Program-made: the position numbers and the translations under genes
Assembly: GCF_014204535.1 (NCBI RefSeq)
Contig: NZ_JACHLR010000001.1
Location: 62,001-126,000, forward strand
Origin: Novosphingobium chloroacetimidivorans
GTDB taxonomy: Bacteria; Pseudomonadota; Alphaproteobacteria; Sphingomonadales; Sphingomonadaceae
Direction: 5' to 3'
Length of the DNA: 64,000 nucleotides
In this document: positions 1-64,000 of the stretch, piece after piece
How the letters are laid out: each line of letters opens with the position of its first letter
How positions within the stretch are numbered: the first letter of the stretch is position 1
Notes under the pieces: model-generated
Told to the model about the DNA's origin: nothing
The model's input: only the letters and a program-made list of their open reading frames with translations
Databases searched by the model: none

Positions 1-1
1 G

Positions 2-790
2 GAACCGACCCGCGAGGAGCGCGCCGCGATCGAGAGCCGCATCGCCGGACCCGGTCCGATCGAGGCCGCGCTGGAGGCAACCAGTGCGATCCTGTCCGAT
101 CTTTGCGCCGGCGCCGGCGTCGTCATGGTGCCGCAACGCGAGGCGCGGCTGCGGCAGATCTCGCTGCTGTCCATCGCCGAGCGCCGGGTGCTCGCCGTGC
201 TCGTGGGCGCCGACGGTTCGGTCGAGAACCGCATCATCGAGCTGTCCGCTCCGATCCCGCCGAGCGCGCTTGAGGAAGCTTCCAACTATCTCACCGCGCA
301 TCTCGCCGGACGTACGCTGAGCGAAGCGGCGGTGGCGATGAAAGCCGACATCGCCTCGGGTCGCAGCGCGCTCGATGCCGCGAGCCAGGACCTGGTGCAG
401 CGCGGGCTCGCCGTGTGGAGCGAGGATGCGGCGCGCCGGCGCGTGCTGATCGTGCGTGGCCAGGCCAACCTGCTCGACGAAACGGCGCTTTCGGATCTGG
501 AGCGGGTTCGCTCGCTGCTGGACGACCTGGAGAACAAGCAGTCGGTGGCCGACTTGCTCGACATGGCGCGCGATGCCCGATCGGCGCGCATCTTCATCGG
601 ATCGGAGAACCGCTTGTTCGCGCTGAGCGGGTCTTCCGTGATCGCCTCGCCCTATCGCGATCGCGAGGGCAGGGTGGTCGGCGTGGTGGGGGTAATCGGC
701 CCCACTCGGTTGAACTATGCGCGCGTCGTCCCCATGGTGGACTTCACCGCTCAGAGCCTGGGCCAGAGCCTGAGCAAACTCATCGGATAG
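2..790 (+). CDS. hrcA: Heat-inducible transcription repressor HrcA (5' truncated by window edge)
   Basis: HrcA represses heat-shock genes by binding CIRCE operators. The frame is open from base 2 and ends at a TAG, giving 262 residues; family members are about 345, so roughly the first 80 residues, including the winged-helix DNA-binding region, lie outside the window. Visible family features are the central segment with QREARLRQI and ERRVLAVLV, and the C-terminal GAF-like part with RIFIGSENR, SVIASPYR and GVIGPTRLNYARV, which is characteristic of HrcA. It is followed 16 bases later by grpE on the same strand, the usual hrcA-grpE pairing. The CIRCE operator, if present, would be upstream and is not visible. 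Confidence 0.95.
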   Translation, partial: EPTREERAAIESRIAGPGPIEAALEATSAILSDLCAGAGVVMVPQREARLRQISLLSIAERRVLAVLVGADGSVENRIIELSAPIPPSALEEASNYLTAHLAGRTLSEAAVAMKADIASGRSALDAASQDLVQRGLAVWSEDAARRRVLIVRGQANLLDETALSDLERVRSLLDDLENKQSVADLLDMARDARSARIFIGSENRLFALSGSSVIASPYRDREGRVVGVVGVIGPTRLNYARVVPMVDFTAQSLGQSLSKLIG

Positions 791-806
791 CTGGAACCTA
801 CACGAC

Positions 807-1382
807 ATGATCGATCAGAACACGCAGCCTGAAGACAAGGCCGTGGCCGAAGAACTTAAGGGCGTTCCTGAGGAGCTGCTGGAGAAGAACGCGGAAACCG
901 TCGATCGCGGAGCCGAAGAGCTTGCGCGTCTGCGCGAGGATCTGGAAGTCGCCAAGCAGGACGTGCTCTACGCCAAGGCAGAGACGCAGAACGTGCGCCG
1001 CCGCCTGGAAAAGGACATCGCCGACACCCGCGCCTATGCCGCGACCGGCTTTGCGCGCGATATCCTCTCCGTCTCGGACAATCTCACCCGTGCGCTCTCG
1101 GCGATCCCTGCCGAACTGCGCGAGGACGAGAAGATGAAGAACCTGGTGGCGGGCATCGAGGCGACCGGGCGCGAGATCGAGAAGGTCTTTGCCTCGCACG
1201 GTATCAGCCGCATCGCCGCGGTGGGCCTGCCGCTCGATCCCAACCAGCATCAGGCGATGATCGAGCTGCCTTCCGGCGATGCAGAGCCCGGCACCGTGCT
1301 GCAAGAACTGCAGGCCGGCTACATGATCAAGGATCGTCTGCTGCGGCCGGCGATGGTCGCCGTGGCCAAGAAGCCGGATTGA
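807..1382 (+). CDS. grpE: Nucleotide exchange factor GrpE
   Basis: GrpE releases ADP from DnaK and so drives the Hsp70 cycle in the cytoplasm. The 191-residue product has the family's acidic N-terminal tail (residues 1-40), a long coiled coil (about 40-85, with VLYAKAETQNVRRRLEKD) and the C-terminal beta domain with DPNQHQAMIE and the conserved GYMIKDRLLRPAMVAV. Length is normal. It follows hrcA after 16 bases and probably shares its transcript. A hairpin with a T-run directly after the stop looks like the operon terminator. The start ATG at 807 has no strong Shine-Dalgarno, but the N-terminus matches family length. Confidence 0.97.
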   Translation: MIDQNTQPEDKAVAEELKGVPEELLEKNAETVDRGAEELARLREDLEVAKQDVLYAKAETQNVRRRLEKDIADTRAYAATGFARDILSVSDNLTRALSAIPAELREDEKMKNLVAGIEATGREIEKVFASHGISRIAAVGLPLDPNQHQAMIELPSGDAEPGTVLQELQAGYMIKDRLLRPAMVAVAKKPD

Positions 1383-1404
1383 TCCACCAAGGACGTTGCA
1401 GGGA

Positions 1405-1437
1405 CACGTCGTCCCGGGTTCGACCCGGGACCGTTTT
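1405..1437 (+). terminator. Intrinsic terminator formed by a palindromic repeat after grpE
   Basis: Perfect 8-bp arms GTCCCGGG and CCCGGGAC (1411-1418, 1424-1431) enclose TTCGA and are followed by CG and six T, the layout of an intrinsic terminator. Bases 1405-1433 are identical over 29 positions to 25577-25605, so this is also a copy of a dispersed repeat that has been placed, or used, as a terminator. Confidence 0.7.
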
Positions 1438-1665
1438 TTGCCAGCGATGAGCCTACCGCCGGGATGCCTTCGGGACGGCTCGCGACGCGAAGGTATCGCT
1501 TTCGGATCCGGTCCGGGGCGACAATGACCGGCTGCATTGTTGCGCGTTGGTTGCTCCGCCGCTCAATCACCCGTTACTTGCGACCGTCCGCCTTCAATCC
1601 AGGAACAACCCTGCCCGCTCCCCGTTAGCCCAGCACAGAACATTGTTGGGTCACGGAGACAAGTC

Positions 1666-1926
1666 ATGCGTAAGTTCATCCTCCCCGTCATGGCTGCCGG
1701 CGCACTGGCGCTTGGCGGTTGCGCTTCGAACTACGGCGGCGAAGGCGCCCTTGCCGGCGGCGCGATCGGCGCGGGCGTAGGCGCTCTTGCCGGCGACGTC
1801 GGCGCAGGCGCTGCGATCGGTGCCGCCGCGGGTGCGGTCGCCGGGTCGCAGGTCGAAAAGGACCGCAACGGCGGCTGCTACCGCTACGACCGCGACGGTC
1901 GCCGCTACTACGACCGCGATTGCTGA
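1666..1926 (+). CDS. Small glycine-zipper outer-membrane lipoprotein
   Basis: An 86-residue predicted lipoprotein. The signal peptide ends in a lipobox, LALGGCAS, with Cys at about residue 20. The middle is a Gly/Ala-rich stretch with repeated GAGVGALAG and GAAAGAVAG units, a glycine zipper like that of 17-kDa surface antigen and YMGG proteins, which inserts into or lies along membranes. The tail is CYRYDRDGRRYYDRDC, a charged aromatic motif common in sphingomonad small lipoproteins. ATG at 1666 is preceded by GGAGAC at 1655-1660; an upstream in-frame ATG at 1537 would destroy the signal peptide and was not used. Function beyond envelope association is unknown. Confidence 0.85.
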   Translation: MRKFILPVMAAGALALGGCASNYGGEGALAGGAIGAGVGALAGDVGAGAAIGAAAGAVAGSQVEKDRNGGCYRYDRDGRRYYDRDC

Positions 1927-1949
1927 GGCCGACCTAGAATCAGTACGAA

Positions 1950-1984
1950 GAAGGGCGCGGATGCCGATGCATTCCGCGCCCTTC
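1950..1984. terminator. Bidirectional hairpin between convergent genes
   Basis: A perfect 12-bp stem (1950-1961 with 1973-1984, arm GAAGGGCGCGGA) with an 11-base loop sits between the lipoprotein gene and the oppositely oriented gene that ends at 2010. There is no clear T-run on either side, so it may stabilise 3' ends as much as terminate. Confidence 0.6.
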
Positions 1985-2009
1985 ATGCGTTAGCGATACG
2001 GGGCTGCGA

Positions 2010-2657
2010 TCAGCCAGAGGGCTGCGAAGCGACCTCGCGCCTATCGAGCGATGCAGCACGCGCCGGGGTCTGGTCCGGCGATGCCTCGATCGCGGCAGAG
2101 GCCTGACGCGCCTGCGGATCTTGCCAACGGAAATTCATGTTCTCGGCCAGATGGGCTTTCACGGTTGAATTCGCGGCGATGTTGCCACTGGTGCCGTGGA
2201 TCAGGAAGCCAAGCGTCGACACAAGCATGATCGTACCGAAGGATACGACGGTGCCGGAGGTGCCTTCATCGTAGGCGTCACCGGAAAGGCGGACCGGCCC
2301 GCTCGGCGTCTGGACTTCGATAAGACGAACGGCGACCTTGCCCTTGCGCCCAAAATGCCCGTTGCGCTGGAGCGAGGCAACCTCACCGACCACCGGCGCG
2401 CCTGCGGGGATGACCGTCTGCCCTTGGAACGTGATGGGCTCCGCAACTTCCAGGTAGACCCGATCGCCAAGGTTGGCTTCCCTGGTATTCACTTGCGTGC
2501 GGGTGCGCAGCATGATCGGCGTGCCCATTGGCAGGTAATACTTGAACACCCGGCCGTCTGCCGCGGACGGAGGCGCCGACCAGACATAGGTCGACTGTGC
2601 TTGAACCGTCCCGGTGCTCACGGATGCAAGCAGCGCGGCGGCTATGAACTTTCGCAT
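2010..2657 (-). CDS. Exported protein of unknown function, similar to conjugal/VirB10-like beta proteins in its core
   Basis: A 215-residue exported protein. Residues 1-20 are a signal peptide (MRKFIAAALLASVSTGTVQA, cleavage after AQA-like site). The mature part has the pattern of a small beta-barrel: PMGTPIMLRTRTQVNT, GDRVYLEVAEPI, TVIPAGAPVVGEV, KGKVAVRLIEVQTPSG, resembling domains that alternate short strands with an IPAGAP turn, as in TrbI/VirB10 C-terminal domains and some outer-membrane proteins. A hydrophobic segment near GTIMLVSTLGFLIHG may be membrane associated. ATG at 2657 was chosen because it begins the signal peptide; a longer frame reaches 2714. I do not recognise a named family. 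Confidence 0.7.
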   Translation of the reverse strand: MRKFIAAALLASVSTGTVQAQSTYVWSAPPSAADGRVFKYYLPMGTPIMLRTRTQVNTREANLGDRVYLEVAEPITFQGQTVIPAGAPVVGEVASLQRNGHFGRKGKVAVRLIEVQTPSGPVRLSGDAYDEGTSGTVVSFGTIMLVSTLGFLIHGTSGNIAANSTVKAHLAENMNFRWQDPQARQASAAIEASPDQTPARAASLDRREVASQPSG

Positions 2658-2766
2658 GAGTTTGGTTTCCTGTTGCCCAGGAAATAGTACCGCGCCGACC
2701 TTTAGAGTTTCCAACAGGAGATGGTTGCTGCAGACTTAAAAATGTAGCCGAACCTTCGCGTGTCGC

Positions 2767-3177
2767 TCACCGAAACGGCAGCACGCCGCGGTAGCTCTCC
2801 AGCGGCGGCGCGCCCGGCACATGCATCCCACGTTCCAGCAGGAACACATGGCGCACGATTTCCGCCTGCTGCTCCAGGCCGTAGCGTTCCAGTCGCCACC
2901 CCGGTCGCAAGGTGTAGTCGTAGCGGCAGAGTGGATGGCGCATGAGCGGCAGGTACCAGCGTCCACGATGCTGCGTCTGCCAGACATGGGTCATCTCATG
3001 CAGGAATAGCGCCTGCGCCTGCGGTCCGGCGACCGCGAAATCATCGACATAGAGCTGGGATCGCGGGTGGAAGTGGACGTGCCCGCATGGCGCCATCAGC
3101 GTGTCCACCGGCTGGAACGGGAACCAGCGCCGGCGCGTCACGCGCACCGGGTCGCAGTCGATCGCCTTGCCGAACAT
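2767..3177 (-). CDS. vgr-related protein with HExxH-type metal-binding motif
   Basis: About 136 residues from the first ATG. It contains ALFLHEMTHVWQ, a zincin-like HExxH variant (HEMTH), and conserved patches MAPCGHVHFHP, HPLCRYDYTLRPG and YGLEQQAEIVRH; alphaproteobacterial relatives are annotated vgr-related protein, with no known activity. Homologues as I recall them start with a segment like RPLTEGERALVAGMFG, so the true start may be upstream: a CTG at 3264-3262 overlaps the stop of the preceding gene (3261-3263) and would allow coupled translation. No ATG, GTG or TTG lies between. It is cotranscribed with the PCu(A)C gene. A metalloprotease role is inference only. Confidence 0.8.
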   Translation of the reverse strand: MFGKAIDCDPVRVTRRRWFPFQPVDTLMAPCGHVHFHPRSQLYVDDFAVAGPQAQALFLHEMTHVWQTQHRGRWYLPLMRHPLCRYDYTLRPGWRLERYGLEQQAEIVRHVFLLERGMHVPGAPPLESYRGVLPFR

Positions 3178-3260
3178 GCCCGCGACCAGCGCACGCTCGC
3201 CTTCCGTCAGCGGGCGATCGCCGCCAGGCGGGCAGGCACAGGGCGAAGCGAGCGTGGGCG

Positions 3261-3788
3261 TCAGTGGCTCATCCCCGCCATGCCGCCCGAGTTTGCGCCC
3301 ATCGCCTCGACCTTGAGCGGCACCGATATCTTGTCCCCGTCGGAGAAAGTCAGCGTGAGCTCGCTTCGATCTCCGGCCTTCAGGCTTGGCTCGATGTCGA
3401 ATGCCATGATGTGCAAGCCGCCCGGCACGAAAGCGATGGATGCGCCTGCATCGATCGGCACTTGCTCGACCGGCGTCATCTTGCCGCCGGAGGTGCGGTG
3501 CATCTCCGCCTTGCCGGCACCTTGCACGTGTACGCCCGCGAGCGTGATCTTGGCAGACGTATTGTTCGCCACCCGGAAGTAGACGACGCCGGGCCGCCCA
3601 GCGATGACCGGCAGCACGAGGCGCGCGGCGCCTGCCGTGACGCCCGGCTTGGCATCGGGACCAAGCGCGTCGACGCTCTCGTTCGCGCCGGTGCTCGTTT
3701 CGGGAGCCGGTGCCTCGCCTCCCTTGCACCCCGTTATCGCCGCAGCGAGCAGCAGCGCCGACAGCAGGGCGGTACGATGCATTCTCAT
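3261..3788 (-). CDS. Copper chaperone PCu(A)C family lipoprotein
   Basis: A 175-residue periplasmic copper chaperone of the PCu(A)C/DUF461 family, which hands Cu(I) to the CuA centre of cytochrome oxidase. The N-terminus is a lipoprotein signal with lipobox ITGC (Cys about residue 21), so it is membrane anchored. The copper site is visible: EMH near residue 107, then a Met followed by exactly 21 residues and HIM (M-X21-H-X-M). The C-terminus is Met/His rich (GGMAGMSH). The first MH to M spacing is shorter than in the textbook motif. No oxidase genes are nearby; the neighbour downstream is the vgr-related gene. Confidence 0.9.
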   Translation of the reverse strand: MRMHRTALLSALLLAAAITGCKGGEAPAPETSTGANESVDALGPDAKPGVTAGAARLVLPVIAGRPGVVYFRVANNTSAKITLAGVHVQGAGKAEMHRTSGGKMTPVEQVPIDAGASIAFVPGGLHIMAFDIEPSLKAGDRSELTLTFSDGDKISVPLKVEAMGANSGGMAGMSH

Positions 3789-3846
3789 GGCCGATGGCTC
3801 TCATTCTGGCAGTGCAATTCGCGCCGTCTCATGCCTGCACACCGCT

Positions 3847-3874
3847 CTTGTGCCAAGCAAAACCCGTCCTATAT
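3847..3874 (+). promoter_or_regulatory. RpoH (sigma-32)-type heat-shock promoter of dnaK
   Basis: CTTG at 3847-3850 and CCTATAT at 3868-3874 are separated by 17 bases, matching the alphaproteobacterial RpoH consensus (CTTG, 17-18 bases, C-T-A-T-A/n-T). The predicted transcript start near 3881 gives dnaK a leader of about 105 bases. No CIRCE inverted repeat is seen between 3789 and 3987. Confidence 0.75.
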
Positions 3875-3987
3875 CGCCCGCCGACGACACGCCCTTCATG
3901 GGGACGTCACCGAGCCGCCAAGCCGCCTTGCTCCGCAGGGGGAGGCGATCCGCGCGGTGTCTTCAATTGACGTGAGGAATGGGGATA

Positions 3988-5910
<1,923 letters not shown>

Positions 5911-5996
5911 TAACCTGATGAAAACCCTGGCCGCCGCTGGTGCATCGCGCGCCGGCGGCGGTTGGCGTTTCGGTGGGGTGAGCTAGGCAAATGGAT

Positions 5997-6081
5997 CGTC
6001 ATTGCGAGCGAAGCGAAGCAATCCAGGGCCGCGCCATGCCGCGATGGGTTGCTTCGTCGGCTTCGCCTCCTCGCAATGACG
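5997..6081. repeat. Palindromic repeat (family 2) between dnaK and dnaJ
   Basis: Terminal arms CGTCATTGCGAG (5997-6008) and CTCGCAATGACG (6070-6081) are perfect inverted copies, with inner GAAGCAATCC and GGTTGCTTCG-like arms. A relative of the inner part (CGAAGCAATCCAG and its complement) occurs at 61064-61096. This is a REP-like element common in alphaproteobacterial intergenic DNA. Confidence 0.8.
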
Positions 6082-6131
6082 AGTGGAGTGCGGCGGCCTC
6101 GAACGGCAGCGGCACGGTTGGGTGAAGCGAC

Positions 6132-7259
6132 GTGTCAGCAACTGAAATCGATTTCTACGAACTGCTCGAATGCGAGCGGACGGCAGACGACAAGACGCTC
6201 AAGTCCGCGTACCGGCGGCTCGCCATGAAGTGGCATCCGGACAAGAACCCGGGCGACAAGGAAGCGGAAACCCGCTTCAAGATGATCAGCGTCGCTTACG
6301 ACTGCCTCAAGGACCCGCAGAAGCGCGCGGCTTACGACCGCTATGGCCATGCCGCGTTCCAGAACGGTGGCCCCGGCGGCGGGCAGGGTGGTGCTGACTT
6401 CGGCGACATCGGCGACATTTTCGAATCGATCTTCGGCCAGGCCTTCGGAGGCGGCGGACGCCAGCAGGCGCGTCGCGGCGCCGACTTGCGCTACGACATG
6501 GAGATCAGCCTCGAAGAGGCATTCCACGGCAAGAAGACCGAGATCGAGATCGAAGTCTCGGCCGCGTGCGAGCCGTGCCATGGCTCTGGCGCGGAGCCCG
6601 GCACCGGCGCGCGCCGGTGCACCATGTGCGGCGGCCACGGCAAGGTCCGCGCGCAGCAGGGCTTCTTCGTGGTCGAGCGCACTTGCCCGACCTGCCATGG
6701 CCGCGGCGAAGTGATCGAGAAGCCCTGCCGTGTCTGCCGGGGCGAGGGCCGGGTCGACAAGCCGCAGACGCTGGAAGTCGACATCCCGCCGGGCGTGGAT
6801 TCCGGCACCCGCATCCGCCTTTCAGGCAAGGGCGAGGCTGGGCCGTTCGGCGCCCCTCCTGGCGACCTTTACATCTTCCTCCACGTCAAGCGGCACGCCG
6901 TGTTCGAGCGCGAGGGCACGACGCTGGTCACCCGGGTGCCGATCACCTTCACCACGGCGGCGCTGGGTGGTGATATCGAGATTCCGGGTATCGACGGCGA
7001 ACGCCTCGCCGTGGATATCCCCGCCGGCATCCAATCGGGCAAGCAGCTGCGCAAGCGCGGCGCCGGCATGCCGGTGCTGCAGGGTCGCGGCCGCGGCGAC
7101 ATGGTGATCGAGATCTCGGTCGAAACACCGACCAAGCTCTCAGCGCGCCAGAAGGAACTCCTGCGCGAACTGCAGGAAACCGAAACCGGCGACGAATGCC
7201 CGGGATCGAAGGGCTTCTTCGAACGCATCAAGAGCGTCTGGGCCGGTCTGGCGGAGTAA
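6132..7259 (+). CDS. dnaJ: Chaperone protein DnaJ (Hsp40)
   Basis: DnaJ delivers clients to DnaK and stimulates its ATPase. The 375-residue product has, in order, a J domain (residues 6-72) with the HPD motif in [10 protein letters not shown], a Gly-rich linker (76-120), a zinc-finger domain with four CxxCxGxG units ([32 protein letters not shown]) and the C-terminal beta domains. The start is GTG at 6132, giving [14 protein letters not shown]; no better start precedes the J domain. It lies downstream of dnaK, but a palindromic repeat fills the gap, so dnaJ messenger level may differ from dnaK. Confidence 0.98.
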
Positions 7260-7265
7260 CGCGCC

Positions 7266-7289
7266 GTCCCGGGCTTGACCCGGGACCGG
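7266..7289. repeat. Palindromic repeat (family 1) after dnaJ
   Basis: Arms GTCCCGGG and CCCGGGAC around CTTGA, seven bases after the dnaJ stop. Same family as 1411-1431 and 25583-25603, but without a following T-run. Confidence 0.75.
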
Positions 7290-7405
7290 TTGCGGCAGTG
7301 ACGAGCGTTAGCGGAGCATATGGGGACGACCCTGGCCGGCAAACTCGTAGTTAAACCCATGCTGTGGGAAACCTGCAGCTCTCCCACTATCCAGCAGGAT
7401 CAATA

Positions 7406-7420
7406 GAACATATCAGGAAC
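7406..7420 (+). promoter_or_regulatory. LexA operator (SOS box) of dnaE2
   Basis: GAAC-N7-GAAC (7406-7409 and 7417-7420), the direct-repeat LexA box of alphaproteobacteria read on the reverse strand as GTTC-N7-GTTC. It ends 29 bases before the dnaE2 ATG, which fits damage-inducible control of an error-prone polymerase. Confidence 0.8.
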
Positions 7421-7441
7421 GATCATCCCCGCAGTTCCGTT
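7416..7441 (+). promoter_or_regulatory. Possible EcfG-type (general stress) promoter overlapping the LexA box
   Basis: GGAAC (7416-7420), 17 bases, then CGTT (7438-7441) matches the -35/-10 pattern of alphaproteobacterial EcfG promoters. Transcription would start about 7447-7450, that is at or next to the dnaE2 ATG, giving a leaderless messenger. No Shine-Dalgarno is visible before the ATG, which is consistent. Could be a chance match. Confidence 0.4.
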
Positions 7442-7449
7442 GACCTCTC

Positions 7450-10400
7450 ATGCCCGAAGCCCCACTCACCCCGGATCGCCGCCGGATCGACATCGATCCC
7501 GATACCGTCGAACCGCCCGAGCCTGCGCCATTCGTGGAACTGGGCATCGCCAGCTGCTTCTCGTTCCTGCGCGGCGCGTCGGATGCGGCGCAACTGGTCG
7601 AGCGTGCCTGGCAGCTGGGCTACGATGCCATCGGCATCGCGGACGTCAACTCCATGGCCGGCGTGGTGCGCGTCCATAGCCAGTGCAAGAACGTGAAGCT
7701 GCGACCCGTGATCGGCTGTCGGATCGAGACCGTCGAAGGGTTGGTGTTCCTGGCCTACTCACGGGATCGCGCCGCATATGGCCGCCTCTGTCGCTTGATT
7801 TCGGCAGGGCGCATGGGCACGCTCTCGGGCGAGTGGCAGGACAAGGGCATATGCGAGATATCGCTGCAGATGCTCGCCGATCATGCCGAAGGCGTGCACC
7901 TGATCCTGGTCCCTCCGCGCGATCTGAAATCGGAGTACGAGATCGCCATTCCCAGCAACGTCGTTGCTCTTTCCATCCTTGAAGAGGTTGAAGATAGAAC
8001 TCTGACCCCGTTCAAGGCTGCCTGGCTGGACCTCGTTCCACACTTGACCGCACAGCTGCCGAGTATGCGCCATGTTGCCGCCTCCTACATTTACAGCGGA
8101 GACGATGTGGCCCGGATCGATGCGCTGGATGCGTTGGCCGGCCGAAACGCACTGACCATCCTTGCCACCAACGACGTGCTCTATCACGAGCCTACGCGCC
8201 GCCCCCTGCAGGACGTGATGACGGCGATCCGCCACAAGACTACCGTGGCCCAGGCGGGCTGGCTGCTTGAACCCAATGCCGAGCGGCACCTCAAGTCGCC
8301 GGAAGAGATGGCGCATCTGTTCGCACGCTGGCCGCATGCCATCGCCGCCGCACGGACGCTGGCGGATGACTGTGAGTTCAGTCTCGAGGATCTGAGATAC
8401 GAGTATCCTGAAGAGATCTGCCCCACCGGCCTGGATCATCAAGCATACCTGGAACAGCTGACCTGGCTTGGCGCCAAGGACCGTTTTCCCAAGGGCATGC
8501 CGCAGCATGTGGAAGAGACGTTGGTCAGGGAACTGGCACTGATCGGCAGCAAGGAGCTGGCAAGGTATTTCCTGACGATCAAGGACATCGTCGATTTCGC
8601 CCGCAGCCAGGAGCCGCCGATCTTGTGCCAGGGCAGGGGATCGGCAGCGAACTCCGCGGTGTGCTACTGCCTGGGAATCACGTCGGTGAACCCTGCCGAA
8701 CACGCCTTGTTGTTCGATCGCTTTATCTCAGAGGAGCGCAGCGAACCGCCTGATATCGACATCGACTTCGAGCATGAACGGCGCGAAGAAGTGATTCAGT
8801 ACGTTTACAAGCGCTACTCGCGCGAGCGGGCAGGTTTGTGTGCCACGGTAATCCACTACCGCCCCCGCATGGCCATCCGCGAAGTGGGCAAGGCCATGGG
8901 CCTGACTCAGGACGTGACGGCAGCTTTGGCCCGGACGGTCTGGGGCGGCTGGGGCACGGAGATCGGCCAGAAGCACGTACAGGAAACGGGAATGGACGCT
9001 GGCGATCCGCATCTTAGACGCGTTCTCGCGCTGACCGAACAACTTATTGGAATGCCTCGCCATCTTAGTCAACATGTGGGTGGCTTCATCCTCACCCAGG
9101 GTCCTCTGACGGAGACAGTGCCGATCGGCAACGGGGCCATGCCCGAACGTACGTTCATCGAATGGGACAAGGACGATATCGACGAGCTTGGCATCCTCAA
9201 GGTCGACGTGCTGGCGCTCGGCATGCTGACCTGCATCCGCAAGTGCCTCGACTTGCTGGAGGACCACCACGACCGCAGCCTGACACTCGCCACGGTGCCG
9301 CGCGAGGACCCGGAAGTCTATGCGATGCTGCAGAAGGGAGATTCATTGGGCGTCTTCCAGGTGGAAAGCCGGGCGCAGATGAACATGCTGCCCAGATTGC
9401 GCCCGCGTGAGTTCTACGACCTTGTGATCCAGGTGGCTATCGTGCGGCCTGGGCCGATCCAGGGCGACATGGTCCATCCCTACCTGAAACGGCGACGTGG
9501 CGGGGAGGTGGTCCAGATTCCCGCACCATCTCCCGAGCATGGACCTCCGGATGAATTGACGTCAATCATCGGGCGCACGCTGGGCGTACCCATCTTCCAG
9601 GAACAGGCGATGAAGATCGCCCTGGATGCGGCCAAGTTCTCGAACAAGGAGGCGAACCAGCTCAGGAAGGCGATGGCGACGTTCCGGTCACGCGGCATGG
9701 TGGACGTGCTGCAGGAGCGGATGGTCGGCAGGATGATCGAGCGTGGCTACGATCCCGACTTTTCAGAGCGTTGCTTCAACCAGATCAAGGGCTTTGGCGA
9801 GTATGGGTTTCCCGAGAGCCATGCCGCCAGCTTCGCGCATCTGGTCTATGTCTCCAGTTGGCTGAAGTGCCACTTTCCGGCGGCCTTCGGGTGCGCGCTG
9901 CTGAACTCGCAGCCGATGGGCTTCTATGCGCCGGCGCAGATCGTGCGCGACGTTAAGGAGCATGGGGTCGCGGTGCTGCCGTCGGACGTGAACGGCAGCG
10001 ATTGGGACTGTACGCTGGAGGATTTCGGTCCTCCCCGGCACGGGGAAGGGGACAATGCGCAGCATGGTGGTGGGAAGTCGCCGCAGTCGCCGTGCCTTGT
10101 CGAGAGTCCCCTCCACCACGCCGCTGCGCGTCGCGGTCCCCCTCCCCGTGCCGGGGAGGACAAGGGGCGCCTCGACAAGCACATCGCACTGCGATTGGGG
10201 CTGCGCCAGATCGACGGGTTTCCCGAGGCCGCCGCGGCGCGGATCGTCACCGCGCGCGCGGAAGGCGGTCCGTTCCGCGATGTCACCGATTTGCGCGAGC
10301 GGGCAGGGGTGTCGCCGGCGCTGATCGAGCGGCTGGCCGCGGCCGATGCATTCGGTTCGCTGGGACTTTCGCGGCGGCAGGCCTTGTGGGAGTCGCGCAG

Positions 10401-11112
10401 CCTGATCGCGGCGCCCGACCTGCCGCTGTTCGCCGCTGCGGCGGCGCGGGACGAGGGGGCCGAGAAGGCGCTCACCAAACTGCCGCGCATGCCGTTGAGC
10501 GAGGAGGTGGTCGCCGATTACCAGACCCAGCGCCTCAGCCTGAAGGCACATCCCATGGCGTTCCTGCGCGCGAACCTGGCCGATCGCGGCTTCGTACGGG
10601 CCTGCGATCTGCGCAGCCGCAAGTTCCGCTCGATGGTGCAGGTCGCGGGCGTGGTGCTGATCCGCCAGCGGCCGGGCAGCGCCAAGGGCGTGTGCTTCAT
10701 CACTCTGGAGGACGAGACCGGCGTGGTGAATCTGGTGGTCTGGCCCGACCTCAAGGAAAAGCAGCGCCGCGTCGTCATGGGTGCGCGGCTGATGGAAGTG
10801 CGTGGCCGGGTCGAGTACGACGACGAGGTGATTCACGTCATCGCCGCGCACATGACCGATGCCACGCACGAATTGCACCGCCTGTCCGAGGATCTGCTGC
10901 CCGCCACGATCGCGCGCGCCGACCACTGCAACAATCCGCTGCCGAGCAAGTGGGGCCCTCGCGAGGATCTGCGCACGGGCAAGGATGACCCCTTCAAGCC
11001 GATCGAATACGACCAGTGGACGCCGCCCGGTCCCGGCAGTCGCGAGTGCGGGTTCCACCAAGGGCACCCGCGCGACGTGCGGGTCATCCCCAAGTCACGC
11101 GACTTCCACTGA
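7450..11112 (+). CDS. dnaE2: Error-prone DNA polymerase DnaE2 (C-family) carrying an in-frame palindromic insertion
   Basis: DnaE2 carries out translesion synthesis and damage-induced mutagenesis, usually with ImuA and ImuB. At 1,220 residues it is longer than the usual 1,050-1,100. Domains in order: PHP domain (about 28-240, starting VELGIASCFSFLRGASD), polymerase core with catalytic Asp in PDIDIDF (D435, D437) and LKVDVLALG (D586), helix-hairpin-helix region (about 908-965) and C-terminal OB fold (about 1035-1110). Part of the extra length is residues 860-904, encoded by a near-perfect palindrome at 10028-10161 that keeps the frame open. A LexA box lies just upstream. No imuA or imuB is adjacent. 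ATG at 7450 lacks a Shine-Dalgarno. Confidence 0.95.
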   Translation: MPEAPLTPDRRRIDIDPDTVEPPEPAPFVELGIASCFSFLRGASDAAQLVERAWQLGYDAIGIADVNSMAGVVRVHSQCKNVKLRPVIGCRIETVEGLVFLAYSRDRAAYGRLCRLISAGRMGTLSGEWQDKGICEISLQMLADHAEGVHLILVPPRDLKSEYEIAIPSNVVALSILEEVEDRTLTPFKAAWLDLVPHLTAQLPSMRHVAASYIYSGDDVARIDALDALAGRNALTILATNDVLYHEPTRRPLQDVMTAIRHKTTVAQAGWLLEPNAERHLKSPEEMAHLFARWPHAIAAARTLADDCEFSLEDLRYEYPEEICPTGLDHQAYLEQLTWLGAKDRFPKGMPQHVEETLVRELALIGSKELARYFLTIKDIVDFARSQEPPILCQGRGSAANSAVCYCLGITSVNPAEHALLFDRFISEERSEPPDIDIDFEHERREEVIQYVYKRYSRERAGLCATVIHYRPRMAIREVGKAMGLTQDVTAALARTVWGGWGTEIGQKHVQETGMDAGDPHLRRVLALTEQLIGMPRHLSQHVGGFILTQGPLTETVPIGNGAMPERTFIEWDKDDIDELGILKVDVLALGMLTCIRKCLDLLEDHHDRSLTLATVPREDPEVYAMLQKGDSLGVFQVESRAQMNMLPRLRPREFYDLVIQVAIVRPGPIQGDMVHPYLKRRRGGEVVQIPAPSPEHGPPDELTSIIGRTLGVPIFQEQAMKIALDAAKFSNKEANQLRKAMATFRSRGMVDVLQERMVGRMIERGYDPDFSERCFNQIKGFGEYGFPESHAASFAHLVYVSSWLKCHFPAAFGCALLNSQPMGFYAPAQIVRDVKEHGVAVLPSDVNGSDWDCTLEDFGPPRHGEGDNAQHGGGKSPQSPCLVESPLHHAAARRGPPPRAGEDKGRLDKHIALRLGLRQIDGFPEAAAARIVTARAEGGPFRDVTDLRERAGVSPALIERLAAADAFGSLGLSRRQALWESRSLIAAPDLPLFAAAAARDEGAEKALTKLPRMPLSEEVVADYQTQRLSLKAHPMAFLRANLADRGFVRACDLRSRKFRSMVQVAGVVLIRQRPGSAKGVCFITLEDETGVVNLVVWPDLKEKQRRVVMGARLMEVRGRVEYDDEVIHVIAAHMTDATHELHRLSEDLLPATIARADHCNNPLPSKWGPREDLRTGKDDPFKPIEYDQWTPPGPGSRECGFHQGHPRDVRVIPKSRDFH
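10028..10161. repeat. 134-bp palindromic (MITE/REP-like) element inserted in dnaE2
   Basis: The 26-bp ends (10028-10053 and 10136-10161) are inverted copies with one mismatch; the left begins GTCCTCCCCGGCACGGGG and the right ends CCCCGTGCCGGGGAGGAC. Symmetry continues inward (TGCGCAGC with CGCTGCGCG, GGTGGTGGGA with GTCCCCTCCACCAC) around a loop near 10080-10105. Elements with CTCCCC/GGGGAG ends and a CACCAC/GTGGTGG interior are frequent intergenic repeats in sphingomonads. Here it is translated into a Pro/Gly/His-rich segment between the polymerase core and the helix-hairpin-helix domain. Confidence 0.85.
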
Positions 11113-11171
11113 GCGTGTCGCCCCATCGGCCATTCGCCGCAGCCAAACTCCCCATCGCGGATTGATCGCGC

Positions 11172-11912
11172 ATGCGCTTTGCCCTCGATCGCTGGCTGCT
11201 CGCCGGACTGGTGCTGATCGCGGCGGTTGCCGGCGGTCGCGCCTGGCTGCGTGAGCATCCGTCCTATGATCCCTGGGCGCCGTTGCGCCTTGCCGATGCG
11301 CCGGGCGGATGGATGACCGACGGCAAGATCGCCAGCCTGCGCAGCGATCCCTCGGAGTGCCGCGCCTTCCTGCGCCGAAGCGGCATCGCCTTCACGCAGC
11401 TCGATCCGGTCGGAGAGGGATCGTGCCGCCGGGAGGACCGCCAGGTGCTTGCGGCCACCAATGCCGCACCGGGCGGTGCCACGCCCGGCCTCGCGCTGCG
11501 CCCGACGGGCGCACAGGCGACGTGCGCAGTCGACGCCGGGCTCGCGCGCTGGCTCCGCCACGGTGTCCAGCCTGCCGCCGAACGCATCCTGCGCACTCGA
11601 GTGGTCGCCCTGGAACACTATGGCACCAGCAACTGCCGTCGCATCGGTGGCGGCAGCAACGGCAACTGGAGCGAGCATGCCACCGGCAACGCGATCGACA
11701 TCGCCGCTTTCGTGCTGGACGACGGCCGCCGCATCGTCGTGCGGCCGGATTGGGTGGGCGATGATGATGCCGCCGATTTCCTCCACCAGGCACGCGATGC
11801 CGCATGCCTTGAGTTCGGCACCGTGCTTTCGCCCGATTACAACGCCGCGCATGCCGATCACCTGCACCTCGACCAGGCGCGAAGGTCGTTCGCCGGCGGG
11901 GTCTGCCGCTAA
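11172..11912 (+). CDS. Extensin-like protein with M15-peptidase-type metal site
   Basis: A 246-residue membrane-anchored or exported protein of the bacterial extensin-like C-terminal family. Residues 5-22 (LDRWLLAGLVLIAAVAGG) form one N-terminal hydrophobic segment. The C-terminal domain has SEHATGNAIDIAAF (H169, D176) and HADHLHLD (H227, H230, H232), the His/Asp zinc pattern of the VanY/D,D-peptidase (M15) fold, and four or more Cys that could form disulphides. A peptidoglycan-hydrolase-like role in the periplasm is inferred from the fold; the substrate is not shown. It lies 59 bases after dnaE2 and 196 bases before the two-component pair. Confidence 0.8.
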   Translation: MRFALDRWLLAGLVLIAAVAGGRAWLREHPSYDPWAPLRLADAPGGWMTDGKIASLRSDPSECRAFLRRSGIAFTQLDPVGEGSCRREDRQVLAATNAAPGGATPGLALRPTGAQATCAVDAGLARWLRHGVQPAAERILRTRVVALEHYGTSNCRRIGGGSNGNWSEHATGNAIDIAAFVLDDGRRIVVRPDWVGDDDAADFLHQARDAACLEFGTVLSPDYNAAHADHLHLDQARRSFAGGVCR

Positions 11913-11927
11913 ACTCTTGTTAAGAAA

Positions 11928-11980
11928 GTCACGCCGGGCAATGTTTCGTCACGCCGATGTAGGGTTGCCGACACATCGGC
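11928..11980. promoter_or_regulatory. Repeats upstream of the response-regulator gene
   Basis: Two copies of GTCACGCCG at 11928-11936 and 11948-11956, exactly 20 bases apart, then an inverted repeat GCCGATGT/ACATCGGC (11953-11960, 11973-11980). Same-face spacing upstream of an OmpR-type regulator suggests a possible autoregulatory site; not more than suggestive. Confidence 0.35.
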
Positions 11981-12108
11981 TACGCAGGTTTGGCGCTCCT
12001 TACAATGAAGGGGCGGGCTCTTGGGCCGCACGACCCAGCCAATCTGCTTGGAACCTGGGCAGGGTGTGGCTAGAACCCTCCGCAGCGCCAAAGGCTTATT
12101 CACACGCG

Positions 12109-12843
12109 ATGACTTCTCCGCAGACCATCCTCCTCGTCGAAGACGACGGCGCCTTGCGAACCCTTACTGCGCGTGCCTTGCGGCAAAGCGGCTTCCACGT
12201 CCTCACCGCCGCCACCGGCGCCGAGATGTGGATCACCCTGCGTGAGACCAGCGTCGACCTGATCGTGATGGACATCATGCTGCCGGGTACCAGCGGCCTG
12301 GACTTGTTCCGCCGTCTTCGGCGCGAGAGCGATATGCCGATCATCTTCGTCAGCGCGCGCAGCAGCGAGGAGGATCGCGTCCTGGGTCTGGAGCTGGGTG
12401 CCGACGACTACCTGGTCAAGCCGTTCAGCACGCGCGAGCTGGCGGCCCGGGTCAGCGCGGTCCTGCGCCGTGGCAACAACTCGCTGGACGGCGGCGCGGG
12501 TGAGGGCCTGCAGGAAGGTCGCGCGCCCGACACCATCACGTTCGATGGTTGGCAGGTTTCGCTCGCGCGGCGCGAGCTGCGATCCGCCAGCGGCGCCATC
12601 GTCGACCTGACGGGCGCCGAGTTCGACCTGCTGATCACCTTCCTGGGTTATCCGCAGCGGGTGCTCGGCCGCGAACGCCTGATGGAGCTTTCGCGTGCGC
12701 GTATCGGGGACAGTTCGGATCGCAGCATCGACGTGCTCGTCAGCCGCCTGCGCCGCAAGCTGCAGGCCGGCGGCTGCGAGCCACCGATCGTCACGGTTCG
12801 CGGCGTCGGGTACATGTTCAAGGCGGATGTGAAGCGCGGCTGA
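12109..12843 (+). CDS. OmpR-family response regulator
   Basis: A 244-residue DNA-binding regulator. Receiver domain (residues 6-118): acidic pocket VEDD, phospho-acceptor D55 in IVMDIMLPG, conserved K104 in YLVKPF. C-terminal winged helix (about 140-240): ELRSASGAIVDLTGAEFDLL, then RSIDVLVSRLRRK and the typical VRGVGYMF ending. ATG at 12109 starts the conserved ILLVEDD block; the frame continues upstream to 11449 but overlaps the extensin-like gene. Its stop overlaps the start of the sensor kinase gene by one base, so the two are translationally coupled. The signal and target genes cannot be told from the sequence. Confidence 0.93.
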   Translation: MTSPQTILLVEDDGALRTLTARALRQSGFHVLTAATGAEMWITLRETSVDLIVMDIMLPGTSGLDLFRRLRRESDMPIIFVSARSSEEDRVLGLELGADDYLVKPFSTRELAARVSAVLRRGNNSLDGGAGEGLQEGRAPDTITFDGWQVSLARRELRSASGAIVDLTGAEFDLLITFLGYPQRVLGRERLMELSRARIGDSSDRSIDVLVSRLRRKLQAGGCEPPIVTVRGVGYMFKADVKRG

Positions 12844-14168
12844 TGGGGGGCAGGATCGTCGCTTTGATCCGGCGGCTCGGCTTGCCGGAGCGCCTGCTGG
12901 CGGTCCTGATCCTGGTCCTCATCGTCGATTTCGCTGCCAGCTCGTTCCTGTTCGAGCGGGTGAACGCCTTCGAACTTCGACGCGACGATGCCGAGCGCAT
13001 TGCCGAGAACGTCGTCCTGGCGACCCGCACGCTGGAGCGCACGCCCAGGTCCGAACGGGTCCATGTGGCTGGAACGCTCAGCACCGGCCGGTTCCGGATG
13101 TCGCTGGTGCCGCCCGAGGCACGTGAACGCGGCTCGCTGGGCCTGGCCAACTTGCGCGCCCAGGTGGTGGAGATCGAGCCGGAGCTGGCACTGGGCGACA
13201 TCGAACTGCACCTCGAAGGCCTGCCGGGCCGCGGCAACATCGGCGGCTCGATCCGCCTGGCCGACCGCAGTGTCCTGCGTTTCCACACGCACGCCAATGC
13301 CGCCTGGAAGCTGACGCTGGGCCGGGTGATCAGCCTCGTGCTGCCGACGCTGCTGCTGATCGCGCTTGGCTGGGTGCTGCTGCGCGCAACGCTCAAGCCC
13401 CTGCGCAGCCTGATCGTCGCGACGCGCCAGCTTGGCGCCGGGCCGCCCAATCCCGTGCCCGAGCGCGGTCCGGACGAGTTGCGCAGCCTCATCCGCGCGC
13501 TCAACGAAATGCAGGAGCGCATCCACCACTCGCTCGCCGATCGCACCCAGACGATGCTGGCGATCGGCCATGATCTCAAGACGCCACTCTCGCGGATGCG
13601 GCTGCGCCTCGATGACGAAAGCATCGATCCCGAGGTGCGGGACGGGCTGAACCACGACATCGACGAGATGCGCATGCTGCTGGAATCGATCCAGGCCTAC
13701 GTCGAGAGCGACGGTCGATCGATCCAGGCCGAGCGCATCGACCTTGCCGTCATGGCCGAGACGCTGGTCGATGCCGCGTCCGATCATGGCGGCTTGGCAC
13801 GCTATTCCGGGCTGCCGAGCCTGGAGATCGTCGCCCGACCGGTCGCGATCAGACGGGCACTCTCCAACCTCATCGAGAACGCGCTGCACTATGGCGGCAA
13901 CGTGCACGTCCAGGTTCGTCGAGGGGGTGACGAAGCCGAGATCGTGATCGAGGACGACGGGCCGGGCATTCCGGAGGACCGCGTGGCAGAGGCGCTGCAG
14001 CCCTTCGTTCGGCTCGACACGGCACGAACGCGAGACACCGCCGGCATGGGTCTGGGTCTTGCCATCGTGCGCAAGTCCGTCAGGGCGGAAAACGGAACCC
14101 TCGAGCTGCGCAACCGCCCCGAAGGAGGCCTGCGAGCAACGATAAGGCTGCCGCTCCCATCCGCATAG
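12843..14168 (+). CDS. EnvZ-type sensor histidine kinase
   Basis: A 441-residue inner-membrane kinase, partner of the preceding regulator. Two transmembrane segments (about 17-37, LLAVLILVLIVDFAASSFLF, and 160-182, LVLPTLLLIALGWVLL) flank a periplasmic domain of roughly 120 residues. A HAMP linker follows, then the dimerisation box GHDLKTPLSRMRLRL with H243, the N box NLIENALHYG, G1 DDGPGIPE and G2 GMGLGLAI. All catalytic motifs are intact. The ATG overlaps the regulator stop (TGATG). About 155 bases without a gene follow before the carbonic anhydrase gene. Confidence 0.93.
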   Translation: MGGRIVALIRRLGLPERLLAVLILVLIVDFAASSFLFERVNAFELRRDDAERIAENVVLATRTLERTPRSERVHVAGTLSTGRFRMSLVPPEARERGSLGLANLRAQVVEIEPELALGDIELHLEGLPGRGNIGGSIRLADRSVLRFHTHANAAWKLTLGRVISLVLPTLLLIALGWVLLRATLKPLRSLIVATRQLGAGPPNPVPERGPDELRSLIRALNEMQERIHHSLADRTQTMLAIGHDLKTPLSRMRLRLDDESIDPEVRDGLNHDIDEMRMLLESIQAYVESDGRSIQAERIDLAVMAETLVDAASDHGGLARYSGLPSLEIVARPVAIRRALSNLIENALHYGGNVHVQVRRGGDEAEIVIEDDGPGIPEDRVAEALQPFVRLDTARTRDTAGMGLGLAIVRKSVRAENGTLELRNRPEGGLRATIRLPLPSA

Positions 14169-14324
14169 GCCTCGATCGGGTGTGCCGTTCGCGCGCTCGC
14201 CGCCGCACCGCAGCAAAACTTCGTCACGTTAGCGCGTGGAGACGGACACCATAGCGCCGTACCTCGTGGTGCATGACGCGATCCATGCGGGTTGCGCGAG
14301 AATCCACAAAGAAGGGTATCGCAC

Positions 14325-15014
14325 GTGAACGAGTTGATCGGCCGCGTCTTCAGCTTCGAGAAGACCACTTTCCCCGCCAGCAGCGAACTGTTCAAGAAGC
14401 TCACCACCCATGGGCAGGAGCCCAAGGCGCTGATGATTTCCTGCGCGGACTCGCGCATTGTCCCCGAGCAGATCATGCAGGCGGGCCCCGGCGACCTGTT
14501 CGTCTGCCGCAACGCCGGCAACATGGTTCCGCCTTATGCCACTCAGAACGGCGGCGTTACGTCGACTGTCGAGTACGCGGTGGTGGCGCTTGGCATCCGC
14601 GACATCATCGTCTGCGGTCACTCGGACTGCGGCGCGATGAAGGCGCTCAGCAATCCGGTCGGTCTGGATGCGATGCCCAACGTCGCTGCCTGGCTGAAGC
14701 ATGGCAGCGCGGCCGAGAACGTGGTGAGCACCTGCCAGCCCAATCTCAAGGAAGGTGAGCGCGTGCGCGCGGTCAGCCTGGAGAACGTAAACGCACAGCT
14801 CAATCATCTGCGCACGCACCCTTCGGTCGCGGCTGCGATGGCGCGGGGTGAGCTGGCGCTGCATGGCTGGTTCGTCGACATCCATGCGGGCCAGGTGCTC
14901 GCGCTCGATGGCGAGACGGGCGAGTTCGTGCCGCTTCGCGAGGACCGCGAGCTGCCGGTCGCCATCCCGGCACGTGCGCGCTCCGGCTATGTGATGGCTG
15001 AGGCCGCGGAATGA
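14325..15014 (+). CDS. Beta-class carbonic anhydrase (SulP-linked)
   Basis: Interconverts CO2 and bicarbonate in the cytoplasm. The 229-residue product has the beta-class zinc ligands C40 and D42 (ISCADSR), H99 and C102 (CGHSDCG). The start is GTG at 14325, preceded by GAAGGG at the right distance; upstream in-frame codons to 14292 do not look conserved. The stop overlaps the ATG of the SulP transporter gene by four bases (ATGA), so the two proteins are made together. This suggests the pair imports and equilibrates bicarbonate, though sulphate or another anion is possible for the transporter. A second beta carbonic anhydrase lies at 30.6-31.3 kb. Confidence 0.94.
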   Translation: MNELIGRVFSFEKTTFPASSELFKKLTTHGQEPKALMISCADSRIVPEQIMQAGPGDLFVCRNAGNMVPPYATQNGGVTSTVEYAVVALGIRDIIVCGHSDCGAMKALSNPVGLDAMPNVAAWLKHGSAAENVVSTCQPNLKEGERVRAVSLENVNAQLNHLRTHPSVAAAMARGELALHGWFVDIHAGQVLALDGETGEFVPLREDRELPVAIPARARSGYVMAEAAE

Positions 15015-16555
15015 CACCCGCCCATACCAGCGGCACGGCCGAGGAGCGCACCGGGCCCTTCGCCCACCTGACGCGGGACTTCACGGCCTCGATCGTCGTG
15101 TTCCTGGTGGCAATGCCGCTGTGCATGGGCATCGCGATCGCCTCGGGCGTGCCGCCCGAGCGCGGCCTGGTGACGGGCATCATCGGCGGCATCGTCGTCG
15201 GTCTGCTTGCTGGGTCTCCGCTTCAGGTCAGCGGCCCGGCCGCCGGCCTTGCCGTCATCGTCTTCGAGTTCGTGCGCGAGCATGGCATCGAAGCGCTGGG
15301 CCCCGTGCTGCTGCTCGCCGGTGTGCTGCAGCTCGTGGCGGGATGGCTCAAGATGGGCGGGTTGTTCCGCGCCATCAGCCCGGCGGTGGTCCACGGCATG
15401 CTCGCCGGCATCGGCGCGCTGATCGTGATCGGCCAGTTCCACATCCTGTTCGACAAGAAGCCCATGTCTAGCGGCTTGCAGAACATGGCGGCGATGCCCG
15501 AGCGCGTGCTCGGGCTCAACTTCGCCGATGTGGCCGCAACCGAACTGGCGCTTGGCCTGGGCGTGCTGACGATCGTGGTCATGCTCGGCTGGGAGAAGCT
15601 GCGGCCCAAGTCGCTGTCGCTCGTTCCCGGCGCGCTCCTGGGCGTGCTGGCGGCGACCGCCGTTGCCTGGTCGATGGGGCTGGGCGTGGCGCGGATCGAG
15701 GTCCCCGCCTCGCTCGCTGCTGCCTTCGCTTTGCCGACGAGCTCCGCGTGGCTCGCGCCACTCGCCAACCCCGCGCTGCTGGTCGCCGCCGTGGCCATCG
15801 CGTTCATCGCCAGTGCCGAGACGCTTCTTTCGGCGGCGGCAGTGGATCGCATGCACGACGGCGTGCGCACCAACTACAACAAGGAACTGCGGGCGCAGGG
15901 CATCGGCAACTTCCTGTGCGGTGCCTTCGGTGCCCTGCCGATGACCGGCGTGATCGTCCGCAGCTCGGCCAACGTGCAGGCCGGTGCACGGACCCGACTT
16001 TCCGCCGTGCTGCACGGTGTGTGGATCCTCGGCTTCGTCGCGCTGTTGCCCTGGCTCCTGCGGGAAGTCCCGATGGCGGCCCTGGGCGGCGTGCTGGTCG
16101 TGACCGGCTGGCGGCTGGTCAGCCTCAAGCACGTGCAGCACCTGTTCAAGGCGCACGGTCCTTTGCCGGCGGTAATCTGGACGGTGACGTTCGTGCTGGT
16201 GGTGACCACAGACCTGTTGACCGGCGTGCTGGTCGGCCTCGCTCTTTCGCTGGTCGAAGTCCTGCCGCACATCCGCGACATCCGCTTGAAGGTGCACGAG
16301 CACGAAGACAACGGTGCGTACCGTGTCGAACTGGCGGGAGCCGCGACGTTCCTCGGTTTGACCAGGCTCAATGCGGTCCTGGAAAACCAGCCGGCGGATC
16401 GCTCCGTCCACCTGGACCTGGACAGGGTCAAGGCCATGGATCACACCACGGCGGAAACCTTGACCGAATGGATCAACCGTCGTCGCCACATTGGCCATAA
16501 TGACCGGATCACGGGCCCGGCCGATGTCCTTCGACCACTTCCGGTCGCATCTTGA
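15011..16555 (+). CDS. SulP-family anion transporter with STAS domain
   Basis: A 514-residue inner-membrane transporter. The N-terminal 400 residues hold about 12 hydrophobic segments, starting FTASIVVFLVAMPLCMGIAIASG, with the SulP features GLVTGIIGGIVVGLLAGSPLQVSGP-like (split over residues 48-75) and GNFLCGAFGALPMTG. The C-terminal 90 residues are a STAS-like domain (EDNGAYRVELAGAATFLGL, HLDLDRVKAMDHTTAETL). Neighbourhood and family knowledge suggest bicarbonate uptake: SulP proteins fused or coupled to carbonic anhydrases are known bicarbonate transporters. It starts within the stop codon of the carbonic anhydrase gene. Confidence 0.92.
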   Translation: MTPAHTSGTAEERTGPFAHLTRDFTASIVVFLVAMPLCMGIAIASGVPPERGLVTGIIGGIVVGLLAGSPLQVSGPAAGLAVIVFEFVREHGIEALGPVLLLAGVLQLVAGWLKMGGLFRAISPAVVHGMLAGIGALIVIGQFHILFDKKPMSSGLQNMAAMPERVLGLNFADVAATELALGLGVLTIVVMLGWEKLRPKSLSLVPGALLGVLAATAVAWSMGLGVARIEVPASLAAAFALPTSSAWLAPLANPALLVAAVAIAFIASAETLLSAAAVDRMHDGVRTNYNKELRAQGIGNFLCGAFGALPMTGVIVRSSANVQAGARTRLSAVLHGVWILGFVALLPWLLREVPMAALGGVLVVTGWRLVSLKHVQHLFKAHGPLPAVIWTVTFVLVVTTDLLTGVLVGLALSLVEVLPHIRDIRLKVHEHEDNGAYRVELAGAATFLGLTRLNAVLENQPADRSVHLDLDRVKAMDHTTAETLTEWINRRRHIGHNDRITGPADVLRPLPVAS

Positions 16556-16599
16556 GTAACTTGGCCGGCGTACACCCTCACACCGCGGCTTGAACTCAG

Positions 16600-16627
16600 G
16601 GCGGGTCCACAGCGGCCCGCCTGATAT
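16600..16627 (+). terminator. Weak terminator after the SulP gene
   Basis: GGCGGG (16600-16605) pairs with CCCGCC (16616-16621) and is followed by TGATATTTTT. Short stem with a partly interrupted T-run. Confidence 0.4.
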
Positions 16628-16806
16628 TTTTGCAACACTCTTCGCAGATGCGAAGAACACGAGCCATTTGCCGCGTATTGCAATTGATCTGTGACTTGCG
16701 ACGCTATAGAAATACTGCACTGCAGCGAAACGAGCCGGCCACGTAGCCATGGCTCGGCGCTGTAGCGCAGGACGGAACGCCGAACGAAACATGAGGGTGT
16801 TCCACT

Positions 16807-17667
16807 ATGAAAATGCGTCTTCTGGCCACTGCGGCCGGCTTTGCCGCCGCGATCCTCGCGACCGCCACTCCCGCTTCAGCCCAGGAAGAACCGGCCAAGC
16901 CTGTCACGGTAACCGGCAGCGTCGGCATCGTCAGCGAGTACCGCTTCCGCGGCGTTTCGCAGAGCGACAGGGAACTTGCTGTCCAGGGCGGCATCACCGT
17001 CAGCCATGAGAGCGGTTTCTACGTCGGCACCTGGGGTTCGAACCTGTCGGGCTGGGGTACCTTCGGCGGCGCCAACATGGAGCTCGACCTGATCGCCGGC
17101 TTCAAGGCTCCGATCGGCGAGGGTGCGACGATCGACGTCGGCGCGACCTGGTACATGTATCCGGGCGGCTTCGACAACACCGACTTCATCGAGCCTTACG
17201 CCAAGCTGTCGGGCACCACCGGCCCGCTTTCGCTCACCGCTGGCGTTGCCTATGCGCCCAAGCAGGAAGCGCTCGGCGCCTGGTACGCCACCGGCCTCGA
17301 CGCGGCAAACGGCGTCTACACCGATCCGGGCGACAAGAACTACAACCTCTACCTCTGGGGCGATGCCGCCGCCGGGATCCCCGACACCGGCCTGACCGTG
17401 AAGGCGCACATCGGCTACTCGAAGGGCAACAAGGGCCTCGGGCCGTTCGCAACCTCCGTCGCGCCCACCGGCGAGTACTGGGATTGGCTGATCGGCGCCG
17501 ACTATGTCATCCCCGGCACTCCGCTGACGCTCGGCGTCGCCTACATCGACACCGACATCGGCAAGGGCGAGTCCGCCTATCTGCAGCCCAGCTTCTCGCG
17601 CGGCCAGGACGGCACCGGCTCGATCGCCGGATCGACCATCATCGGATCGCTCACCGCCGCGTTCTGA
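16807..17667 (+). CDS. TorF-family putative porin
   Basis: A 286-residue outer-membrane beta-barrel of the TorF/Gcw_chp family (TIGR02001-type). Residues 1-25 are a signal peptide ending ASAQE. The mature start VTVTGSVGIVSEYRFRGVSQSD is diagnostic for the family, followed by amphipathic strands with alternating aromatic residues (GFYVGTWGSNLSGWG, YDTDIG-like turns) and a C-terminal Phe, the barrel-assembly signal. The substrate is unknown; relatives are annotated only as putative porins. The ATG at 16807 has no strong Shine-Dalgarno (GGGTGTTCCACT precedes it). A strong terminator follows. Expression is probably from a promoter with TATAGA near 16705. Confidence 0.9.
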   Translation: MKMRLLATAAGFAAAILATATPASAQEEPAKPVTVTGSVGIVSEYRFRGVSQSDRELAVQGGITVSHESGFYVGTWGSNLSGWGTFGGANMELDLIAGFKAPIGEGATIDVGATWYMYPGGFDNTDFIEPYAKLSGTTGPLSLTAGVAYAPKQEALGAWYATGLDAANGVYTDPGDKNYNLYLWGDAAAGIPDTGLTVKAHIGYSKGNKGLGPFATSVAPTGEYWDWLIGADYVIPGTPLTLGVAYIDTDIGKGESAYLQPSFSRGQDGTGSIAGSTIIGSLTAAF

Positions 17668-17675
17668 TCAAATGG

Positions 17676-17709
17676 GGGGCCGGCATTCGCTGCCGGCCCC
17701 GCCTTTTTC
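17676..17709 (+). terminator. Rho-independent terminator of the TorF porin gene
   Basis: A perfect 10-bp stem GGGGCCGGCA/TGCCGGCCCC (17676-17685, 17691-17700) with loop TTCGC, followed by GCCTTTTT. Confidence 0.9.
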
Positions 17710-17783
17710 GGGTCCGCCCGGAGCCAATCGGGAAGCATCTACGAAATTGTCGCGGTGACTAGCGAGGGTCTTCGCTGCCGAAA

Positions 17784-17807
17784 CCGGACCCGGGTCGAGC
17801 CCGGATC
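17784..17807. repeat. Palindromic repeat (family 1, degenerate) in a convergent gap
   Basis: CCGGACCCGGG-TCGAG-CCCGGATC, the family-1 core with one substitution, in reverse orientation compared with 1411-1431. It lies four bases before the 3' end of the minus-strand gene at 17812. Confidence 0.65.
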
Positions 17808-17811
17808 ATCG

Positions 17812-18531
17812 TCATCCCTTCGGCGCGGCGATGTACTTGGTTTCCAGGAACCGTCCGCGCACCGCCAGCGCATCCAGATCGTTGCGCGAGAGGTCGAGCG
17901 ACATCGCCTCGATCTCCTTGGCGATCACATGCAGACCTTCGGTCACTTGCGCAGCGGGCGTCGAGCCGGCGTGTTCCTGCCCGCGCAGCGAGGACGGAAT
18001 GCGGGTATAGCTGTTCACCAGACCCGGCAGATGCTCGGTCAGCAGCTTGCGCACCTCGCGCGAGGCAGGCGCCATAGGGTCGAGCGTCTCAAGCTGCGGT
18101 GCGAGTTGTTCCAGCCGAACGCCGATCATATCCACGGCATCGAGCGCAGGCGGGGGCAGGGCGTTACGCCGGCTCTCCAGCCACAGCTCGGTCGTGGCGG
18201 CCAGTTCGCCGAGGTCGGCTTGCTCCAGGTCCTCCACACGCGGCTTGGGACTGGCCGGATAGATCGCCAGCAGGCAAAACGCCACGAACGCTGTCAGCAT
18301 CGCCAGCAGGAAGAAGTTGTCGGGTAATCCACCCGGGAGGATCAGCCCCGCCGCGATGGTCGCCACGGCGATCGCCACCACGGCTGCGACGGCCCGCCGC
18401 AGGCGCCGCATGCGCCATTGCCACCGCTTCTGGCGCGCGCGGCGCAGCCGAAAGGCACGCTGGCGCCGCGCCTCCTTCAGAAGCGCAAGCGGAACGGGAC
18501 GGCGGGTTGCAGGCAGGTTGGCGTTTGCCAT
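17812..18531 (-). CDS. Membrane protein of unknown function, encoded with TelA
   Basis: A 239-residue protein. The N-terminus is very basic (residues 14-48, RRQRAFRLRRARQKRW), followed by two transmembrane segments (about 48-70 and 74-92, LPDNFFLLAMLTAFVAFCLLA) and a cytoplasmic alpha-helical part with LETLDPMAPASREVRKLL and a C-terminal helix ending FLETKYIAAPKG. It starts six bases after the telA stop, so the two are cotranscribed. In other bacteria TelA is often paired with an XpaC-like membrane protein; size, membrane pair and position fit that, but sequence similarity cannot be judged here. The ending ETKY is seen in XpaC-type proteins as I recall them. Confidence 0.7.
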   Translation of the reverse strand: MANANLPATRRPVPLALLKEARRQRAFRLRRARQKRWQWRMRRLRRAVAAVVAIAVATIAAGLILPGGLPDNFFLLAMLTAFVAFCLLAIYPASPKPRVEDLEQADLGELAATTELWLESRRNALPPPALDAVDMIGVRLEQLAPQLETLDPMAPASREVRKLLTEHLPGLVNSYTRIPSSLRGQEHAGSTPAAQVTEGLHVIAKEIEAMSLDLSRNDLDALAVRGRFLETKYIAAPKG

Positions 18532-18537
18532 CGTCGC

Positions 18538-19749
18538 TTAGTCCAGCGCCTCCAGCAGTCCCTTTTCGCCCGTGCCGCTGCGAACGTGCGGCGCGCCATC
18601 GGCCTGTCCTTGTGCACGGGCGATGTAGGCTTTGGACTTGCCCACCTCGCCTTCCAGCGCAGTCACCGTCTGCTTCATGCTGTCGAGCGCCTTCACCTTG
18701 AAGGTGTCGATCGAATCCATCGTATCGTAGATGTTCTGGAACGCGCGGCTGAGCGTCTCCAGCGGGATCGTAGCGCCCGCCGCCTGCTCGTGGATGCGCG
18801 CGGTGTTGTCCTTCAGCATCTGGCCGGTGGCATCGATGATGTTGGCCGTCGTCGTGTTCAGCGCGGTGATCTGATCGAGGACCAGCTTCTGGCTGGTCAT
18901 TGCCTGCGCTACCGTCACCGCCGTCCGCAACGCGCCCACGGTCGTGGTGGAGGCGCGATCGACGCCCTTGATCAGTTCGACGTTGTTCTTTTTGACCAGG
19001 TCGAGCGCCAGGTAGCCTTGCACCGAGACGGCCATCTGCGTCAGCAGGTCCTGGGTGCGCTGGCGCACGTAGAACAGCGCCGTCTCGCGGATCGCCTTGG
19101 CCTTGGCCGGGTCGCTGTGGTCGAGGTCGGCGGCGCGCTGCTCCAGTTCCGCGTCGAGCGCCTTGGACATGAAGATCATCTGCTCCAGCTTGCCGAGCGC
19201 CTTCCACAGGTTCTGCCGCTCCACGTCGATGGCGGCATTGTCCATCAGCAGTTCGTCCTTGCCGCCCTGCAGGCGCGCCAGGATCGCGCTGATGTGGCTC
19301 TGCGCGCTCTGGTAGCTGTCGAAGTAGGTCTTCAGCTTGGACCCGAACGGGATCACGCCGAACAGCTTGCGTGGGGCGAGCAGGTTGCCCTTGCGCGAGG
19401 GATCGAGATCTTCGACCGTGCGGCGCAGTTCGGCAAGGTCCGCACCGACGCCGCTGGTGCCGTCCATCGCGCGCACCGGCCGGTCCAGGAAGCGATTGGA
19501 CTGCCCCGCAGCCGCCGCGATCTCGCGGCGGCCCATGTTGGTGATCTCGTCCACGCGCTGGCCGAATTCGGGCGAGTTCGCATCCTGCGCCACCAGCGCA
19601 TCGACATAGTCGGTGACGCGAAGCTGCAGCTTGGTCTTCTGCTCCTCGCCCACCGGCACGAGACCGGCCGCCCGCTCGGGCGTGACTGCGGGCACCGGGT
19701 CGGGCGGCGTGAGCTTCAGTTCGTCCGCCACTGCCGTTTCAGTTGCCAT
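18538..19749 (-). CDS. telA: Toxic anion resistance protein TelA
   Basis: A 403-residue soluble, mainly helical protein of the TelA/KlaA family. Family features: FGSKLKTYFDSYQSAQSHI, a long coiled-coil region, QDLLTQMAVSVQGYLALDLVKKNNVELIKGVDRA and TTTVGALRTAVTVAQAM, then KLVLDQITALNTTTANII. TelA proteins were named for tellurite resistance, but most chromosomal copies have no proven role and are linked to envelope stress or surface features. Here no ter genes are nearby; the only partner is the downstream membrane protein. It is divergent from the ftsB-like gene with a 216-base gap. Confidence 0.93.
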   Translation of the reverse strand: MATETAVADELKLTPPDPVPAVTPERAAGLVPVGEEQKTKLQLRVTDYVDALVAQDANSPEFGQRVDEITNMGRREIAAAAGQSNRFLDRPVRAMDGTSGVGADLAELRRTVEDLDPSRKGNLLAPRKLFGVIPFGSKLKTYFDSYQSAQSHISAILARLQGGKDELLMDNAAIDVERQNLWKALGKLEQMIFMSKALDAELEQRAADLDHSDPAKAKAIRETALFYVRQRTQDLLTQMAVSVQGYLALDLVKKNNVELIKGVDRASTTTVGALRTAVTVAQAMTSQKLVLDQITALNTTTANIIDATGQMLKDNTARIHEQAAGATIPLETLSRAFQNIYDTMDSIDTFKVKALDSMKQTVTALEGEVGKSKAYIARAQGQADGAPHVRSGTGEKGLLEALD

Positions 19750-19965
19750 GGTCTGCCTGCACTCCGATCAGACGTTGTGTGTCGGTGCGAATCTAGAGCC
19801 GGTGCGGCAAATCACAAGCGGCGCCGACGGCACTCGCGCGTCGCGGATCGAAGCAGAAGCGACGTTTGTCGAGGCGCGCGTTTCTCAGGCAACTATCCCG
19901 CTCGTCGCGAGTTGCGACAGACCGGGCAGGACGCCCTTGTATTCTGTTGATCCGACGGGAATTTT

Positions 19966-20304
19966 GTGGCTTTGTTTCGCCGTATGAGAACCGGGCGACG
20001 TGAACCCAAGTTTGTCAAGGATCGTGCCGTGCAGGCGGCTGCACTCGGTGCGCTCCTGCTCATGGCCGGCTTTGTCGTCGCCGGGCCGAGCGGCTTCCTC
20101 GCCTGGAGCGAGAACGAGCATCTTCTCACACAACAACAGAAGAAGATCGAGCAGCTCACGGCACAGCGCGATCACATGCGCAACCGCGTGAAACTCCTCG
20201 ATCCGCGCCACGCCGATCCCGACCTTGCCGGCGAGTTGCTGCGCAGCAATCTCAACGTCGCGCATCCCGACGAGATGGTCATGCTGCTGCCCAAGCAGCC
20301 CTGA
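19966..20304 (+). CDS. ftsB: Septum formation initiator (FtsB/DivIC family)
   Basis: A 112-residue single-pass membrane protein of the divisome. A basic N-terminus is followed by one transmembrane segment (about 23-42, AVQAAALGALLLMAGFVVA) and a coiled coil (about 49-75, NEHLLTQQQKKIEQLTAQRD) that in FtsB pairs with FtsL. The C-terminus has the family-like RVKLLDPRHADPDLAGELLR. GTG at 19966 has GGGA five bases upstream; an ATG at 19984 is the alternative start. As often in alphaproteobacteria it is directly upstream of the pyruvate dehydrogenase genes (121-base gap). Symbol by family, not by proven function. Confidence 0.85.
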   Translation: MALFRRMRTGRREPKFVKDRAVQAAALGALLLMAGFVVAGPSGFLAWSENEHLLTQQQKKIEQLTAQRDHMRNRVKLLDPRHADPDLAGELLRSNLNVAHPDEMVMLLPKQP

Positions 20305-20425
20305 CGAGCACCCATTGCATCAGACATAATGTTGCACAGTGGCGCAATTGCGTTTGGCCGGGTTTCTCTATCGCCCACACGATCCTATATGAGCGACCAG
20401 ACTCGCAGCCACTCAGGATAGATCA

Positions 20426-21496
20426 TTGCCGAACGCTGAGCCGTCGCCGCCCAACGATATGACAGAGCAGGACGAGGATTTCGCGCTGCGCAGCCTGGCC
20501 GAGGCGCATGCCGCCGATCGCCGGTACAAGGCGAGCAAGGAAGAACTGCTGCACTTTTATGAGCAGATGCTGCTGATCCGCCGCTTCGAGGAGAAGGCGG
20601 GCCAGCTCTACGGGCTCGGCCTGATCGGTGGGTTCTGCCACCTCTACATCGGCCAGGAAGCGGTTGCCGTCGGCCTGCAATCGGCGCTGAAGGGCGGACT
20701 GGACTCGGTCATCACCGGCTATCGCGACCATGGGCACATGCTGGCCTACGGCATCGATCCCAAGGTCATCATGGCCGAGCTGACGGGGCGCCACTCCGGC
20801 ATCTCGAAGGGCAAGGGTGGCTCGATGCACATGTTCAGCGTCGAGCACCGCTTCTACGGCGGCCACGGCATCGTCGGTGCGCAAGTGCCGCTGGGCTCCG
20901 GCCTCGCATTCGCGCACAAGTACCGCGAGGATGGCGGCGTCTGCCTCGCCTATTTCGGAGACGGCGCGGCCAACCAGGGGCAGGTCTACGAAAGCTTCAA
21001 CATGGCCTCGCTGTGGAAGCTGCCGATCATCTTCGTGATCGAGAACAACCAGTACGCGATGGGCACCGCGGTGCAGCGCTCCTCGGCCGAGACGCATTTC
21101 TATCGCCGCGGCACGGCGTTCCGCATTCCCGGCATGCAGGTCGACGGCATGGATGTGCTCGAGGTGCGCAAGGCCGCCGAGATCGCGATCGAGCACGTGC
21201 GGGGCGGCAACGGTCCGGTGCTGATGGAGCTCAACACCTACCGCTATCGCGGGCACTCTATGTCCGATCCCGCCAAGTACCGCACGCGCGAGGAAGTGCA
21301 GGGCGTGCGCGAGAAGCGAGACCCGATCGAGCATGCGAAAACCGAATTGATGGAAATGGGTGTGTCCGAAGCCAGTCTGAAGGAAATCGACAAGCGCGTG
21401 CGTACGGCGGTGGGCCAGGCGGCTGACTTCGCGGAAAGCTCGCCCGAGCCCGAGGCGTCCGAGCTCTACACCGACGTGCTGGTGGAGACGTACTGA
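20426..21496 (+). CDS. pdhA: Pyruvate dehydrogenase E1 component, alpha subunit
   Basis: E1 alpha decarboxylates pyruvate with thiamine diphosphate in the pyruvate dehydrogenase complex. The 356-residue product has the ThDP-binding motif [32 protein letters not shown] and the phosphorylation-loop-like [15 protein letters not shown] found in the alpha2beta2 type. TTG at 20426 has AGGATA at a good distance; the first ATG (20459) has no ribosome-binding site, so TTG was chosen. Stop and pdhB start overlap (TGATG). E2 and E3 are encoded 40 kb away. Confidence 0.96.
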
Positions 21497-22962
21497 TGGG
21501 CGTCGAGATCAAGATGCCCGCGCTCTCCCCCACGATGGAAGAGGGCAAACTCGCCAAGTGGCTGGTCAAGGAAGGCGACGAAGTCTCCTCTGGCGACATC
21601 CTTGCAGAGATCGAGACCGACAAGGCGACCATGGAGTTCGAGGCGGTCGACGAGGGCACGGTCGGCAAGATCATGGTGCCCGAGGGCACCGAAGGCGTGA
21701 AGGTCGGCACCGTGATCGCGGTGATGGCGGGCGAGGGCGACGAGGCAGAGGCCGCTTCCGCGCCGGCTGCCGAAGGTCCGGACGAACAGCCCGCTCCGGC
21801 TGCGAAGACGAAGGATAAGGCACCGAAGGTCGAGAAGCCCGAGCAGCAGTTGAAGGCCGACGAGTCGGACGCCGGCGCCCCCGCCGAAAAGGGCGGCGAC
21901 AGCAAGCTGGAAACCGGGACGACCCAACTCGCCAGCGAAGTGAAGCCGGCCACCTCCGCCGAGATCCCGCACGGCACCAACATGAAGTCGGCCACCGTCC
22001 GCGAGGCGCTGCGCGATGCCATGGCCGAGGAGATGCGCCGCGACGAGCGCGTCTTCGTCATGGGCGAGGAAGTCGCCGAATACCAGGGCGCCTACAAGGT
22101 CACGCAAGGTCTGCTGGACGAGTTCGGGCCCAAGCGCGTGATCGACACGCCGATCACCGAGTACGGCTTTGCCGGCATCGGCACCGGCGCGGCGATGGGC
22201 GGCCTGCGCCCGATCGTCGAGTTCATGACCTTCAACTTCGCCATGCAGGCGATCGACCACATCATCAACTCGGCCGCCAAGACCAACTACATGTCGGGCG
22301 GGCAGATGCGGTGTCCGGTCGTGTTCCGTGGCCCCAACGGCGCTGCCGCTCGCGTCGGCGCGCAGCATTCTCAGAACTACGGACCGTGGTACGCATCGGT
22401 GCCGGGCCTCGTCGTCATCGCGCCGTACGACGCGTCGGACGCCAAGGGCCTGCTGAAGGCGGCGATCCGTTCGGAAGACCCGGTGGTGTTCCTGGAAAAC
22501 GAGCTGGTCTACGGTCGCTCCTTCGAACTGCCCGAGATGGACGATCACGTCCTGCCGATCGGCAAGGCGCGCGTCGTGCGCGAGGGCAAGGACGTCACCA
22601 TCGTGACCTATTCGATCGGTGTCGGCGTTTCGCTGGAGGCGGCAGAGCAGCTGGCGGCCGAAGGGATCGAGGCCGAAGTGATCGATCTTCGCACGCTGCG
22701 TCCGCTGGACAAGGAGGCGGTGCTCGCCAGCCTGAAGAAGACCAACCGCCTCGTCGTCGCCGAAGAGGGCTTCCCGGTCTGCTCCATCGCATCGGAAATC
22801 ATCGCCATCTGCATGGAGGACGGCTTCGACGACCTCGACGCCCCGGTGCTGCGCGTGAACAACGAGGACGTGCCGCTACCCTATGCCGCCAACCTGGAAA
22901 AGGCCGCGCTGATCGACGTTCCGCGCGTGGTCGAGGCGGTGAAGAAAGTCTGCTACCGCTGA
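21496..22962 (+). CDS. pdhB: Pyruvate dehydrogenase E1 component, beta subunit with N-terminal lipoyl domain
   Basis: E1 beta, 488 residues rather than about 330 because it carries an N-terminal lipoyl domain (residues 1-78) with the lipoylated Lys in [10 protein letters not shown] (K43). An Ala/Pro/Lys-rich linker (about 85-165) leads to the transketolase-type domain (about 168-485) with [38 protein letters not shown] and [11 protein letters not shown] lipoyl domain on E1 beta is known from several alphaproteobacteria. LipA, encoded at 31.3 kb, would supply the cofactor. Translationally coupled to pdhA. Confidence 0.97.
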
Positions 22963-23011
22963 GGCTTGGCACGGCCGGCTCGCTTTGCCGGCCGGCGCGC
23001 GCCCGCCAACC

Positions 23012-23680
23012 ATGATGGACCAGGACGATCCTCTTGTCGCCACGCTGCCGGCCGTGGCCAGGCTCGCGCTGGTCTACGCGCCCGCCGGTGCGCGCGAACA
23101 GACGCTTGCGCTGCTGGCGCTGGACGCACGCCTGGCGACGCTGATCCGGCGGTCCAGCGAGCCCATGCTGGCGCAGTTGCGGCTCGCCTGGTGGCGGGAA
23201 TCGATCGGCCACGATCCCGCAAGTTGGCCGCAAGGCGAGCCGATCCTGGCCACCTTGCGCAGCTGGGGACCAACTCATGCCGAGGCGACCGGACTGGTGG
23301 ATGCCTGGGAGGCGCTGACCGCACCGTCGCCGTTGGGTGCAGATGCCATGCGCGCCTTTGCCGAGGGACGAGGCGCTGCGGCGGCGGCGCTGGCGCGCGT
23401 GCTCGGACGGATCGGGGATGCGGACGCAGCCGCGCAGCTCGGGCGCATCTGGGGGATCGAGGACCTGGCCATGCGCCTGGGGCGTGAGGAAGAGCGCACC
23501 ATCGCTATCCAGCTCGCCGCGGAGATGCCGGGCAAGCTGCCGCGCGTCGGCCGCTCTTTACGGCCTTTGCGGGTGCTCGCAGGCCTGACGCGTCGGCGTC
23601 GGCTGACGGGCTCGGAGGACGGCGCTGCCTCGCCTGCCGCCATGCTGGAGGCGCTCAAGCTGGGATTGCTGGGGCTCTGA
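23012..23680 (+). CDS. Squalene/phytoene synthase-like protein, probably lacking activity
   Basis: A 222-residue alpha-helical protein related to the squalene/phytoene synthase family (LRLAWWRESI is the shared helix). The two Asp-rich motifs (DxxxD) expected for prenyl diphosphate ionisation are not evident, and it is shorter than true synthases (about 280-350), so it is probably a non-catalytic relative, as with the mitochondrial NDUFAF6 type. This is inference. ATG at 23012 (or 23015) is taken; an in-frame TTG lies at 22985. It follows pdhB by 49 bases. Confidence 0.7.
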   Translation: MMDQDDPLVATLPAVARLALVYAPAGAREQTLALLALDARLATLIRRSSEPMLAQLRLAWWRESIGHDPASWPQGEPILATLRSWGPTHAEATGLVDAWEALTAPSPLGADAMRAFAEGRGAAAAALARVLGRIGDADAAAQLGRIWGIEDLAMRLGREEERTIAIQLAAEMPGKLPRVGRSLRPLRVLAGLTRRRRLTGSEDGAASPAAMLEALKLGLLGL

Positions 23681-23716
23681 CGGCCTGCTACTTGCCGGAA
23701 ACAGGGGGGCAAGTCA

Positions 23717-24178
23717 TTGAATCGCATCGTTCTGGGCGCGGTCGCCGCGCTGCTGTTCGTCGCTGCCGGATTGTTCTGGCTGCAGGGCCGCGCCGAAGTC
23801 GAGCGCGGAGCGCCGCCACCCATACCGGCGGCTCCGGGCAAGGATGCGCCGGACGCTCTGCCCAGTGCCGAGGTCGCGGGCTTGCGCGGGCCTGCTCCGC
23901 CCGAGTCGATCGAGCTGACGAACGAGCAGCGGCGCTTCTCGCGCTATGATCGCAACAGCGACGGCCGCGTCACGCGTACGGAGCTCCTGTCGACGCGCAC
24001 GGCGGCGTTCCGCAAGCTCGACAAGGACGGCAACAACCTGCTGACGTTCGAGGAATGGGCCGCAGCCACCGTCGACAAGTTCAGTCAGGCCGATGCCGAC
24101 CGCGACCTTGCGCTGACGCCGCAGGAATTCCGCACCACGGCGCCTCCGGTGCGCCCGAAGCCGAAGTGCGGGTGCTGA
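23717..24178 (+). CDS. EF-hand domain membrane or exported protein
   Basis: A 153-residue protein. Residues 4-22 (IVLGAVAALLFVAAGLFWL) form a signal anchor. After a Pro-rich stretch come calcium-binding loops: DRNSDGRVTRTE, DKDGNNLLTFEE and a weaker ADADRDLALTPQE. The C-terminus is KPKCGC. It probably binds Ca2+ in the periplasm; its partner is unknown. TTG at 23717 is preceded by AGGGGGG at a good distance. It runs toward trmFO, with a degenerate palindromic repeat in the 31-base gap and beyond. Confidence 0.8.
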   Translation: MNRIVLGAVAALLFVAAGLFWLQGRAEVERGAPPPIPAAPGKDAPDALPSAEVAGLRGPAPPESIELTNEQRRFSRYDRNSDGRVTRTELLSTRTAAFRKLDKDGNNLLTFEEWAAATVDKFSQADADRDLALTPQEFRTTAPPVRPKPKCGC

Positions 24179-24201
24179 GCGGCACGCCGATGACCGTAGT
24201 T

Positions 24202-24222
24202 GACCCGGTTCAAGCCCGGGTC
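24202..24222. repeat. Palindromic repeat (family 1, degenerate) overlapping the trmFO stop codon
   Basis: GACCCGG-TTCAAG-CCCGGGTC is the family-1 core with a one-base change. It covers the stop codon of trmFO (24210-24212) and codes for the last residues on the minus strand. Confidence 0.6.
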
Positions 24223-25532
24223 GATGCCATCCATTCGCCCAAGTCGGCCTTTGCGCGAGCCGTGTAGGCCTCCTTGCGCTGCTTCTTCTTGACCTCGTGC
24301 AGCGGCGGGAACAGGCCGAAGTTGACGTTCATCGGCTGGTAGCTCTCCGCCTCGGCATCGCCGGTAATGTGCGCGTGCAGAGCGCCCAGAGCGGTCGTGC
24401 GCGGGGGGGAGGACCAGGTCTGTGCAGTGATCTCGGCAGCGGTCATCAGCCCGGCGAGCAGACCCACGGCCGCGCTCTCGACATAGCCTTCGCAGCCGGT
24501 GATCTGCCCGGCGAAGCGAACATGCGGCGCGGTCTTGAGCCGGAACTCACGGTCCAGCAGCACGGGCGAGTTGAGGAAGGTGTTGCGATGTAGCCCGCCA
24601 AGGCGCGCGAATTCGGCATTCTCCAAGCCCGGGATAGTCCGGAACAATCGGACTTGCTCGGCATGCTTCAGCTTGGTCTGGAAGCCGACCATGTTCCAGA
24701 TCGTGCCGAGCTTGTTGTCCTGCCGCAGCTGGACGACGGCGTAGGGCCAGCGACCGGTGCGCGGATTGTCCAGGCCGACCGGCTTCATGGGACCGAACCG
24801 CAAGGTTTCGACGCCGCGCTCGGCCATCACCTCGATCGGCATGCAACCGTTGAAGTAGGGCGTGTCCGCCTCCCACTCCTTGAACGCCGTCTTCTCGCCC
24901 GCGAGCAGGCCGGCATGGAAGGCCAGGTACTGCTCCTTGTCCATCGGGCAGTTGATGTAGTCCTTGGTTTCGCCCTTATCCCAGCGCGACGCCATCCAGC
25001 ACACGTCCATGTCGATGCTGTCGTGGTAGACGATCGGCGCGATGGCGTCGAAAAAGGCGAGGCTGTCGGCGCCGGTCGCCGCGCCGATGCTCTCGGCAAG
25101 CGATGCTGCGGTGAGTGGGCCGGTGGCGACGATGGTGAGGCCGGTTTGCGGCAGAGTGTCGATCCGCTCGCGCACGATCTCCAGCGTGGGTTGGGCGGCA
25201 AGAGCGGCCTCGACTTCGGCGGAGAAGACATCGCGATCGACGGCCAGCGCGGATCCGGCCGGCACTTGCGCCTTTGCCGCAGCGGTCATGATCAGCGAAT
25301 CCAGCTGGCGCATCTCGTGGTGCAGCAAGCCGACGGCGTTCTTCTCGTCATCGTCGGAGCGGAAGGAATTGGAGCACACCAGCTCGGCGAGGGCATCGGT
25401 CTGGTGTGCCGGCGAACGCTCGCCGGTTCCACGCATTTCCGAGAGGCGGACGTGGACGCCCCGGCGGGCGAGTTGCCAGGCAGCTTCGCTGCCGGCCAGG
25501 CCGCCGCCGACGATGTGAACTTGATGGGTCAT
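24210..25532 (-). CDS. trmFO: tRNA (uracil-54,C5)-methyltransferase, folate-dependent (TrmFO)
   Basis: TrmFO makes ribothymidine at position 54 of tRNA using methylenetetrahydrofolate and FAD. The 440-residue product begins with the FAD-binding [21 protein letters not shown], then [14 protein letters not shown], which contains a conserved Cys, and [21 protein letters not shown] and [16 protein letters not shown] (family Cys). [11 protein letters not shown] and [13 protein letters not shown] are also typical. Length is usual. The last residues and stop codon lie in a palindromic repeat. In this lineage the enzyme replaces the SAM-dependent TrmA. Confidence 0.97.
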
Positions 25533-25576
25533 ACACCGCGCCTAGATGTTTTCGCCAAGGTAGGACAGTGGCGTCT

Positions 25577-25695
25577 CACGTCGTCCCGGGTTCGACCCGG
25601 GACCGGTTTCGCCATGACGCCCGTTCGCGTGTAAGCGCTTCACCGACAGCGCGCGATCTGACGAAACCGGTCCCGGATCAAGTCCGGGAAGACGC
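25577..25695. repeat. Composite palindrome: two inverted family-1 repeats
   Basis: A perfect copy (arms GTCCCGGG/CCCGGGAC, 25583-25603) is followed by an inverted, slightly diverged copy (TCCCGGATCAAGTCCGGGA, 25671-25689). GACCGGTTTCG next to the first and CGAAACCGGTC next to the second are also inverted, so the whole stretch of about 119 bases can fold on itself. It fills the gap between trmFO and the DUF952 gene. Confidence 0.8.
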
Positions 25696-25703
25696 TGGCC
25701 GGA

Positions 25704-26051
25704 TCAGCCCGTGACCGGTAATCGCACCTTGCCATCGTCGCCCCGCTCCAGCGCGCCGTACGCGACCACGGCGGACAGCGGCAGCGCGGCGTAGATGTGC
25801 GGGAACAGGGCGCCACCGCGTGATGGCTCCCACTTCACCGCATCGCCCAGTGGCTCCAGATCGACCGCAGCCAGGTGCAAGTCCGACTGGCCGGCAAAGT
25901 GCTTGTCCACGGTCTCGTCGAGCTGGTCGGCGGTCGACAGGTGGATATAGCCGTCCGCCAGATCGACCGGAGCGCCCGCGAACGTGCCCTCGGCCTCCAG
26001 TTGCGCCATCTGCTCGGCCGTCAGCACCTTGTAGGCGACGAGCGCGCTCAC
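25704..26051 (-). CDS. DUF952 family protein
   Basis: A 115-residue cytoplasmic protein of the DUF952 family. The conserved core DGYIHLSTADQLDETVDKHFAG and the later KWEPSRGGALFPHIYAALP are visible and the length is typical. The fold is related to ADP-ribosyltransferase-like domains but no activity is established. It starts with GTG at 26051, overlapping the gyrA stop by four bases (GTGA), so it is probably expressed from the gyrA transcript. Confidence 0.85.
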   Translation of the reverse strand: MSALVAYKVLTAEQMAQLEAEGTFAGAPVDLADGYIHLSTADQLDETVDKHFAGQSDLHLAAVDLEPLGDAVKWEPSRGGALFPHIYAALPLSAVVAYGALERGDDGKVRLPVTG

Positions 26052-28858
26052 GCCTCGCTCCCATCGGCATCGTCGTCGTTGGGATCGAGATCGTCGCGGT
26101 CGACTTCGGTCGGGATATCGACCTCGTTGGCGTTGCGCGCGACCATTTCCTCGACGATCGCCTCTTCGGCCTCGTTCTCGGGTTCCGGGTTGTCGTCGAT
26201 GCGCACGGCACTGACGACGTGCTCGCCCGAACCGACATCGAACAGCTTCACACCCGCGCTGTTGCGGCCGATCACGCGCAGCGAGGCGAGCCCGATGCGG
26301 ATGAGCTTGGCCTGGTCGGTCACCAGCATCAGCTGGTCGGCCTTGGTCGCAGCGAAGCTCGCAACCACCGGACCATTACGCGCGATGTTGTCGATATTGG
26401 TGATGCCCTGGCCGCCGCGGCCCGTCCGCCGGTACTCATACGCGGACGAGAGCTTGCCGTAGCCATTGGCGCACACGGTGAGGATGAACTGCTCGCCCAG
26501 CGAGAGCTCGGCGAAGCGGTCGGCAGGCAGGTCGGGCTCGCCTTCGCGTTCCGCCTTCCACGGGGCGAAGCGCAAGTAGCTCTCGCGCTCATCGGCCGTG
26601 GTTCCCATCCGGTGCAGGATCGAGAGCGATACGATCTCATCGTCGGCCTTCAGGGTCATGCCGCGCACGCCGGTCGAAGTACGGCTCTGGAATTCGCGAA
26701 CGTCGTCACCGGCAAAGCGGATCGCCTTGCCCTGGCGGGTGGCGAGGAGCACGTCGTCGTCGGCCGTCAGCAGCGCCACGCCGATCAGGCGGTCGTTGCT
26801 GTCGTCTTCGAACCGCATGGCGAACTTGCCGTTGCTCGGGATATTGGCGAATGCGTCCATCGCGTTGCGGCGCACGTTGCCCTTGGCGGTGGCAAACACG
26901 ACATGGAGCGCGCCCCAGGTGCCTTCGTCTTCAGGCAGCGGCAGGACGGTGGCGATCGTCTCGTCCTTGTCGAGCGCCGGCAGCAGGTTGACGATCGGGC
27001 GACCGCGCGTGGTCGGCCCGCCTTCCGGCAGCTTCCAGACCTTGAGGCGATAGACCTTGCCGCTGGTCGAGAAGAACAGCACCGGATTGTGCGTCGAGGT
27101 GACGAACATCTCGGAGACGACGTCCTCGTCCTTGGTCGCCATGCCGGCACGGCCCTTGCCGCCGCGGTTCTGCGCGCGGAAGGTCGAGAGCGGGGTGCGC
27201 TTGATGTAGCCGTCCATGGTGACGGTGACGACCATGTCGTCGCGCTCGATGAGGTCCTCGTCGTCGATCCCGTCGGCGGCGGCGACGATCTCGGACAGGC
27301 GCGGAGTCGCGAACGGGCGTACCGCTTCCAGCTCCTCGCGCATGACCGCATAGAGTTTCACCCGGTCGGCCAGGATCGCCAGGTACTCGGCGATCTTGAC
27401 GGCGAGTTCCTTGAGCTCGTCACCAATCTCGTCGCGGCCGAGCGCCGTCAGGCGGTGCAGGCGCAAGTCAAGGATGGCGCGGACCTGGACTTCGGACAGG
27501 CGATACGTGCCGCCGCTTTCCTCGGCGCTCGGCTCGATCGCCTCGACCAGACGAATGTAGGGCGCGATGTCGCCGATCGGCCACTCGCGCGCCATCAACT
27601 TGGCGCGCGCCTCGGCCGGGTTGGGCGACCCGCGAATGATCCGTACCACCTCGTCGAGGTTCGAAACCGCGACCACCAGGCCGAGCAAGATGTGCGCCCG
27701 GTCTCGCGCCTTGTTCAGCTCGAACTTGGTGCGGCGGGTGATGACCTCTTCGCGAAACTGGATGAAGGCCTGGATGATGTCGCGTAGGCTGAGCGTCTCG
27801 GGCCGGCCGCCGCGGATCGCCAGCATGTTGGCCGGGAAGCTCGATTGCGCCGGTGTGTGGCGCCACAACTGATTGAGCACCACTTCGGGCGTCGCATCGC
27901 GCTTGAGGTCGATGACCACGCGCACGCCAAGCCGATTGGATTCATCGCGAATGTCGGCGATGCCCTCGATCCGCTTTTCCTTGGCGGCGTCGGCGATCTT
28001 CTCCACCAGGCCCGACTTGCCGACCTGGAAGGGGATCGAGGTCAGCACGATCGAGCGGGCACCACGGCTGGCGCCGCGACCGTCCTCGATCTCGTAGCGG
28101 CAGCGCATGATGATCGAGCCGCGTCCGGTGAGATAGGCGGCTCGGGCCCCGGCCTTGCCCAGGATCAACGGCGCGGTCGGAAAGTCCGGGCCGGGGATGA
28201 TCTCGAGCAGTTCCTCCGCGCTGATCGCCGGGTTCTCGATATAGGCGAGACAGCCGTCGAGCACTTCGCCCAGGTTGTGCGGCGGAATGTTGGTCGCCAT
28301 GCCGACCGCGATGCCGCCGGCCCCGTTGACCAGCAGGTTCGGGAACCGGGCAGGAAGGACCTGCGGTTCGCGCCGCGAGCCGTCGTAGTTGTCCTGAAAG
28401 TTGACCGTGTCCTTGTCGAGGTCGTCCAGCAGGAAGTTGGCGACGCGGGCCAGACGCGCCTCGGTATACCGCATCGAGGCCGGCGGATCGGGGTCCATCG
28501 AGCCGAAGTTGCCCTGGCCGTCGACCAGCGGCACGCGCATGGACCAGTCCTGCGTCATGCGCGCCAGCGCGTCGTAGATCGAGCTGTCGCCGTGGGGGTG
28601 ATAGTTGCCCATCACGTCGCCGACGATCTTGGCGGACTTGCGATAAGGCCGCCCGGCGACGAAGCCGCCTTCCTGGCTGGCGAACAGGATGCGCCGGTGC
28701 ACCGGCTTCAGGCCGTCGCGCACATCGGGCAGGGCGCGTGCCACGATCACGCTCATGGCGTAATCGAGGTAGCTGTTCTTCATTTCGTCGACGATGTCGA
28801 CGCGGGTGTATTCGCCCGAAGGGCCCTGCGGGTCCAAAATCTCGGTGTCGTCGCTCAC
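26048..28858 (-). CDS. gyrA: DNA gyrase subunit A
   Basis: The DNA-cleaving subunit of gyrase, which introduces negative supercoils. The 936-residue product has the winged-helix domain with catalytic Tyr131 ([10 protein letters not shown]) and the quinolone region [15 protein letters not shown] (S92, D96, equivalent to E. coli S83 and D87, both wild type). The C-terminal domain has beta-pinwheel repeats and a GyrA-box-like [14 protein letters not shown]. The tail is acidic. GTG at 28858 begins MSDDTEIL. The 309-base region upstream separates it from the divergent TPR gene. Confidence 0.98.
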
Positions 28859-29167
28859 GCGCTACTTATCGTTTCACTGTTGGCGGGGATGTGCGAACTC
28901 TCGCCCTAGGACAAGCTGAGGGGGAATGCCAGCCGTGGGGCGGCTTGCCGCTCGCGTCTGCGGCTATTTTCCACACTTCGTGCATGCCATTGTCGCAGCG
29001 TCATCTTGCAACAAATCGCATTCAATCCGCGTTCACCGGCCGTGCCCCAGGTGGGGCGAACGGTTGCCAAGGCGTTTATTCGCCGTCATGACCGCATGGT
29101 TTTTCTGGCGCTGGCTCGTGACCGAACCCTCGGCGCGGCTTGCGGATCTTGAGAGGAGTTGGCCTGA
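28859..29167. other. Divergent intergenic region between gyrA and the TPR gene
   Basis: 309 bases with no convincing gene. It must hold the promoters for both divergent genes. A small hairpin GCCCC-AGGT-GGGGC lies near 29043-29056, and GAGAGGAG at 29151-29158 is the ribosome-binding site of the plus-strand gene. I see no clear -35/-10 pair. Confidence 0.6.
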
Positions 29168-30547
29168 ATGGCTCGCAAGTTTCTGATTTCTCGTGTTGCC
29201 CTTGCCGTCGCGCTGTCCAGCGGGGTCGCTGCGTCGTTTGCTCCGGCACCGGCGTTCGCCGCCAAGAAGGAAAAGGCGGCTGGCGGATCGTTCTCGAAGG
29301 AGTTCAGCGCTGCGGCTGCCGAGCTCGACAAGGCTGTCGGCGCAGCCAACACGACGCCCGCAGTCAAGGCCGCCAGCGACAAGGCCGCTGCCGCCAAGGA
29401 TCCGGCGGCCAAGACCGCGGCGGCTGCCGAAGTCGATGCCGCCCTGGGTGGTGCCGATGCGAAGCTCGCCGCCGCCGCCGCCGTCGCCTCGACGCCGCTG
29501 GACAAGATCAAGCTGGGTGAGCTGACCCGCAACATCGGCGTGCTGAAGAGCGATCCCGCCATGCAGCACAAGGGCCTGGTCGCCATGATCAACAGCGGTG
29601 CCGCGCAGCCCGACAGTGTGGGCCAGCTGCAGTACCTGGCCGGCGTCACCGCGTACCAGACCGGAGACTATGCCGGCGCGATCCAGTATCTCAAGCCCTC
29701 GTACGACGGCGGGTACCGCGACCAGCAGGGCATGATCGACAAGATCCTGGCCGATGCCTACAAGCGCACCAACAACTCGGGCGCCGCGCTGCAGCTGGCG
29801 CAGGGTGAGATCGCCAAGGCCAAGGCCGCCGGCACCAAGCCCAGCGACGGCGCGATCCGCACCGCGCTGCAGGCGGCTTACGATGCCAAGCAGGCCGGCC
29901 CGGCCACCGATCTGTCGGCGCAGCTCGTCGAGTACTACCCGACGCCGGAAAGCTGGAAGTCGGCCTTTCAGGTGACCCGGGCTGTCAACCGCCTGGGCGC
30001 GCAGGAAAATCTCGATCTGATGCGCCTGATGGCACGCACCAATTCGCTGAGCTCCAAGGGCGATTACCTGTCCTATGTTCAGGACGCCGATCCCCGCCGC
30101 CTGCCTGGCGAGACGCTGAAGATCATCGATCGCGGCGTGTCCTCGGGCGTCCTGACTGCTGGTGACGTGGCCGAGTATCGCACTACCGCGCAGGGTCGCG
30201 TCACGGCCGATCGCAACTCGCTCGCCTCGTACGAGAAGGATGCCCGTGCCTCCGGGACCTTCGCGTCGACCAACGGTGCCGCCGACGCCTATCTCAGCTA
30301 CGACCAGCCCGCCAAGGCCGAAGAGCTGTACAAGCTGGCATTGTCCAAGGCTCCCGCTACCGAGAAGGAGCGCGTGCTGACCCGCCTCGGCATCGCGCAG
30401 GCGGACCAGGGCAAGTACGCCGAGGCTCAGAGCACGTTCGCTCAGGTGACCAGCCCCACACGTGCCCCGGTCGCGAAACTGTGGACCGCCTACGTCAAGG
30501 GCAAGGCTAACCCGGCAGCTCCGACGGCGGCGGCGCCCGGCGCCTGA
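29168..30547 (+). CDS. Exported tetratricopeptide-repeat protein
   Basis: A 459-residue exported protein. Residues 1-31 are a signal peptide (ending APAFAAK). The Ala/Lys-rich stretch (35-115) is probably helical. TPR-like helices follow: LQYLAGVTAYQTGDYAGAIQ, MIDKILADAYKRTNNSGAAL, and near the C-terminus YLSYDQPAKAEELYKLAL and GIAQADQGKYAEAQSTF. TPRs mediate protein contacts; the partner is unknown. The ATG follows GAGAGGAG. A strong terminator ends the unit, so it is transcribed alone. Confidence 0.88.
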   Translation: MARKFLISRVALAVALSSGVAASFAPAPAFAAKKEKAAGGSFSKEFSAAAAELDKAVGAANTTPAVKAASDKAAAAKDPAAKTAAAAEVDAALGGADAKLAAAAAVASTPLDKIKLGELTRNIGVLKSDPAMQHKGLVAMINSGAAQPDSVGQLQYLAGVTAYQTGDYAGAIQYLKPSYDGGYRDQQGMIDKILADAYKRTNNSGAALQLAQGEIAKAKAAGTKPSDGAIRTALQAAYDAKQAGPATDLSAQLVEYYPTPESWKSAFQVTRAVNRLGAQENLDLMRLMARTNSLSSKGDYLSYVQDADPRRLPGETLKIIDRGVSSGVLTAGDVAEYRTTAQGRVTADRNSLASYEKDARASGTFASTNGAADAYLSYDQPAKAEELYKLALSKAPATEKERVLTRLGIAQADQGKYAEAQSTFAQVTSPTRAPVAKLWTAYVKGKANPAAPTAAAPGA

Positions 30548-30574
30548 CCGGGCAGATCAGCCGATGACATGAGA

Positions 30575-30604
30575 GGGCGCCGGGTGACCGGCGCCCTTTT
30601 CTTT
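30575..30604 (+). terminator. Rho-independent terminator after the TPR gene
   Basis: A 9-bp stem GGGCGCCGG/CCGGCGCCC (30575-30583, 30588-30596), loop GTGA, then TTTTCTTT. It also lies at the 3' end of the opposing carbonic anhydrase gene. Confidence 0.9.
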
Positions 30605-30607
30605 GGC

Positions 30608-31270
30608 TCAAACCGCCGGAGCGAACTCGCCGGTGCTCTCGTCGAGAACGTGGAGCAGGCCGTCCGAAATCGCGAAGAAGGCCCCGCGCAGCTTGAGGCT
30701 GCCGTTCGCCACCTTGCTGCGCACGCAGGGGAAGGTCATCAGGTTATCCAGGCTGACGCGCACTGCCGCCAGTTCCATGGCACGCTCGGCGTCGCGTCCC
30801 TCGGTCCCGTGCTCGTGCGCCACGGTCTCTCGCGCATCGTCGAGCAGCGAGATCCAGTCGGCGATGAATCCGCCGTGGCCAGGCTCGGTACCGCGCAGCG
30901 ACTGCGTGAGCGAGGCCTTGCAGCCGCCGCACAGGCCATGGCCCATCACGACGACTTCCTTCACCTTCAGCACCTGCACCGCGAATTCGAGCGCAGCGGA
31001 GACACCGTGATGACCGGGACTGGTCTCGAACGGCGGCACCAGGGCGGCGACGTTGCGCACCACGAAGATATCTCCGGGATCGACATCGAAGATCTGCGAG
31101 GGATCGACCCGGCTGTCCGAGCAGGCGATGACCATGACCTCGGGCTGTTGGCCTTCGTTCAGCGTCGCCCAGCGCTCTCTGTTCGGCGCCCAGCCTGTCG
31201 TGCGGAAGCGGCGGTAGCCATCGATGAGACGGTCGAGCGGGGCGGGCGAGTCTGGGTGCGTGTCGGTCAT
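30608..31270 (-). CDS. Beta-class carbonic anhydrase (second copy)
   Basis: A 220-residue beta carbonic anhydrase with zinc ligands C50 and D52 (IACSDSR), H111 and C114 (MGHGLCGGC). It differs clearly from the first carbonic anhydrase (14.3 kb), for example HGLCGGC instead of HSDCGAM, so it is not a recent duplicate. It is divergent from lipA and has no transporter partner, suggesting a general role in supplying bicarbonate to carboxylases. The C-terminus is in the terminator region of the TPR gene. Confidence 0.93.
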
Positions 31271-31335
31271 GCTGCACTCATGACTCTGGACATTGCCACT
31301 GGCAAGGGCCGTCGCATGCGACTATCTGGGCGGTC

Positions 31336-32289
31336 ATGAACGACCTTTCCTCGACGCCGGTGCCGCCTTCCGACAGCCTTCCACGCGCGCGCAAGCCCGA
31401 CTGGATCCGCGTCAAAGCGCCGACGTCGAAAGGTTATGGGGAGACGCGCCAGTTGATGCGCGATCTCAAGCTGAACACGGTGTGCGAGGAAGCGGCCTGC
31501 CCGAACATCGGGGAGTGCTGGACCAAGAAGCACGCGACCGTGATGATCCTGGGCGACACCTGCACGCGCGCCTGCGCTTTCTGCAACGTCAAGACCGGCA
31601 TGCCCGGCCGCGTCGATGCCGACGAGCCGGCACACGTGGCCGAGGCTGCGGCCAAGCTCGGCCTGGAGCACATCGTGATCACCTCGGTCGACCGCGACGA
31701 CTTGCCGGACGGCGGCGCCTCGCAGTTCGTGAAGGTCATCCAGCAACTGCGCGCCAACACACCGCAGACCACCATCGAGATCCTGACGCCGGACTTCCGC
31801 GGCAAGATGCGGCGCGCGGTAGAGGCGATCGTCGCCGCCCGCCCAGACGTCTACAACCACAACCTGGAGACGGTGCCCCGGCTCTACCCGACCATCCGAC
31901 CCGGCGCGCGCTACTACGCGTCGTTGCGGTTGCTGGAGGAAGTGAAGCGCCACGATCCGTCCATCTTCACCAAGTCCGGCGTCATGCTGGGCCTGGGCGA
32001 ACAACGGCTCGAAGTGCATCAGGTCATGGACGACATGCGCTGCGCGGACATCGATTTCCTGACCATGGGCCAGTATCTGCGTCCCACCCCGAAGCACACC
32101 GAAGTGATGGAGTTCGTCACCCCGCAGGCCTTCGCGGCTTACGGCGCCATCGCCCGGGCCAAGGGCTTCCTGCAGGTCGCATCCTCGCCGCTGACGCGCT
32201 CGAGCTATCATGCCGGCAAGGACTTCGCCGAAATGCGCGCCGCGCGTGAGGCTCAGCTGGCCAAGGCAGCTGCGGCGGGCGCTCGCTGA
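31336..32289 (+). CDS. lipA: Lipoyl synthase
   Basis: A radical-SAM enzyme that inserts two sulphurs into octanoyl groups on lipoyl domains, here those of PdhB and other 2-oxoacid dehydrogenases. Both clusters are visible: auxiliary C50, C55, C61 ([12 protein letters not shown]) and radical-SAM C76, C80, C83 (CTRACAFC). The 317-residue length and [19 protein letters not shown] are typical; the conserved C-terminal Ser is in [12 protein letters not shown]. It overlaps the next gene (TGATG), so the two are coupled. Confidence 0.98.
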
Positions 32290-32747
32290 TGCCGGGCATT
32301 CGCGAGACCCGGGGCATGCCCTACACGGCCGAGCAGATGTTCGACCTGGTGGCCGATGTCGACCGATATCCCGAGTTCCTGCCCTGGGTCATCGCCACGC
32401 GCATCCGCTCGGACAGCGAGACGGAGATGGTCGCGGACATGCTGGTCGGCTTCAAGGCATTGAAGGAGAAGTTCACCTCCCGCGTCGAGAAGCATCGCCC
32501 GGATCAGATCCGCGTGCAGTATGTCGATGGTCCGTTGCGCGATCTCGACAACAGCTGGACCTTCCGCAATGTCGAGGGCGGATGCGAGATCGACTTCGCG
32601 GTGGACTTCGCCTTCCGCAATCCGCTGTTCGAGAAGATCGCCGGCCAGTACTTCGACCGGGCGTTCCGCAAGATGGTTTCGGCTTTCGAGGAACGCGCCG
32701 CGGCGCTCTACGGCAGCAGCAATTCCAGCGCCACCAGCGTCGCCTGA
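32289..32747 (+). CDS. COQ10/RatA-like START-domain protein
   Basis: A 152-residue polyketide-cyclase/START-domain protein. Typical features are YTAEQMFDLVADVDRYPEFLPWV at the N-terminus, VGFKALKEKFTSRV, and FRKMVSAFEERA in the last helix. Family members include mitochondrial COQ10, which binds ubiquinone and helps respiration, and E. coli RatA, named as a toxin. In alphaproteobacteria a COQ10 role is the likelier. It is coupled to lipA. Its last 40 bases overlap the oppositely oriented CinA-like gene. Confidence 0.9.
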   Translation: MPGIRETRGMPYTAEQMFDLVADVDRYPEFLPWVIATRIRSDSETEMVADMLVGFKALKEKFTSRVEKHRPDQIRVQYVDGPLRDLDNSWTFRNVEGGCEIDFAVDFAFRNPLFEKIAGQYFDRAFRKMVSAFEERAAALYGSSNSSATSVA

Positions 32748-33211
32748 AGCCGGATCTCGGCGCGGTCCTTGCCATCGAGCAGTTTCTGCTCGGCGTTGAT
32801 GCTTTCCTCCGGCTGGTCTCGGTGCGCGCAGGCGAACACGACCGTGCCCACCGGCTTCATCTCGCTCCCGCCGCCAGGCCCGGCAATGCCGCTGATCGCC
32901 ACCGCCACATCGGCTTCGCTGTTGCGCAGCGCGCCTTGCGCCATCGCCCAGGCGGTCGCGGGGGAAACCGCGCCGAAGGCATCCAGGATATCGTCCGAAA
33001 CACCCAGCAGCTGCTGCTTGGCCTCGTTGGAGTAAGTCACGAAGCCACGATCCAGCACGGCTGACGAGCCGGCGATCTCGGTGATCGCCGCGCAGACGAG
33101 CCCGCCGGTGCAGCTTTCCGCGATGGCGACCTTGCGCTTGGCCGCGATGTTCTCAGCCACGACGCGCTCGGCCAGCGCAAGCACCGCGTCCGACAGGATG
33201 GCAGAGCTCAT
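32708..33211 (-). CDS. CinA C-terminal family nicotinamide-nucleotide amidase (PncC-like)
   Basis: A 167-residue stand-alone CinA C-terminal domain. The family motifs VAIAESCTGGLV, GFVTYSNEAKQQLLGV and VAISGIAGPGGGSEMKPVGTV are complete. Such proteins deamidate nicotinamide mononucleotide in NAD salvage. It starts 3 bases after the stop of the hypothetical exported protein at 33215. The 3' end overlaps the COQ10-like gene by 40 bases tail to tail. Confidence 0.92.
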   Translation of the reverse strand: MSSAILSDAVLALAERVVAENIAAKRKVAIAESCTGGLVCAAITEIAGSSAVLDRGFVTYSNEAKQQLLGVSDDILDAFGAVSPATAWAMAQGALRNSEADVAVAISGIAGPGGGSEMKPVGTVVFACAHRDQPEESINAEQKLLDGKDRAEIRLQATLVALELLLP

Positions 33212-33214
33212 GCG

Positions 33215-33742
33215 TCAGGCCTTGCAGATCGCGAACTTGTCGGACTTCGCCTTGCCCGACTTGCCGGCGAGGCCAACGACCACCGCGATCAGGTCTGCCG
33301 TGTTCTGCGCCGGCAACGGCGCGAGCAGACCGACGATCCGGTCGATCTCGCCGCATTTCTCGGTCGGGATCTCCTGCGCGACCATGCCCTCGATGATGGC
33401 ATCGAGCATCTGCTGGAGAGACGGATCGGGCAACTGCTTGAGCAAGTCGCTGCTCTGGTCCTTGCTGCCGCCACCGATCTTGAAGAACGCCGCCTTGGCC
33501 AAAGGCCAGTTCTGGGCCTTGCGCGCGGCATAGCGGCCGGCCAGCTCGGCGCCGCCCTTGCGCAGGAAGGCGCCGGGCGCCAGCGTCGGCGTGCAGCGCT
33601 TGGTCGTGCCGGTGATCGCGGCGGGCAGGGCGTAGGCGGCGAGCGAGGATGCTTCGGCTGGCGTCAGGCACGGCGCTGCCGCGTGGGCCATGCCGGGCAG
33701 GGCCGCCAGTGCAGCAGCACCGAAAATCGCGAGATTACGCAT
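33215..33742 (-). CDS. Exported protein of unknown function
   Basis: A 175-residue protein with a signal peptide (residues 1-21, MRNLAIFGAAALAALPGMAHA). The mature part is helical with three Cys (CLTPAEA, RCTPTLAPG, EKCGEID) plus one near the end (FAICKA), which could form two disulphides. No recognised family. It lies between ispDF (11-base gap) and the CinA-like gene on the same strand. Confidence 0.75.
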   Translation of the reverse strand: MRNLAIFGAAALAALPGMAHAAAPCLTPAEASSLAAYALPAAITGTTKRCTPTLAPGAFLRKGGAELAGRYAARKAQNWPLAKAAFFKIGGGSKDQSSDLLKQLPDPSLQQMLDAIIEGMVAQEIPTEKCGEIDRIVGLLAPLPAQNTADLIAVVVGLAGKSGKAKSDKFAICKA

Positions 33743-33753
33743 GGTTATGACTT

Positions 33754-34905
33754 TCAGTTCCTGACGAGGCTCACCACGGCCTGTGCCGCTATACCCTCGC
33801 CGCGCCCGGTGAAGCCGAGCTTCTCGGTGGTGGTTGCCTTGACGCTCACGCCGCGCTTGTCAACGCCGAGGATCTCCGCCAGCCGCTCGCGCATGGCATC
33901 GCGATGCGGTCCGATCTTCGGCGCCTCGCAGATGATCGTGACGTCCGCGTTGCCGAGGCGATAGCCCGCTTGCGCGACGAGGTTGGTGGCGTGCGCCAGG
34001 AACCGGTCGGATGATGCCCCCCGCCACTGCGGATCGGACGGTGGAAAGTGCTGGCCGATGTCGCCTTCGCCCAGCGCGCCGAGCAGCGCATCGACCAGCG
34101 CATGGATAGCCACGTCGGCATCGCTGTGCCCGGCAAGCCCCTGGTGGTGGTCGATGCGCACGCCGCACAGCCATAGCTCCTCGCCGTCTTCCAACCGATG
34201 GACATCGTAGCCGGAGCCGACCCGCACAGGCGGCGCATCCGCCTCGAAGTCGGTTGCGAAAGTCAGCTTGTGCAAGGCTTCGTCCCCTTCGACGAGTGCG
34301 ATCGACAGACCGGCCGCCTGAGCGACCTGCGCGTCGTCGCCAGCAACGGTGTCGCCGTCCCGGTTGCGATGCGCGGCGAGGATTTCGGCATAGCGGAAGG
34401 CTTGTGGCGTCTGGACCCGGCGCAGTGCCTCACGCCGGGCAGGTGCCCCCATCAGCACACCTTCCGCATGCGCTAGGCTGTCGACCACCGGCAGCACGGG
34501 TATCGCCCCTGGATGGTCGGCAAGCGCCGCGCGCAGGCGCTCGATGATCCTGCTCGACAATCCGGGGCGAGCCGCATCATGGATCAGGACGGTTGCCGGG
34601 CCATCGGCCTCCAACGATTCCAGCCCAGCGCGGACAGAGTCCTGGCGGTGAACACCGCCGGCAATCACGCGCACGTCGCCCACGATGCCCTCGAGAGCTC
34701 TGCCGGCCAGCGCTTCGCCGCCTGGGGGGATCACCACGATCACGGGGCTCACGCCAGCGGCCAGCAACGCATCGACCGAATGGCGCACGACCGGCTTGCC
34801 GCGCCAGATTGCGAACTGCTTGGGGACCGGCTGCCCGGCGCGAAGCCCCTGGCCGGCGGCGACGACGATCGCCGCAGCGGTCGGGAGAGGGCTGTCCAAA
34901 GGCAT
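33754..34905 (-). CDS. ispDF: Bifunctional MEP-pathway enzyme IspD/IspF
   Basis: Catalyses the cytidylyl transfer to MEP and the later cyclisation to MEcPP in isoprenoid synthesis. The 383-residue fusion has an N-terminal IspD domain (about 8-222; [29 protein letters not shown]) and a C-terminal IspF domain (about 225-383; [49 protein letters not shown]). Asp and His of SGYDVH and the His of GHSD are the metal ligands. The fusion is typical of alphaproteobacteria. It is divergent from dusB. Confidence 0.98.
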
Positions 34906-34952
34906 GGCGAGTGCCGGTAATCACTTGCCGGTCCTGGGGCAATCCACTATGC

Positions 34953-34973
34953 GCTGCCTGTTTTTTAGGCAGC
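34953..34973. promoter_or_regulatory. Hairpin just upstream of dusB
   Basis: GCTGCCT/AGGCAGC with a seven-base loop GTTTTTT, ending nine bases before the dusB ATG. It could limit access to the ribosome-binding region or affect transcription between the divergent genes. Function not shown. Confidence 0.4.
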
Positions 34974-34981
34974 ATTGCACA

Positions 34982-35998
34982 ATGACCGAGCTACCCGTCC
35001 CTCCCGCCCTCAAGCCGATCCACGTCGGACCGGTCGAGATCGCATGCCCGGTGGTCCTGGCGCCGATGACGGGGGTCACCGACCTGCCGTTCCGCAAGCT
35101 CGTGCGGCGCTTCGGCTCGGGCCTGAACGTAACCGAGATGATCGCCAGCCCCGCCGCCATCCGCGAGACCCGCCAGTCGGTGCAGAAGGCCGCGTGGGAC
35201 TTGTCGGAAGAACCGGTTTCGATGCAGCTCGTCGGATGCGAGCCGGCGCAGATGGCGGAGGCGGCCAAGCTCTCTGCCGATCGTGGTGCCGCGATCATCG
35301 ACATCAACATGGGTTGCCCGGTCCGCAAGGTCACGAGCGGCGATGCAGGCTCGGCGCTGATGCGAGACCTCAAGCTCGCGGCCGCACTGATCGAGGCCTG
35401 CGTGAAGGCGGTTGACGTGCCGGTCACCGTCAAGATGCGGATGGGCTGGTGCCGCGACAGCCTGAATGCGCCCGAACTCGCGCGCATCGCCGAGGATCTC
35501 GGCGCGAAGATGATCACGGTCCACGGCCGCACGCGCAACCAGATGTACAAGGGGCAGGCCGACTGGGCATTTGTGCGGCGCGTGAAGGACGCGGTTACGC
35601 TTCCGGTGCTCGTCAACGGGGACATCCTCGGGATCGAGGATGCGGCGACTGCGCTGTCCCAATCGGGTGCCGACGGCGTGATGATCGGGCGCGGAGCCTA
35701 CGGCAAGCCGTGGGTGCTGGGACAAGTCATGCACTGGTGGCGCACCGGCGGGCAGATGGCGAGCCCGAGCGTGGGTGCGCAGTTCGAGCTTATCTGCGAA
35801 CATTACCGCGACATGCTCTCGCTCTATGGCACCGACACCGGGGTCAAGATGGCGCGCAAGCACTTGGGTTGGTACACCAAGGGCCTGCCCGGCTCGGCCG
35901 AGATGCGCAACCGGATCAACTTCATCGACGATCCCGAAGTGGTTCTGCAGACCCTCGCCGAGTTCTACGCGCCCTGGCGCGAGCGCAAGGCCGCGTGA
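34982..35998 (+). CDS. dusB: tRNA-dihydrouridine synthase (DusB/NifR3 family)
   Basis: Reduces uridines in tRNA using FMN. The 338-residue product has [46 protein letters not shown] with the catalytic Cys (in MGCP), [14 protein letters not shown] and [19 protein letters not shown] at 34982 was chosen because it starts the family N-terminus; the frame extends upstream to 34685 through the ispDF region. As nifR3 it is the standard first gene of the alphaproteobacterial ntrBC cluster, and ntrB follows 10 bases later. Confidence 0.95.
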
Positions 35999-36008
35999 GA
36001 TCCGGAGC

Positions 36009-37133
36009 ATGAGCCAAGGCACACGCGCGGCTCTGCCGGAAGCGCATCGCCAGCTGGCGAGCCTGCCGCATGCGGTTCTGCTGCTTGAACCGGGACAGAC
36101 GATCGCCTCGGCCAATCCGGCGGCCGAACAGTTCCTAGGCCAAAGCCTGCGCCGGCTCGCGGGGCGCCGGCTCGATACCATCCTCACCCTGGCCGACCCG
36201 CGACTGCTGGAGCGTATCGACGATGTCGAGACGCCGGTCTCGGCGCGCGAGATCGTCATCGCCATCAAGGATCGCGGCACCCGGCGCATAGACATCAATG
36301 CCGCCCCGGTGCTCGACTGGCCCGGCTGGCAGCTGCTGACGATCCACGACAACACGCCGACCGACGCCTTCGGTGCGGACTCGGGCGGGCCTGACAACGC
36401 GGCGCTACGCGGGCCCGAGATCATGGCGCACGAGATCAAGAACCCGCTTGCCGGCATCCGCGGCGCCGCACAGCTGCTCGCCCGGAACGTCGACGAGCGC
36501 GGGCGCGCGCTGACCGAGCTGATCACGTCCGAGGTCGATCGCATCGCGACGCTGATCGATCGCATGCAGCGCCTCAGCCGCAAGACCGCTCCGGAGGTGG
36601 AGCCGTGCAACTTGCACGAAGCCGCCCGCCGGGCGATCGACGTGCTGCTGGCGGGTAGCCTCGCCGACAAGGGCCCGCGCATCGAAGAGGAATTCGACCC
36701 CTCGTTGCCGGCCGTCCTGGGCAGCCCCGATGCGCTCGTCCAGGTCATGATCAACCTGCTTTCGAACGCCCGAGAGGCTTGCGCCGGCAACGAAGCCCGA
36801 GTGGTCATCCGGACGCGCTTCGCCAGCGGCTTGCAGCTTCACGCGACCGATTCCGGCAGATCGGTGCGCTTGCCGATTGAATTGCGGGTCAGCGACAACG
36901 GGCCCGGCGTGCCGCCCTCCATGCGCGAGCACATCTTCGAGCCATTCGTCACGACCAAGAAGTCGGGGCAGGGGCTTGGCTTGCCGCTGGTCCGCAAGCT
37001 GGTGCGCGACATGAACGGCCGCATCAGTCACGAACGCGATGAGAGCACGGGCTGGACTCACTTCCGCGTCCACCTGCCGCTCGCCCGTGAGATCAAGGTG
37101 CGCAGCACGCAGCGCAAGAAGGTCGGCGCATGA
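36009..37133 (+). CDS. ntrB: Nitrogen regulation sensor kinase NtrB (GlnL)
   Basis: The soluble kinase that phosphorylates NtrC under nitrogen limitation and is controlled by PII. The 374-residue product has an N-terminal PAS domain (about 15-115), the H box [20 protein letters not shown] with H141, the N box MINLLSNAREAC, G1 DNGPGVP and G2 GLGLPLVRKL. A 15-residue insertion (FASGLQLHATDSGRSVRLPI) precedes the G1 box, as in other NtrB of the class. The ATG at 36009 follows TCCGGAGC. The stop overlaps ntrC by four bases (ATGA). Confidence 0.95.
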   Translation: MSQGTRAALPEAHRQLASLPHAVLLLEPGQTIASANPAAEQFLGQSLRRLAGRRLDTILTLADPRLLERIDDVETPVSAREIVIAIKDRGTRRIDINAAPVLDWPGWQLLTIHDNTPTDAFGADSGGPDNAALRGPEIMAHEIKNPLAGIRGAAQLLARNVDERGRALTELITSEVDRIATLIDRMQRLSRKTAPEVEPCNLHEAARRAIDVLLAGSLADKGPRIEEEFDPSLPAVLGSPDALVQVMINLLSNAREACAGNEARVVIRTRFASGLQLHATDSGRSVRLPIELRVSDNGPGVPPSMREHIFEPFVTTKKSGQGLGLPLVRKLVRDMNGRISHERDESTGWTHFRVHLPLAREIKVRSTQRKKVGA

Positions 37134-38542
37134 GCGTCCTGCTGGTCGAGGACGATGCGTCGATCGCGCTGGTCATCACAGCGGCGCTCGAAGCGGAAGG
37201 CTTCGGCGTCACGCATTGCGAAACCATCGCCGAACGTGACCGGCTGCTGTCGGAGCGAAGCTTCGCTGCCCTGGTGACGGATGTCATGCTGCCGGACGGG
37301 GATGGCATCGACACCTTGGCCACGGTTCACAGCCGCTTCGCCAAGATGCCGATCGTCATCCTCTCGGCGCAGAACACGCTAGATACCGCGGTGCGTGCGA
37401 CCGACACCGGCGCTTTCGAGTATTTCCCCAAGCCGTTCGACATCGACGAGCTTGCCCGGACCGTGCGCCAGGCCGTCGGCGCGAATGCGTCCGCTGCGGA
37501 GGCGGAGGAGCCTGCGGGCGAGGGGCTGCCGCTGGTGGGCCGCAGCGCGGCGATGCAGTCCGTCTATCGGATGATCACGCGGGTGCTGCGCAACGACCTG
37601 ACCGTCCTCATCCTGGGCGAGTCGGGCACCGGCAAGGAGCTTGTGGCCGAGGCCATCCACCAGTTGGGTCATCGCCGCACGGGGCCGTTCGTCGCGGTCA
37701 ACACCGCGGCGATCCCGGCCGAGCTGATCGAAAGCGAGCTGTTCGGGCACGAGAAGGGCGCGTTCACGGGCGCCGTCGCGCGCAACATCGGCAAGTTCGA
37801 GCAAGCTGCGGGCGGCACTCTGTTCCTGGACGAGATCGGCGACATGCCGATGCAGGCGCAGACGCGGCTGCTGCGCGCGCTGCAATCTGGCACGATCCGG
37901 CGGGTCGGTGGTCGCGACGAGGTGCGGCTGGACACGCGCATCGTAGCCGCCACCAACAAGGACCTGGAGCCGCTGATCGCCGCAGGGCTGTTCCGCGAGG
38001 ACCTGTACTACCGGCTCAACGTCGTCCCCATCAACATGCCGCCCTTGCGCGAGCGGCGGGACGACATCGAGGCGCTCGCCCGGCACTTCCTGCAACTGGC
38101 GGCCGCCGAGGGCCTGCCGCGCCGGCAGCTGACGGCGCAAGCCGGTGCCTTGCTGAGCCGGCAATCGTGGCGTGGCAACGTGCGTGAGTTGAAGAACTTC
38201 ATCTTCCGACTCGCGCTGCTGGCGCGCGAGGAGATGATCGATGCCGATGCGCTCGCACCACTGTTGCCGATCGACCAGCCAGGCGATGCGGCGGCTGGAG
38301 AGCAGGGCGCCGATCTGGATGCGGCGGTGCGCCACTGGCTCGCAGCAGCGCAACCGGCCTCCGGCGCCATCTACGAGACCGCCCTGGCCGCGTTCGAGCG
38401 CCCCCTGTTTGCCACCATCCTGAGGGAAACCGGAGGGAATCAGCTGCGCGCTGCGCAGGCGTTGGGCATCAACCGGAACACCTTGCGCAAGCGGCTGGGC
38501 GATCTCGGCCTCGACCCGGAACACTTCGCTCGTAGGATCTGA
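37130..38542 (+). CDS. ntrC: Nitrogen regulation response regulator NtrC
   Basis: Activates sigma-54 promoters of nitrogen-assimilation genes. The 470-residue product has a receiver domain with D51 (LVTDVMLPDGDG), an AAA+ domain with Walker A GESGTGKE, the sigma-54-contact loop GAFTGA (about 210-215) and GGTLFLDEIGDMP, and a Fis-type helix-turn-helix at the C-terminus (NQLRAAQALGINRNTLRKRL). All motifs are complete. Coupled to ntrB. Confidence 0.97.
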   Translation: MSVLLVEDDASIALVITAALEAEGFGVTHCETIAERDRLLSERSFAALVTDVMLPDGDGIDTLATVHSRFAKMPIVILSAQNTLDTAVRATDTGAFEYFPKPFDIDELARTVRQAVGANASAAEAEEPAGEGLPLVGRSAAMQSVYRMITRVLRNDLTVLILGESGTGKELVAEAIHQLGHRRTGPFVAVNTAAIPAELIESELFGHEKGAFTGAVARNIGKFEQAAGGTLFLDEIGDMPMQAQTRLLRALQSGTIRRVGGRDEVRLDTRIVAATNKDLEPLIAAGLFREDLYYRLNVVPINMPPLRERRDDIEALARHFLQLAAAEGLPRRQLTAQAGALLSRQSWRGNVRELKNFIFRLALLAREEMIDADALAPLLPIDQPGDAAAGEQGADLDAAVRHWLAAAQPASGAIYETALAAFERPLFATILRETGGNQLRAAQALGINRNTLRKRLGDLGLDPEHFARRI

Positions 38543-38602
38543 TCAACCGTTCGTGGAAATTGCCTTGCGCAAATGCCACAGGGCTGTTGTGGTAATGCAA
38601 CG

Positions 38603-40855
38603 ATGAGCGACGCCCACCAACCCAGACGCACGTGGCCACGATGGTGGCGGCGGATGCAGCTTGCGGCGCGCAAGGCCAACTTCTTCGGGATCGTCACGGT
38701 GGTGTCGGTTGTGGCCTTCCTGATCATGACGTCCGTGACGTTCGTGGCGCTGTTCCGCAATGCCAACAACGGCGAGTTCCTGTCGTCCAACATGACCGCG
38801 ACTCTGCTGGTCGGCACGCTCGTACCGGCCCTGGCGATCCTGGTCCTGCTCGGCCGCTGGATGGCGCTGCGGCGCGCGGCGCAGACGATCGGCGGCAACG
38901 GGCGCATGCACGTGCGGCTGGTGTTCATCTTCTCGGTCATCGCCGCGGTGCCGACGCTGCTGGTCGTGATTTTCGCGTCGTATCTGTTCCAATCGGGCGT
39001 CGAGTTCTGGTTTTCCGACAATTCGCGCGGTCTGTTGGAGAACGCGAACAAGCTGGCGCGCGGCTACTACGAGCAAGCGCAACGCGACGTCAGCCAGGAG
39101 TCGCTGGCCATGGCGAGCGATTTGCGCGGCTATCTCAGCCAGGAATCGATCGGATCGGCGGAGTTTCCCGAGTTCCTGGCCTTCCAGGTCCGCAACCGTC
39201 GCCTCGACGAGTCCGCGATCCTGCAGAAAGGCCCGAACGGTCAACTGCTTACGCCCGCAATCGTCAATCCGACCGGAGACAACGAGACGGCGGTCGTAAA
39301 GCCCGGGATGATCCGCCGGATCGATGCCGGTGAACCGTTCGTGGTCGAGGCCAACGCCAACCGCATCGTCGCGCTGACCCCCATCGACCGCGCCTCGGGC
39401 GTCTACCTCTACACGTCGCGCAGTTCGGACTTGCTGGCCTTCAGTCAGGGGCAGCGTGCCGAGAACATCGTGCGCGGCTACGAAATGCTGACGAGCCGGG
39501 CGCGGCTTTACCAGCTGCGGTTCAACATCGCCCTGTTCATCGCCGCCTTGGCGCTCGTCGGGCTTTCGGTATGGCTCGCCCTTCGGTTCGCGGATCGGCA
39601 GGTCAAGCCCCTGTACGAGCTTGTCGACGCCGCGCGCCGGGTCGGCAGCGGCAACTTCGCGCTTCGGGTGGAGGGACGGACCGGCGCGGACGAGATGGGC
39701 CTGCTCAATCGCGCCTTCAATCGCATGACCGCGCAGATCGAGAAGCAGACGCAGGCCCTGCTCGGCGCCAACATGCAGCTGCAGGAGCGCCGCGCCTTCA
39801 TCGAGGCCGTGCTGGAATCTGTCACGTCCGGCATCATCTCCGTCGATGCCCAGGGGGCCGTGCTGCTGATGAACAGCACCGCGCAAAAGCTCCTGCTCGA
39901 CCGTGCGGTCCCAGGCCCGCTTGGCGTGCCCCTGTCCGAGATCGCTCCGCAGATGGCCGCGCTCGTCTCAAGCGGCAAGCCGGGGGGTGTGGTGCAGTAC
40001 AACAAGGGCAGCGAGCTCCTGACCCTTGCGGTGAAGATCGCGCGCGATGCGACCGGCTACGTGATCACGTTCGAGGACATCACGCGCCAGCTGCTCGACC
40101 AGCGTCAGGCCGCTTGGTCGGACGTTGCCCGGCGGATTGCCCACGAGATCAAGAACCCGCTGACCCCGATCCAGCTCGCCACCGAGCGCCTCAGCCGCCG
40201 CTATCGCAAGCAGATCAGCGAGGATCCCGAGCTGTTCGAGGACCTGACACGCACGATCATCCGGCAGGTGGGCGATCTGCGCAAGATGGTGGACGAATTC
40301 TCGTCCTTCGCACGCCTTCCCAAGCCGATCTTCCGCCCGGAGGATCCTGCCGCGCTCACCCGCCAGGCACTGTTCCTGCAGGAGGTCGCGCGCACCGACA
40401 TCGCCTTCGACTACGAGTCTGTGGGCGATGTGCCGATGATCGATTGCGACCGTCACCAGTTCGGCCAGGCGATGACCAACGTCCTCAAGAACGCGGTCGA
40501 AGCGATCGATGCCAAGGCGAAGGACGTCGCCGCCAGTCACGAGGCGGCCAGCTATGAAGGGCGCATCGATGTGCGCCTGGAGGTGCTCAATGGCGCCATC
40601 CTGGTGCGAATAACCGATAACGGCATCGGCCTGCCGCAAGACCGCGACCGGATCATCGAACCTTATGTCACCACGCGCGAAAAGGGCACGGGCCTTGGCT
40701 TGGCGATCGTCAACAAGATCGTCGAGGAGCATGGTGGCGAGATGACGTTCACGCCCGCGCAAGGCGGAGGAACCACAGTAACGATGCGGTTCGCCGTCGA
40801 TCCGCTCGCGCCGGGCTCAATCGAGCAGGGCCGCAATCCCGAAGCGGCCGAATGA
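38603..40855 (+). CDS. ntrY: Membrane sensor kinase NtrY
   Basis: A 750-residue kinase, partner of NtrX. The N-terminal membrane part has transmembrane segments at about 26-48 and 70-89, another near 107-128 and one after a periplasmic domain (about 310-330, [21 protein letters not shown]). A HAMP linker, a PAS domain and the kinase core follow; H514 in [20 protein letters not shown] is the phosphorylation site, and G boxes ITDNGIGLP and GTGLGLAIV are intact. ATG at 38603 was preferred to 38573 because the N-terminus MSDAHQ fits better, though no ribosome-binding site distinguishes them. Confidence 0.95.
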
Positions 40856-40868
40856 ACAGCAGGATGAT

Positions 40869-42272
40869 GTGAACGCGATGCCTATCGAGATCCTGATTGT
40901 AGACGACGAACGCGACATCCGCGAGCTGGTGGCAGGCGTCCTCAGCGACGAGGGTTTCGAATGCCGCACCGCGGGTGACAGCGAGAGCGCGCTGTCTGCG
41001 CTCGACACGCGCCGCCCGTCGCTGGTGCTGCTCGACGTCTGGCTTCACGGCAGCGCCATGGACGGGCTGGAGGTGCTCGACGCCATCAAGGCACGCGAGC
41101 CGGAATTGCCGGTGATCATCTTTTCCGGCCACGGCAACATCGACACTGCCGTTGCGGCGATCAGCCGCGGCGCGGTCGACTTCATCGAAAAGCCGTTCGA
41201 GGCCGAGAAGCTCATCCACCTGGTCACGCGCGCAACCGAAACCGAGCGCCTGCGCCGCGAGAATGCGCAACTGCGCCATGACTTTTCCAACGCGGAAGAG
41301 TTCACCGGCAACAGCAGCGCGATCAACCAGGTTCGTGCGACCCTCAAGCGCGTGGCGAACACCGGCAGTCGCTTGCTGATCACCGGTCCCGCCGGCGTCG
41401 GCAAGGAAGTCGCGGCGCGTCTGCTCCACTCGTGGAGCCCACGCGCCGGCAGCGCCTTCGTCTGCGTGAACTCCGCCCGCATCACGCCTGAGCGGTTCGA
41501 GCAGGAATTGTTCGGCGAGGAGCTGGACGGCAGCCTGCTGCGGCCGGGCCTGCTGGAAATGGCGGACGGCGGCACGCTCTACTTCGACGAGATCGCCGAC
41601 ATGCCGCTCTCGACCCAGGCCCGCATCCTGCGCGTCCTGACCGACCAGGCCTTCGTCCGCGTCGGCGGCACCCGGCAGATCCGCGTTGACGTCCGCGTGG
41701 TCTCGTCCAGTTCGCGCGACCTGGAGAAAGAAATCGCCGAGCGTCGCTTCCGCGAGGATTTGTTCTATCGCCTGAACGTGGTCCCCGTGATCGTACCGGC
41801 CCTGCGCGACCGCCGCGAGGACATACCGCCGCTGGTCGACCACTTCTTCACCCGCTTCGCGAGCGACCAGGGCGTGGAAGCCCCCGAAGTCGGCGTCGAT
41901 GCCATGGCGGCGCTGCAGGCCTACGAGTGGCCGGGGAACGTCCGCCAGCTGCGCAACGTGGTCGAACGCACTGTCATCATGACCCCGCGTGACCGGCTCG
42001 GGCGGATCGAGGCCGACATGCTCCCGCCCGAGATCTTCAACAGCCGTGGGGAAGGGGACTCGCGCGTGTCGGTGATGATGAGCGCTCCTTTGCGCGAGGC
42101 GCGCGAGAGCTTCGAGCGCGAATACCTGCGCGTTCAGATCCGCCGCTTCTCCGGCAATATCTCGCGCACGGCGTCCTTCATCGGCATGGAAAGATCGGCG
42201 CTGCACCGCAAGCTGAAGCTCCTCGGCATGTCGGAGCGGCGCGACGGCGAGCTGGATGGCGAGGAGGGCTGA
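40869..42272 (+). CDS. ntrX: Response regulator NtrX (without GAFTGA loop)
   Basis: A 467-residue NtrC-family regulator. The receiver has D56 ([10 protein letters not shown]), followed by an AAA+ domain with Walker A GPAGVGKE and [17 protein letters not shown], and a Fis-type helix-turn-helix. Between QELFGEE and GLLEMADGG the GAFTGA loop is missing (the segment reads LDGSLLRP), as in other NtrX, so it probably does not activate sigma-54 RNA polymerase and may act as an ordinary repressor/activator. The start is GTG at 40869 with AGCAGGA upstream; ATG at 40878 is an alternative. Role: envelope, respiration and cell-cycle control in relatives. Confidence 0.93.
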
Positions 42273-42400
42273 GCGGCAGGCGCTCCATTTTTGGCGTTTA
42301 CTGCGGTGCAGCAAAACACTAAACTGAGTCTCGAATATCGGCCCTCCAAGGGGCCAGATTGCGGCTCGCTTCGGCGGTCGCCAACAACAGGAGACTCAAC

Positions 42401-42955
42401 ATGAGCGGTCGTACTCTCTCGGCTCGTCCCAAGCCTGCCGTCGAGGTGGCACCGGAACCCGCACCCGCGCCGGCGGGCGCCAAGGGCCAGAACCTGCAGG
42501 ATCAGTTCCTCAATCTGCTGCGCAAGAACAAGACGCCGGTGACGATGTTCCTCGTCAAGGGTGTAAAGCTGCAGGGTATCGTCACCTGGTTCGACAACTT
42601 TTCGATCCTGCTGCGCCGCGATGGCCAGTCGCAGCTCGTCTACAAGCACGCGATCTCGACCATAATGCCCAGCATGCCGGTCGACGCGCGCCAGTTCGGC
42701 GGCTCGGCGGACGGCAGCAAGAAGGTGCGCCTGCTTCAGGACGTGTTCCTGTCGAGCGTGCGCAGCGCGGGCGTGCAGGTAACGATGTTCCTGGTGAACG
42801 GCGTAATGCTCCAGGGCCGCATCGCTGCGTATGATCTTTTCTGCATGCTCCTGGAACGCGAAGGCTATGTGCAGCTTGCTTACAAGCACGCGGTTTCCAC
42901 GATCCAACCGGTGACGCCGGTCGATCTCCAGTCACACGAAGAGGACGAGGACTGA
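42401..42955 (+). CDS. hfq: RNA chaperone Hfq with two tandem Sm domains
   Basis: Hfq is a ring-forming RNA chaperone for small RNAs. At 184 residues it is twice the normal size and contains two complete Hfq domains: 30-92 ([29 protein letters not shown]) and 111-173 ([29 protein letters not shown]), spaced 80 residues apart. Gln8, Phe42 and Lys56-His57 (E. coli numbering) are kept in both (Q33, F67, K82-H83; Q113, F147, K162-H163); Lys31 is kept only in the first (Met136 in the second) and the rim Arg patch is weak. The tail is acidic (HEEDED). ATG at 42401 follows AGGAGA. Confidence 0.95.
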
Positions 42956-42957
42956 TC

Positions 42958-42980
42958 GCGAGGGGCACAAGGCCCCTCGC
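42958..42980 (+). promoter_or_regulatory. Hairpin between hfq and hflX
   Basis: A perfect 9-bp stem GCGAGGGGC/GCCCCTCGC with loop ACAAG starts two bases after the hfq stop. There is no T-run, so it is probably a 3'-stabilising or processing structure rather than a terminator. Confidence 0.55.
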
Positions 42981-42999
42981 ATCCCACTCGCAAGAACAT

Positions 43000-44322
43000 T
43001 TGAACGAAGAAGAACTCAAGGGAGAGGTGACGCGCGGCGCGCGGGCCTTGGTCGTCTACCCGCAGATGCGGGCCAACCGCGACCAGGACGCCGACGCGCG
43101 TCTGGAAGAGGGCAAGGGCCTCGCACTCGCCATCGGGCTGGAGATCGCCGATGCGTTCACCATCCCGATCCGCGAACCGCGCGCCGCGACGCTGTTTGGT
43201 GAAGGGCAGATCCAGAACATCGGCACCGCATGCGAGCAATCGGAAGCGGAGCTGGTGATCGTCGATGGCTCGCTGACGGCCATCCAGCAGCGCAACCTGG
43301 AAGAGAAGCTCAAGCGCAAGGTCATCGATCGGACCGGGCTGATCCTCGAGATATTCGGCGAACGTGCGGCAACTGCCGAGGGTCGGCTACAGGTAGAGCT
43401 CGCACACCTCGACTATCAGGCGGGCCGACTGGTCCGCAGCTGGACTCACCTCGAACGCCAGCGTGGCGGCTTCGGCTTCCTCGGAGGTCCCGGCGAAACC
43501 CAGATCGAGGCGGACCGCCGGCTGATCCGCGATCGCATGGCCCGCATTCGGCGCGAGTTGGAGCAAGTGCGCCGCACGCGCGGTCTGCATCGCGATCGGC
43601 GGGAGAAGGCGCCCTGGCCGGTGGTGGCACTGGTCGGCTATACCAACGCGGGCAAGTCGACGCTGTTCAACCGGCTCACCGGTGCAGGCGTCATTGCCGA
43701 GGACTTGCTGTTCGCCACTCTCGATCCGACCATGCGGGCGATCCGCCTGCCGGCCGTTGAAAAGGCGATCCTGTCCGACACCGTGGGCTTCATTTCCGAT
43801 CTGCCGACCCAGCTTATCGCCGCGTTCCGTGCGACGCTGGAGGAAGTTACGGCGGCCGACGTCATTCTCCACGTGCGCGATATCGCCAATGCCGAAACCG
43901 AAGCGCAGAAGCGCCAGGTCCTCGATGTCCTGAGCGACCTTGGCGTGGTCGCGGAGGAGGGGGAGGATGCGCCCATCCCGATCCTGGAGGTCTGGAACAA
44001 GTGGGACCTGCTTTCGCCCGACAACGCACAGGAGCTGCGGCAGTTTGTCGACGAGCGCGGTGACGAGGACGTCATCCCGATCTCGGCGCTGACGGGCGAC
44101 GGGTGCGAGGAGCTGTTGGCGATCGTCGGGCACCGACTGACAGCCGATGCAAAGCTCTACACCTTCGTCGTGCCCGCCGAGGACGGCGAACGGCTGGCCT
44201 TCCTCCATGCACGTGGCGAAGTCGTCTCCGAGGCCGTGGATGATGGCGGCGAGGAGGGGCCGCGGCTGCGAGTGCAAGTGCGGCTCAGCGAGCGAGAGCT
44301 AGGGCGTTTCACCGCGCTCTGA
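43000..44322 (+). CDS. hflX: GTPase HflX
   Basis: A ribosome-associated GTPase that rescues or splits stalled ribosomes, especially under heat stress. The 440-residue product has the HflX N-terminal domain (VYPQMRAN, ATLFGEGQIQNIG, LTAIQQRNLEEKL), the linker motif GGFGFLGGPGETQIEADRR, and the G domain with G1 GYTNAGKST, G3 DTVGF, G4 NKWD (about residues 330-333). The start is TTG at 43000, weakly supported, because no ATG or GTG precedes the conserved region well. Its last 24 bases overlap mazG tail to tail. It belongs to the hfq-hflX pair. Confidence 0.95.
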   Translation: MNEEELKGEVTRGARALVVYPQMRANRDQDADARLEEGKGLALAIGLEIADAFTIPIREPRAATLFGEGQIQNIGTACEQSEAELVIVDGSLTAIQQRNLEEKLKRKVIDRTGLILEIFGERAATAEGRLQVELAHLDYQAGRLVRSWTHLERQRGGFGFLGGPGETQIEADRRLIRDRMARIRRELEQVRRTRGLHRDRREKAPWPVVALVGYTNAGKSTLFNRLTGAGVIAEDLLFATLDPTMRAIRLPAVEKAILSDTVGFISDLPTQLIAAFRATLEEVTAADVILHVRDIANAETEAQKRQVLDVLSDLGVVAEEGEDAPIPILEVWNKWDLLSPDNAQELRQFVDERGDEDVIPISALTGDGCEELLAIVGHRLTADAKLYTFVVPAEDGERLAFLHARGEVVSEAVDDGGEEGPRLRVQVRLSERELGRFTAL

Positions 44323-45081
44323 GGCCTTGACGGCCTGCCAGTAACGCTCCTGCTCGTCGAGGGTGAGCGCTGCGAAATCGTGGCCGTCACCTTGCGAGAG
44401 GGTCTCCATGGAACGGAACCTGCGCTCGAACTTGGCATTCGCGGCGCGCAAGGCGTCCTCGGGCGGGATGCCTTGCGCACGCAGATAATTCACGACCGAG
44501 AACAACAAGTCGCCGGCTTCGATGACCCGCTCGTGCTCTGTCTCTGCGTCGGCGAGTTCGTCCAGTTCTTCCAGGATCTTGGCTTTCGGACCTTCCTCGT
44601 TGGGCCAGTCGAAGCCAGTCCGTGCGGCGCGCTTCTGCAGCTTCTCCGCGCGCATCAACGACGGCAGGGCAAGCGCCACACCATCGAGTGCACTGGTCGC
44701 GCCTTTGGCACTGCGCTCGGCTTGCTTGAGCGCCTCCCAACGCTGAGACTGCGACGTGGCTGAGGCGTCGGTTCCGAAGATGTGCGGGTGGCGTGTCTCG
44801 AGCTTGTCGCTGATCGAGGACGCGACATCGGCAAAGTCGAAGTGACCGGCTTCCTCGGCGATCCTTGCATGAAACACCACCTGGAGGAGCAAATCGCCGA
44901 GCTCCTCGCGCAAGTCGCCAAGGTCCGATCGCGCGATCGCGTCGGCGACCTCGTAGGCCTCTTCGATCGTGTACGGCGCGATGGTCTCGTACGTCTGCTC
45001 ACGATCCCATTCGCAACCATGATCGCGATCGCGCAGCCGCGCCATGATCGAGAGGAGACGGTCGATCGATCTCATCGTCAC
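44299..45081 (-). CDS. mazG: Nucleoside triphosphate pyrophosphohydrolase MazG
   Basis: Hydrolyses (d)NTPs to monophosphates and pyrophosphate, reducing abnormal nucleotides and affecting (p)ppGpp. The 260-residue product has two MazG domains: EWDREQTYETIAPYTIEEAYE with EELGDLLLQVVFHARIA, and KILEELDELADAETEHERV with EAGDLLFSVVNYLR. The start may be GTG at 45081 or ATG at 45075; an AGGTGA-like site fits either poorly. AT-rich DNA at 45095-45135 upstream (AATATGTATTATG) probably contains its promoter. Its end overlaps hflX by 24 bases. Confidence 0.94.
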   Translation of the reverse strand: MTMRSIDRLLSIMARLRDRDHGCEWDREQTYETIAPYTIEEAYEVADAIARSDLGDLREELGDLLLQVVFHARIAEEAGHFDFADVASSISDKLETRHPHIFGTDASATSQSQRWEALKQAERSAKGATSALDGVALALPSLMRAEKLQKRAARTGFDWPNEEGPKAKILEELDELADAETEHERVIEAGDLLFSVVNYLRAQGIPPEDALRAANAKFERRFRSMETLSQGDGHDFAALTLDEQERYWQAVKASERGETP

Positions 45082-45151
45082 CTAATTGCACCCGGATTGA
45101 TAATATGTATTATGTTAAATTTGATGCTTTGGTCTTGCTGGTTGTGGTCGA

Positions 45152-45334
45152 TCATCGACCGACCTCCAAGCCAAGCCACTGAATGACGAGCACCAGCACA
45201 ACGATGATCGCCAGCCATGCCAGCGCCATCTTCCAGATCTGTGCTCGCGGCATCGCGCGTGCCGACAATCCGCGCCATGCGAGAACCAACGCCATGCCGA
45301 TCGCGACCAGACTGGCGATCGTCCCGCCGCTCAT
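45152..45334 (-). CDS. Small membrane protein (60 residues), unknown function
   Basis: A 60-residue protein with two predicted transmembrane segments (about 5-20, TIASLVAIGMALVLAW, and 36-55, MALAWLAIIVVLVLVIQWLG) separated by the basic loop RGLSARAMPRAQ. The ATG overlaps the stop of the MBL hydrolase gene (ATGA), and the codon use matches its neighbours, so it is a real member of the operon and not a chance frame. No family recognised. Confidence 0.75.
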   Translation of the reverse strand: MSGGTIASLVAIGMALVLAWRGLSARAMPRAQIWKMALAWLAIIVVLVLVIQWLGLEVGR

Positions 45335-46110
45335 GCAACGACTTCCAGGCCATCATAGCCCACCTGTACATGCTGCGGCATCTCGGCACTGAGCGTCACG
45401 TAGTCCATGCTCTTGTCCAGATGGGTCAGCACCGCGCGCGCGACCTTCGCGGCATCGACCAGTTCCATGGCCATGCCGAGATGCGCATGCGTCGGGTGCG
45501 GCTCACGGCGCAGGCAATCGACCACGAGCACGTCACAGCCATACAATAGATCGATCATTTCGCCCGTTATTTCGCTGAAATCAGTTGCATAGCCGATCGA
45601 CTTGCCATCGCAGTCGAAACGATAGGCTGTCGATTGCGCCGGACCATGCGGCATCTGGCATGTCGTTACACGAAAGCCCTCGCAGATGCGCAACGACTGC
45701 AGGTCATCGAGCGACACGATAGTCGGATAGCCGAACTGGCCGGCGAAGACATACCCGAACCGCTGGCGCAGCCGCCGCACGGTTTCGGATGCCGCGTAGC
45801 CTGGGATCGGGCCGCCACGTCCGTAGCGGAGCGGCCGCAGGTCATCGATGCCATGGCAGTGATCGGCATGGTCGTGCGTCCAGAATATGGCATCCAGGCG
45901 CGTGATGTTTTGCGCGATCAACTGGCTGCGCAAGTCCGGCGAGGTGTCGACGAGCAATCGTTTGCCCGCCTCGCTCTCCACTACGATCGAGACTCGCGAG
46001 CGCCTGTTGCGCGGCTCGGCGGGATCGCACAGGCCCCAATCGATCCCTTCGTCCCCGCCCAGGCGCGGAACGCCGGTCGAAGTGCCGCTGCCGAGAAGCG
46101 TGACCTTCAC
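45331..46110 (-). CDS. MBL-fold metallohydrolase (PhnP-like)
   Basis: A 259-residue metallo-beta-lactamase-fold hydrolase. The metal site is HDHADH (H79, H81, D83, H84) in FWTHDHADHCHGID, with MPHGP and THLDKSMDY later. The start TLLGSGTSTGVPRLGGD matches PhnP-like phosphodiesterases, which act on cyclic phosphates; in many bacteria the tatD-linked copy has no proven substrate. It overlaps the tatD gene by four bases and the 60-residue gene by four. Confidence 0.9.
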   Translation of the reverse strand: MKVTLLGSGTSTGVPRLGGDEGIDWGLCDPAEPRNRRSRVSIVVESEAGKRLLVDTSPDLRSQLIAQNITRLDAIFWTHDHADHCHGIDDLRPLRYGRGGPIPGYAASETVRRLRQRFGYVFAGQFGYPTIVSLDDLQSLRICEGFRVTTCQMPHGPAQSTAYRFDCDGKSIGYATDFSEITGEMIDLLYGCDVLVVDCLRREPHPTHAHLGMAMELVDAAKVARAVLTHLDKSMDYVTLSAEMPQHVQVGYDGLEVVA

Positions 46111-46883
46111 GCGGCGGCCTTGGTGAACAGCTTGAAGAAGTTGCGCGTCGTCGTCGCGGACAGGCTCTCGACATCGACGCCGCGCAGCTGCGCCACGACC
46201 CGGGCGGTGTCGGCAGTGAACGCCGGCTCGCAGGTGCGGCCCCGATGAGGAACCGGTGCCAGGAACGGCGCATCGGTTTCTACCAGCATACGATCTTCAG
46301 GAAGCTCGGCAGCAACCGCCTGCAAGTCCTTGGCATTCTTGAAGGTCACGATCCCGGACAAGGAGATGGTCAGCCCTTGAGCGAGCATTCGCCGGCCGAA
46401 CTCGGCCGACGCGGTGAAGCAGTGGATCAGCGCCGGAAATGCGCCCTGCTCCATCTCGTCCTCTATGATGCGGGCGGTGTCCTCCTCCGCATCGCGTGTA
46501 TGGATGATGATCGGAAGACCCGTCTGTCGCGCCACGCGAATATGCGTGCGAAACAGCGCCTGCTGAACCTGACGGTCCGACTTGTCGTAGTAGTAATCGA
46601 GCCCCGTCTCGCCGATCCCGATTACCTTGGGATGCTCCGCAGCGGCGAGCAAGGCCGCTTCGCCCAGGTCAGCATGCGCGTCGGACTCGTGCGGATGGAT
46701 CCCGACGCTGGCCCAGACATCGGGCTCTCGCGCGGCTGTATCGACCACGGCTTGCCACTCGCTCTGGCGGGTCGAGATGTTGAGAAAACCTCCGACCCCG
46801 GCCGCCCGCGCTCGGGCAAGGACGCCCTCACGATCCTCGACCAGACCCTTGTACTCAAGGTGGCAGTGGCTATCGATCAGCAT
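46107..46883 (-). CDS. tatD: TatD-family metal-dependent nuclease
   Basis: A 258-residue TIM-barrel hydrolase. Metal ligands are in LIDSHCHLEY, GIHPHESDA, IGETGLDYYYD and VETDAPFLAP, all present. Family members are DNases with 3' exonuclease activity in DNA fragmentation and repair. It starts in the metG stop (one shared base) and its stop overlaps the MBL gene. Relatives in this position (metG-tatD-MBL) are common in alphaproteobacteria. Confidence 0.92.
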   Translation of the reverse strand: MLIDSHCHLEYKGLVEDREGVLARARAAGVGGFLNISTRQSEWQAVVDTAAREPDVWASVGIHPHESDAHADLGEAALLAAAEHPKVIGIGETGLDYYYDKSDRQVQQALFRTHIRVARQTGLPIIIHTRDAEEDTARIIEDEMEQGAFPALIHCFTASAEFGRRMLAQGLTISLSGIVTFKNAKDLQAVAAELPEDRMLVETDAPFLAPVPHRGRTCEPAFTADTARVVAQLRGVDVESLSATTTRNFFKLFTKAAA

Positions 46884-48451
46884 CAGGCGTTCACCGCCTC
46901 GCTCACCTCTGGCAGGTCGAGCCGCGGGAACACGCCGACCGGCTGCGCGATGCGAAAGCCCTTCTGCACCAGACCGTCGAGCCAGGTGCTATCGGACGAG
47001 GCGCCATAGTCGCGCGCGTCGGGCGCCACGCCCATCTGGTCGAGGAGCGTATCGATAGCTTGCGGCACGACAGGCCGCACCGCGATCGCCAGGCTGCGCA
47101 CGCAGCGCAGCAAGGTCATCAGCACTGCCTCCATCCGTGCGGGATCGGTCTTGCGCAAGGTCCAGGGTGCCTGCTCGTCGACGTACTGGTTGCATGCGAA
47201 AACCGCGCGCATCCAGACCTCCAGCCCGTCGCTGAAATCCAGATCGAGGAAGGCGCGGCGCAGCCCGGCAACGCCCAGCGCCACCGCATCGCCCAGCGCC
47301 ACATCGGCGTCCGTAAGTTCGTGACCGGCACGCAGTTCGCCGCCCATGTTCTTGAAGATCATGGACAACGTGCGCTGTGCGAGATTGCCGAAGCTGTTTG
47401 CCAGTTCGGCATTCGCGCGCGTGACGATCGCCTCGGGCGAATAACTGCCGTCCTGGCCGAATGCCACTTCGCGCAGCAGGAAGTAGCGTAGCGTATCGAC
47501 GCCGAACTGCTCCGCCAACGCCAATGGATCGGTTACGTTGCCGAGCGACTTGCTTTCCTTCTGCCCGCGATTGAGCAGGAAGCCGTGACCGAAGACCTGC
47601 TTGGGCAAGGGCAAGCCAGCGCTCATGAGGAAGGCGGGCCAATAGACCGTGTGGAAACGGACGATGTCCTTGCCGATGAGGTGCAGGTCGGCTGGCCACC
47701 ATTTGGCGACATCCCCGCCCTCTTCCGGGAAACCCAGTCCGGTCAGGTAGTTGGTCAGCGCATCGACCCAGACGTACATGACGTGCCCGTCGCTGCCCGG
47801 CACCGGCACGCCCCAGTCGAAGCTGGTGCGCGACACCGACAAGTCTCGCAGCCCGCCCTCGACGAAGCGCATGACTTCATTGTGGCGGCTTTCGGGGCGG
47901 ATGAACTCGCTGGTGCGATAGAGCTCCAGCAACGGCTCCTGGTAGCGCGAGAGCCGGAAGAACCAGCTTTCCTCTACCGTCCATTCGACGGGAGTTCCTT
48001 GAGGCGACAGCTTTTCACCACCCTCGCCCGCGACCAGCTCGCTCTCGTCGTAATAGGCTTCGTCGCGAACCGAGTACCAGCCTTCGTAGCGATCGAGGTA
48101 GAGGTCGCCGGACGCCTCCATGCGGCGCCACAATTCCTGCGTGGCGGCATGGTGGCGCGGTTCGGTGGTGCGGATGAACACATCATAGTCGATGTTCAAG
48201 GCATCGCACATGTCCTTGAAGTATCCGGACATCTCGGTTGCGAGATCGGCTGGTGTCGTACCCAGCTCGCGTGCCTTTTGCGCCATCTTCAGGCCGTGCT
48301 CGTCGGTTCCGGTCTGGAACCGCACGTCGAAGCCCTCCGCCTTGCGATGGCGGGCGATAACGTCGGCGGCGATCGCCTCGTAGGCATGGCCGATGTGCGG
48401 CCGCCCGTTGGGATAGCTGATGGCGGTGGTGATGTAATAAGGCTCGGCCAT
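46883..48451 (-). CDS. metG: Methionyl-tRNA synthetase
   Basis: Charges initiator and elongator tRNA-Met. The 522-residue product has HIGH at residues 19-22 (PHIGHAYEA) and the KMSKS-type loop KESKSLGN at about 300. It lacks the zinc-binding Cys cluster in the connective peptide and the C-terminal tRNA-binding domain, as in the short MetG2 type. EHGLKMAQ and VWVDALTNYLTG are usual. It is separated from holB by 26 bases and overlaps tatD. Confidence 0.97.
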   Translation of the reverse strand: MAEPYYITTAISYPNGRPHIGHAYEAIAADVIARHRKAEGFDVRFQTGTDEHGLKMAQKARELGTTPADLATEMSGYFKDMCDALNIDYDVFIRTTEPRHHAATQELWRRMEASGDLYLDRYEGWYSVRDEAYYDESELVAGEGGEKLSPQGTPVEWTVEESWFFRLSRYQEPLLELYRTSEFIRPESRHNEVMRFVEGGLRDLSVSRTSFDWGVPVPGSDGHVMYVWVDALTNYLTGLGFPEEGGDVAKWWPADLHLIGKDIVRFHTVYWPAFLMSAGLPLPKQVFGHGFLLNRGQKESKSLGNVTDPLALAEQFGVDTLRYFLLREVAFGQDGSYSPEAIVTRANAELANSFGNLAQRTLSMIFKNMGGELRAGHELTDADVALGDAVALGVAGLRRAFLDLDFSDGLEVWMRAVFACNQYVDEQAPWTLRKTDPARMEAVLMTLLRCVRSLAIAVRPVVPQAIDTLLDQMGVAPDARDYGASSDSTWLDGLVQKGFRIAQPVGVFPRLDLPEVSEAVNA

Positions 48452-48477
48452 GCGGCGTCGCGGCTTTCTCTGGCGTG

Positions 48478-49455
48478 TCAGTTCGGGCGAGCCGCATCTC
48501 TAGGCATCGCAGCCGAGGCCAGCAACCCGCCAATCTCCAATATGAGCAACCCGGCATCGAAATTGTAGGTCGGGGCTTGTGCCGCAAGCCGGGTCAGCGA
48601 GACGTGCGCCTCGATCAGGGCCGCCTGCCGCGCGGAAGGGGCTTGCGGAAGCTCTGCCGCGAGCGCGGCGCGGGCGAGTTCCAGGATGGCGAACTGCCGA
48701 TCGCGCGGTGGGCGTGCGCCGAGCGCCTCGGCAAGAGCGCCGCGCAAGCGGAACTCGGGATCGCCGTTCGCCAGGATGTTGCGCATCAAGGCATGGACCT
48801 CGGTCAGGCCATGCTCGGCGAAGCTGAGTGCCACGCCCGGTGAGCCATGGGCGGCGCCGATCGCCGCATCGCGCAAGGCGGCATCGGCATCCGGCACGTC
48901 ACGGCGGATCACCGCATCGAGGTCCTTGGCCGATAGCGATGCGAAACGCAGGACGCGACAGCGCGAACGGATGGTCGGCAGCAGGCGCCCGGGCTGGTGC
49001 GTGACCAGGAGGAAATACGTGCCAGCGGGCGGCTCCTCCAGCACCTTGAGCAGCGCGTTGACGGCACCCTTCTCCATGTCGTCGGCCGGATCGATGACGA
49101 CGGCCCGGCGGCTCCCCATCGTCGGCTTGGTCGACAAGCGGCGGATCATGCCGCGGATCTGGTCCACGGTGATGTTGCGCTTGGTCTGGTACGGCTTGCC
49201 TTCCGCCTTCTTCTTGGCTTCATCGTCGTTGGCGGGCAGATGGGTGAGCACGTGGATGTCGGGGTGCGTGGCAGGATCCGGCAAGGCGGCGCCTTGCTCG
49301 CGCACGAGTTCGGCCGCGGCGGCAAGAGCGAACTTGCCTTTGCCCAGCCCCTTGGCCCCGGCGAGGAGCCAGCCATGATGCATCCGCTCCGAAGCGACGG
49401 CATCCATCCACTCGCGCCAGGCGGCTTCCTGGCCGATGAAGGCCTGCGCGCTCAC
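48478..49455 (-). CDS. holB: DNA polymerase III subunit delta-prime
   Basis: A clamp-loader subunit. The 325-residue product has HHGWLLAGAKGLGKGKFAL (Walker-A-like GAKGLGKG), the long insertion HPDIHVLTHLPANDDEAKKK, SRRAVVIDPADDMEKGAVNALLKVLEEPP and LLPTIRSRC. It starts with GTG at 49455, overlapping the tmk stop by three bases, so the two are coupled. No zinc Cys are seen. Gene order tmk-holB is standard in alphaproteobacteria. Confidence 0.94.
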   Translation of the reverse strand: MSAQAFIGQEAAWREWMDAVASERMHHGWLLAGAKGLGKGKFALAAAAELVREQGAALPDPATHPDIHVLTHLPANDDEAKKKAEGKPYQTKRNITVDQIRGMIRRLSTKPTMGSRRAVVIDPADDMEKGAVNALLKVLEEPPAGTYFLLVTHQPGRLLPTIRSRCRVLRFASLSAKDLDAVIRRDVPDADAALRDAAIGAAHGSPGVALSFAEHGLTEVHALMRNILANGDPEFRLRGALAEALGARPPRDRQFAILELARAALAAELPQAPSARQAALIEAHVSLTRLAAQAPTYNFDAGLLILEIGGLLASAAMPRDAARPN

Positions 49456-50090
49456 AACAGCGGCTCGATCGCGTCCAGAACCCGCTTGTGGACGGCATGT
49501 GCGTCACCGTCGCCGTCGATCACCGCAAAGCGCTCGGGCTCCTGCGCTGCGAAGCGTACGAAGGCATCGGCGACGCGCATATGGTAGGCGGTCGGGCGTG
49601 AGCCGATCGCATCGCTGCGTCCTTGATCGCGCAAGCGCAGACGCTGCTCGGCAGCTGCGGGAGAGACGGTGACGAGCACCGTGAGATCGGGCAACAGCCC
49701 TCCGCTCCCGATGTCATGGAGCGTGCGGATTGCAGCCTCGTCCAGTCCTCCGCCTCCGCCCTGGTAGGCTCGGCTCGAGTCGACAAAGCGGTCGCAGATC
49801 ACCCACTTACCGGCGGCAAGGGCAGGCCGGATCAGGCGTTCCACGTGGTCGGAACGGGCCGCTGCGAACAGCAGGGCCTCGGCACGCGGGTTCCAGCCCT
49901 GGCCATCGTGGGCAACGCCGGCATCAAGCAGCAGGGCGCGGATCGCTTCGGCGCCGGGCGTGCCGCCGGGCTCACGGGTCAGCACCGCCTCCACTCCGCG
50001 CTGCGAGAGCGCGTCCGCGAGCAGCCGGGCCTGGGTCGACTTGCCCGCCCCTTCTCCGCCCTCGAACGCGATGAACCGGCCGGTGATCAT
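49452..50090 (-). CDS. tmk: Thymidylate kinase
   Basis: Phosphorylates dTMP to dTDP. The 212-residue product has the P-loop FEGGEGAGKSTQ, the DR motif CDRFVDSSRAYQG and the LID-like LRLRDQGRSDAI. ATG at 50090 begins MITGRFIAFEGG; an in-frame upstream extension to 50426 is antisense-coding noise from the carboxypeptidase gene. The ATG overlaps the preceding stop (ATGA). Confidence 0.97.
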   Translation of the reverse strand: MITGRFIAFEGGEGAGKSTQARLLADALSQRGVEAVLTREPGGTPGAEAIRALLLDAGVAHDGQGWNPRAEALLFAAARSDHVERLIRPALAAGKWVICDRFVDSSRAYQGGGGGLDEAAIRTLHDIGSGGLLPDLTVLVTVSPAAAEQRLRLRDQGRSDAIGSRPTAYHMRVADAFVRFAAQEPERFAVIDGDGDAHAVHKRVLDAIEPLL

Positions 50091-51253
50091 GCGAGCAAGT
50101 TCATCAGGCCATTGCGCATGCGCGCGAGCACACCCGCTACCGGGACTTCCTGCGCCGCATAAAGCGGGATGCGTGAGGCTTCGACGCCATCCACCTGCAC
50201 CTCCAGGTCCGCCACTTGGGCACCCTTGGCAATGGGTGCCACCAACGGCCCGCGGTAGTGCAGCTTCACGCGCACGTGCGACGGCGAAGCTACGGGCACC
50301 GTGGCATAGAGCGCGCGATTGGCGACCAGCGGAACGGAAGTCGAGGAACCATCCTGCACCCGCGCATGCGCCACCGTCGCGCCTTGCGGGAACAAGGGGA
50401 AGGCCCGCCACTGCCGGAAGCCCCACTCCAGCAGCGCCTTGGCCGCCTTGTCCCGGTCGAAATGCGTGCGTGCGCCGGCAAGCACCATCACCAGGCGGCG
50501 GCCATTGCGCACTGCCGAGCCGAGGAAGTTGTAGCCGGCCTCGCGCGTGTAACCTGTCTTGATGCCGTCGGCGCCGGGGATCACGCCCACCGTCGGGTCA
50601 TGGCTGCGCATCGACACGTCCTGGTAGCGGTACGTCTTCTGCCCGGAGAAATGCCTGTAGAGCCGCGGGTAACGCATCGTCATCGCGTCGGCCAGTCGGA
50701 CCAGATCCCGCGCGCTGACGAAAGTCTGACCATCGTCCATCCAGCCGTTGGGCGTGTTGTAGTGGCTGTGCGTCATGCCCAATCGCCGCGCGGCATCGTT
50801 CATCATCAGCGACCAGGTGTCGACCGTGCCCGCATAGCCGTGCGCCAGCACCATCGCCGCATCGTTCGCCGAAGCCGTCATGATGCCATGCAGCAGTCCG
50901 TCCGTGCTGACGACCTGGTTGGGCTTGAGGTACATCGTCGTGCCCTTGGCGAACCAGTCGCGCGAGATTTCCGGGGGAACGACGAACTGGCGTTCGAGGG
51001 AGAGGCGGCCCGCACCGATCTCCTCGAACGCGACATAGGCGGACATCACCTTGGTCACGGAAGCGGGCAGGAAGCTGACGTCCGCGCGGCGGGACACCAG
51101 AACCTCGCCGGAGCCGAGGTCGACCAGCATGCTGACGGGCACGGCAGCGACTTCGGGCGGCACGGGCGGATTGGCGGCGGAAGCGCCGGCCGGAACGGCC
51201 AACGCGAGAAGGAACGTCAATACCCGCTTCAAGACCCGCGAACTCCTGGTCAC
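50087..51253 (-). CDS. D-alanyl-D-alanine carboxypeptidase (PBP5/6 type)
   Basis: Removes the terminal D-Ala from peptidoglycan stem peptides. The 388-residue product has a signal peptide (1-26, ending AGASA), S65-V-T-K68, S128-A-N130, and K232-T-G (GIKTGYTREAGY), so the three serine-peptidase motifs are complete. A C-terminal beta domain and an amphipathic helix (VLARMRNGLMNLLA) provide membrane anchoring. The start is GTG at 51253. The stop overlaps tmk. Confidence 0.95.
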   Translation of the reverse strand: MTRSSRVLKRVLTFLLALAVPAGASAANPPVPPEVAAVPVSMLVDLGSGEVLVSRRADVSFLPASVTKVMSAYVAFEEIGAGRLSLERQFVVPPEISRDWFAKGTTMYLKPNQVVSTDGLLHGIMTASANDAAMVLAHGYAGTVDTWSLMMNDAARRLGMTHSHYNTPNGWMDDGQTFVSARDLVRLADAMTMRYPRLYRHFSGQKTYRYQDVSMRSHDPTVGVIPGADGIKTGYTREAGYNFLGSAVRNGRRLVMVLAGARTHFDRDKAAKALLEWGFRQWRAFPLFPQGATVAHARVQDGSSTSVPLVANRALYATVPVASPSHVRVKLHYRGPLVAPIAKGAQVADLEVQVDGVEASRIPLYAAQEVPVAGVLARMRNGLMNLLA

Positions 51254-51297
51254 CGCTCCATTTGCGGTGCGTCCAGCGCGACGCGGCTCAGGCGACC

Positions 51298-52296
51298 TCA
51301 GTCCGCGCGCTGGATTCGTGCATCCCTATAGCCCGCGGCTCTGGCCTTCTCCAGCGCTGGCGCGGCTTCTCCACTGCCTGAAAATGGTCCGAGGCGGACG
51401 CGCCAGAGGCGGCCGGACGCGCTGACCTCCCCGCCCAGCTGGCCTGCAACCTTGCGGGCGCGCTCTTTGGTAGAGAATGCCGCCACTTGGACGACGTGAG
51501 ATCCCCGCGTGGCTGCCTTCGTCGGGGCTGGCGCTGGCGTCTCGGGCCTCGATGCCGCCTTCGGTGAAGGCATGGCCGACTGGGCCAGAACGGTAGAGGC
51601 TGCCGGGCTCGGCGATGCCTTGGGTGCAGGAGCGGACTTTAGTGCAGGAGCGGACTTTGGTGCAGGAGTGGACTTGGGCGAAGGAGTGGACTTCGCCGGC
51701 TCGGCAACGGCCAAGCTCGTCGGCATCTTGGGCGGAACGGAGGGAGGCGGCGCCAGCGGCGACTGCTCCGCAAGTTTGCGCCGCAAGACTTTCAGCAGCG
51801 AATCCGGTGTCTCCATGCGAAGAGGAGCGGTGCCGCCCGTCCGCAGCGCGGCGCGCTCCACTTCGGGCGGGTTGACGCGGCGCACACGAACGGCGCTGCG
51901 TCCGCCAGCCGGCAGGCCAAGCTGCGTGGCGGCCGCTGGAGAGAGCGACAACAGCACGTCGTTGACCATCGGGCCACGCGCCACCAGGCGAACGAGGATC
52001 GTCCGCCCGCTGTCGAGCGAGGTCACCTCGGCATAGCTGGGAAGAGGCAGCGTCTTGTGCGCGCCGGAAATGCCCGCCAGGCCCTCGCCGCCGACCGTAG
52101 CGACCCCGACGGCATCGTAGTTGAGCTGATCGGTCGGCGTCCAGGTGGTGCTGCCGATGGTGAAGGGTTCGCCGACTATGACCGGGTAGTCCGCAGCGGG
52201 ACCGCTCGGTGTGGCGGGCTGGGCGCACACACCCTCTGTCCCGCCGAAAAACAGCAGCGCCGCGAGCGGAATGGCGTGGTTAACGGGCAATCTCAT
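51298..52296 (-). CDS. rlpA: RlpA-like double-psi beta-barrel protein with SPOR domain, catalytic residues not conserved
   Basis: A 332-residue exported protein. Signal peptide about 1-25; RlpA-like barrel 40-155 (AHKTLPLPSYAEVTSLDSGRT); Pro/Ala/Lys linker 180-255 with 6-residue repeats (KSAPAPKASP); SPOR domain 258-330 (VVQVAAFSTKERARKVAGQL) that binds denuded glycan at the septum. In active RlpA transglycosylases the segment NDRGPF carries a catalytic Asp and a TANGE-like Glu-containing loop precedes AHRTLP; here the corresponding segments read VARGPM and GGEGLAGISG, so transglycosylase activity is doubtful. Its 5' end overlaps the preceding gene by 17 bases. Confidence 0.85.
   Translation of the reverse strand: MRLPVNHAIPLAALLFFGGTEGVCAQPATPSGPAADYPVIVGEPFTIGSTTWTPTDQLNYDAVGVATVGGEGLAGISGAHKTLPLPSYAEVTSLDSGRTILVRLVARGPMVNDVLLSLSPAAATQLGLPAGGRSAVRVRRVNPPEVERAALRTGGTAPLRMETPDSLLKVLRRKLAEQSPLAPPPSVPPKMPTSLAVAEPAKSTPSPKSTPAPKSAPALKSAPAPKASPSPAASTVLAQSAMPSPKAASRPETPAPAPTKAATRGSHVVQVAAFSTKERARKVAGQLGGEVSASGRLWRVRLGPFSGSGEAAPALEKARAAGYRDARIQRAD
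51624..51695 (-). repeat. 18-bp tandem repeat in the rlpA linker
   Basis: Four 18-bp units (51624-51641, 51642-51659, 51660-51677, 51678-51695) of the form GTGCAGGAGCGGACTTTG on the plus strand, the third and fourth increasingly diverged. They encode the six-residue repeat AlaPro-Lys-Ser units of the linker, so its length can vary. Confidence 0.8.
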
Positions 52297-53350
52297 CGGC
52301 TAGCAATCCCACGGACAATGCGTAGTAGTTCGAGCAATTGTACTGCAGGATCACACGATAATTACCGGTTAACAGGTAAGCAGGCGTTCCCGGGCCATCA
52401 GGCTGGAAGAACGTGGCCAGCACATCCTCTCCGATCGAGCGCTGCGGCGTGACGCCAAGCCGCCGCCACTCCGCCACGGTCAGCCAGCGCGAGTGCCGGG
52501 CGTGGACCCGGTCGCAACTCGGCGCCGCGAGGCGCGCGGTCGATCCGCTTGCCGAGAAACCGGGCGAGACGCTTGCGCGCACGCCCCAGGGCTGGCCGGG
52601 GCGCCAGCCGGCATCGCGGAAGTAGTTGGCGATCGAGGCAAGCGTATCCGCATCGCTGCTCCAGATGTCGGCATCGCCGTCGCCGTCGCCGTCCGCGGCC
52701 AGCCTGAGGTAGACGCTGGGGAGAAACTGCGGGTTGCCGAAAGCCCCCGCCCAGCTTCCCTTCAAACGGTACGGCGGCACCCCACGATCGACCATCTTGA
52801 GCACGGCGATCAGCTCGCCTTCGAACAAAGCGCGCCGGCGCCCTTCCCACGCTAGCGTGGCCAGCGAGCGCGCAAGATCGAAGTCGCCGGTGTAGCTGCC
52901 GTAGTTCGTCTCGTGCCCCCAGATCGCCAGCATGATGGAGGCGGGAACGCCATAGCGCCGCTCGATCGCCGGCAGCATGCCCGCGTCGCGGGCGTAGCGC
53001 TCGCGACCTCGCCCGATGCGCGCCGCATCGACGTGGGTGGCGATATAGGGCGCTGTCGCCGGTGGCGTGCTGCTGCGCGAGGGTTGGCCACCATCGAGCT
53101 GGATGACACGCGGATTGGGCGTGAGGCCGGACAGCATGCGCCCGATCGTCGCCTGGCTCACCCCTTCGCGCGCCGCTCGAGAGCGGACGGAGTCGAGATA
53201 GCCCTCGAAGCTTGCGGAACCGCTGTAGCCTGAGTTGGAATACGGCGCACCGGTGTACTGGGCCTCTACGGCCGGCAAGGGGATTGCGGCCAGCAGCGAG
53301 CACGTCAGGCCCTGGCGCAACAGGCGAAGCGGGAAGCGTCGTCTCATCAT
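52280..53350 (-). CDS. Membrane-bound lytic transglycosylase, MltB-type
   Basis: A 356-residue exported muramidase (GH103 family). Signal peptide about 1-29 (LLRQGLTCSLLAAIPLPAVEA). Catalytic Glu is in IWGHETNYGSYTGDFDLARSL, and GAFGNPQFLPSVYLRLAADGDG, SIANYFRDAGWRPG and LTGNYRVILQYNCSNYYALSVGLLADEI are typical. ATG at 53350 (or 53347) starts the signal sequence; the frame extends to 53455 without support. It is the first gene of the minus-strand peptidoglycan-to-replication run. Confidence 0.93.
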   Translation of the reverse strand: MMRRRFPLRLLRQGLTCSLLAAIPLPAVEAQYTGAPYSNSGYSGSASFEGYLDSVRSRAAREGVSQATIGRMLSGLTPNPRVIQLDGGQPSRSSTPPATAPYIATHVDAARIGRGRERYARDAGMLPAIERRYGVPASIMLAIWGHETNYGSYTGDFDLARSLATLAWEGRRRALFEGELIAVLKMVDRGVPPYRLKGSWAGAFGNPQFLPSVYLRLAADGDGDGDADIWSSDADTLASIANYFRDAGWRPGQPWGVRASVSPGFSASGSTARLAAPSCDRVHARHSRWLTVAEWRRLGVTPQRSIGEDVLATFFQPDGPGTPAYLLTGNYRVILQYNCSNYYALSVGLLADEIAR

Positions 53351-53487
53351 CCAGCGATCTCGCACAATCGCGTAGTCTTGGGAATGGCCGCGATGCTCGT
53401 GCCGTCGCTTCGCCTGCACTCGTCCCCGCTTGGGCCCGACACAGCCGACTTGCACGCCGCGATCATTCGGCTATGCGGCTGCGTGCG

Positions 53488-53577
53488 GGACAGGTGGCAG
53501 AGTGGTCGATTGCTCCGGTCTTGAAAACCGGCGTGGGTGCAAGCTCACCGTGGGTTCGAATCCCACCCTGTCCGCCA
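53488..53577 (+). tRNA. tRNA-Ser (anticodon UGA)
   Basis: 90 bases. Acceptor strands GGACAGG and CCTGTCC pair perfectly, followed by discriminator G and encoded CCA (53575-53577). The anticodon stem CCGGT/ACCGG encloses the loop CTTGAAA, anticodon TGA. There is a long variable arm (GTGGGTGCAAGCTCACC region), typical of class II tRNA-Ser, and a T loop GGTTCGAATCC. No integrated element is attached to its 3' end. Confidence 0.97.
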
Positions 53578-53759
53578 CCCCTGCCCCTTGGCGATTGCAC
53601 GGAGCGGTTCACATCTGCGCGACGGGCTGTTGCATTTGCCCGAATGCTTCGCTCTGTTGGTGTGCTCGGTGGCGTTGCTCGGCAACTTCTGCGGCGTTGC
53701 CGAATTTAGACCCGAAATACGGCTTCTACAGAAACGATTTCAAAGCAGAGGAACGCCAC

Positions 53760-54089
53760 ATGACGACACGTGAAGAGCGAGGCGAAAAGGAAACCAAGGC
53801 CGCCGCGGCCAAGGTCAAGAAGACGGGCAAGCCGGCCGGCGGTGCCCGCGGCGGCATCACCGCGCCTGTGCAACCCTCGCCCGAACTCGCCGAGATCGTC
53901 GGTTCCGACAAGCTGCCGCGCAGCGAAGTCGTGAAGAAGGTCTGGGATTACATCAAGAAGAACGATCTGCAGAACCCGAAGGACAAGCGCGAGATCCTGG
54001 CGGACGACAAGCTGGAGAAGATCTTCGGCGGCAAGAAGGCCACCATGTTCGAGATGAACAAGCACCTTGCCAAGCATCTGAAGGCCTGA
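53760..54089 (+). CDS. SWIB/MDM2 domain protein
   Basis: A 109-residue protein. Residues 1-30 are basic and Lys/Ala-rich, then the SWIB fold (about 38-108): VGSDKLPRSEVVKKVWDYI, NPKDKREILADDKLEKIFGG and TMFEMNKHLAKHL. Stand-alone SWIB proteins occur in many bacteria and may bind DNA or condense the nucleoid; function is not established. ATG at 53760 follows AGAGGA. It is the first gene after the tRNA and is followed by a hairpin. Confidence 0.9.
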   Translation: MTTREERGEKETKAAAAKVKKTGKPAGGARGGITAPVQPSPELAEIVGSDKLPRSEVVKKVWDYIKKNDLQNPKDKREILADDKLEKIFGGKKATMFEMNKHLAKHLKA

Positions 54090-54096
54090 CCCTGCT

Positions 54097-54131
54097 CTCC
54101 CGCATCGCCGCTCGCGCGGTGGATGCGGGAG
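54097..54131. terminator. Hairpin between convergent SWIB and PRC-barrel genes
   Basis: CTCCCGCATC (54097-54106) pairs with GATGCGGGAG (54122-54131), with an inner CCGC/GCGG stem. There is no T-run; likely a shared 3' end structure. Confidence 0.55.
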
Positions 54132-54137
54132 TTCGCC

Positions 54138-54716
54138 TCAGCTGCTTCTCGCCTGCGCGGGCCAGTGCCCCGCAGCAAGGACCGGCAAGGCCTCGAACGC
54201 GTCGCGATCGATCCGCAATGACATTTGATCGCAGTTGAAATCGAGCTGCCGACGCGGAACGGCGCGCAGTTGCTCGTCGACACCGGCAACACCACCAGAG
54301 GCCACCACCACATAGCTCACGGCGCTGGTCGCGCATTCGATCAACGCTTCCACGGCATGACCGATCTGCTTGCCCGCCTCATCCACCACGCTCATGCCGT
54401 TGATGCCCGTAGCCGTGAATAGCGTCGATGACGATGAATTCCGGCTCTCTTCCTGCGCCGCTTTCGCGCCGTCCTCATAGACGGCCTGCTTGCCCAGCCA
54501 GCGCCAGATGCCGACCAGATTGACGAGTGTCAGGAAGGCGTTCGATGCCACGAGGTTGGTCTGCCCGGAGGTGAATCCTACCGTCGTCCAGGCGATCGAG
54601 CCGGCGGTAAAGACCACGAAGCCCCACCCGGTCAGCCGTGCGCCAAGGTTTGCGGCCGTCATCATCGCGGCGATCATGGTGGCTACCGGGGCAACCCAAC
54701 CGGCGATTTCTTCCAC
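54138..54716 (-). CDS. Membrane protein with PRC-barrel domain
   Basis: A 192-residue protein with three predicted transmembrane segments in the first 75 residues (VAPVATMIAAMMTAANLGA, WGFVVFTAGSIAWTTVGF, NAFLTLVNLVGIWRWLG) and a PRC-barrel domain at 102-160 (INGMSVVDEAGKQIGHAVEAL, SYVVVASGGVAGVDEQLRAVP). PRC barrels bind RNA or proteins in other contexts. The arrangement suggests a stress or envelope role; unknown. It precedes, on the minus strand, the convergent hairpin. Confidence 0.8.
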   Translation of the reverse strand: MEEIAGWVAPVATMIAAMMTAANLGARLTGWGFVVFTAGSIAWTTVGFTSGQTNLVASNAFLTLVNLVGIWRWLGKQAVYEDGAKAAQEESRNSSSSTLFTATGINGMSVVDEAGKQIGHAVEALIECATSAVSYVVVASGGVAGVDEQLRAVPRRQLDFNCDQMSLRIDRDAFEALPVLAAGHWPAQARSS

Positions 54717-54746
54717 GGACGGCTCCTTAGTTTCGAGACATGGCGG

Positions 54747-55877
54747 TCAGTCCTGCGTGAAGCTGGACTTGGGAATGTGGGTAATGCGGCAGGCCAGGTC
54801 GGCCTCGCCGGACGCGACGATGTAGTGGTCGCCGCCGTCGGCGATGCCGGTGGTGAAGACGACGTCGCGCACATACATCTGGTGATCGATGGGGGCGGTA
54901 AGATCGGGATTGGCTTCCAGCAGCGGCGCGTGTTCGGTGCGCACCACGACGCTGGGGTCGTCGCGGTCGAGGATCGACCAGTAGGTACGATAGATGCCGA
55001 CGATCTCGTGCGGCTCGACCCCGTGCCAAAGCGTCAGCCAGCCCTCGCCGGTCAGGATGGGCGGCGCGCCACCACCCATGCGCGCGGTGGCGACAGTGCC
55101 TGCGTGCGGCCGGATGCCGGGCTTGTCACAGGGCTTCCAGAACCGTGCATCCGGTGAGTAGGCCAGATTGATCGAAGGCCCAGGCCGCCATTCGCTGCCG
55201 GGCGGGTAGGCGAAGTACAGGTCGCCTAACGGCCGGGTCTGCGCCCAGTAGTGCCCATCGATCAGGCCTTCGAAGATCAGCATGTCCTTGTTCTGGTGAT
55301 CGAGCACGATTCCCTCGAACGTCCAGTTCAACGCATCGTCCGAGCTGTAGAGCGTCGTCGAATGCCGCTCCGGGCTGACCGAACACGTGGTCATGAGGTA
55401 GGCATCGCCCACCCGGCTGATGCGCGCATCCTCGATACCGTAGCACTGCAGGCTGCCGGTGGGCGCGATCGCCTTGTCATAGTGCTTGGCGACGACATCG
55501 AGCCCGTCTGGCGAGAGCTCGACCGGCAGCAGCCATGACAAGGAGGTCAGGGCCATGATCTTCCACCCCCCGCCGCGCAGCATGAACTTGCGGGGATCGG
55601 CGGTGTCGGCAAAGTCGAGCGGCCAGCCATCGAGGACATAGCGGCCGCCCTCGGCTTCGTCCCAGCGGATCGCGTGGACGTGGTTGTCGAACACCGGCTT
55701 GCGCAAGGCTTCGGCGACGCGAACCATCATCAGCAGGTTGCCATTGGGCAGTCGCGTCAGGCCCGGGTTGAAGGCGCCCAAGACGTAAGTCTCGGCGTCC
55801 AGATGTCCGGCGAGCGGCGACCTTGAAAGGTCGATGTCGTCGGGTACGAGAACGAGTTTGTCGACGTCATGGCGCAT
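54747..55877 (-). CDS. GH130-family glycosidase/phosphorylase
   Basis: A 376-residue five-bladed beta-propeller of glycoside hydrolase family 130 (mannoside phosphorylases and mannosidases). Features: LGAFNPGLTRLPNGNLLMMVRVAE at the start, CYGIEDARISRVGDAYLMTTC, GPSINLAYSPDARFW, GGGAPPILTGEGWLTLWHGV and RDVVFTTGIADGGDHYIV. The catalytic Asp is expected in the IEDARI segment. Substrate unknown. ATG at 55877 was preferred to 55925 because an AGGA lies upstream and homologues start near KLVLVPD. Confidence 0.85.
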   Translation of the reverse strand: MRHDVDKLVLVPDDIDLSRSPLAGHLDAETYVLGAFNPGLTRLPNGNLLMMVRVAEALRKPVFDNHVHAIRWDEAEGGRYVLDGWPLDFADTADPRKFMLRGGGWKIMALTSLSWLLPVELSPDGLDVVAKHYDKAIAPTGSLQCYGIEDARISRVGDAYLMTTCSVSPERHSTTLYSSDDALNWTFEGIVLDHQNKDMLIFEGLIDGHYWAQTRPLGDLYFAYPPGSEWRPGPSINLAYSPDARFWKPCDKPGIRPHAGTVATARMGGGAPPILTGEGWLTLWHGVEPHEIVGIYRTYWSILDRDDPSVVVRTEHAPLLEANPDLTAPIDHQMYVRDVVFTTGIADGGDHYIVASGEADLACRITHIPKSSFTQD

Positions 55878-55979
55878 GGTCACGAGGTCCTTGGCTGAAG
55901 ATGGGGCCGCAACCGGGCACGGCATGGTTAGAACCGGTGGGCCGATTGGACGTTCCGCGCCGCGATGATGCCTGCCTCG

Positions 55980-56993
55980 TCAAGCCGTGTCCCCCGCGTC
56001 GGGGTTGCGGTTCGCCTTCGTATCGGTGCCGCTCGCGACATGATCGGCCGACCAGGCGCCGCGCTCGCCGAGCGGAAGCTCCGGTCCGCCGGTCGTGTCG
56101 CGGCGCGTCTGGTGCTCCAGCTCCGAATTCAGTTCCGCGCCGAACACCAACAGGTAGCTCGACAGGTAGAGCCAGGTGAGCAGGATCACCACGGTCGCCA
56201 GCGATCCATAAGTGGCGCTGTAGTTGCCAAAGTTCGCCACGTAAGCACCGAAGCCGACCGTCAGCCCCACCCAGGCAAGGGCGAACACCAGCGATCCGGC
56301 GGACAGCCACGTCCATCGCGCCCGCTCACGCGAGGGGCCGAAGCGGTAGAGCAACGCCGCAGCGCCGGCTGCCACCGCCACCAGCACGATGTACGACACC
56401 ACTTGCAAGGCGAACGACACCAGAGGCGATGTCGGCAGCAAGGTCTCGACGCGGGTCATCAACGCGACGGCAAACAGCGCGAGCACGGCGACCACCACCG
56501 CCGCGGCCGTGATCGCCAGCGCCAGCAGGTTGACCTTGATGAAGCCCCGCGCCTCTTCTTCCTCGTACGCGATGTTCAGCGCCGTAACGATCGCCGAGGC
56601 GCCGTTGCGGGCACTGAACAGGGCCAGGGCAAGCGCGATCACCACGCCCAACCCCTTCTTGCTGCCGGACGTCTGCACGACGTACATCAATTGCTCGCCC
56701 ACCAGCTGTGCGATCTCGCGTGGCATGACCTTGGTCATGGCTGTCATGTTATCCAGCACGGTCTGCGGGTCGGCGAGGATGCCGTAACTGAGGACGATCG
56801 CGCCCAGCAGCGGCAACAGCGCCAGGAAGCCGTAGAACGAGACACCGGCAGCGACCAAGCCGACGTTGTCAGACGATGTCTCCTTGGCTGTCCGGACAAG
56901 CACATCTTTCCATCCGGCCAGCGACATCGACCAGGGCGCCGCCGCAGCATGGCGCGCGTCTTCGCGGCCATCGAGCAGCGCGGATGCAATCAT
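55980..56993 (-). CDS. YihY/BrkB-family inner-membrane protein
   Basis: A 337-residue protein with about six transmembrane segments and the family's VAAGVSFYGFLALLPLLGAIVLSYG, NLLALAITAAAVVVAVLALF, YRFGPSRERARWTWLSAGSLV and LTWLYLSSYLLVFGAELNSELEHQ. Once named as ribonuclease BN, it is now regarded as a membrane protein of unknown transport function. ATG at 56993 begins the family N-terminus; upstream codons to 57104 overlap the mfd gene. Gap to GH130 gene is 102 bases. Confidence 0.9.
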   Translation of the reverse strand: MIASALLDGREDARHAAAAPWSMSLAGWKDVLVRTAKETSSDNVGLVAAGVSFYGFLALLPLLGAIVLSYGILADPQTVLDNMTAMTKVMPREIAQLVGEQLMYVVQTSGSKKGLGVVIALALALFSARNGASAIVTALNIAYEEEEARGFIKVNLLALAITAAAVVVAVLALFAVALMTRVETLLPTSPLVSFALQVVSYIVLVAVAAGAAALLYRFGPSRERARWTWLSAGSLVFALAWVGLTVGFGAYVANFGNYSATYGSLATVVILLTWLYLSSYLLVFGAELNSELEHQTRRDTTGGPELPLGERGAWSADHVASGTDTKANRNPDAGDTA

Positions 56994-57018
56994 GCTGTGG
57001 CTCCTTGTTCCGGAAGGC

Positions 57019-60000
57019 TCAGGCAAGGGAGGACAGGATTTCTTCGGCGCGCGCCAGACGGGCTTGGGGATCCGTGAAGTCGTCCTTGCACAGGTAGCGC
57101 TCATCGGACCGGATCAGTCCGGCCTCCTTGAACCTCGGCTTGTGCCCCCTGCGTGGCGTCAGTGCGATGGCTGCGGGGCCGGCATCCAGGCGCTCGATCC
57201 CGACGGAGCGGGCGAGTACCCGCAGACGGGCGATGGCCATCAAAGCCGCTGCCTCGGCCGGCAGTTCGCCGAAACGATCGACCAGTTCCTGTTCGAACTG
57301 CTCCAGCCCCGACACGTCGCCAATGCGCGACAGGCGAGCGTGAAGCGTGATCCGCAAGTCGAGGTCGGGTATCCAGCTCTCAGGCAAGGTCCCGCTCAGC
57401 CCAACGTTCAGGACCGGCGACCAGTCGTCGACCGCATCGCCGTGCGCCCGTGCGATCGCCAGCTCCAGAAGGTGCTGGTAGAGTTCTACGCCGATCAGCT
57501 TGGCATGGCCGGCCTGCTCCTCGCCGAGTAGATCGCCGGCACCGCGCATGTCCAGATCGCGGGCGCTGATGGCGAATCCGGCGCCCAGGCGGTCGAAGGC
57601 GGACAGTGTGTTGAGCCGCGCCAGCGTGCGCGGCGGGATCTGCGCCTGTGGGTCGGTAAGCAGCAGGATGTGCCCGCGGCGGCTGCCCCGCCCTACCCGC
57701 CCGCGCAGCTGGTGTAGCTGCGACAGGCCGAACCGGTCGGCGCGCCAGACGATCATGGTGTTGGCGCGGGGCACGTCGAGGCCGGCTTCGATGATGTTGG
57801 TGGCCAGCAGCACGTCACCATCGCCTGCGGCGAAGCGCACCATGGTTTCGTCGAGGTCTGCCGCCGGCAGCTTGCCGTGCGCCTGCAGCACCGTCATCTC
57901 GGGCACGAGCCGGGCCAGGCGCTCGGCGAGGCCGGCGAGATCCTCTATCCGCGGCACCACCACGAAGCTCTGCCCGCCTCGACTACGCTCGCGCAGAAGC
58001 GCAAGCCGCACTTGCGCATCGTCGAAGGACGCGACCGTCGAGCGGATCGGTTGGCGGCGCGCCGGCGGCGTCGCGATGATCGATAGCTGTTGCAGGCCGA
58101 CCAGCGCACTTTGCAGTGTGCGTGGGATCGGCGTCGCGCTCAGCGTCAGGATTTGGTCCGCGCCGAGCCCCGCCAGCTTCGCCTTGTCGGCGGCGCCAAA
58201 GCGCTGCTCCTCGTCCACGATCACCAGCCCGAGATCGGCATAGGCGACGCCCTTGCCGGCAATGGCGCCGGTGCCGATCACGATCGAGACACTGCCATCG
58301 GCCAGGCCCTGCTTGACTGCCTTCTTCTCGGCGGCGCTGGAAAGGCGCGAGAGCCCGGCGACCTTGATACCCATGCCCTTGAAGCGCTTGGTGAAGCTTT
58401 CGAGATGCTGGCGCGCCAGAACTGTCGTCGGAACCGCGAGCGCCACCTGCTTGCCAGCAAGCACCACGATGGCAGCCGCGCGCAGGGCGACTTCGGTCTT
58501 GCCATAGCCGACGTCGCCGACGACCAGCCGGTCCATCGGCCGCCCGGATGCCAGATCGTCGCGCACCGCGTTGATGGCTCGGGCCTGGTCGGCAGTCTCG
58601 GTGAAGGGGAATCCGTCGACGAACCGCTCGTAGCGCGCCGGATCAGGCTCCAGCACGGCAGCCTCTCGCTCGCGACGCTCGGCGGCCAGCTTGGCGAGTT
58701 CGCGCGCGGTCTCCTCCAGAGCGATCTCCACTTCACCCCGGCGCTTCTCCCAGCTGGAGCCGTCAAGCTTGTCGAGCGTCACGGCATCCTCGTCGCTGCC
58801 ATAGCGCCAGATGCGGTTCGCTTCGCTCGCCGGCACCAGGCGCCGCGCTTCCCCGGCAAAACGCAGGACAAGCGCATCGCCGCCATCGGGTGCGGCTTCG
58901 AGTCCCTCCACCACGCTGAGGCCATGGTCCTGGTGGACGACGACGTCGCCACGGCGCAATTCGCCCAGCTGGAACGGATCGAGCTCGGCATGAAGACCCT
59001 CGCTCTCCTCACGTTGCGCGCGGCTGCCCAGCAGATCCGCGGCCGCGACGGCCATGATGTCGCCCAGCCGAAATCCGCGGGGCACGGGCATCGCCAGGAC
59101 GAGCAGCGATCCCACGGCCGCCGCGTCGACCTCTGCCCAGGATTGCACCTCGCGTGCCTTGGACTTCAGGGTGCGGGCGACACGAGGCACCAGGAACCGC
59201 AGATCCCGTCGTGTCCCGAGCAGCACGATCTTGCTGTCGGACAGCGCTGCCTTGGCCTCTCGCGAGAAAGCCTGCAAAGGGTTGCCCGCTTCGGCATAGC
59301 GTGCAGGCGGCTCGCCGAATTCGGCTCCAAGTGACTTCACCGAGCGGCTCGCCACGCTCTTGTCCCAGCGCTCCGGCATGCACACGCCGCGCAGCGACGA
59401 TCGGTCGCCACGTTCGGCGGCATCGGCGGCAAGATCCAGGAACGTCACTCGTCGCTTGTCGGCGCCGTGCTCGACCAGAAGCGGCGCTCCCGGCAAGTGA
59501 TCGAGCAGAGCCACTCCGCCCTCGATATCGGGTTCGCGGGCACGACCGATCTCCAGGCTCTCGCAGCTGTCCAGAGTCAGCTGCGTGATCGCATCGTACG
59601 CCCGGATCGATACGATCGCGCCATCCGCGACCTCGATGCGGCAGGGACCGCCGGCATCTGCCGGGTAGATATCGATGACGTTGCCGCGAACGGCGAACTC
59701 GCCCGGCTCGTCGACGCGCTCGTCGGCAAAATATCCGATGCCCTCGAGCATGGCGCCAAGCTCGGTGAAGTTCAGCTCGTCGCCGCAGGTCAGGACGGGA
59801 GGTGCGGTGTCGTAGGCGGACGGCGGCGGATAGAGGCGTGCGCAACTCTCGCCCGTGGTGATGAGCGCGACATGCACCTCGCCCTCAGCGGCAAGTCGCA
59901 AGCTGCGCAAGGCGCTGGTCCGCTGCCCGGCGTTCGCGGGAGTGGGTGGAGACTTGTCACCCGGCAGTGCATCGCTGCCCGGACAGAACACCACCCGGTG

Positions 60001-60219
60001 GTCGCCCGCACCTGCTTGCAGCGCCTGCGCCACATGACGAGCGCGCGGCTCGTCGCGGGCCATGAAGATGCAAGACCCCGAGGCCAGCTTCTCGAACAGG
60101 AAGGCGACGATCTCTCCGACGCCTTCCGCCTCGCGTTGTGAGTCGTTGCTGTCGGCGGGCGCCAGGCGCGTCATTTGGTTCATGGCAGCCGAACCCCGGA
60201 CGGCGGCTGCTTGTTCCAT
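57019..60219 (-). CDS. mfd: Transcription-repair coupling factor Mfd, short form
   Basis: Removes stalled RNA polymerase and recruits UvrA. The 1,066-residue product is shorter than usual (about 1,150). Domains: UvrB-like N-terminus (about 30-310), RNA-polymerase-binding region (about 420-480, RRGDVVVHQDHGLSVVEGLE), helicase with Walker A GDVGYGKTE, DEEQRFG, SATPIPRT and QLRGRVGRGSRRGHI, and a C-terminal domain. The core looks intact. Some strings differ from standard Mfd (FCPGSDALPGD, PPARRQPIRS), so it may be a diverged paralogue; sdhE and recG, often adjacent to mfd, are absent here. The start is unclear (60219 or 60183). Confidence 0.85.
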   Translation of the reverse strand: MEQAAAVRGSAAMNQMTRLAPADSNDSQREAEGVGEIVAFLFEKLASGSCIFMARDEPRARHVAQALQAGAGDHRVVFCPGSDALPGDKSPPTPANAGQRTSALRSLRLAAEGEVHVALITTGESCARLYPPPSAYDTAPPVLTCGDELNFTELGAMLEGIGYFADERVDEPGEFAVRGNVIDIYPADAGGPCRIEVADGAIVSIRAYDAITQLTLDSCESLEIGRAREPDIEGGVALLDHLPGAPLLVEHGADKRRVTFLDLAADAAERGDRSSLRGVCMPERWDKSVASRSVKSLGAEFGEPPARYAEAGNPLQAFSREAKAALSDSKIVLLGTRRDLRFLVPRVARTLKSKAREVQSWAEVDAAAVGSLLVLAMPVPRGFRLGDIMAVAAADLLGSRAQREESEGLHAELDPFQLGELRRGDVVVHQDHGLSVVEGLEAAPDGGDALVLRFAGEARRLVPASEANRIWRYGSDEDAVTLDKLDGSSWEKRRGEVEIALEETARELAKLAAERREREAAVLEPDPARYERFVDGFPFTETADQARAINAVRDDLASGRPMDRLVVGDVGYGKTEVALRAAAIVVLAGKQVALAVPTTVLARQHLESFTKRFKGMGIKVAGLSRLSSAAEKKAVKQGLADGSVSIVIGTGAIAGKGVAYADLGLVIVDEEQRFGAADKAKLAGLGADQILTLSATPIPRTLQSALVGLQQLSIIATPPARRQPIRSTVASFDDAQVRLALLRERSRGGQSFVVVPRIEDLAGLAERLARLVPEMTVLQAHGKLPAADLDETMVRFAAGDGDVLLATNIIEAGLDVPRANTMIVWRADRFGLSQLHQLRGRVGRGSRRGHILLLTDPQAQIPPRTLARLNTLSAFDRLGAGFAISARDLDMRGAGDLLGEEQAGHAKLIGVELYQHLLELAIARAHGDAVDDWSPVLNVGLSGTLPESWIPDLDLRITLHARLSRIGDVSGLEQFEQELVDRFGELPAEAAALMAIARLRVLARSVGIERLDAGPAAIALTPRRGHKPRFKEAGLIRSDERYLCKDDFTDPQARLARAEEILSSLA

Positions 60220-60309
60220 GAAATCAAACGGATGTGGCTAGAAACTCAGTGGCGATATTCTGGGGTGGCTGAAGGAGTCCGGCGTCCTGTTCGATGCCGA
60301 ATCCTCGAA

Positions 60310-60504
60310 CTACGCGGGCAGTCGCCGCCTTTCGGGCCGCTCCTTGCGAGGGAGGCTCTCGAACGCCGGCTCGAAACCGAGGATCACGTACATCTCGCGG
60401 TCAAGGTAAGGCGCAGCGTCGCCCGCGCGCATGTCGACGCGCGCGCACTCGCCAATGCCGGGTACCTCGGTCCGGAACAGTCCTTTGCGTACCGATCGGT
60501 TCAT
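60310..60504 (-). CDS. Small protein of unknown function (64 residues), possible
   Basis: A 64-residue frame between mfd and the PilZ gene on the minus strand. It has GAGG seven bases before its ATG and a non-random, partly acidic/aromatic sequence, including DMRAGDAAPYLDREMYVILG and FEPAFESLPRKERPE, ending RRRLPA. Its position 90 bases upstream of mfd would allow cotranscription. No family recognised, and it is not SdhE. Coding status is plausible but unproven. Confidence 0.45.
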   Translation of the reverse strand: MNRSVRKGLFRTEVPGIGECARVDMRAGDAAPYLDREMYVILGFEPAFESLPRKERPERRRLPA

Positions 60505-60714
60505 GCGTTGCCTCGTTCGCGTTCGCGCCGCCCCTGCCGAGGGCCAACGGCCGGGGCAAGGCGGCTCGATTCATTGTCATATTCCGGCCATGTCACGGAG
60601 ACAATCAACACCCGAGTTTGCACCGCCGTCGGTGCGCGGACAAGGCCAAAGCGAACGGCTGATAACCGCTTCGTAAAGCCTTCGGGCGCAAGGTCCCGGG
60701 ATGAGTCACACGCA

Positions 60715-61032
60715 ATGAAGCACGAACCGATCGATCAACCTGGCGCGCTGGCCGGCCGTTCGGCACCGCGCGCGGGAGTGACCCTGATCTGCGAGGTTCG
60801 CCAGGGCTCACGGCCCTGGACACGCGCGCGGCTGGAGGACCTTTCGCCAGGGGGCTTCCGGATCGCGCGCCTGCCCGGCGCACGAGCCGAACTGCCGTTG
60901 CGCATCCGCATTCCCGGCATGCAAATGCTGAGCGCGGACATCCGCTGGATGCGCGAGGGCGCGGTCGGCTGCGAGTTCGCCGAGCCGCTGCATGTCGCAG
61001 TGTTCGAGCACATCGTGCGCAACGCCGACTGA
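60715..61032 (+). CDS. PilZ domain protein
   Basis: A 105-residue stand-alone PilZ domain, a likely c-di-GMP binder. The RxxxR motif is RSAPR (R15, R19) and the second motif is DLSPGGFRI (D42, S44, G46-47), with the linker spacing typical of the fold. ATG at 60715 was chosen because it starts just before the domain; the frame is open further upstream without support. It is convergent with lpd, with a palindromic repeat in the gap. Confidence 0.88.
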   Translation: MKHEPIDQPGALAGRSAPRAGVTLICEVRQGSRPWTRARLEDLSPGGFRIARLPGARAELPLRIRIPGMQMLSADIRWMREGAVGCEFAEPLHVAVFEHIVRNAD

Positions 61033-61063
61033 ACCATCGTCAGCGTGAGGACCGATGGTCGCA

Positions 61064-61096
61064 CGAAGCAATCCAGGTCCGCCCTGGATTGCTTCG
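61064..61096. repeat. Palindromic repeat (family 2) between PilZ and lpd genes
   Basis: CGAAGCAATCCAG (61064-61076) and CTGGATTGCTTCG (61084-61096) are perfect inverted copies with a 7-base loop. Followed by TTCGCGATGACG, related to the ends of the copy at 5997-6081. It lies in the convergent gap. Confidence 0.8.
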
Positions 61097-61150
61097 CTAT
61101 GTTCGCGATGACGAAGTGAAGTCGGCCGCCGCGTTCACGGCGGGCCGCGA

Positions 61151-62566
61151 TCACATGTGAATGACGCGGCCGTAGGCGGCGAGCACAGACTCGTGCATCA
61201 TCTCCGACAAGGTCGGATGCGGGAACACCGTCCCGATCAGCTCGGCCTCGGTGGTCTCCAGCGTCTTGCCCACGACATAGCCCTGGATCAGCTCGGTGAC
61301 TTCCGCGCCGATCATGTGCGCGCCCAGCAGTTCGCCGGTCTTGGCGTCGAAGACCGTCTTGATGAAGCCTTCCGCTTCGCCCAGCGCGATCGCCTTGCCG
61401 TTGCCGATGAACGGGAAGCTGCCGACCTTCAGCTCGTAGCCGGCTTCCTTAGCCTTGGCCTCGGTCAGGCCGACCGACGCGATCTGCGGGTGGCAGTAGG
61501 TGCAGCCCGGGATATTGCTGCGGTCGAGCGGATGCGGGTGAACCTCGGTGTTGCCCAGCTCCTGCGCGATCGCCTCGGCTGCGGTGACGCCCTCGTGGCT
61601 CGCCTTGTGCGCCAGCCAAGGACCTTCGACGCAGTCGCCGATGGCCCATACGCCCTTGACGTTGGTACGGCCGAGCGGATCGACCTTGATGTGGAAGCGC
61701 TTGTCCGGCTCGATGTTCAGGTCCTCTAGGCCGATGTTCTCCAGGTTCGGTACGATGCCGACGGCGACGATGACGTGGCTGAACTCGGTCGTCTCTTCCT
61801 TGCCGGCCTTGTCCTTGATCGCGACCTTGACGCTCTCCGCGCCCTTGTCGATCGCGCCGACGCTGGCCTTGCTCAGGATCTTGATGCCCTGCTTGGTCAG
61901 TTGCTTCTCGAGGAAGGTCGAAACGTCCGCGTCCTCGACGGGAACGATGCGATCGGCCATCTCGACGACCGTCACTTCGCTGCCCATGTCGTTGTAGAAG
62001 CTGGCGAACTCGATGCCGATCGCACCCGAGCCGATCACGAGCAGCTTGGTCGGCAGCTCCTTGGGCGTCATGGCGTGGCGATAGGTCCAGATCCGCTCAC
62101 CGTCGGACTTGGCCTTGGGCAGTTCGCGGGCACGAGCGCCGGTCGCGATCACGATGTGCTTGGCTTCGAGCGTCTCGGTGCCCTTGTCACCGGTCACTTC
62201 GAGCTTACCGGGCGCGACCAGCTTGCCGGTGCCCATGTGCACGGTGATCTTGTTCTTCTTCATCAGCCCGGTCACGCCCTTGTTGAGCTGATCGGCCACG
62301 CCGCGCGAACGCTTCACCACGGCATCGAGGTCGGCGGTGATGTTCTCGGCGGCCAGACCATAGGCCTTGGCGTTCTTCATCTGGTGGAACACCTCGGCCG
62401 AGCGCAGCAGGGCCTTGGTCGGGATGCAGCCCCAATTGAGGCAGATGCCGCCCAGCTTCTCGCGCTCGACGATCGCGGTCTTGAGGCCCAGCTGCGCCGC
62501 GCGGATCGCTGCGACATAGCCGCCGGGGCCGGAGCCGAGAACGATGACGTCGTAGGTGTCTGCCAC
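61151..62566 (-). CDS. lpdA: Dihydrolipoamide dehydrogenase (E3)
   Basis: Reoxidises dihydrolipoyl groups with FAD and NAD+. The 471-residue product begins DVIVLGSGPGGYVAAIRAAQLG, with redox disulphide C42-C47 in GGICLNWGCIPTKALL, NAD-binding VIGSGAIGIEFASFY, VWAIGDCVEG and the dimerisation HPHPTLSEMMHES (catalytic His/Glu). The third gene of the pdhC-thioesterase-lpd run on the minus strand; serves the pyruvate dehydrogenase complex with the pdhAB genes at 20 kb. Confidence 0.98.
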   Translation of the reverse strand: MADTYDVIVLGSGPGGYVAAIRAAQLGLKTAIVEREKLGGICLNWGCIPTKALLRSAEVFHQMKNAKAYGLAAENITADLDAVVKRSRGVADQLNKGVTGLMKKNKITVHMGTGKLVAPGKLEVTGDKGTETLEAKHIVIATGARARELPKAKSDGERIWTYRHAMTPKELPTKLLVIGSGAIGIEFASFYNDMGSEVTVVEMADRIVPVEDADVSTFLEKQLTKQGIKILSKASVGAIDKGAESVKVAIKDKAGKEETTEFSHVIVAVGIVPNLENIGLEDLNIEPDKRFHIKVDPLGRTNVKGVWAIGDCVEGPWLAHKASHEGVTAAEAIAQELGNTEVHPHPLDRSNIPGCTYCHPQIASVGLTEAKAKEAGYELKVGSFPFIGNGKAIALGEAEGFIKTVFDAKTGELLGAHMIGAEVTELIQGYVVGKTLETTEAELIGTVFPHPTLSEMMHESVLAAYGRVIHM

Positions 62567-62572
62567 TGAAAT

Positions 62573-62962
62573 CTACTCCTGCTCGGATTCTTGATCTATC
62601 GGGCGAGGACGGCCCGCATCGTCGATGGCGACGAAGGTGAACGTCGCTTCGGTTACCTTGACTTCCTCGTCCTCGGTGCGGTGCCGCCGCCAGGCTTCGA
62701 TGCCGATGCTCATCGAACTGCGGCCGACGCGCTTCATCTCGGCATAGACCGAGACTTCGTCACCTACCTTAACGGGGAGGTGGAACTTCATGCCGTCCAG
62801 CGCGATCGTCACTGCCCGCCCCCGCGAGTGGCGCGCCGCCAGCAGCCCGGCACCTGAGTCCATCAGACTGAGCAGCCAGCCGCCGAAGATATCGCCATAA
62901 GCGTTGGTGTCGGCCGGCATGGCGGTCACGCGGATGACGGGATCGCGCTTGACCGCTGCCAT
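62573..62962 (-). CDS. Acyl-CoA thioesterase, hotdog fold (YciA-like)
   Basis: A 129-residue hotdog-fold thioesterase. Features: MPADTNAYGDIFGGWLLSLMDSGAG, with the conserved Asn and Asp, DGMKFHLPVKVGDEVSVYAEM, and VTEATFTFVAIDDAGRP. Relatives hydrolyse acyl-CoAs of various lengths. ATG at 62962 begins MAAVKRDPVIRV; the frame continues upstream into the pdhC gene without support. It sits in a two-base gap after pdhC, before lpd, so its expression is tied to the PDH genes. Confidence 0.9.
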   Translation of the reverse strand: MAAVKRDPVIRVTAMPADTNAYGDIFGGWLLSLMDSGAGLLAARHSRGRAVTIALDGMKFHLPVKVGDEVSVYAEMKRVGRSSMSIGIEAWRRHRTEDEEVKVTEATFTFVAIDDAGRPRPIDQESEQE

Positions 62963-62964
62963 CC

Positions 62965-64000
62965 TCAGGCAACCATGCCCAGCGGGTTCTCGACGTACTC
63001 GCGGAACGCCGTCATCAGCTGCGCACCGCTGGCGCCGTCCACCGCGCGGTGGTCGAAGCTGCCGGTGGCGGTCATGATCGTGGCGACACCGAGCTGGCCG
63101 TCGGGCATGACCCAGGGGCGCTTCTCGCCCGCGCCGATCGCCAGGATGGTCGACTGCGGCGGGTTGATCACGGCGGTGAAGTGCTTGATGCCCATCATGC
63201 CCATGTTGGAGATCGAGGCGGTGCCGCCCTGGTACTCCTCCGGCTTCAGCTTGCCTTCCTGAGCCCGCTTGCCGAGGTCCTTCATGGCCCTGGAGATCTC
63301 GGAGAACGAACGGCCATTGGCATCCGAGACGATCGGCGTGATGAGGCCGCCGGGGATCGAGACGGCCACCGACACGTCGGCGCGCGAATACTTGATCATC
63401 TCGTTGCCGGCGAAGGTCACGTTGCACTCGGGCACGTCGATCAGTGCCTTGCCGAGCGCCTTGATCAGCATGTCGTTGACCGAAACCTTGACGCCCTGCT
63501 TTTCCAACGCTGCGTTCAACTCCGCGCGCATCGCCATCAGCTTGTCGAGGCGGACGTCGACGGTGAGATAGATGTGCGGCGCTTGCTGCATCGACTGAGC
63601 GAGCCGGCGAGCGATGGTCTTGCGCATGCCCGAGAGCTTCTCGACCGTGTGCGGGATGCGCGCGTCGAGCAGGGCCCGCGTGTCGTCCGCCATCTCGACG
63701 GATGCAGGCGCCGGTGCGGCAGTGTCGTTCGCCGCAGCCGGCGCGGCTACCGGAGCCGCCGCCTTGGGCTGGGCCGAGCCTGGCTGCGCGGCCTCTACAT
63801 CGGCCTTGATCACGCGGCCGTGCGGGCCCGAACCGGTCAGAGCCTCGATGTCGACACCCTTATCGGCAGCGAGCCGGCGGGCGAGCGGGGAAGCGGCGAT
63901 ACGTCCCTCCTTGGATGGCGATGATGCGGTGGGAGCAGGCTTGGGCGCCGGCGCCGGAGCAGGAGACGAAGCGACTGCGGCAGCGGGCTCGGCCGGCTTG
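62965..64000 (-). CDS. pdhC: Pyruvate dehydrogenase E2, dihydrolipoamide acetyltransferase (5' end outside window)
   Basis: The core of the pyruvate dehydrogenase complex, 345 residues visible, N-terminal lipoyl domain cut off by the window edge. Visible parts: an Ala/Pro linker, the E1/E3-binding domain (RIAASPLARRLAADKGVDIE), a second linker, then the catalytic domain with RKTIARRLAQSMQQAPHIYL and the active-site SFDHRAVDGASGAQLM (His in DHRAVDG). It runs into the thioesterase and lpd genes. Its partners PdhA and PdhB are encoded elsewhere in the window. Confidence 0.96.
   Translation of the reverse strand, partial: KPAEPAAAVASSPAPAPAPKPAPTASSPSKEGRIAASPLARRLAADKGVDIEALTGSGPHGRVIKADVEAAQPGSAQPKAAAPVAAPAAANDTAAPAPASVEMADDTRALLDARIPHTVEKLSGMRKTIARRLAQSMQQAPHIYLTVDVRLDKLMAMRAELNAALEKQGVKVSVNDMLIKALGKALIDVPECNVTFAGNEMIKYSRADVSVAVSIPGGLITPIVSDANGRSFSEISRAMKDLGKRAQEGKLKPEEYQGGTASISNMGMMGIKHFTAVINPPQSTILAIGAGEKRPWVMPDGQLGVATIMTATGSFDHRAVDGASGAQLMTAFREYVENPLGMVA

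Follow-up and report, generated by a model that had tools for sequence, protein, structure and literature searches.

One loop of the error-prone polymerase DnaE2 is filled by unrelated palindromic elements in Novosphingobium and beyond

A loop of the error-prone polymerase DnaE2 is a recurrent landing place for unrelated palindromic elements. In Novosphingobium chloroacetimidivorans, the loop holds one copy of a repeated palindromic family, here named family A, within a gene whose frame is intact. We analyzed a stretch of 64,000 nucleotides of this genome (the window), in which the gene and its associated features lie as follows.

7450-11112, plus strand: dnaE2, error-prone DNA polymerase III alpha-like protein of 1220 aa, frame intact through the insert (DnaE2 relatives; Pol III alpha by sequence and fold)
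7406-7420, minus strand: candidate LexA box GTTC-N7-GTTC, 29 nt upstream of the dnaE2 start
7969-7995, plus strand: second DnaE2 hairpin turn, residues 174-182, PHP domain (palindromic inserts in relatives)
8752-8766, plus strand: D-I-D-I-D catalytic-type motif, residues 435-439, intact
10028-10161, plus strand: family A palindromic element, in frame, residues 860-904 (open reading frame, arms, genome copies)
10028-10053, plus strand: left terminal arm, 26 nt (inverted-repeat computation)
10136-10161, minus strand: right terminal arm, 26 nt, 25/26 complementary to the left arm (inverted-repeat computation)
10056-10074, plus strand: left inner arm (approximate), prolonging the hairpin (RNA fold read onto the sequence)
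10108-10129, minus strand: right inner arm (approximate; RNA fold read onto the sequence)

The terminal arms of the 134-bp element are 96% complementary and flank an 82-nt spacer, and in the fold the symmetry extends inward of them. The RNA of positions 10020-10170 folds at -96.2 kcal/mol (z -5.7), and none of 200 shuffles folded as well. Within the 64-kb window, the 19-nt arm core (two mismatches or fewer) was found only at the two arms themselves. The whole element lies inside the open reading frame 7450-11112, and arithmetic places it at residues 860-904. The encoded protein matches Pol III alpha both by sequence and by fold, and its D-I-D-I-D motif presumably has a catalytic-type role. Upstream of the gene is a GTTC-N7-GTTC motif, which we take to be the alphaproteobacterial LexA box. 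LexA-type boxes number two in the window versus 1.53 expected by chance, and the position alone argues for this one; it suggests that dnaE2 may be under SOS control.

The insert sits after the polymerase core and before the helix-hairpin-helix domain. Two inter-strand turns of the AlphaFold model (mean pLDDT 82.2) score below 50, one at residues 863-902 and the other at 174-182, and the insert blocks have values of 29-46 between two beta strands, low pLDDT not being proof of flexibility. No palindromic insert was seen at the 174-182 turn of the window DnaE2. The original prediction had described a near-perfect palindrome located wholly within the DnaE2 frame, probably in a surface loop. The pairing of the arms with their inward symmetry and the intact 1220-aa frame bear out the first two points, and the third agrees with a model in which most of the insert has pLDDT below 50 between two beta strands.

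The element is repeated across the host genome (4.61 Mb, 88 contigs). We detected at least 96 matches, a lower bound because 40 of 137 initial candidates were scored; merged by hand, they correspond to 40 places, part of which match a related element, D, better. Nineteen near-full-length family A copies (126-160 bp) align end to end. Their consensus ends are TGTCCTCCCC on the left (13 of 19 copies) and GGGGAGGACA on the right (17 of 19), and because of these ends the element may be one or two bases longer than 10028-10161. No target-site duplication is visible by eye in the 19 aligned copies, the exact ends of which are uncertain. Three of the copies (in dnaE2, in metH and at L013) are stop-free in all six frames, and the other 16 contain at least one stop. 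Twenty spanning open frames from 16 places were scanned with Pfam, although frames with no Pfam domain may also be genes. A copy in metH (L079) is in frame and spanned by the MetH activation domain, and a copy in truB (L069) is in frame between the two domains of TruB; no domain extends across the copy in the other scanned frames. At least three genes of this one genome are hit: dnaE2, metH and truB.

No mobilizing enzyme was found in the host genome, the profile sought being the RAYT domain (PF01797), which has no match there and is present in 5 of 14 control genomes. A RAYT-driven REP was rejected on these grounds. Elements A and D adjoin, 4-11 nt apart, at several places in the genome (in G000, C2:266443-266592 with 266602-266746, C6:32736-32885 with 32890-33040, C12:124048-124195 with 124207-124349, and C3:48599-48742 with 48748-48895), as if they might form a composite unit. 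Contigs C4, C6, C12, C16 and C22 end at or near element copies, so the family A copy number is probably underestimated. The genome also encodes a second, diverged DnaE2 (L097, contig C24) with 49-55% identity to the queries and no large insert at the loop.

Across the genus, a 210-aa query from an empty DnaE2 orthologue matched 182 of 195 genomes, some of these matches being DnaE1 or a second, more distant DnaE2. Close orthologues (at least 72% identity in the upstream part) number 87, counted by hand from the tables. In 57 of them the match is contiguous (56 over the whole query, one from residue 47) and the loop is about 3-21 aa long, the length being inferred from match length for rows that were not fetched. 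The remaining 30 (17 and 13 rows in two tables) have an interrupted match and a loop of 23-88 aa. A further genome outside the 87 (G091, 70% identity, L201) is also filled and palindromic. All but one of the 30 long loops were read whole (L034 of G026 ends inside the element), and 25 of these 29 contain an inverted repeat equalled by at most one of 60 shuffles, which preserve base composition only; the other four (L159, L161, L186 and L187) fail this test. Catalytic motifs are kept in 49 of 49 genes with loops of at least 23 aa and a covered catalytic region. The segment had been expected to be absent from most close relatives and to have other copies in the genome. Both expectations hold, with loops of about 21 aa or less in 57 of 87 genus orthologues and at least 96 matches in 40 places, including at least two other copies in genes (metH and truB). 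The filling of this loop by unrelated elements across many species went beyond what had been predicted.

The inserts are diverse. Clustered at E 1e-4, with other genera included, the insert DNA forms groups of 17 (GAG-rich), 5, 5, 4, 4 and 2 with palindromic members in them, the group of 17 perhaps being joined partly by composition (low-complexity filter off). L031, L208, L330 and L341 are palindromic singletons. About seven of these groups or singletons, unrelated at the DNA level, occur in the genus. Matches to the GAG-type sequence are present in 27 of 44 genomes and to D in 36 of 44, many of them short and 32 of the 44 genomes having been picked for a long loop (at least 21 aa). An exact 14-mer of E was detected in 17 of 20 genomes (reversed control, 0) and is absent from the window genome. 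On a tree of 118 rows, from which duplicates, short rows and rows below 74% identity in the upstream segment were dropped, there is a minimum of 31 changes in insert state, and of 20 for loops of 20 aa or more versus shorter ones. Branch support is low (15 of 115 inner branches starred), and these parsimony changes may each be a gain or a loss. Near relatives differ, as in L144 (5 aa) versus L234 (83 aa).

The same loop is filled outside the genus. Among the best 80 named loci listed, 11 have loops of at least 40 aa, all with inverted repeats (1/60 or better); they include Erythrobacter, Novosphingobium, Roseomonas, and Caulobacteraceae and Rhodospirillaceae MAGs. Three of the 11 overlap with other counts (L222 = G113, L225 = G018 and L268 = G529), L222 being Novosphingobium sp. 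FSW06-99. In an even sample of the class, matches came from 170 of 337 genomes, and loops of at least 40 aa occur in eight or more of these, the window genome among them (G000, G284, G322, G470, G394, G383, G529 and G463). G463 ends at a contig edge; six of the other seven pass the inverted-repeat test and G383 fails. The insert of L244, labelled as a Marivivens sp. MAG, groups with sphingomonad inserts, and this bin is possibly mislabelled or contaminated.

Within DnaE2, the loop is not the only site. In an alignment of 98 full proteins, segments of at least 15 aa beyond the common core cluster at residues 163-193 (41 rows, many with a naturally longer form), at residues 863-911 (20 rows) and in the C-terminal tail (18 rows), with few single sites besides. 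The ten longest segments at 163-193 beat 20 of 20 composition shuffles in inverted-repeat score, which the C-terminal tail segments tested do not. Insert-like segments were also observed in the helix-hairpin-helix region rather than at the usual loop, near residue 940 in L043 and in the same region in L336. No internal insert of at least 15 aa is present in any of 20 DnaE1 proteins of the genus, whose long extra segments are only N-terminal, where frames were read stop to stop; a general Pol III alpha phenomenon was thus not seen. TruB functions in tRNA modification. Of 30 TruB loci, segments were read for 18, and the loop is filled by repeat-like sequence in four: L385 (from the window genome), L387 and L389, which pass the inverted-repeat test (0/60), and L386, which fails (6/60). 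A fifth long loop, in L391, also fails (42/60). A phenomenon confined to DnaE2 was rejected given the filled TruB loop.

One informative pair shares an old insert, L029/L030 (L162/L163 are too similar to tell). Its dN/dS is 0.68 in the insert versus 0.12 in the flanks, and the insert peptide is little constrained. The dS is 0.21 in the insert versus 0.47 in the flanks. Among 61 stem pairs there are no compensatory and nine one-sided changes, and changed positions make up 9 of 122 in the stems versus 21 of 88 in the rest of the insert (Fisher p 0.001). The stems may be under constraint, or they may be corrected or converted, perhaps through gene conversion or hairpin-templated correction. Given the stem deficit and the lower insert dS, plain neutrality does not predict this pattern. 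Together with the intact motifs, the pattern agrees with an insert that is translated and tolerated in a living gene; an effect on activity is compatible too.

We consider it likely that the element is a small palindromic mobile passenger, in frame and kept at a flexible turn. In favour are the multi-copy family with common ends, the recurrence of unrelated inserts at one loop, the intact catalytic motifs, the fast-evolving peptide of L029/L030 and the 20 insert-free DnaE1. On this reading dnaE2 would have taken up one copy of a small mobile element that is palindromic and non-autonomous. Elements of this kind, of which these genomes would hold many unrelated families, may insert widely, with most in-gene insertions being lost; survivors would be those that keep the frame, lack stops and occupy an exposed, flexible beta-hairpin turn. 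The main such place in DnaE2 would be the turn that follows the polymerase core and precedes the helix-hairpin-helix domain, and this turn would for that reason be filled repeatedly. The element would be transcribed and translated, yielding a flexible stretch of about 45 residues, and would be mostly a tolerated passenger. The stem deficit, the lack of a visible target-site duplication and of a RAYT, and the four of 29 long loops that are not palindromic all argue against this reading.

Alternatively, the palindrome may lower or alter DnaE2 activity, as an mRNA hairpin or as a peptide near the clamp-binding region, its gain being favoured as an adjustment of SOS mutagenesis. Such tuning agrees with the repeated filling of an error-prone polymerase but none of the 20 sampled DnaE1, with the strong RNA hairpin and with the reduced change in the L029/L030 stems, and the part of Di Nocera et al. 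(PMC3733652) drawn on here raises, as speculation, a mutator effect when repair genes are REP-tagged. We nevertheless regard it as unlikely: the inserts vary in family, length and peptide, an inverted repeat is missing from four long loops, the pattern recurs in TruB with its tRNA-modification role, and L029/L030 combine a peptide dN/dS of 0.68 with no compensatory stem changes. It is a rather unlikely extension of this idea that mobile palindromes land at the DnaE2 turn across the class and repeatedly rewrite part of the SOS mutator polymerase, element gain and loss shifting the mutation rate of a lineage; if true, selfish DNA would act as a switch on evolvability.

It could also be that gene conversion has overwritten the sequence of an old insertion with that of other copies in the genome, and that some insertions which look different go back to a single one. 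The window genome (A, L028) and its tree sister G193 (D, L168) carry unlike elements with related arms and a similar right-hand junction (GGAGGAC or GGAGGATC, then AAGG), and the reduced stem change in L029/L030 would fit as well. Filled and empty relatives, however, alternate over the tree (L144/L234, L140/L158 and L126/L166) and most insert groups share no DNA similarity; we regard this reading as improbable. Site-directed insertion, in which the DNA at this hairpin would be a preferred target of several mobilizing systems, is very improbable. Many families do meet at one loop, but entry points lie several codons apart even within family A (after LE: DFG, EY, HLEKN and DVRKI), the 19 aligned copies have no common flank beyond their ends, and the PHP-domain and TruB loops are filled as well. 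Removal of an intron- or intein-like element at the RNA or protein level is scarcely credible, as nothing beyond the insertion itself favours it, unrelated sequences of 23-88 aa occupy one place, and the frames are open throughout, which RNA-level removal would not require.

The loop represents a natural experiment in which one polymerase loop receives unrelated palindromes in many species while close relatives are empty, and it shows how small palindromes, probably mobile, can persist in genes and lengthen proteins. The idea, put forward earlier, of repair enzymes being tuned by REP insertions becomes directly testable. For annotation, such loops should be regarded as element-derived and not as conserved domains. 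The literature searched, which covered few subscription journals, yielded no description of a hot spot at a DnaE2 loop.

Several known systems resemble family A. Like MITEs as outlined in the portion of PMC10969869 considered here, it is short, multi-copy and bounded by terminal inverted repeats; the target-site duplication of MITEs is not visible by eye in the 19 copies, whose ends are uncertain. Rickettsia palindromic elements (RPE; Ogata et al. 2000, 2002, as described in the same portion of PMC10969869) are palindromic, measure about 150 bp and in many cases lie in frame within protein-coding genes. Family A likewise occurs in frame in a protein-coding gene and in several genes of one genome; the likeness drawn here is one of description. 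Unlike the RPE described there, its host is Novosphingobium and not Rickettsia, and several families recur at one loop.

The closest comparison is with REPs. In the part of Di Nocera et al. 2013 (PMC3733652) used here, these are small palindromes, GTAG- or CGTC-tagged, mostly intergenic and in some cases contained entirely within a gene. The carriers it names include DnaE2 genes and truB, the latter in species such as E. litoralis and S. alaskensis, and, recB of two Xanthomonas excepted, REP sites differ among genes of the same functional category. Family A resembles these REPs in being a palindromic repeat in frame in DnaE2 and truB. It is longer than the REPs of that account (126-160 bp, 19 copies), its consensus ends (TGTCCTCCCC and GGGGAGGACA) are neither GTAG nor CGTC, and the RAYT that accompanies a GTAG-type REP has no PF01797 match in the host genome. 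Going by that same part of the paper, in-frame REPs in DnaE2 and TruB are already known, differing from the present case in that here one DnaE2 loop is common to many families and species. The extension lies in this recurrence of many families, in many species, at a single loop.
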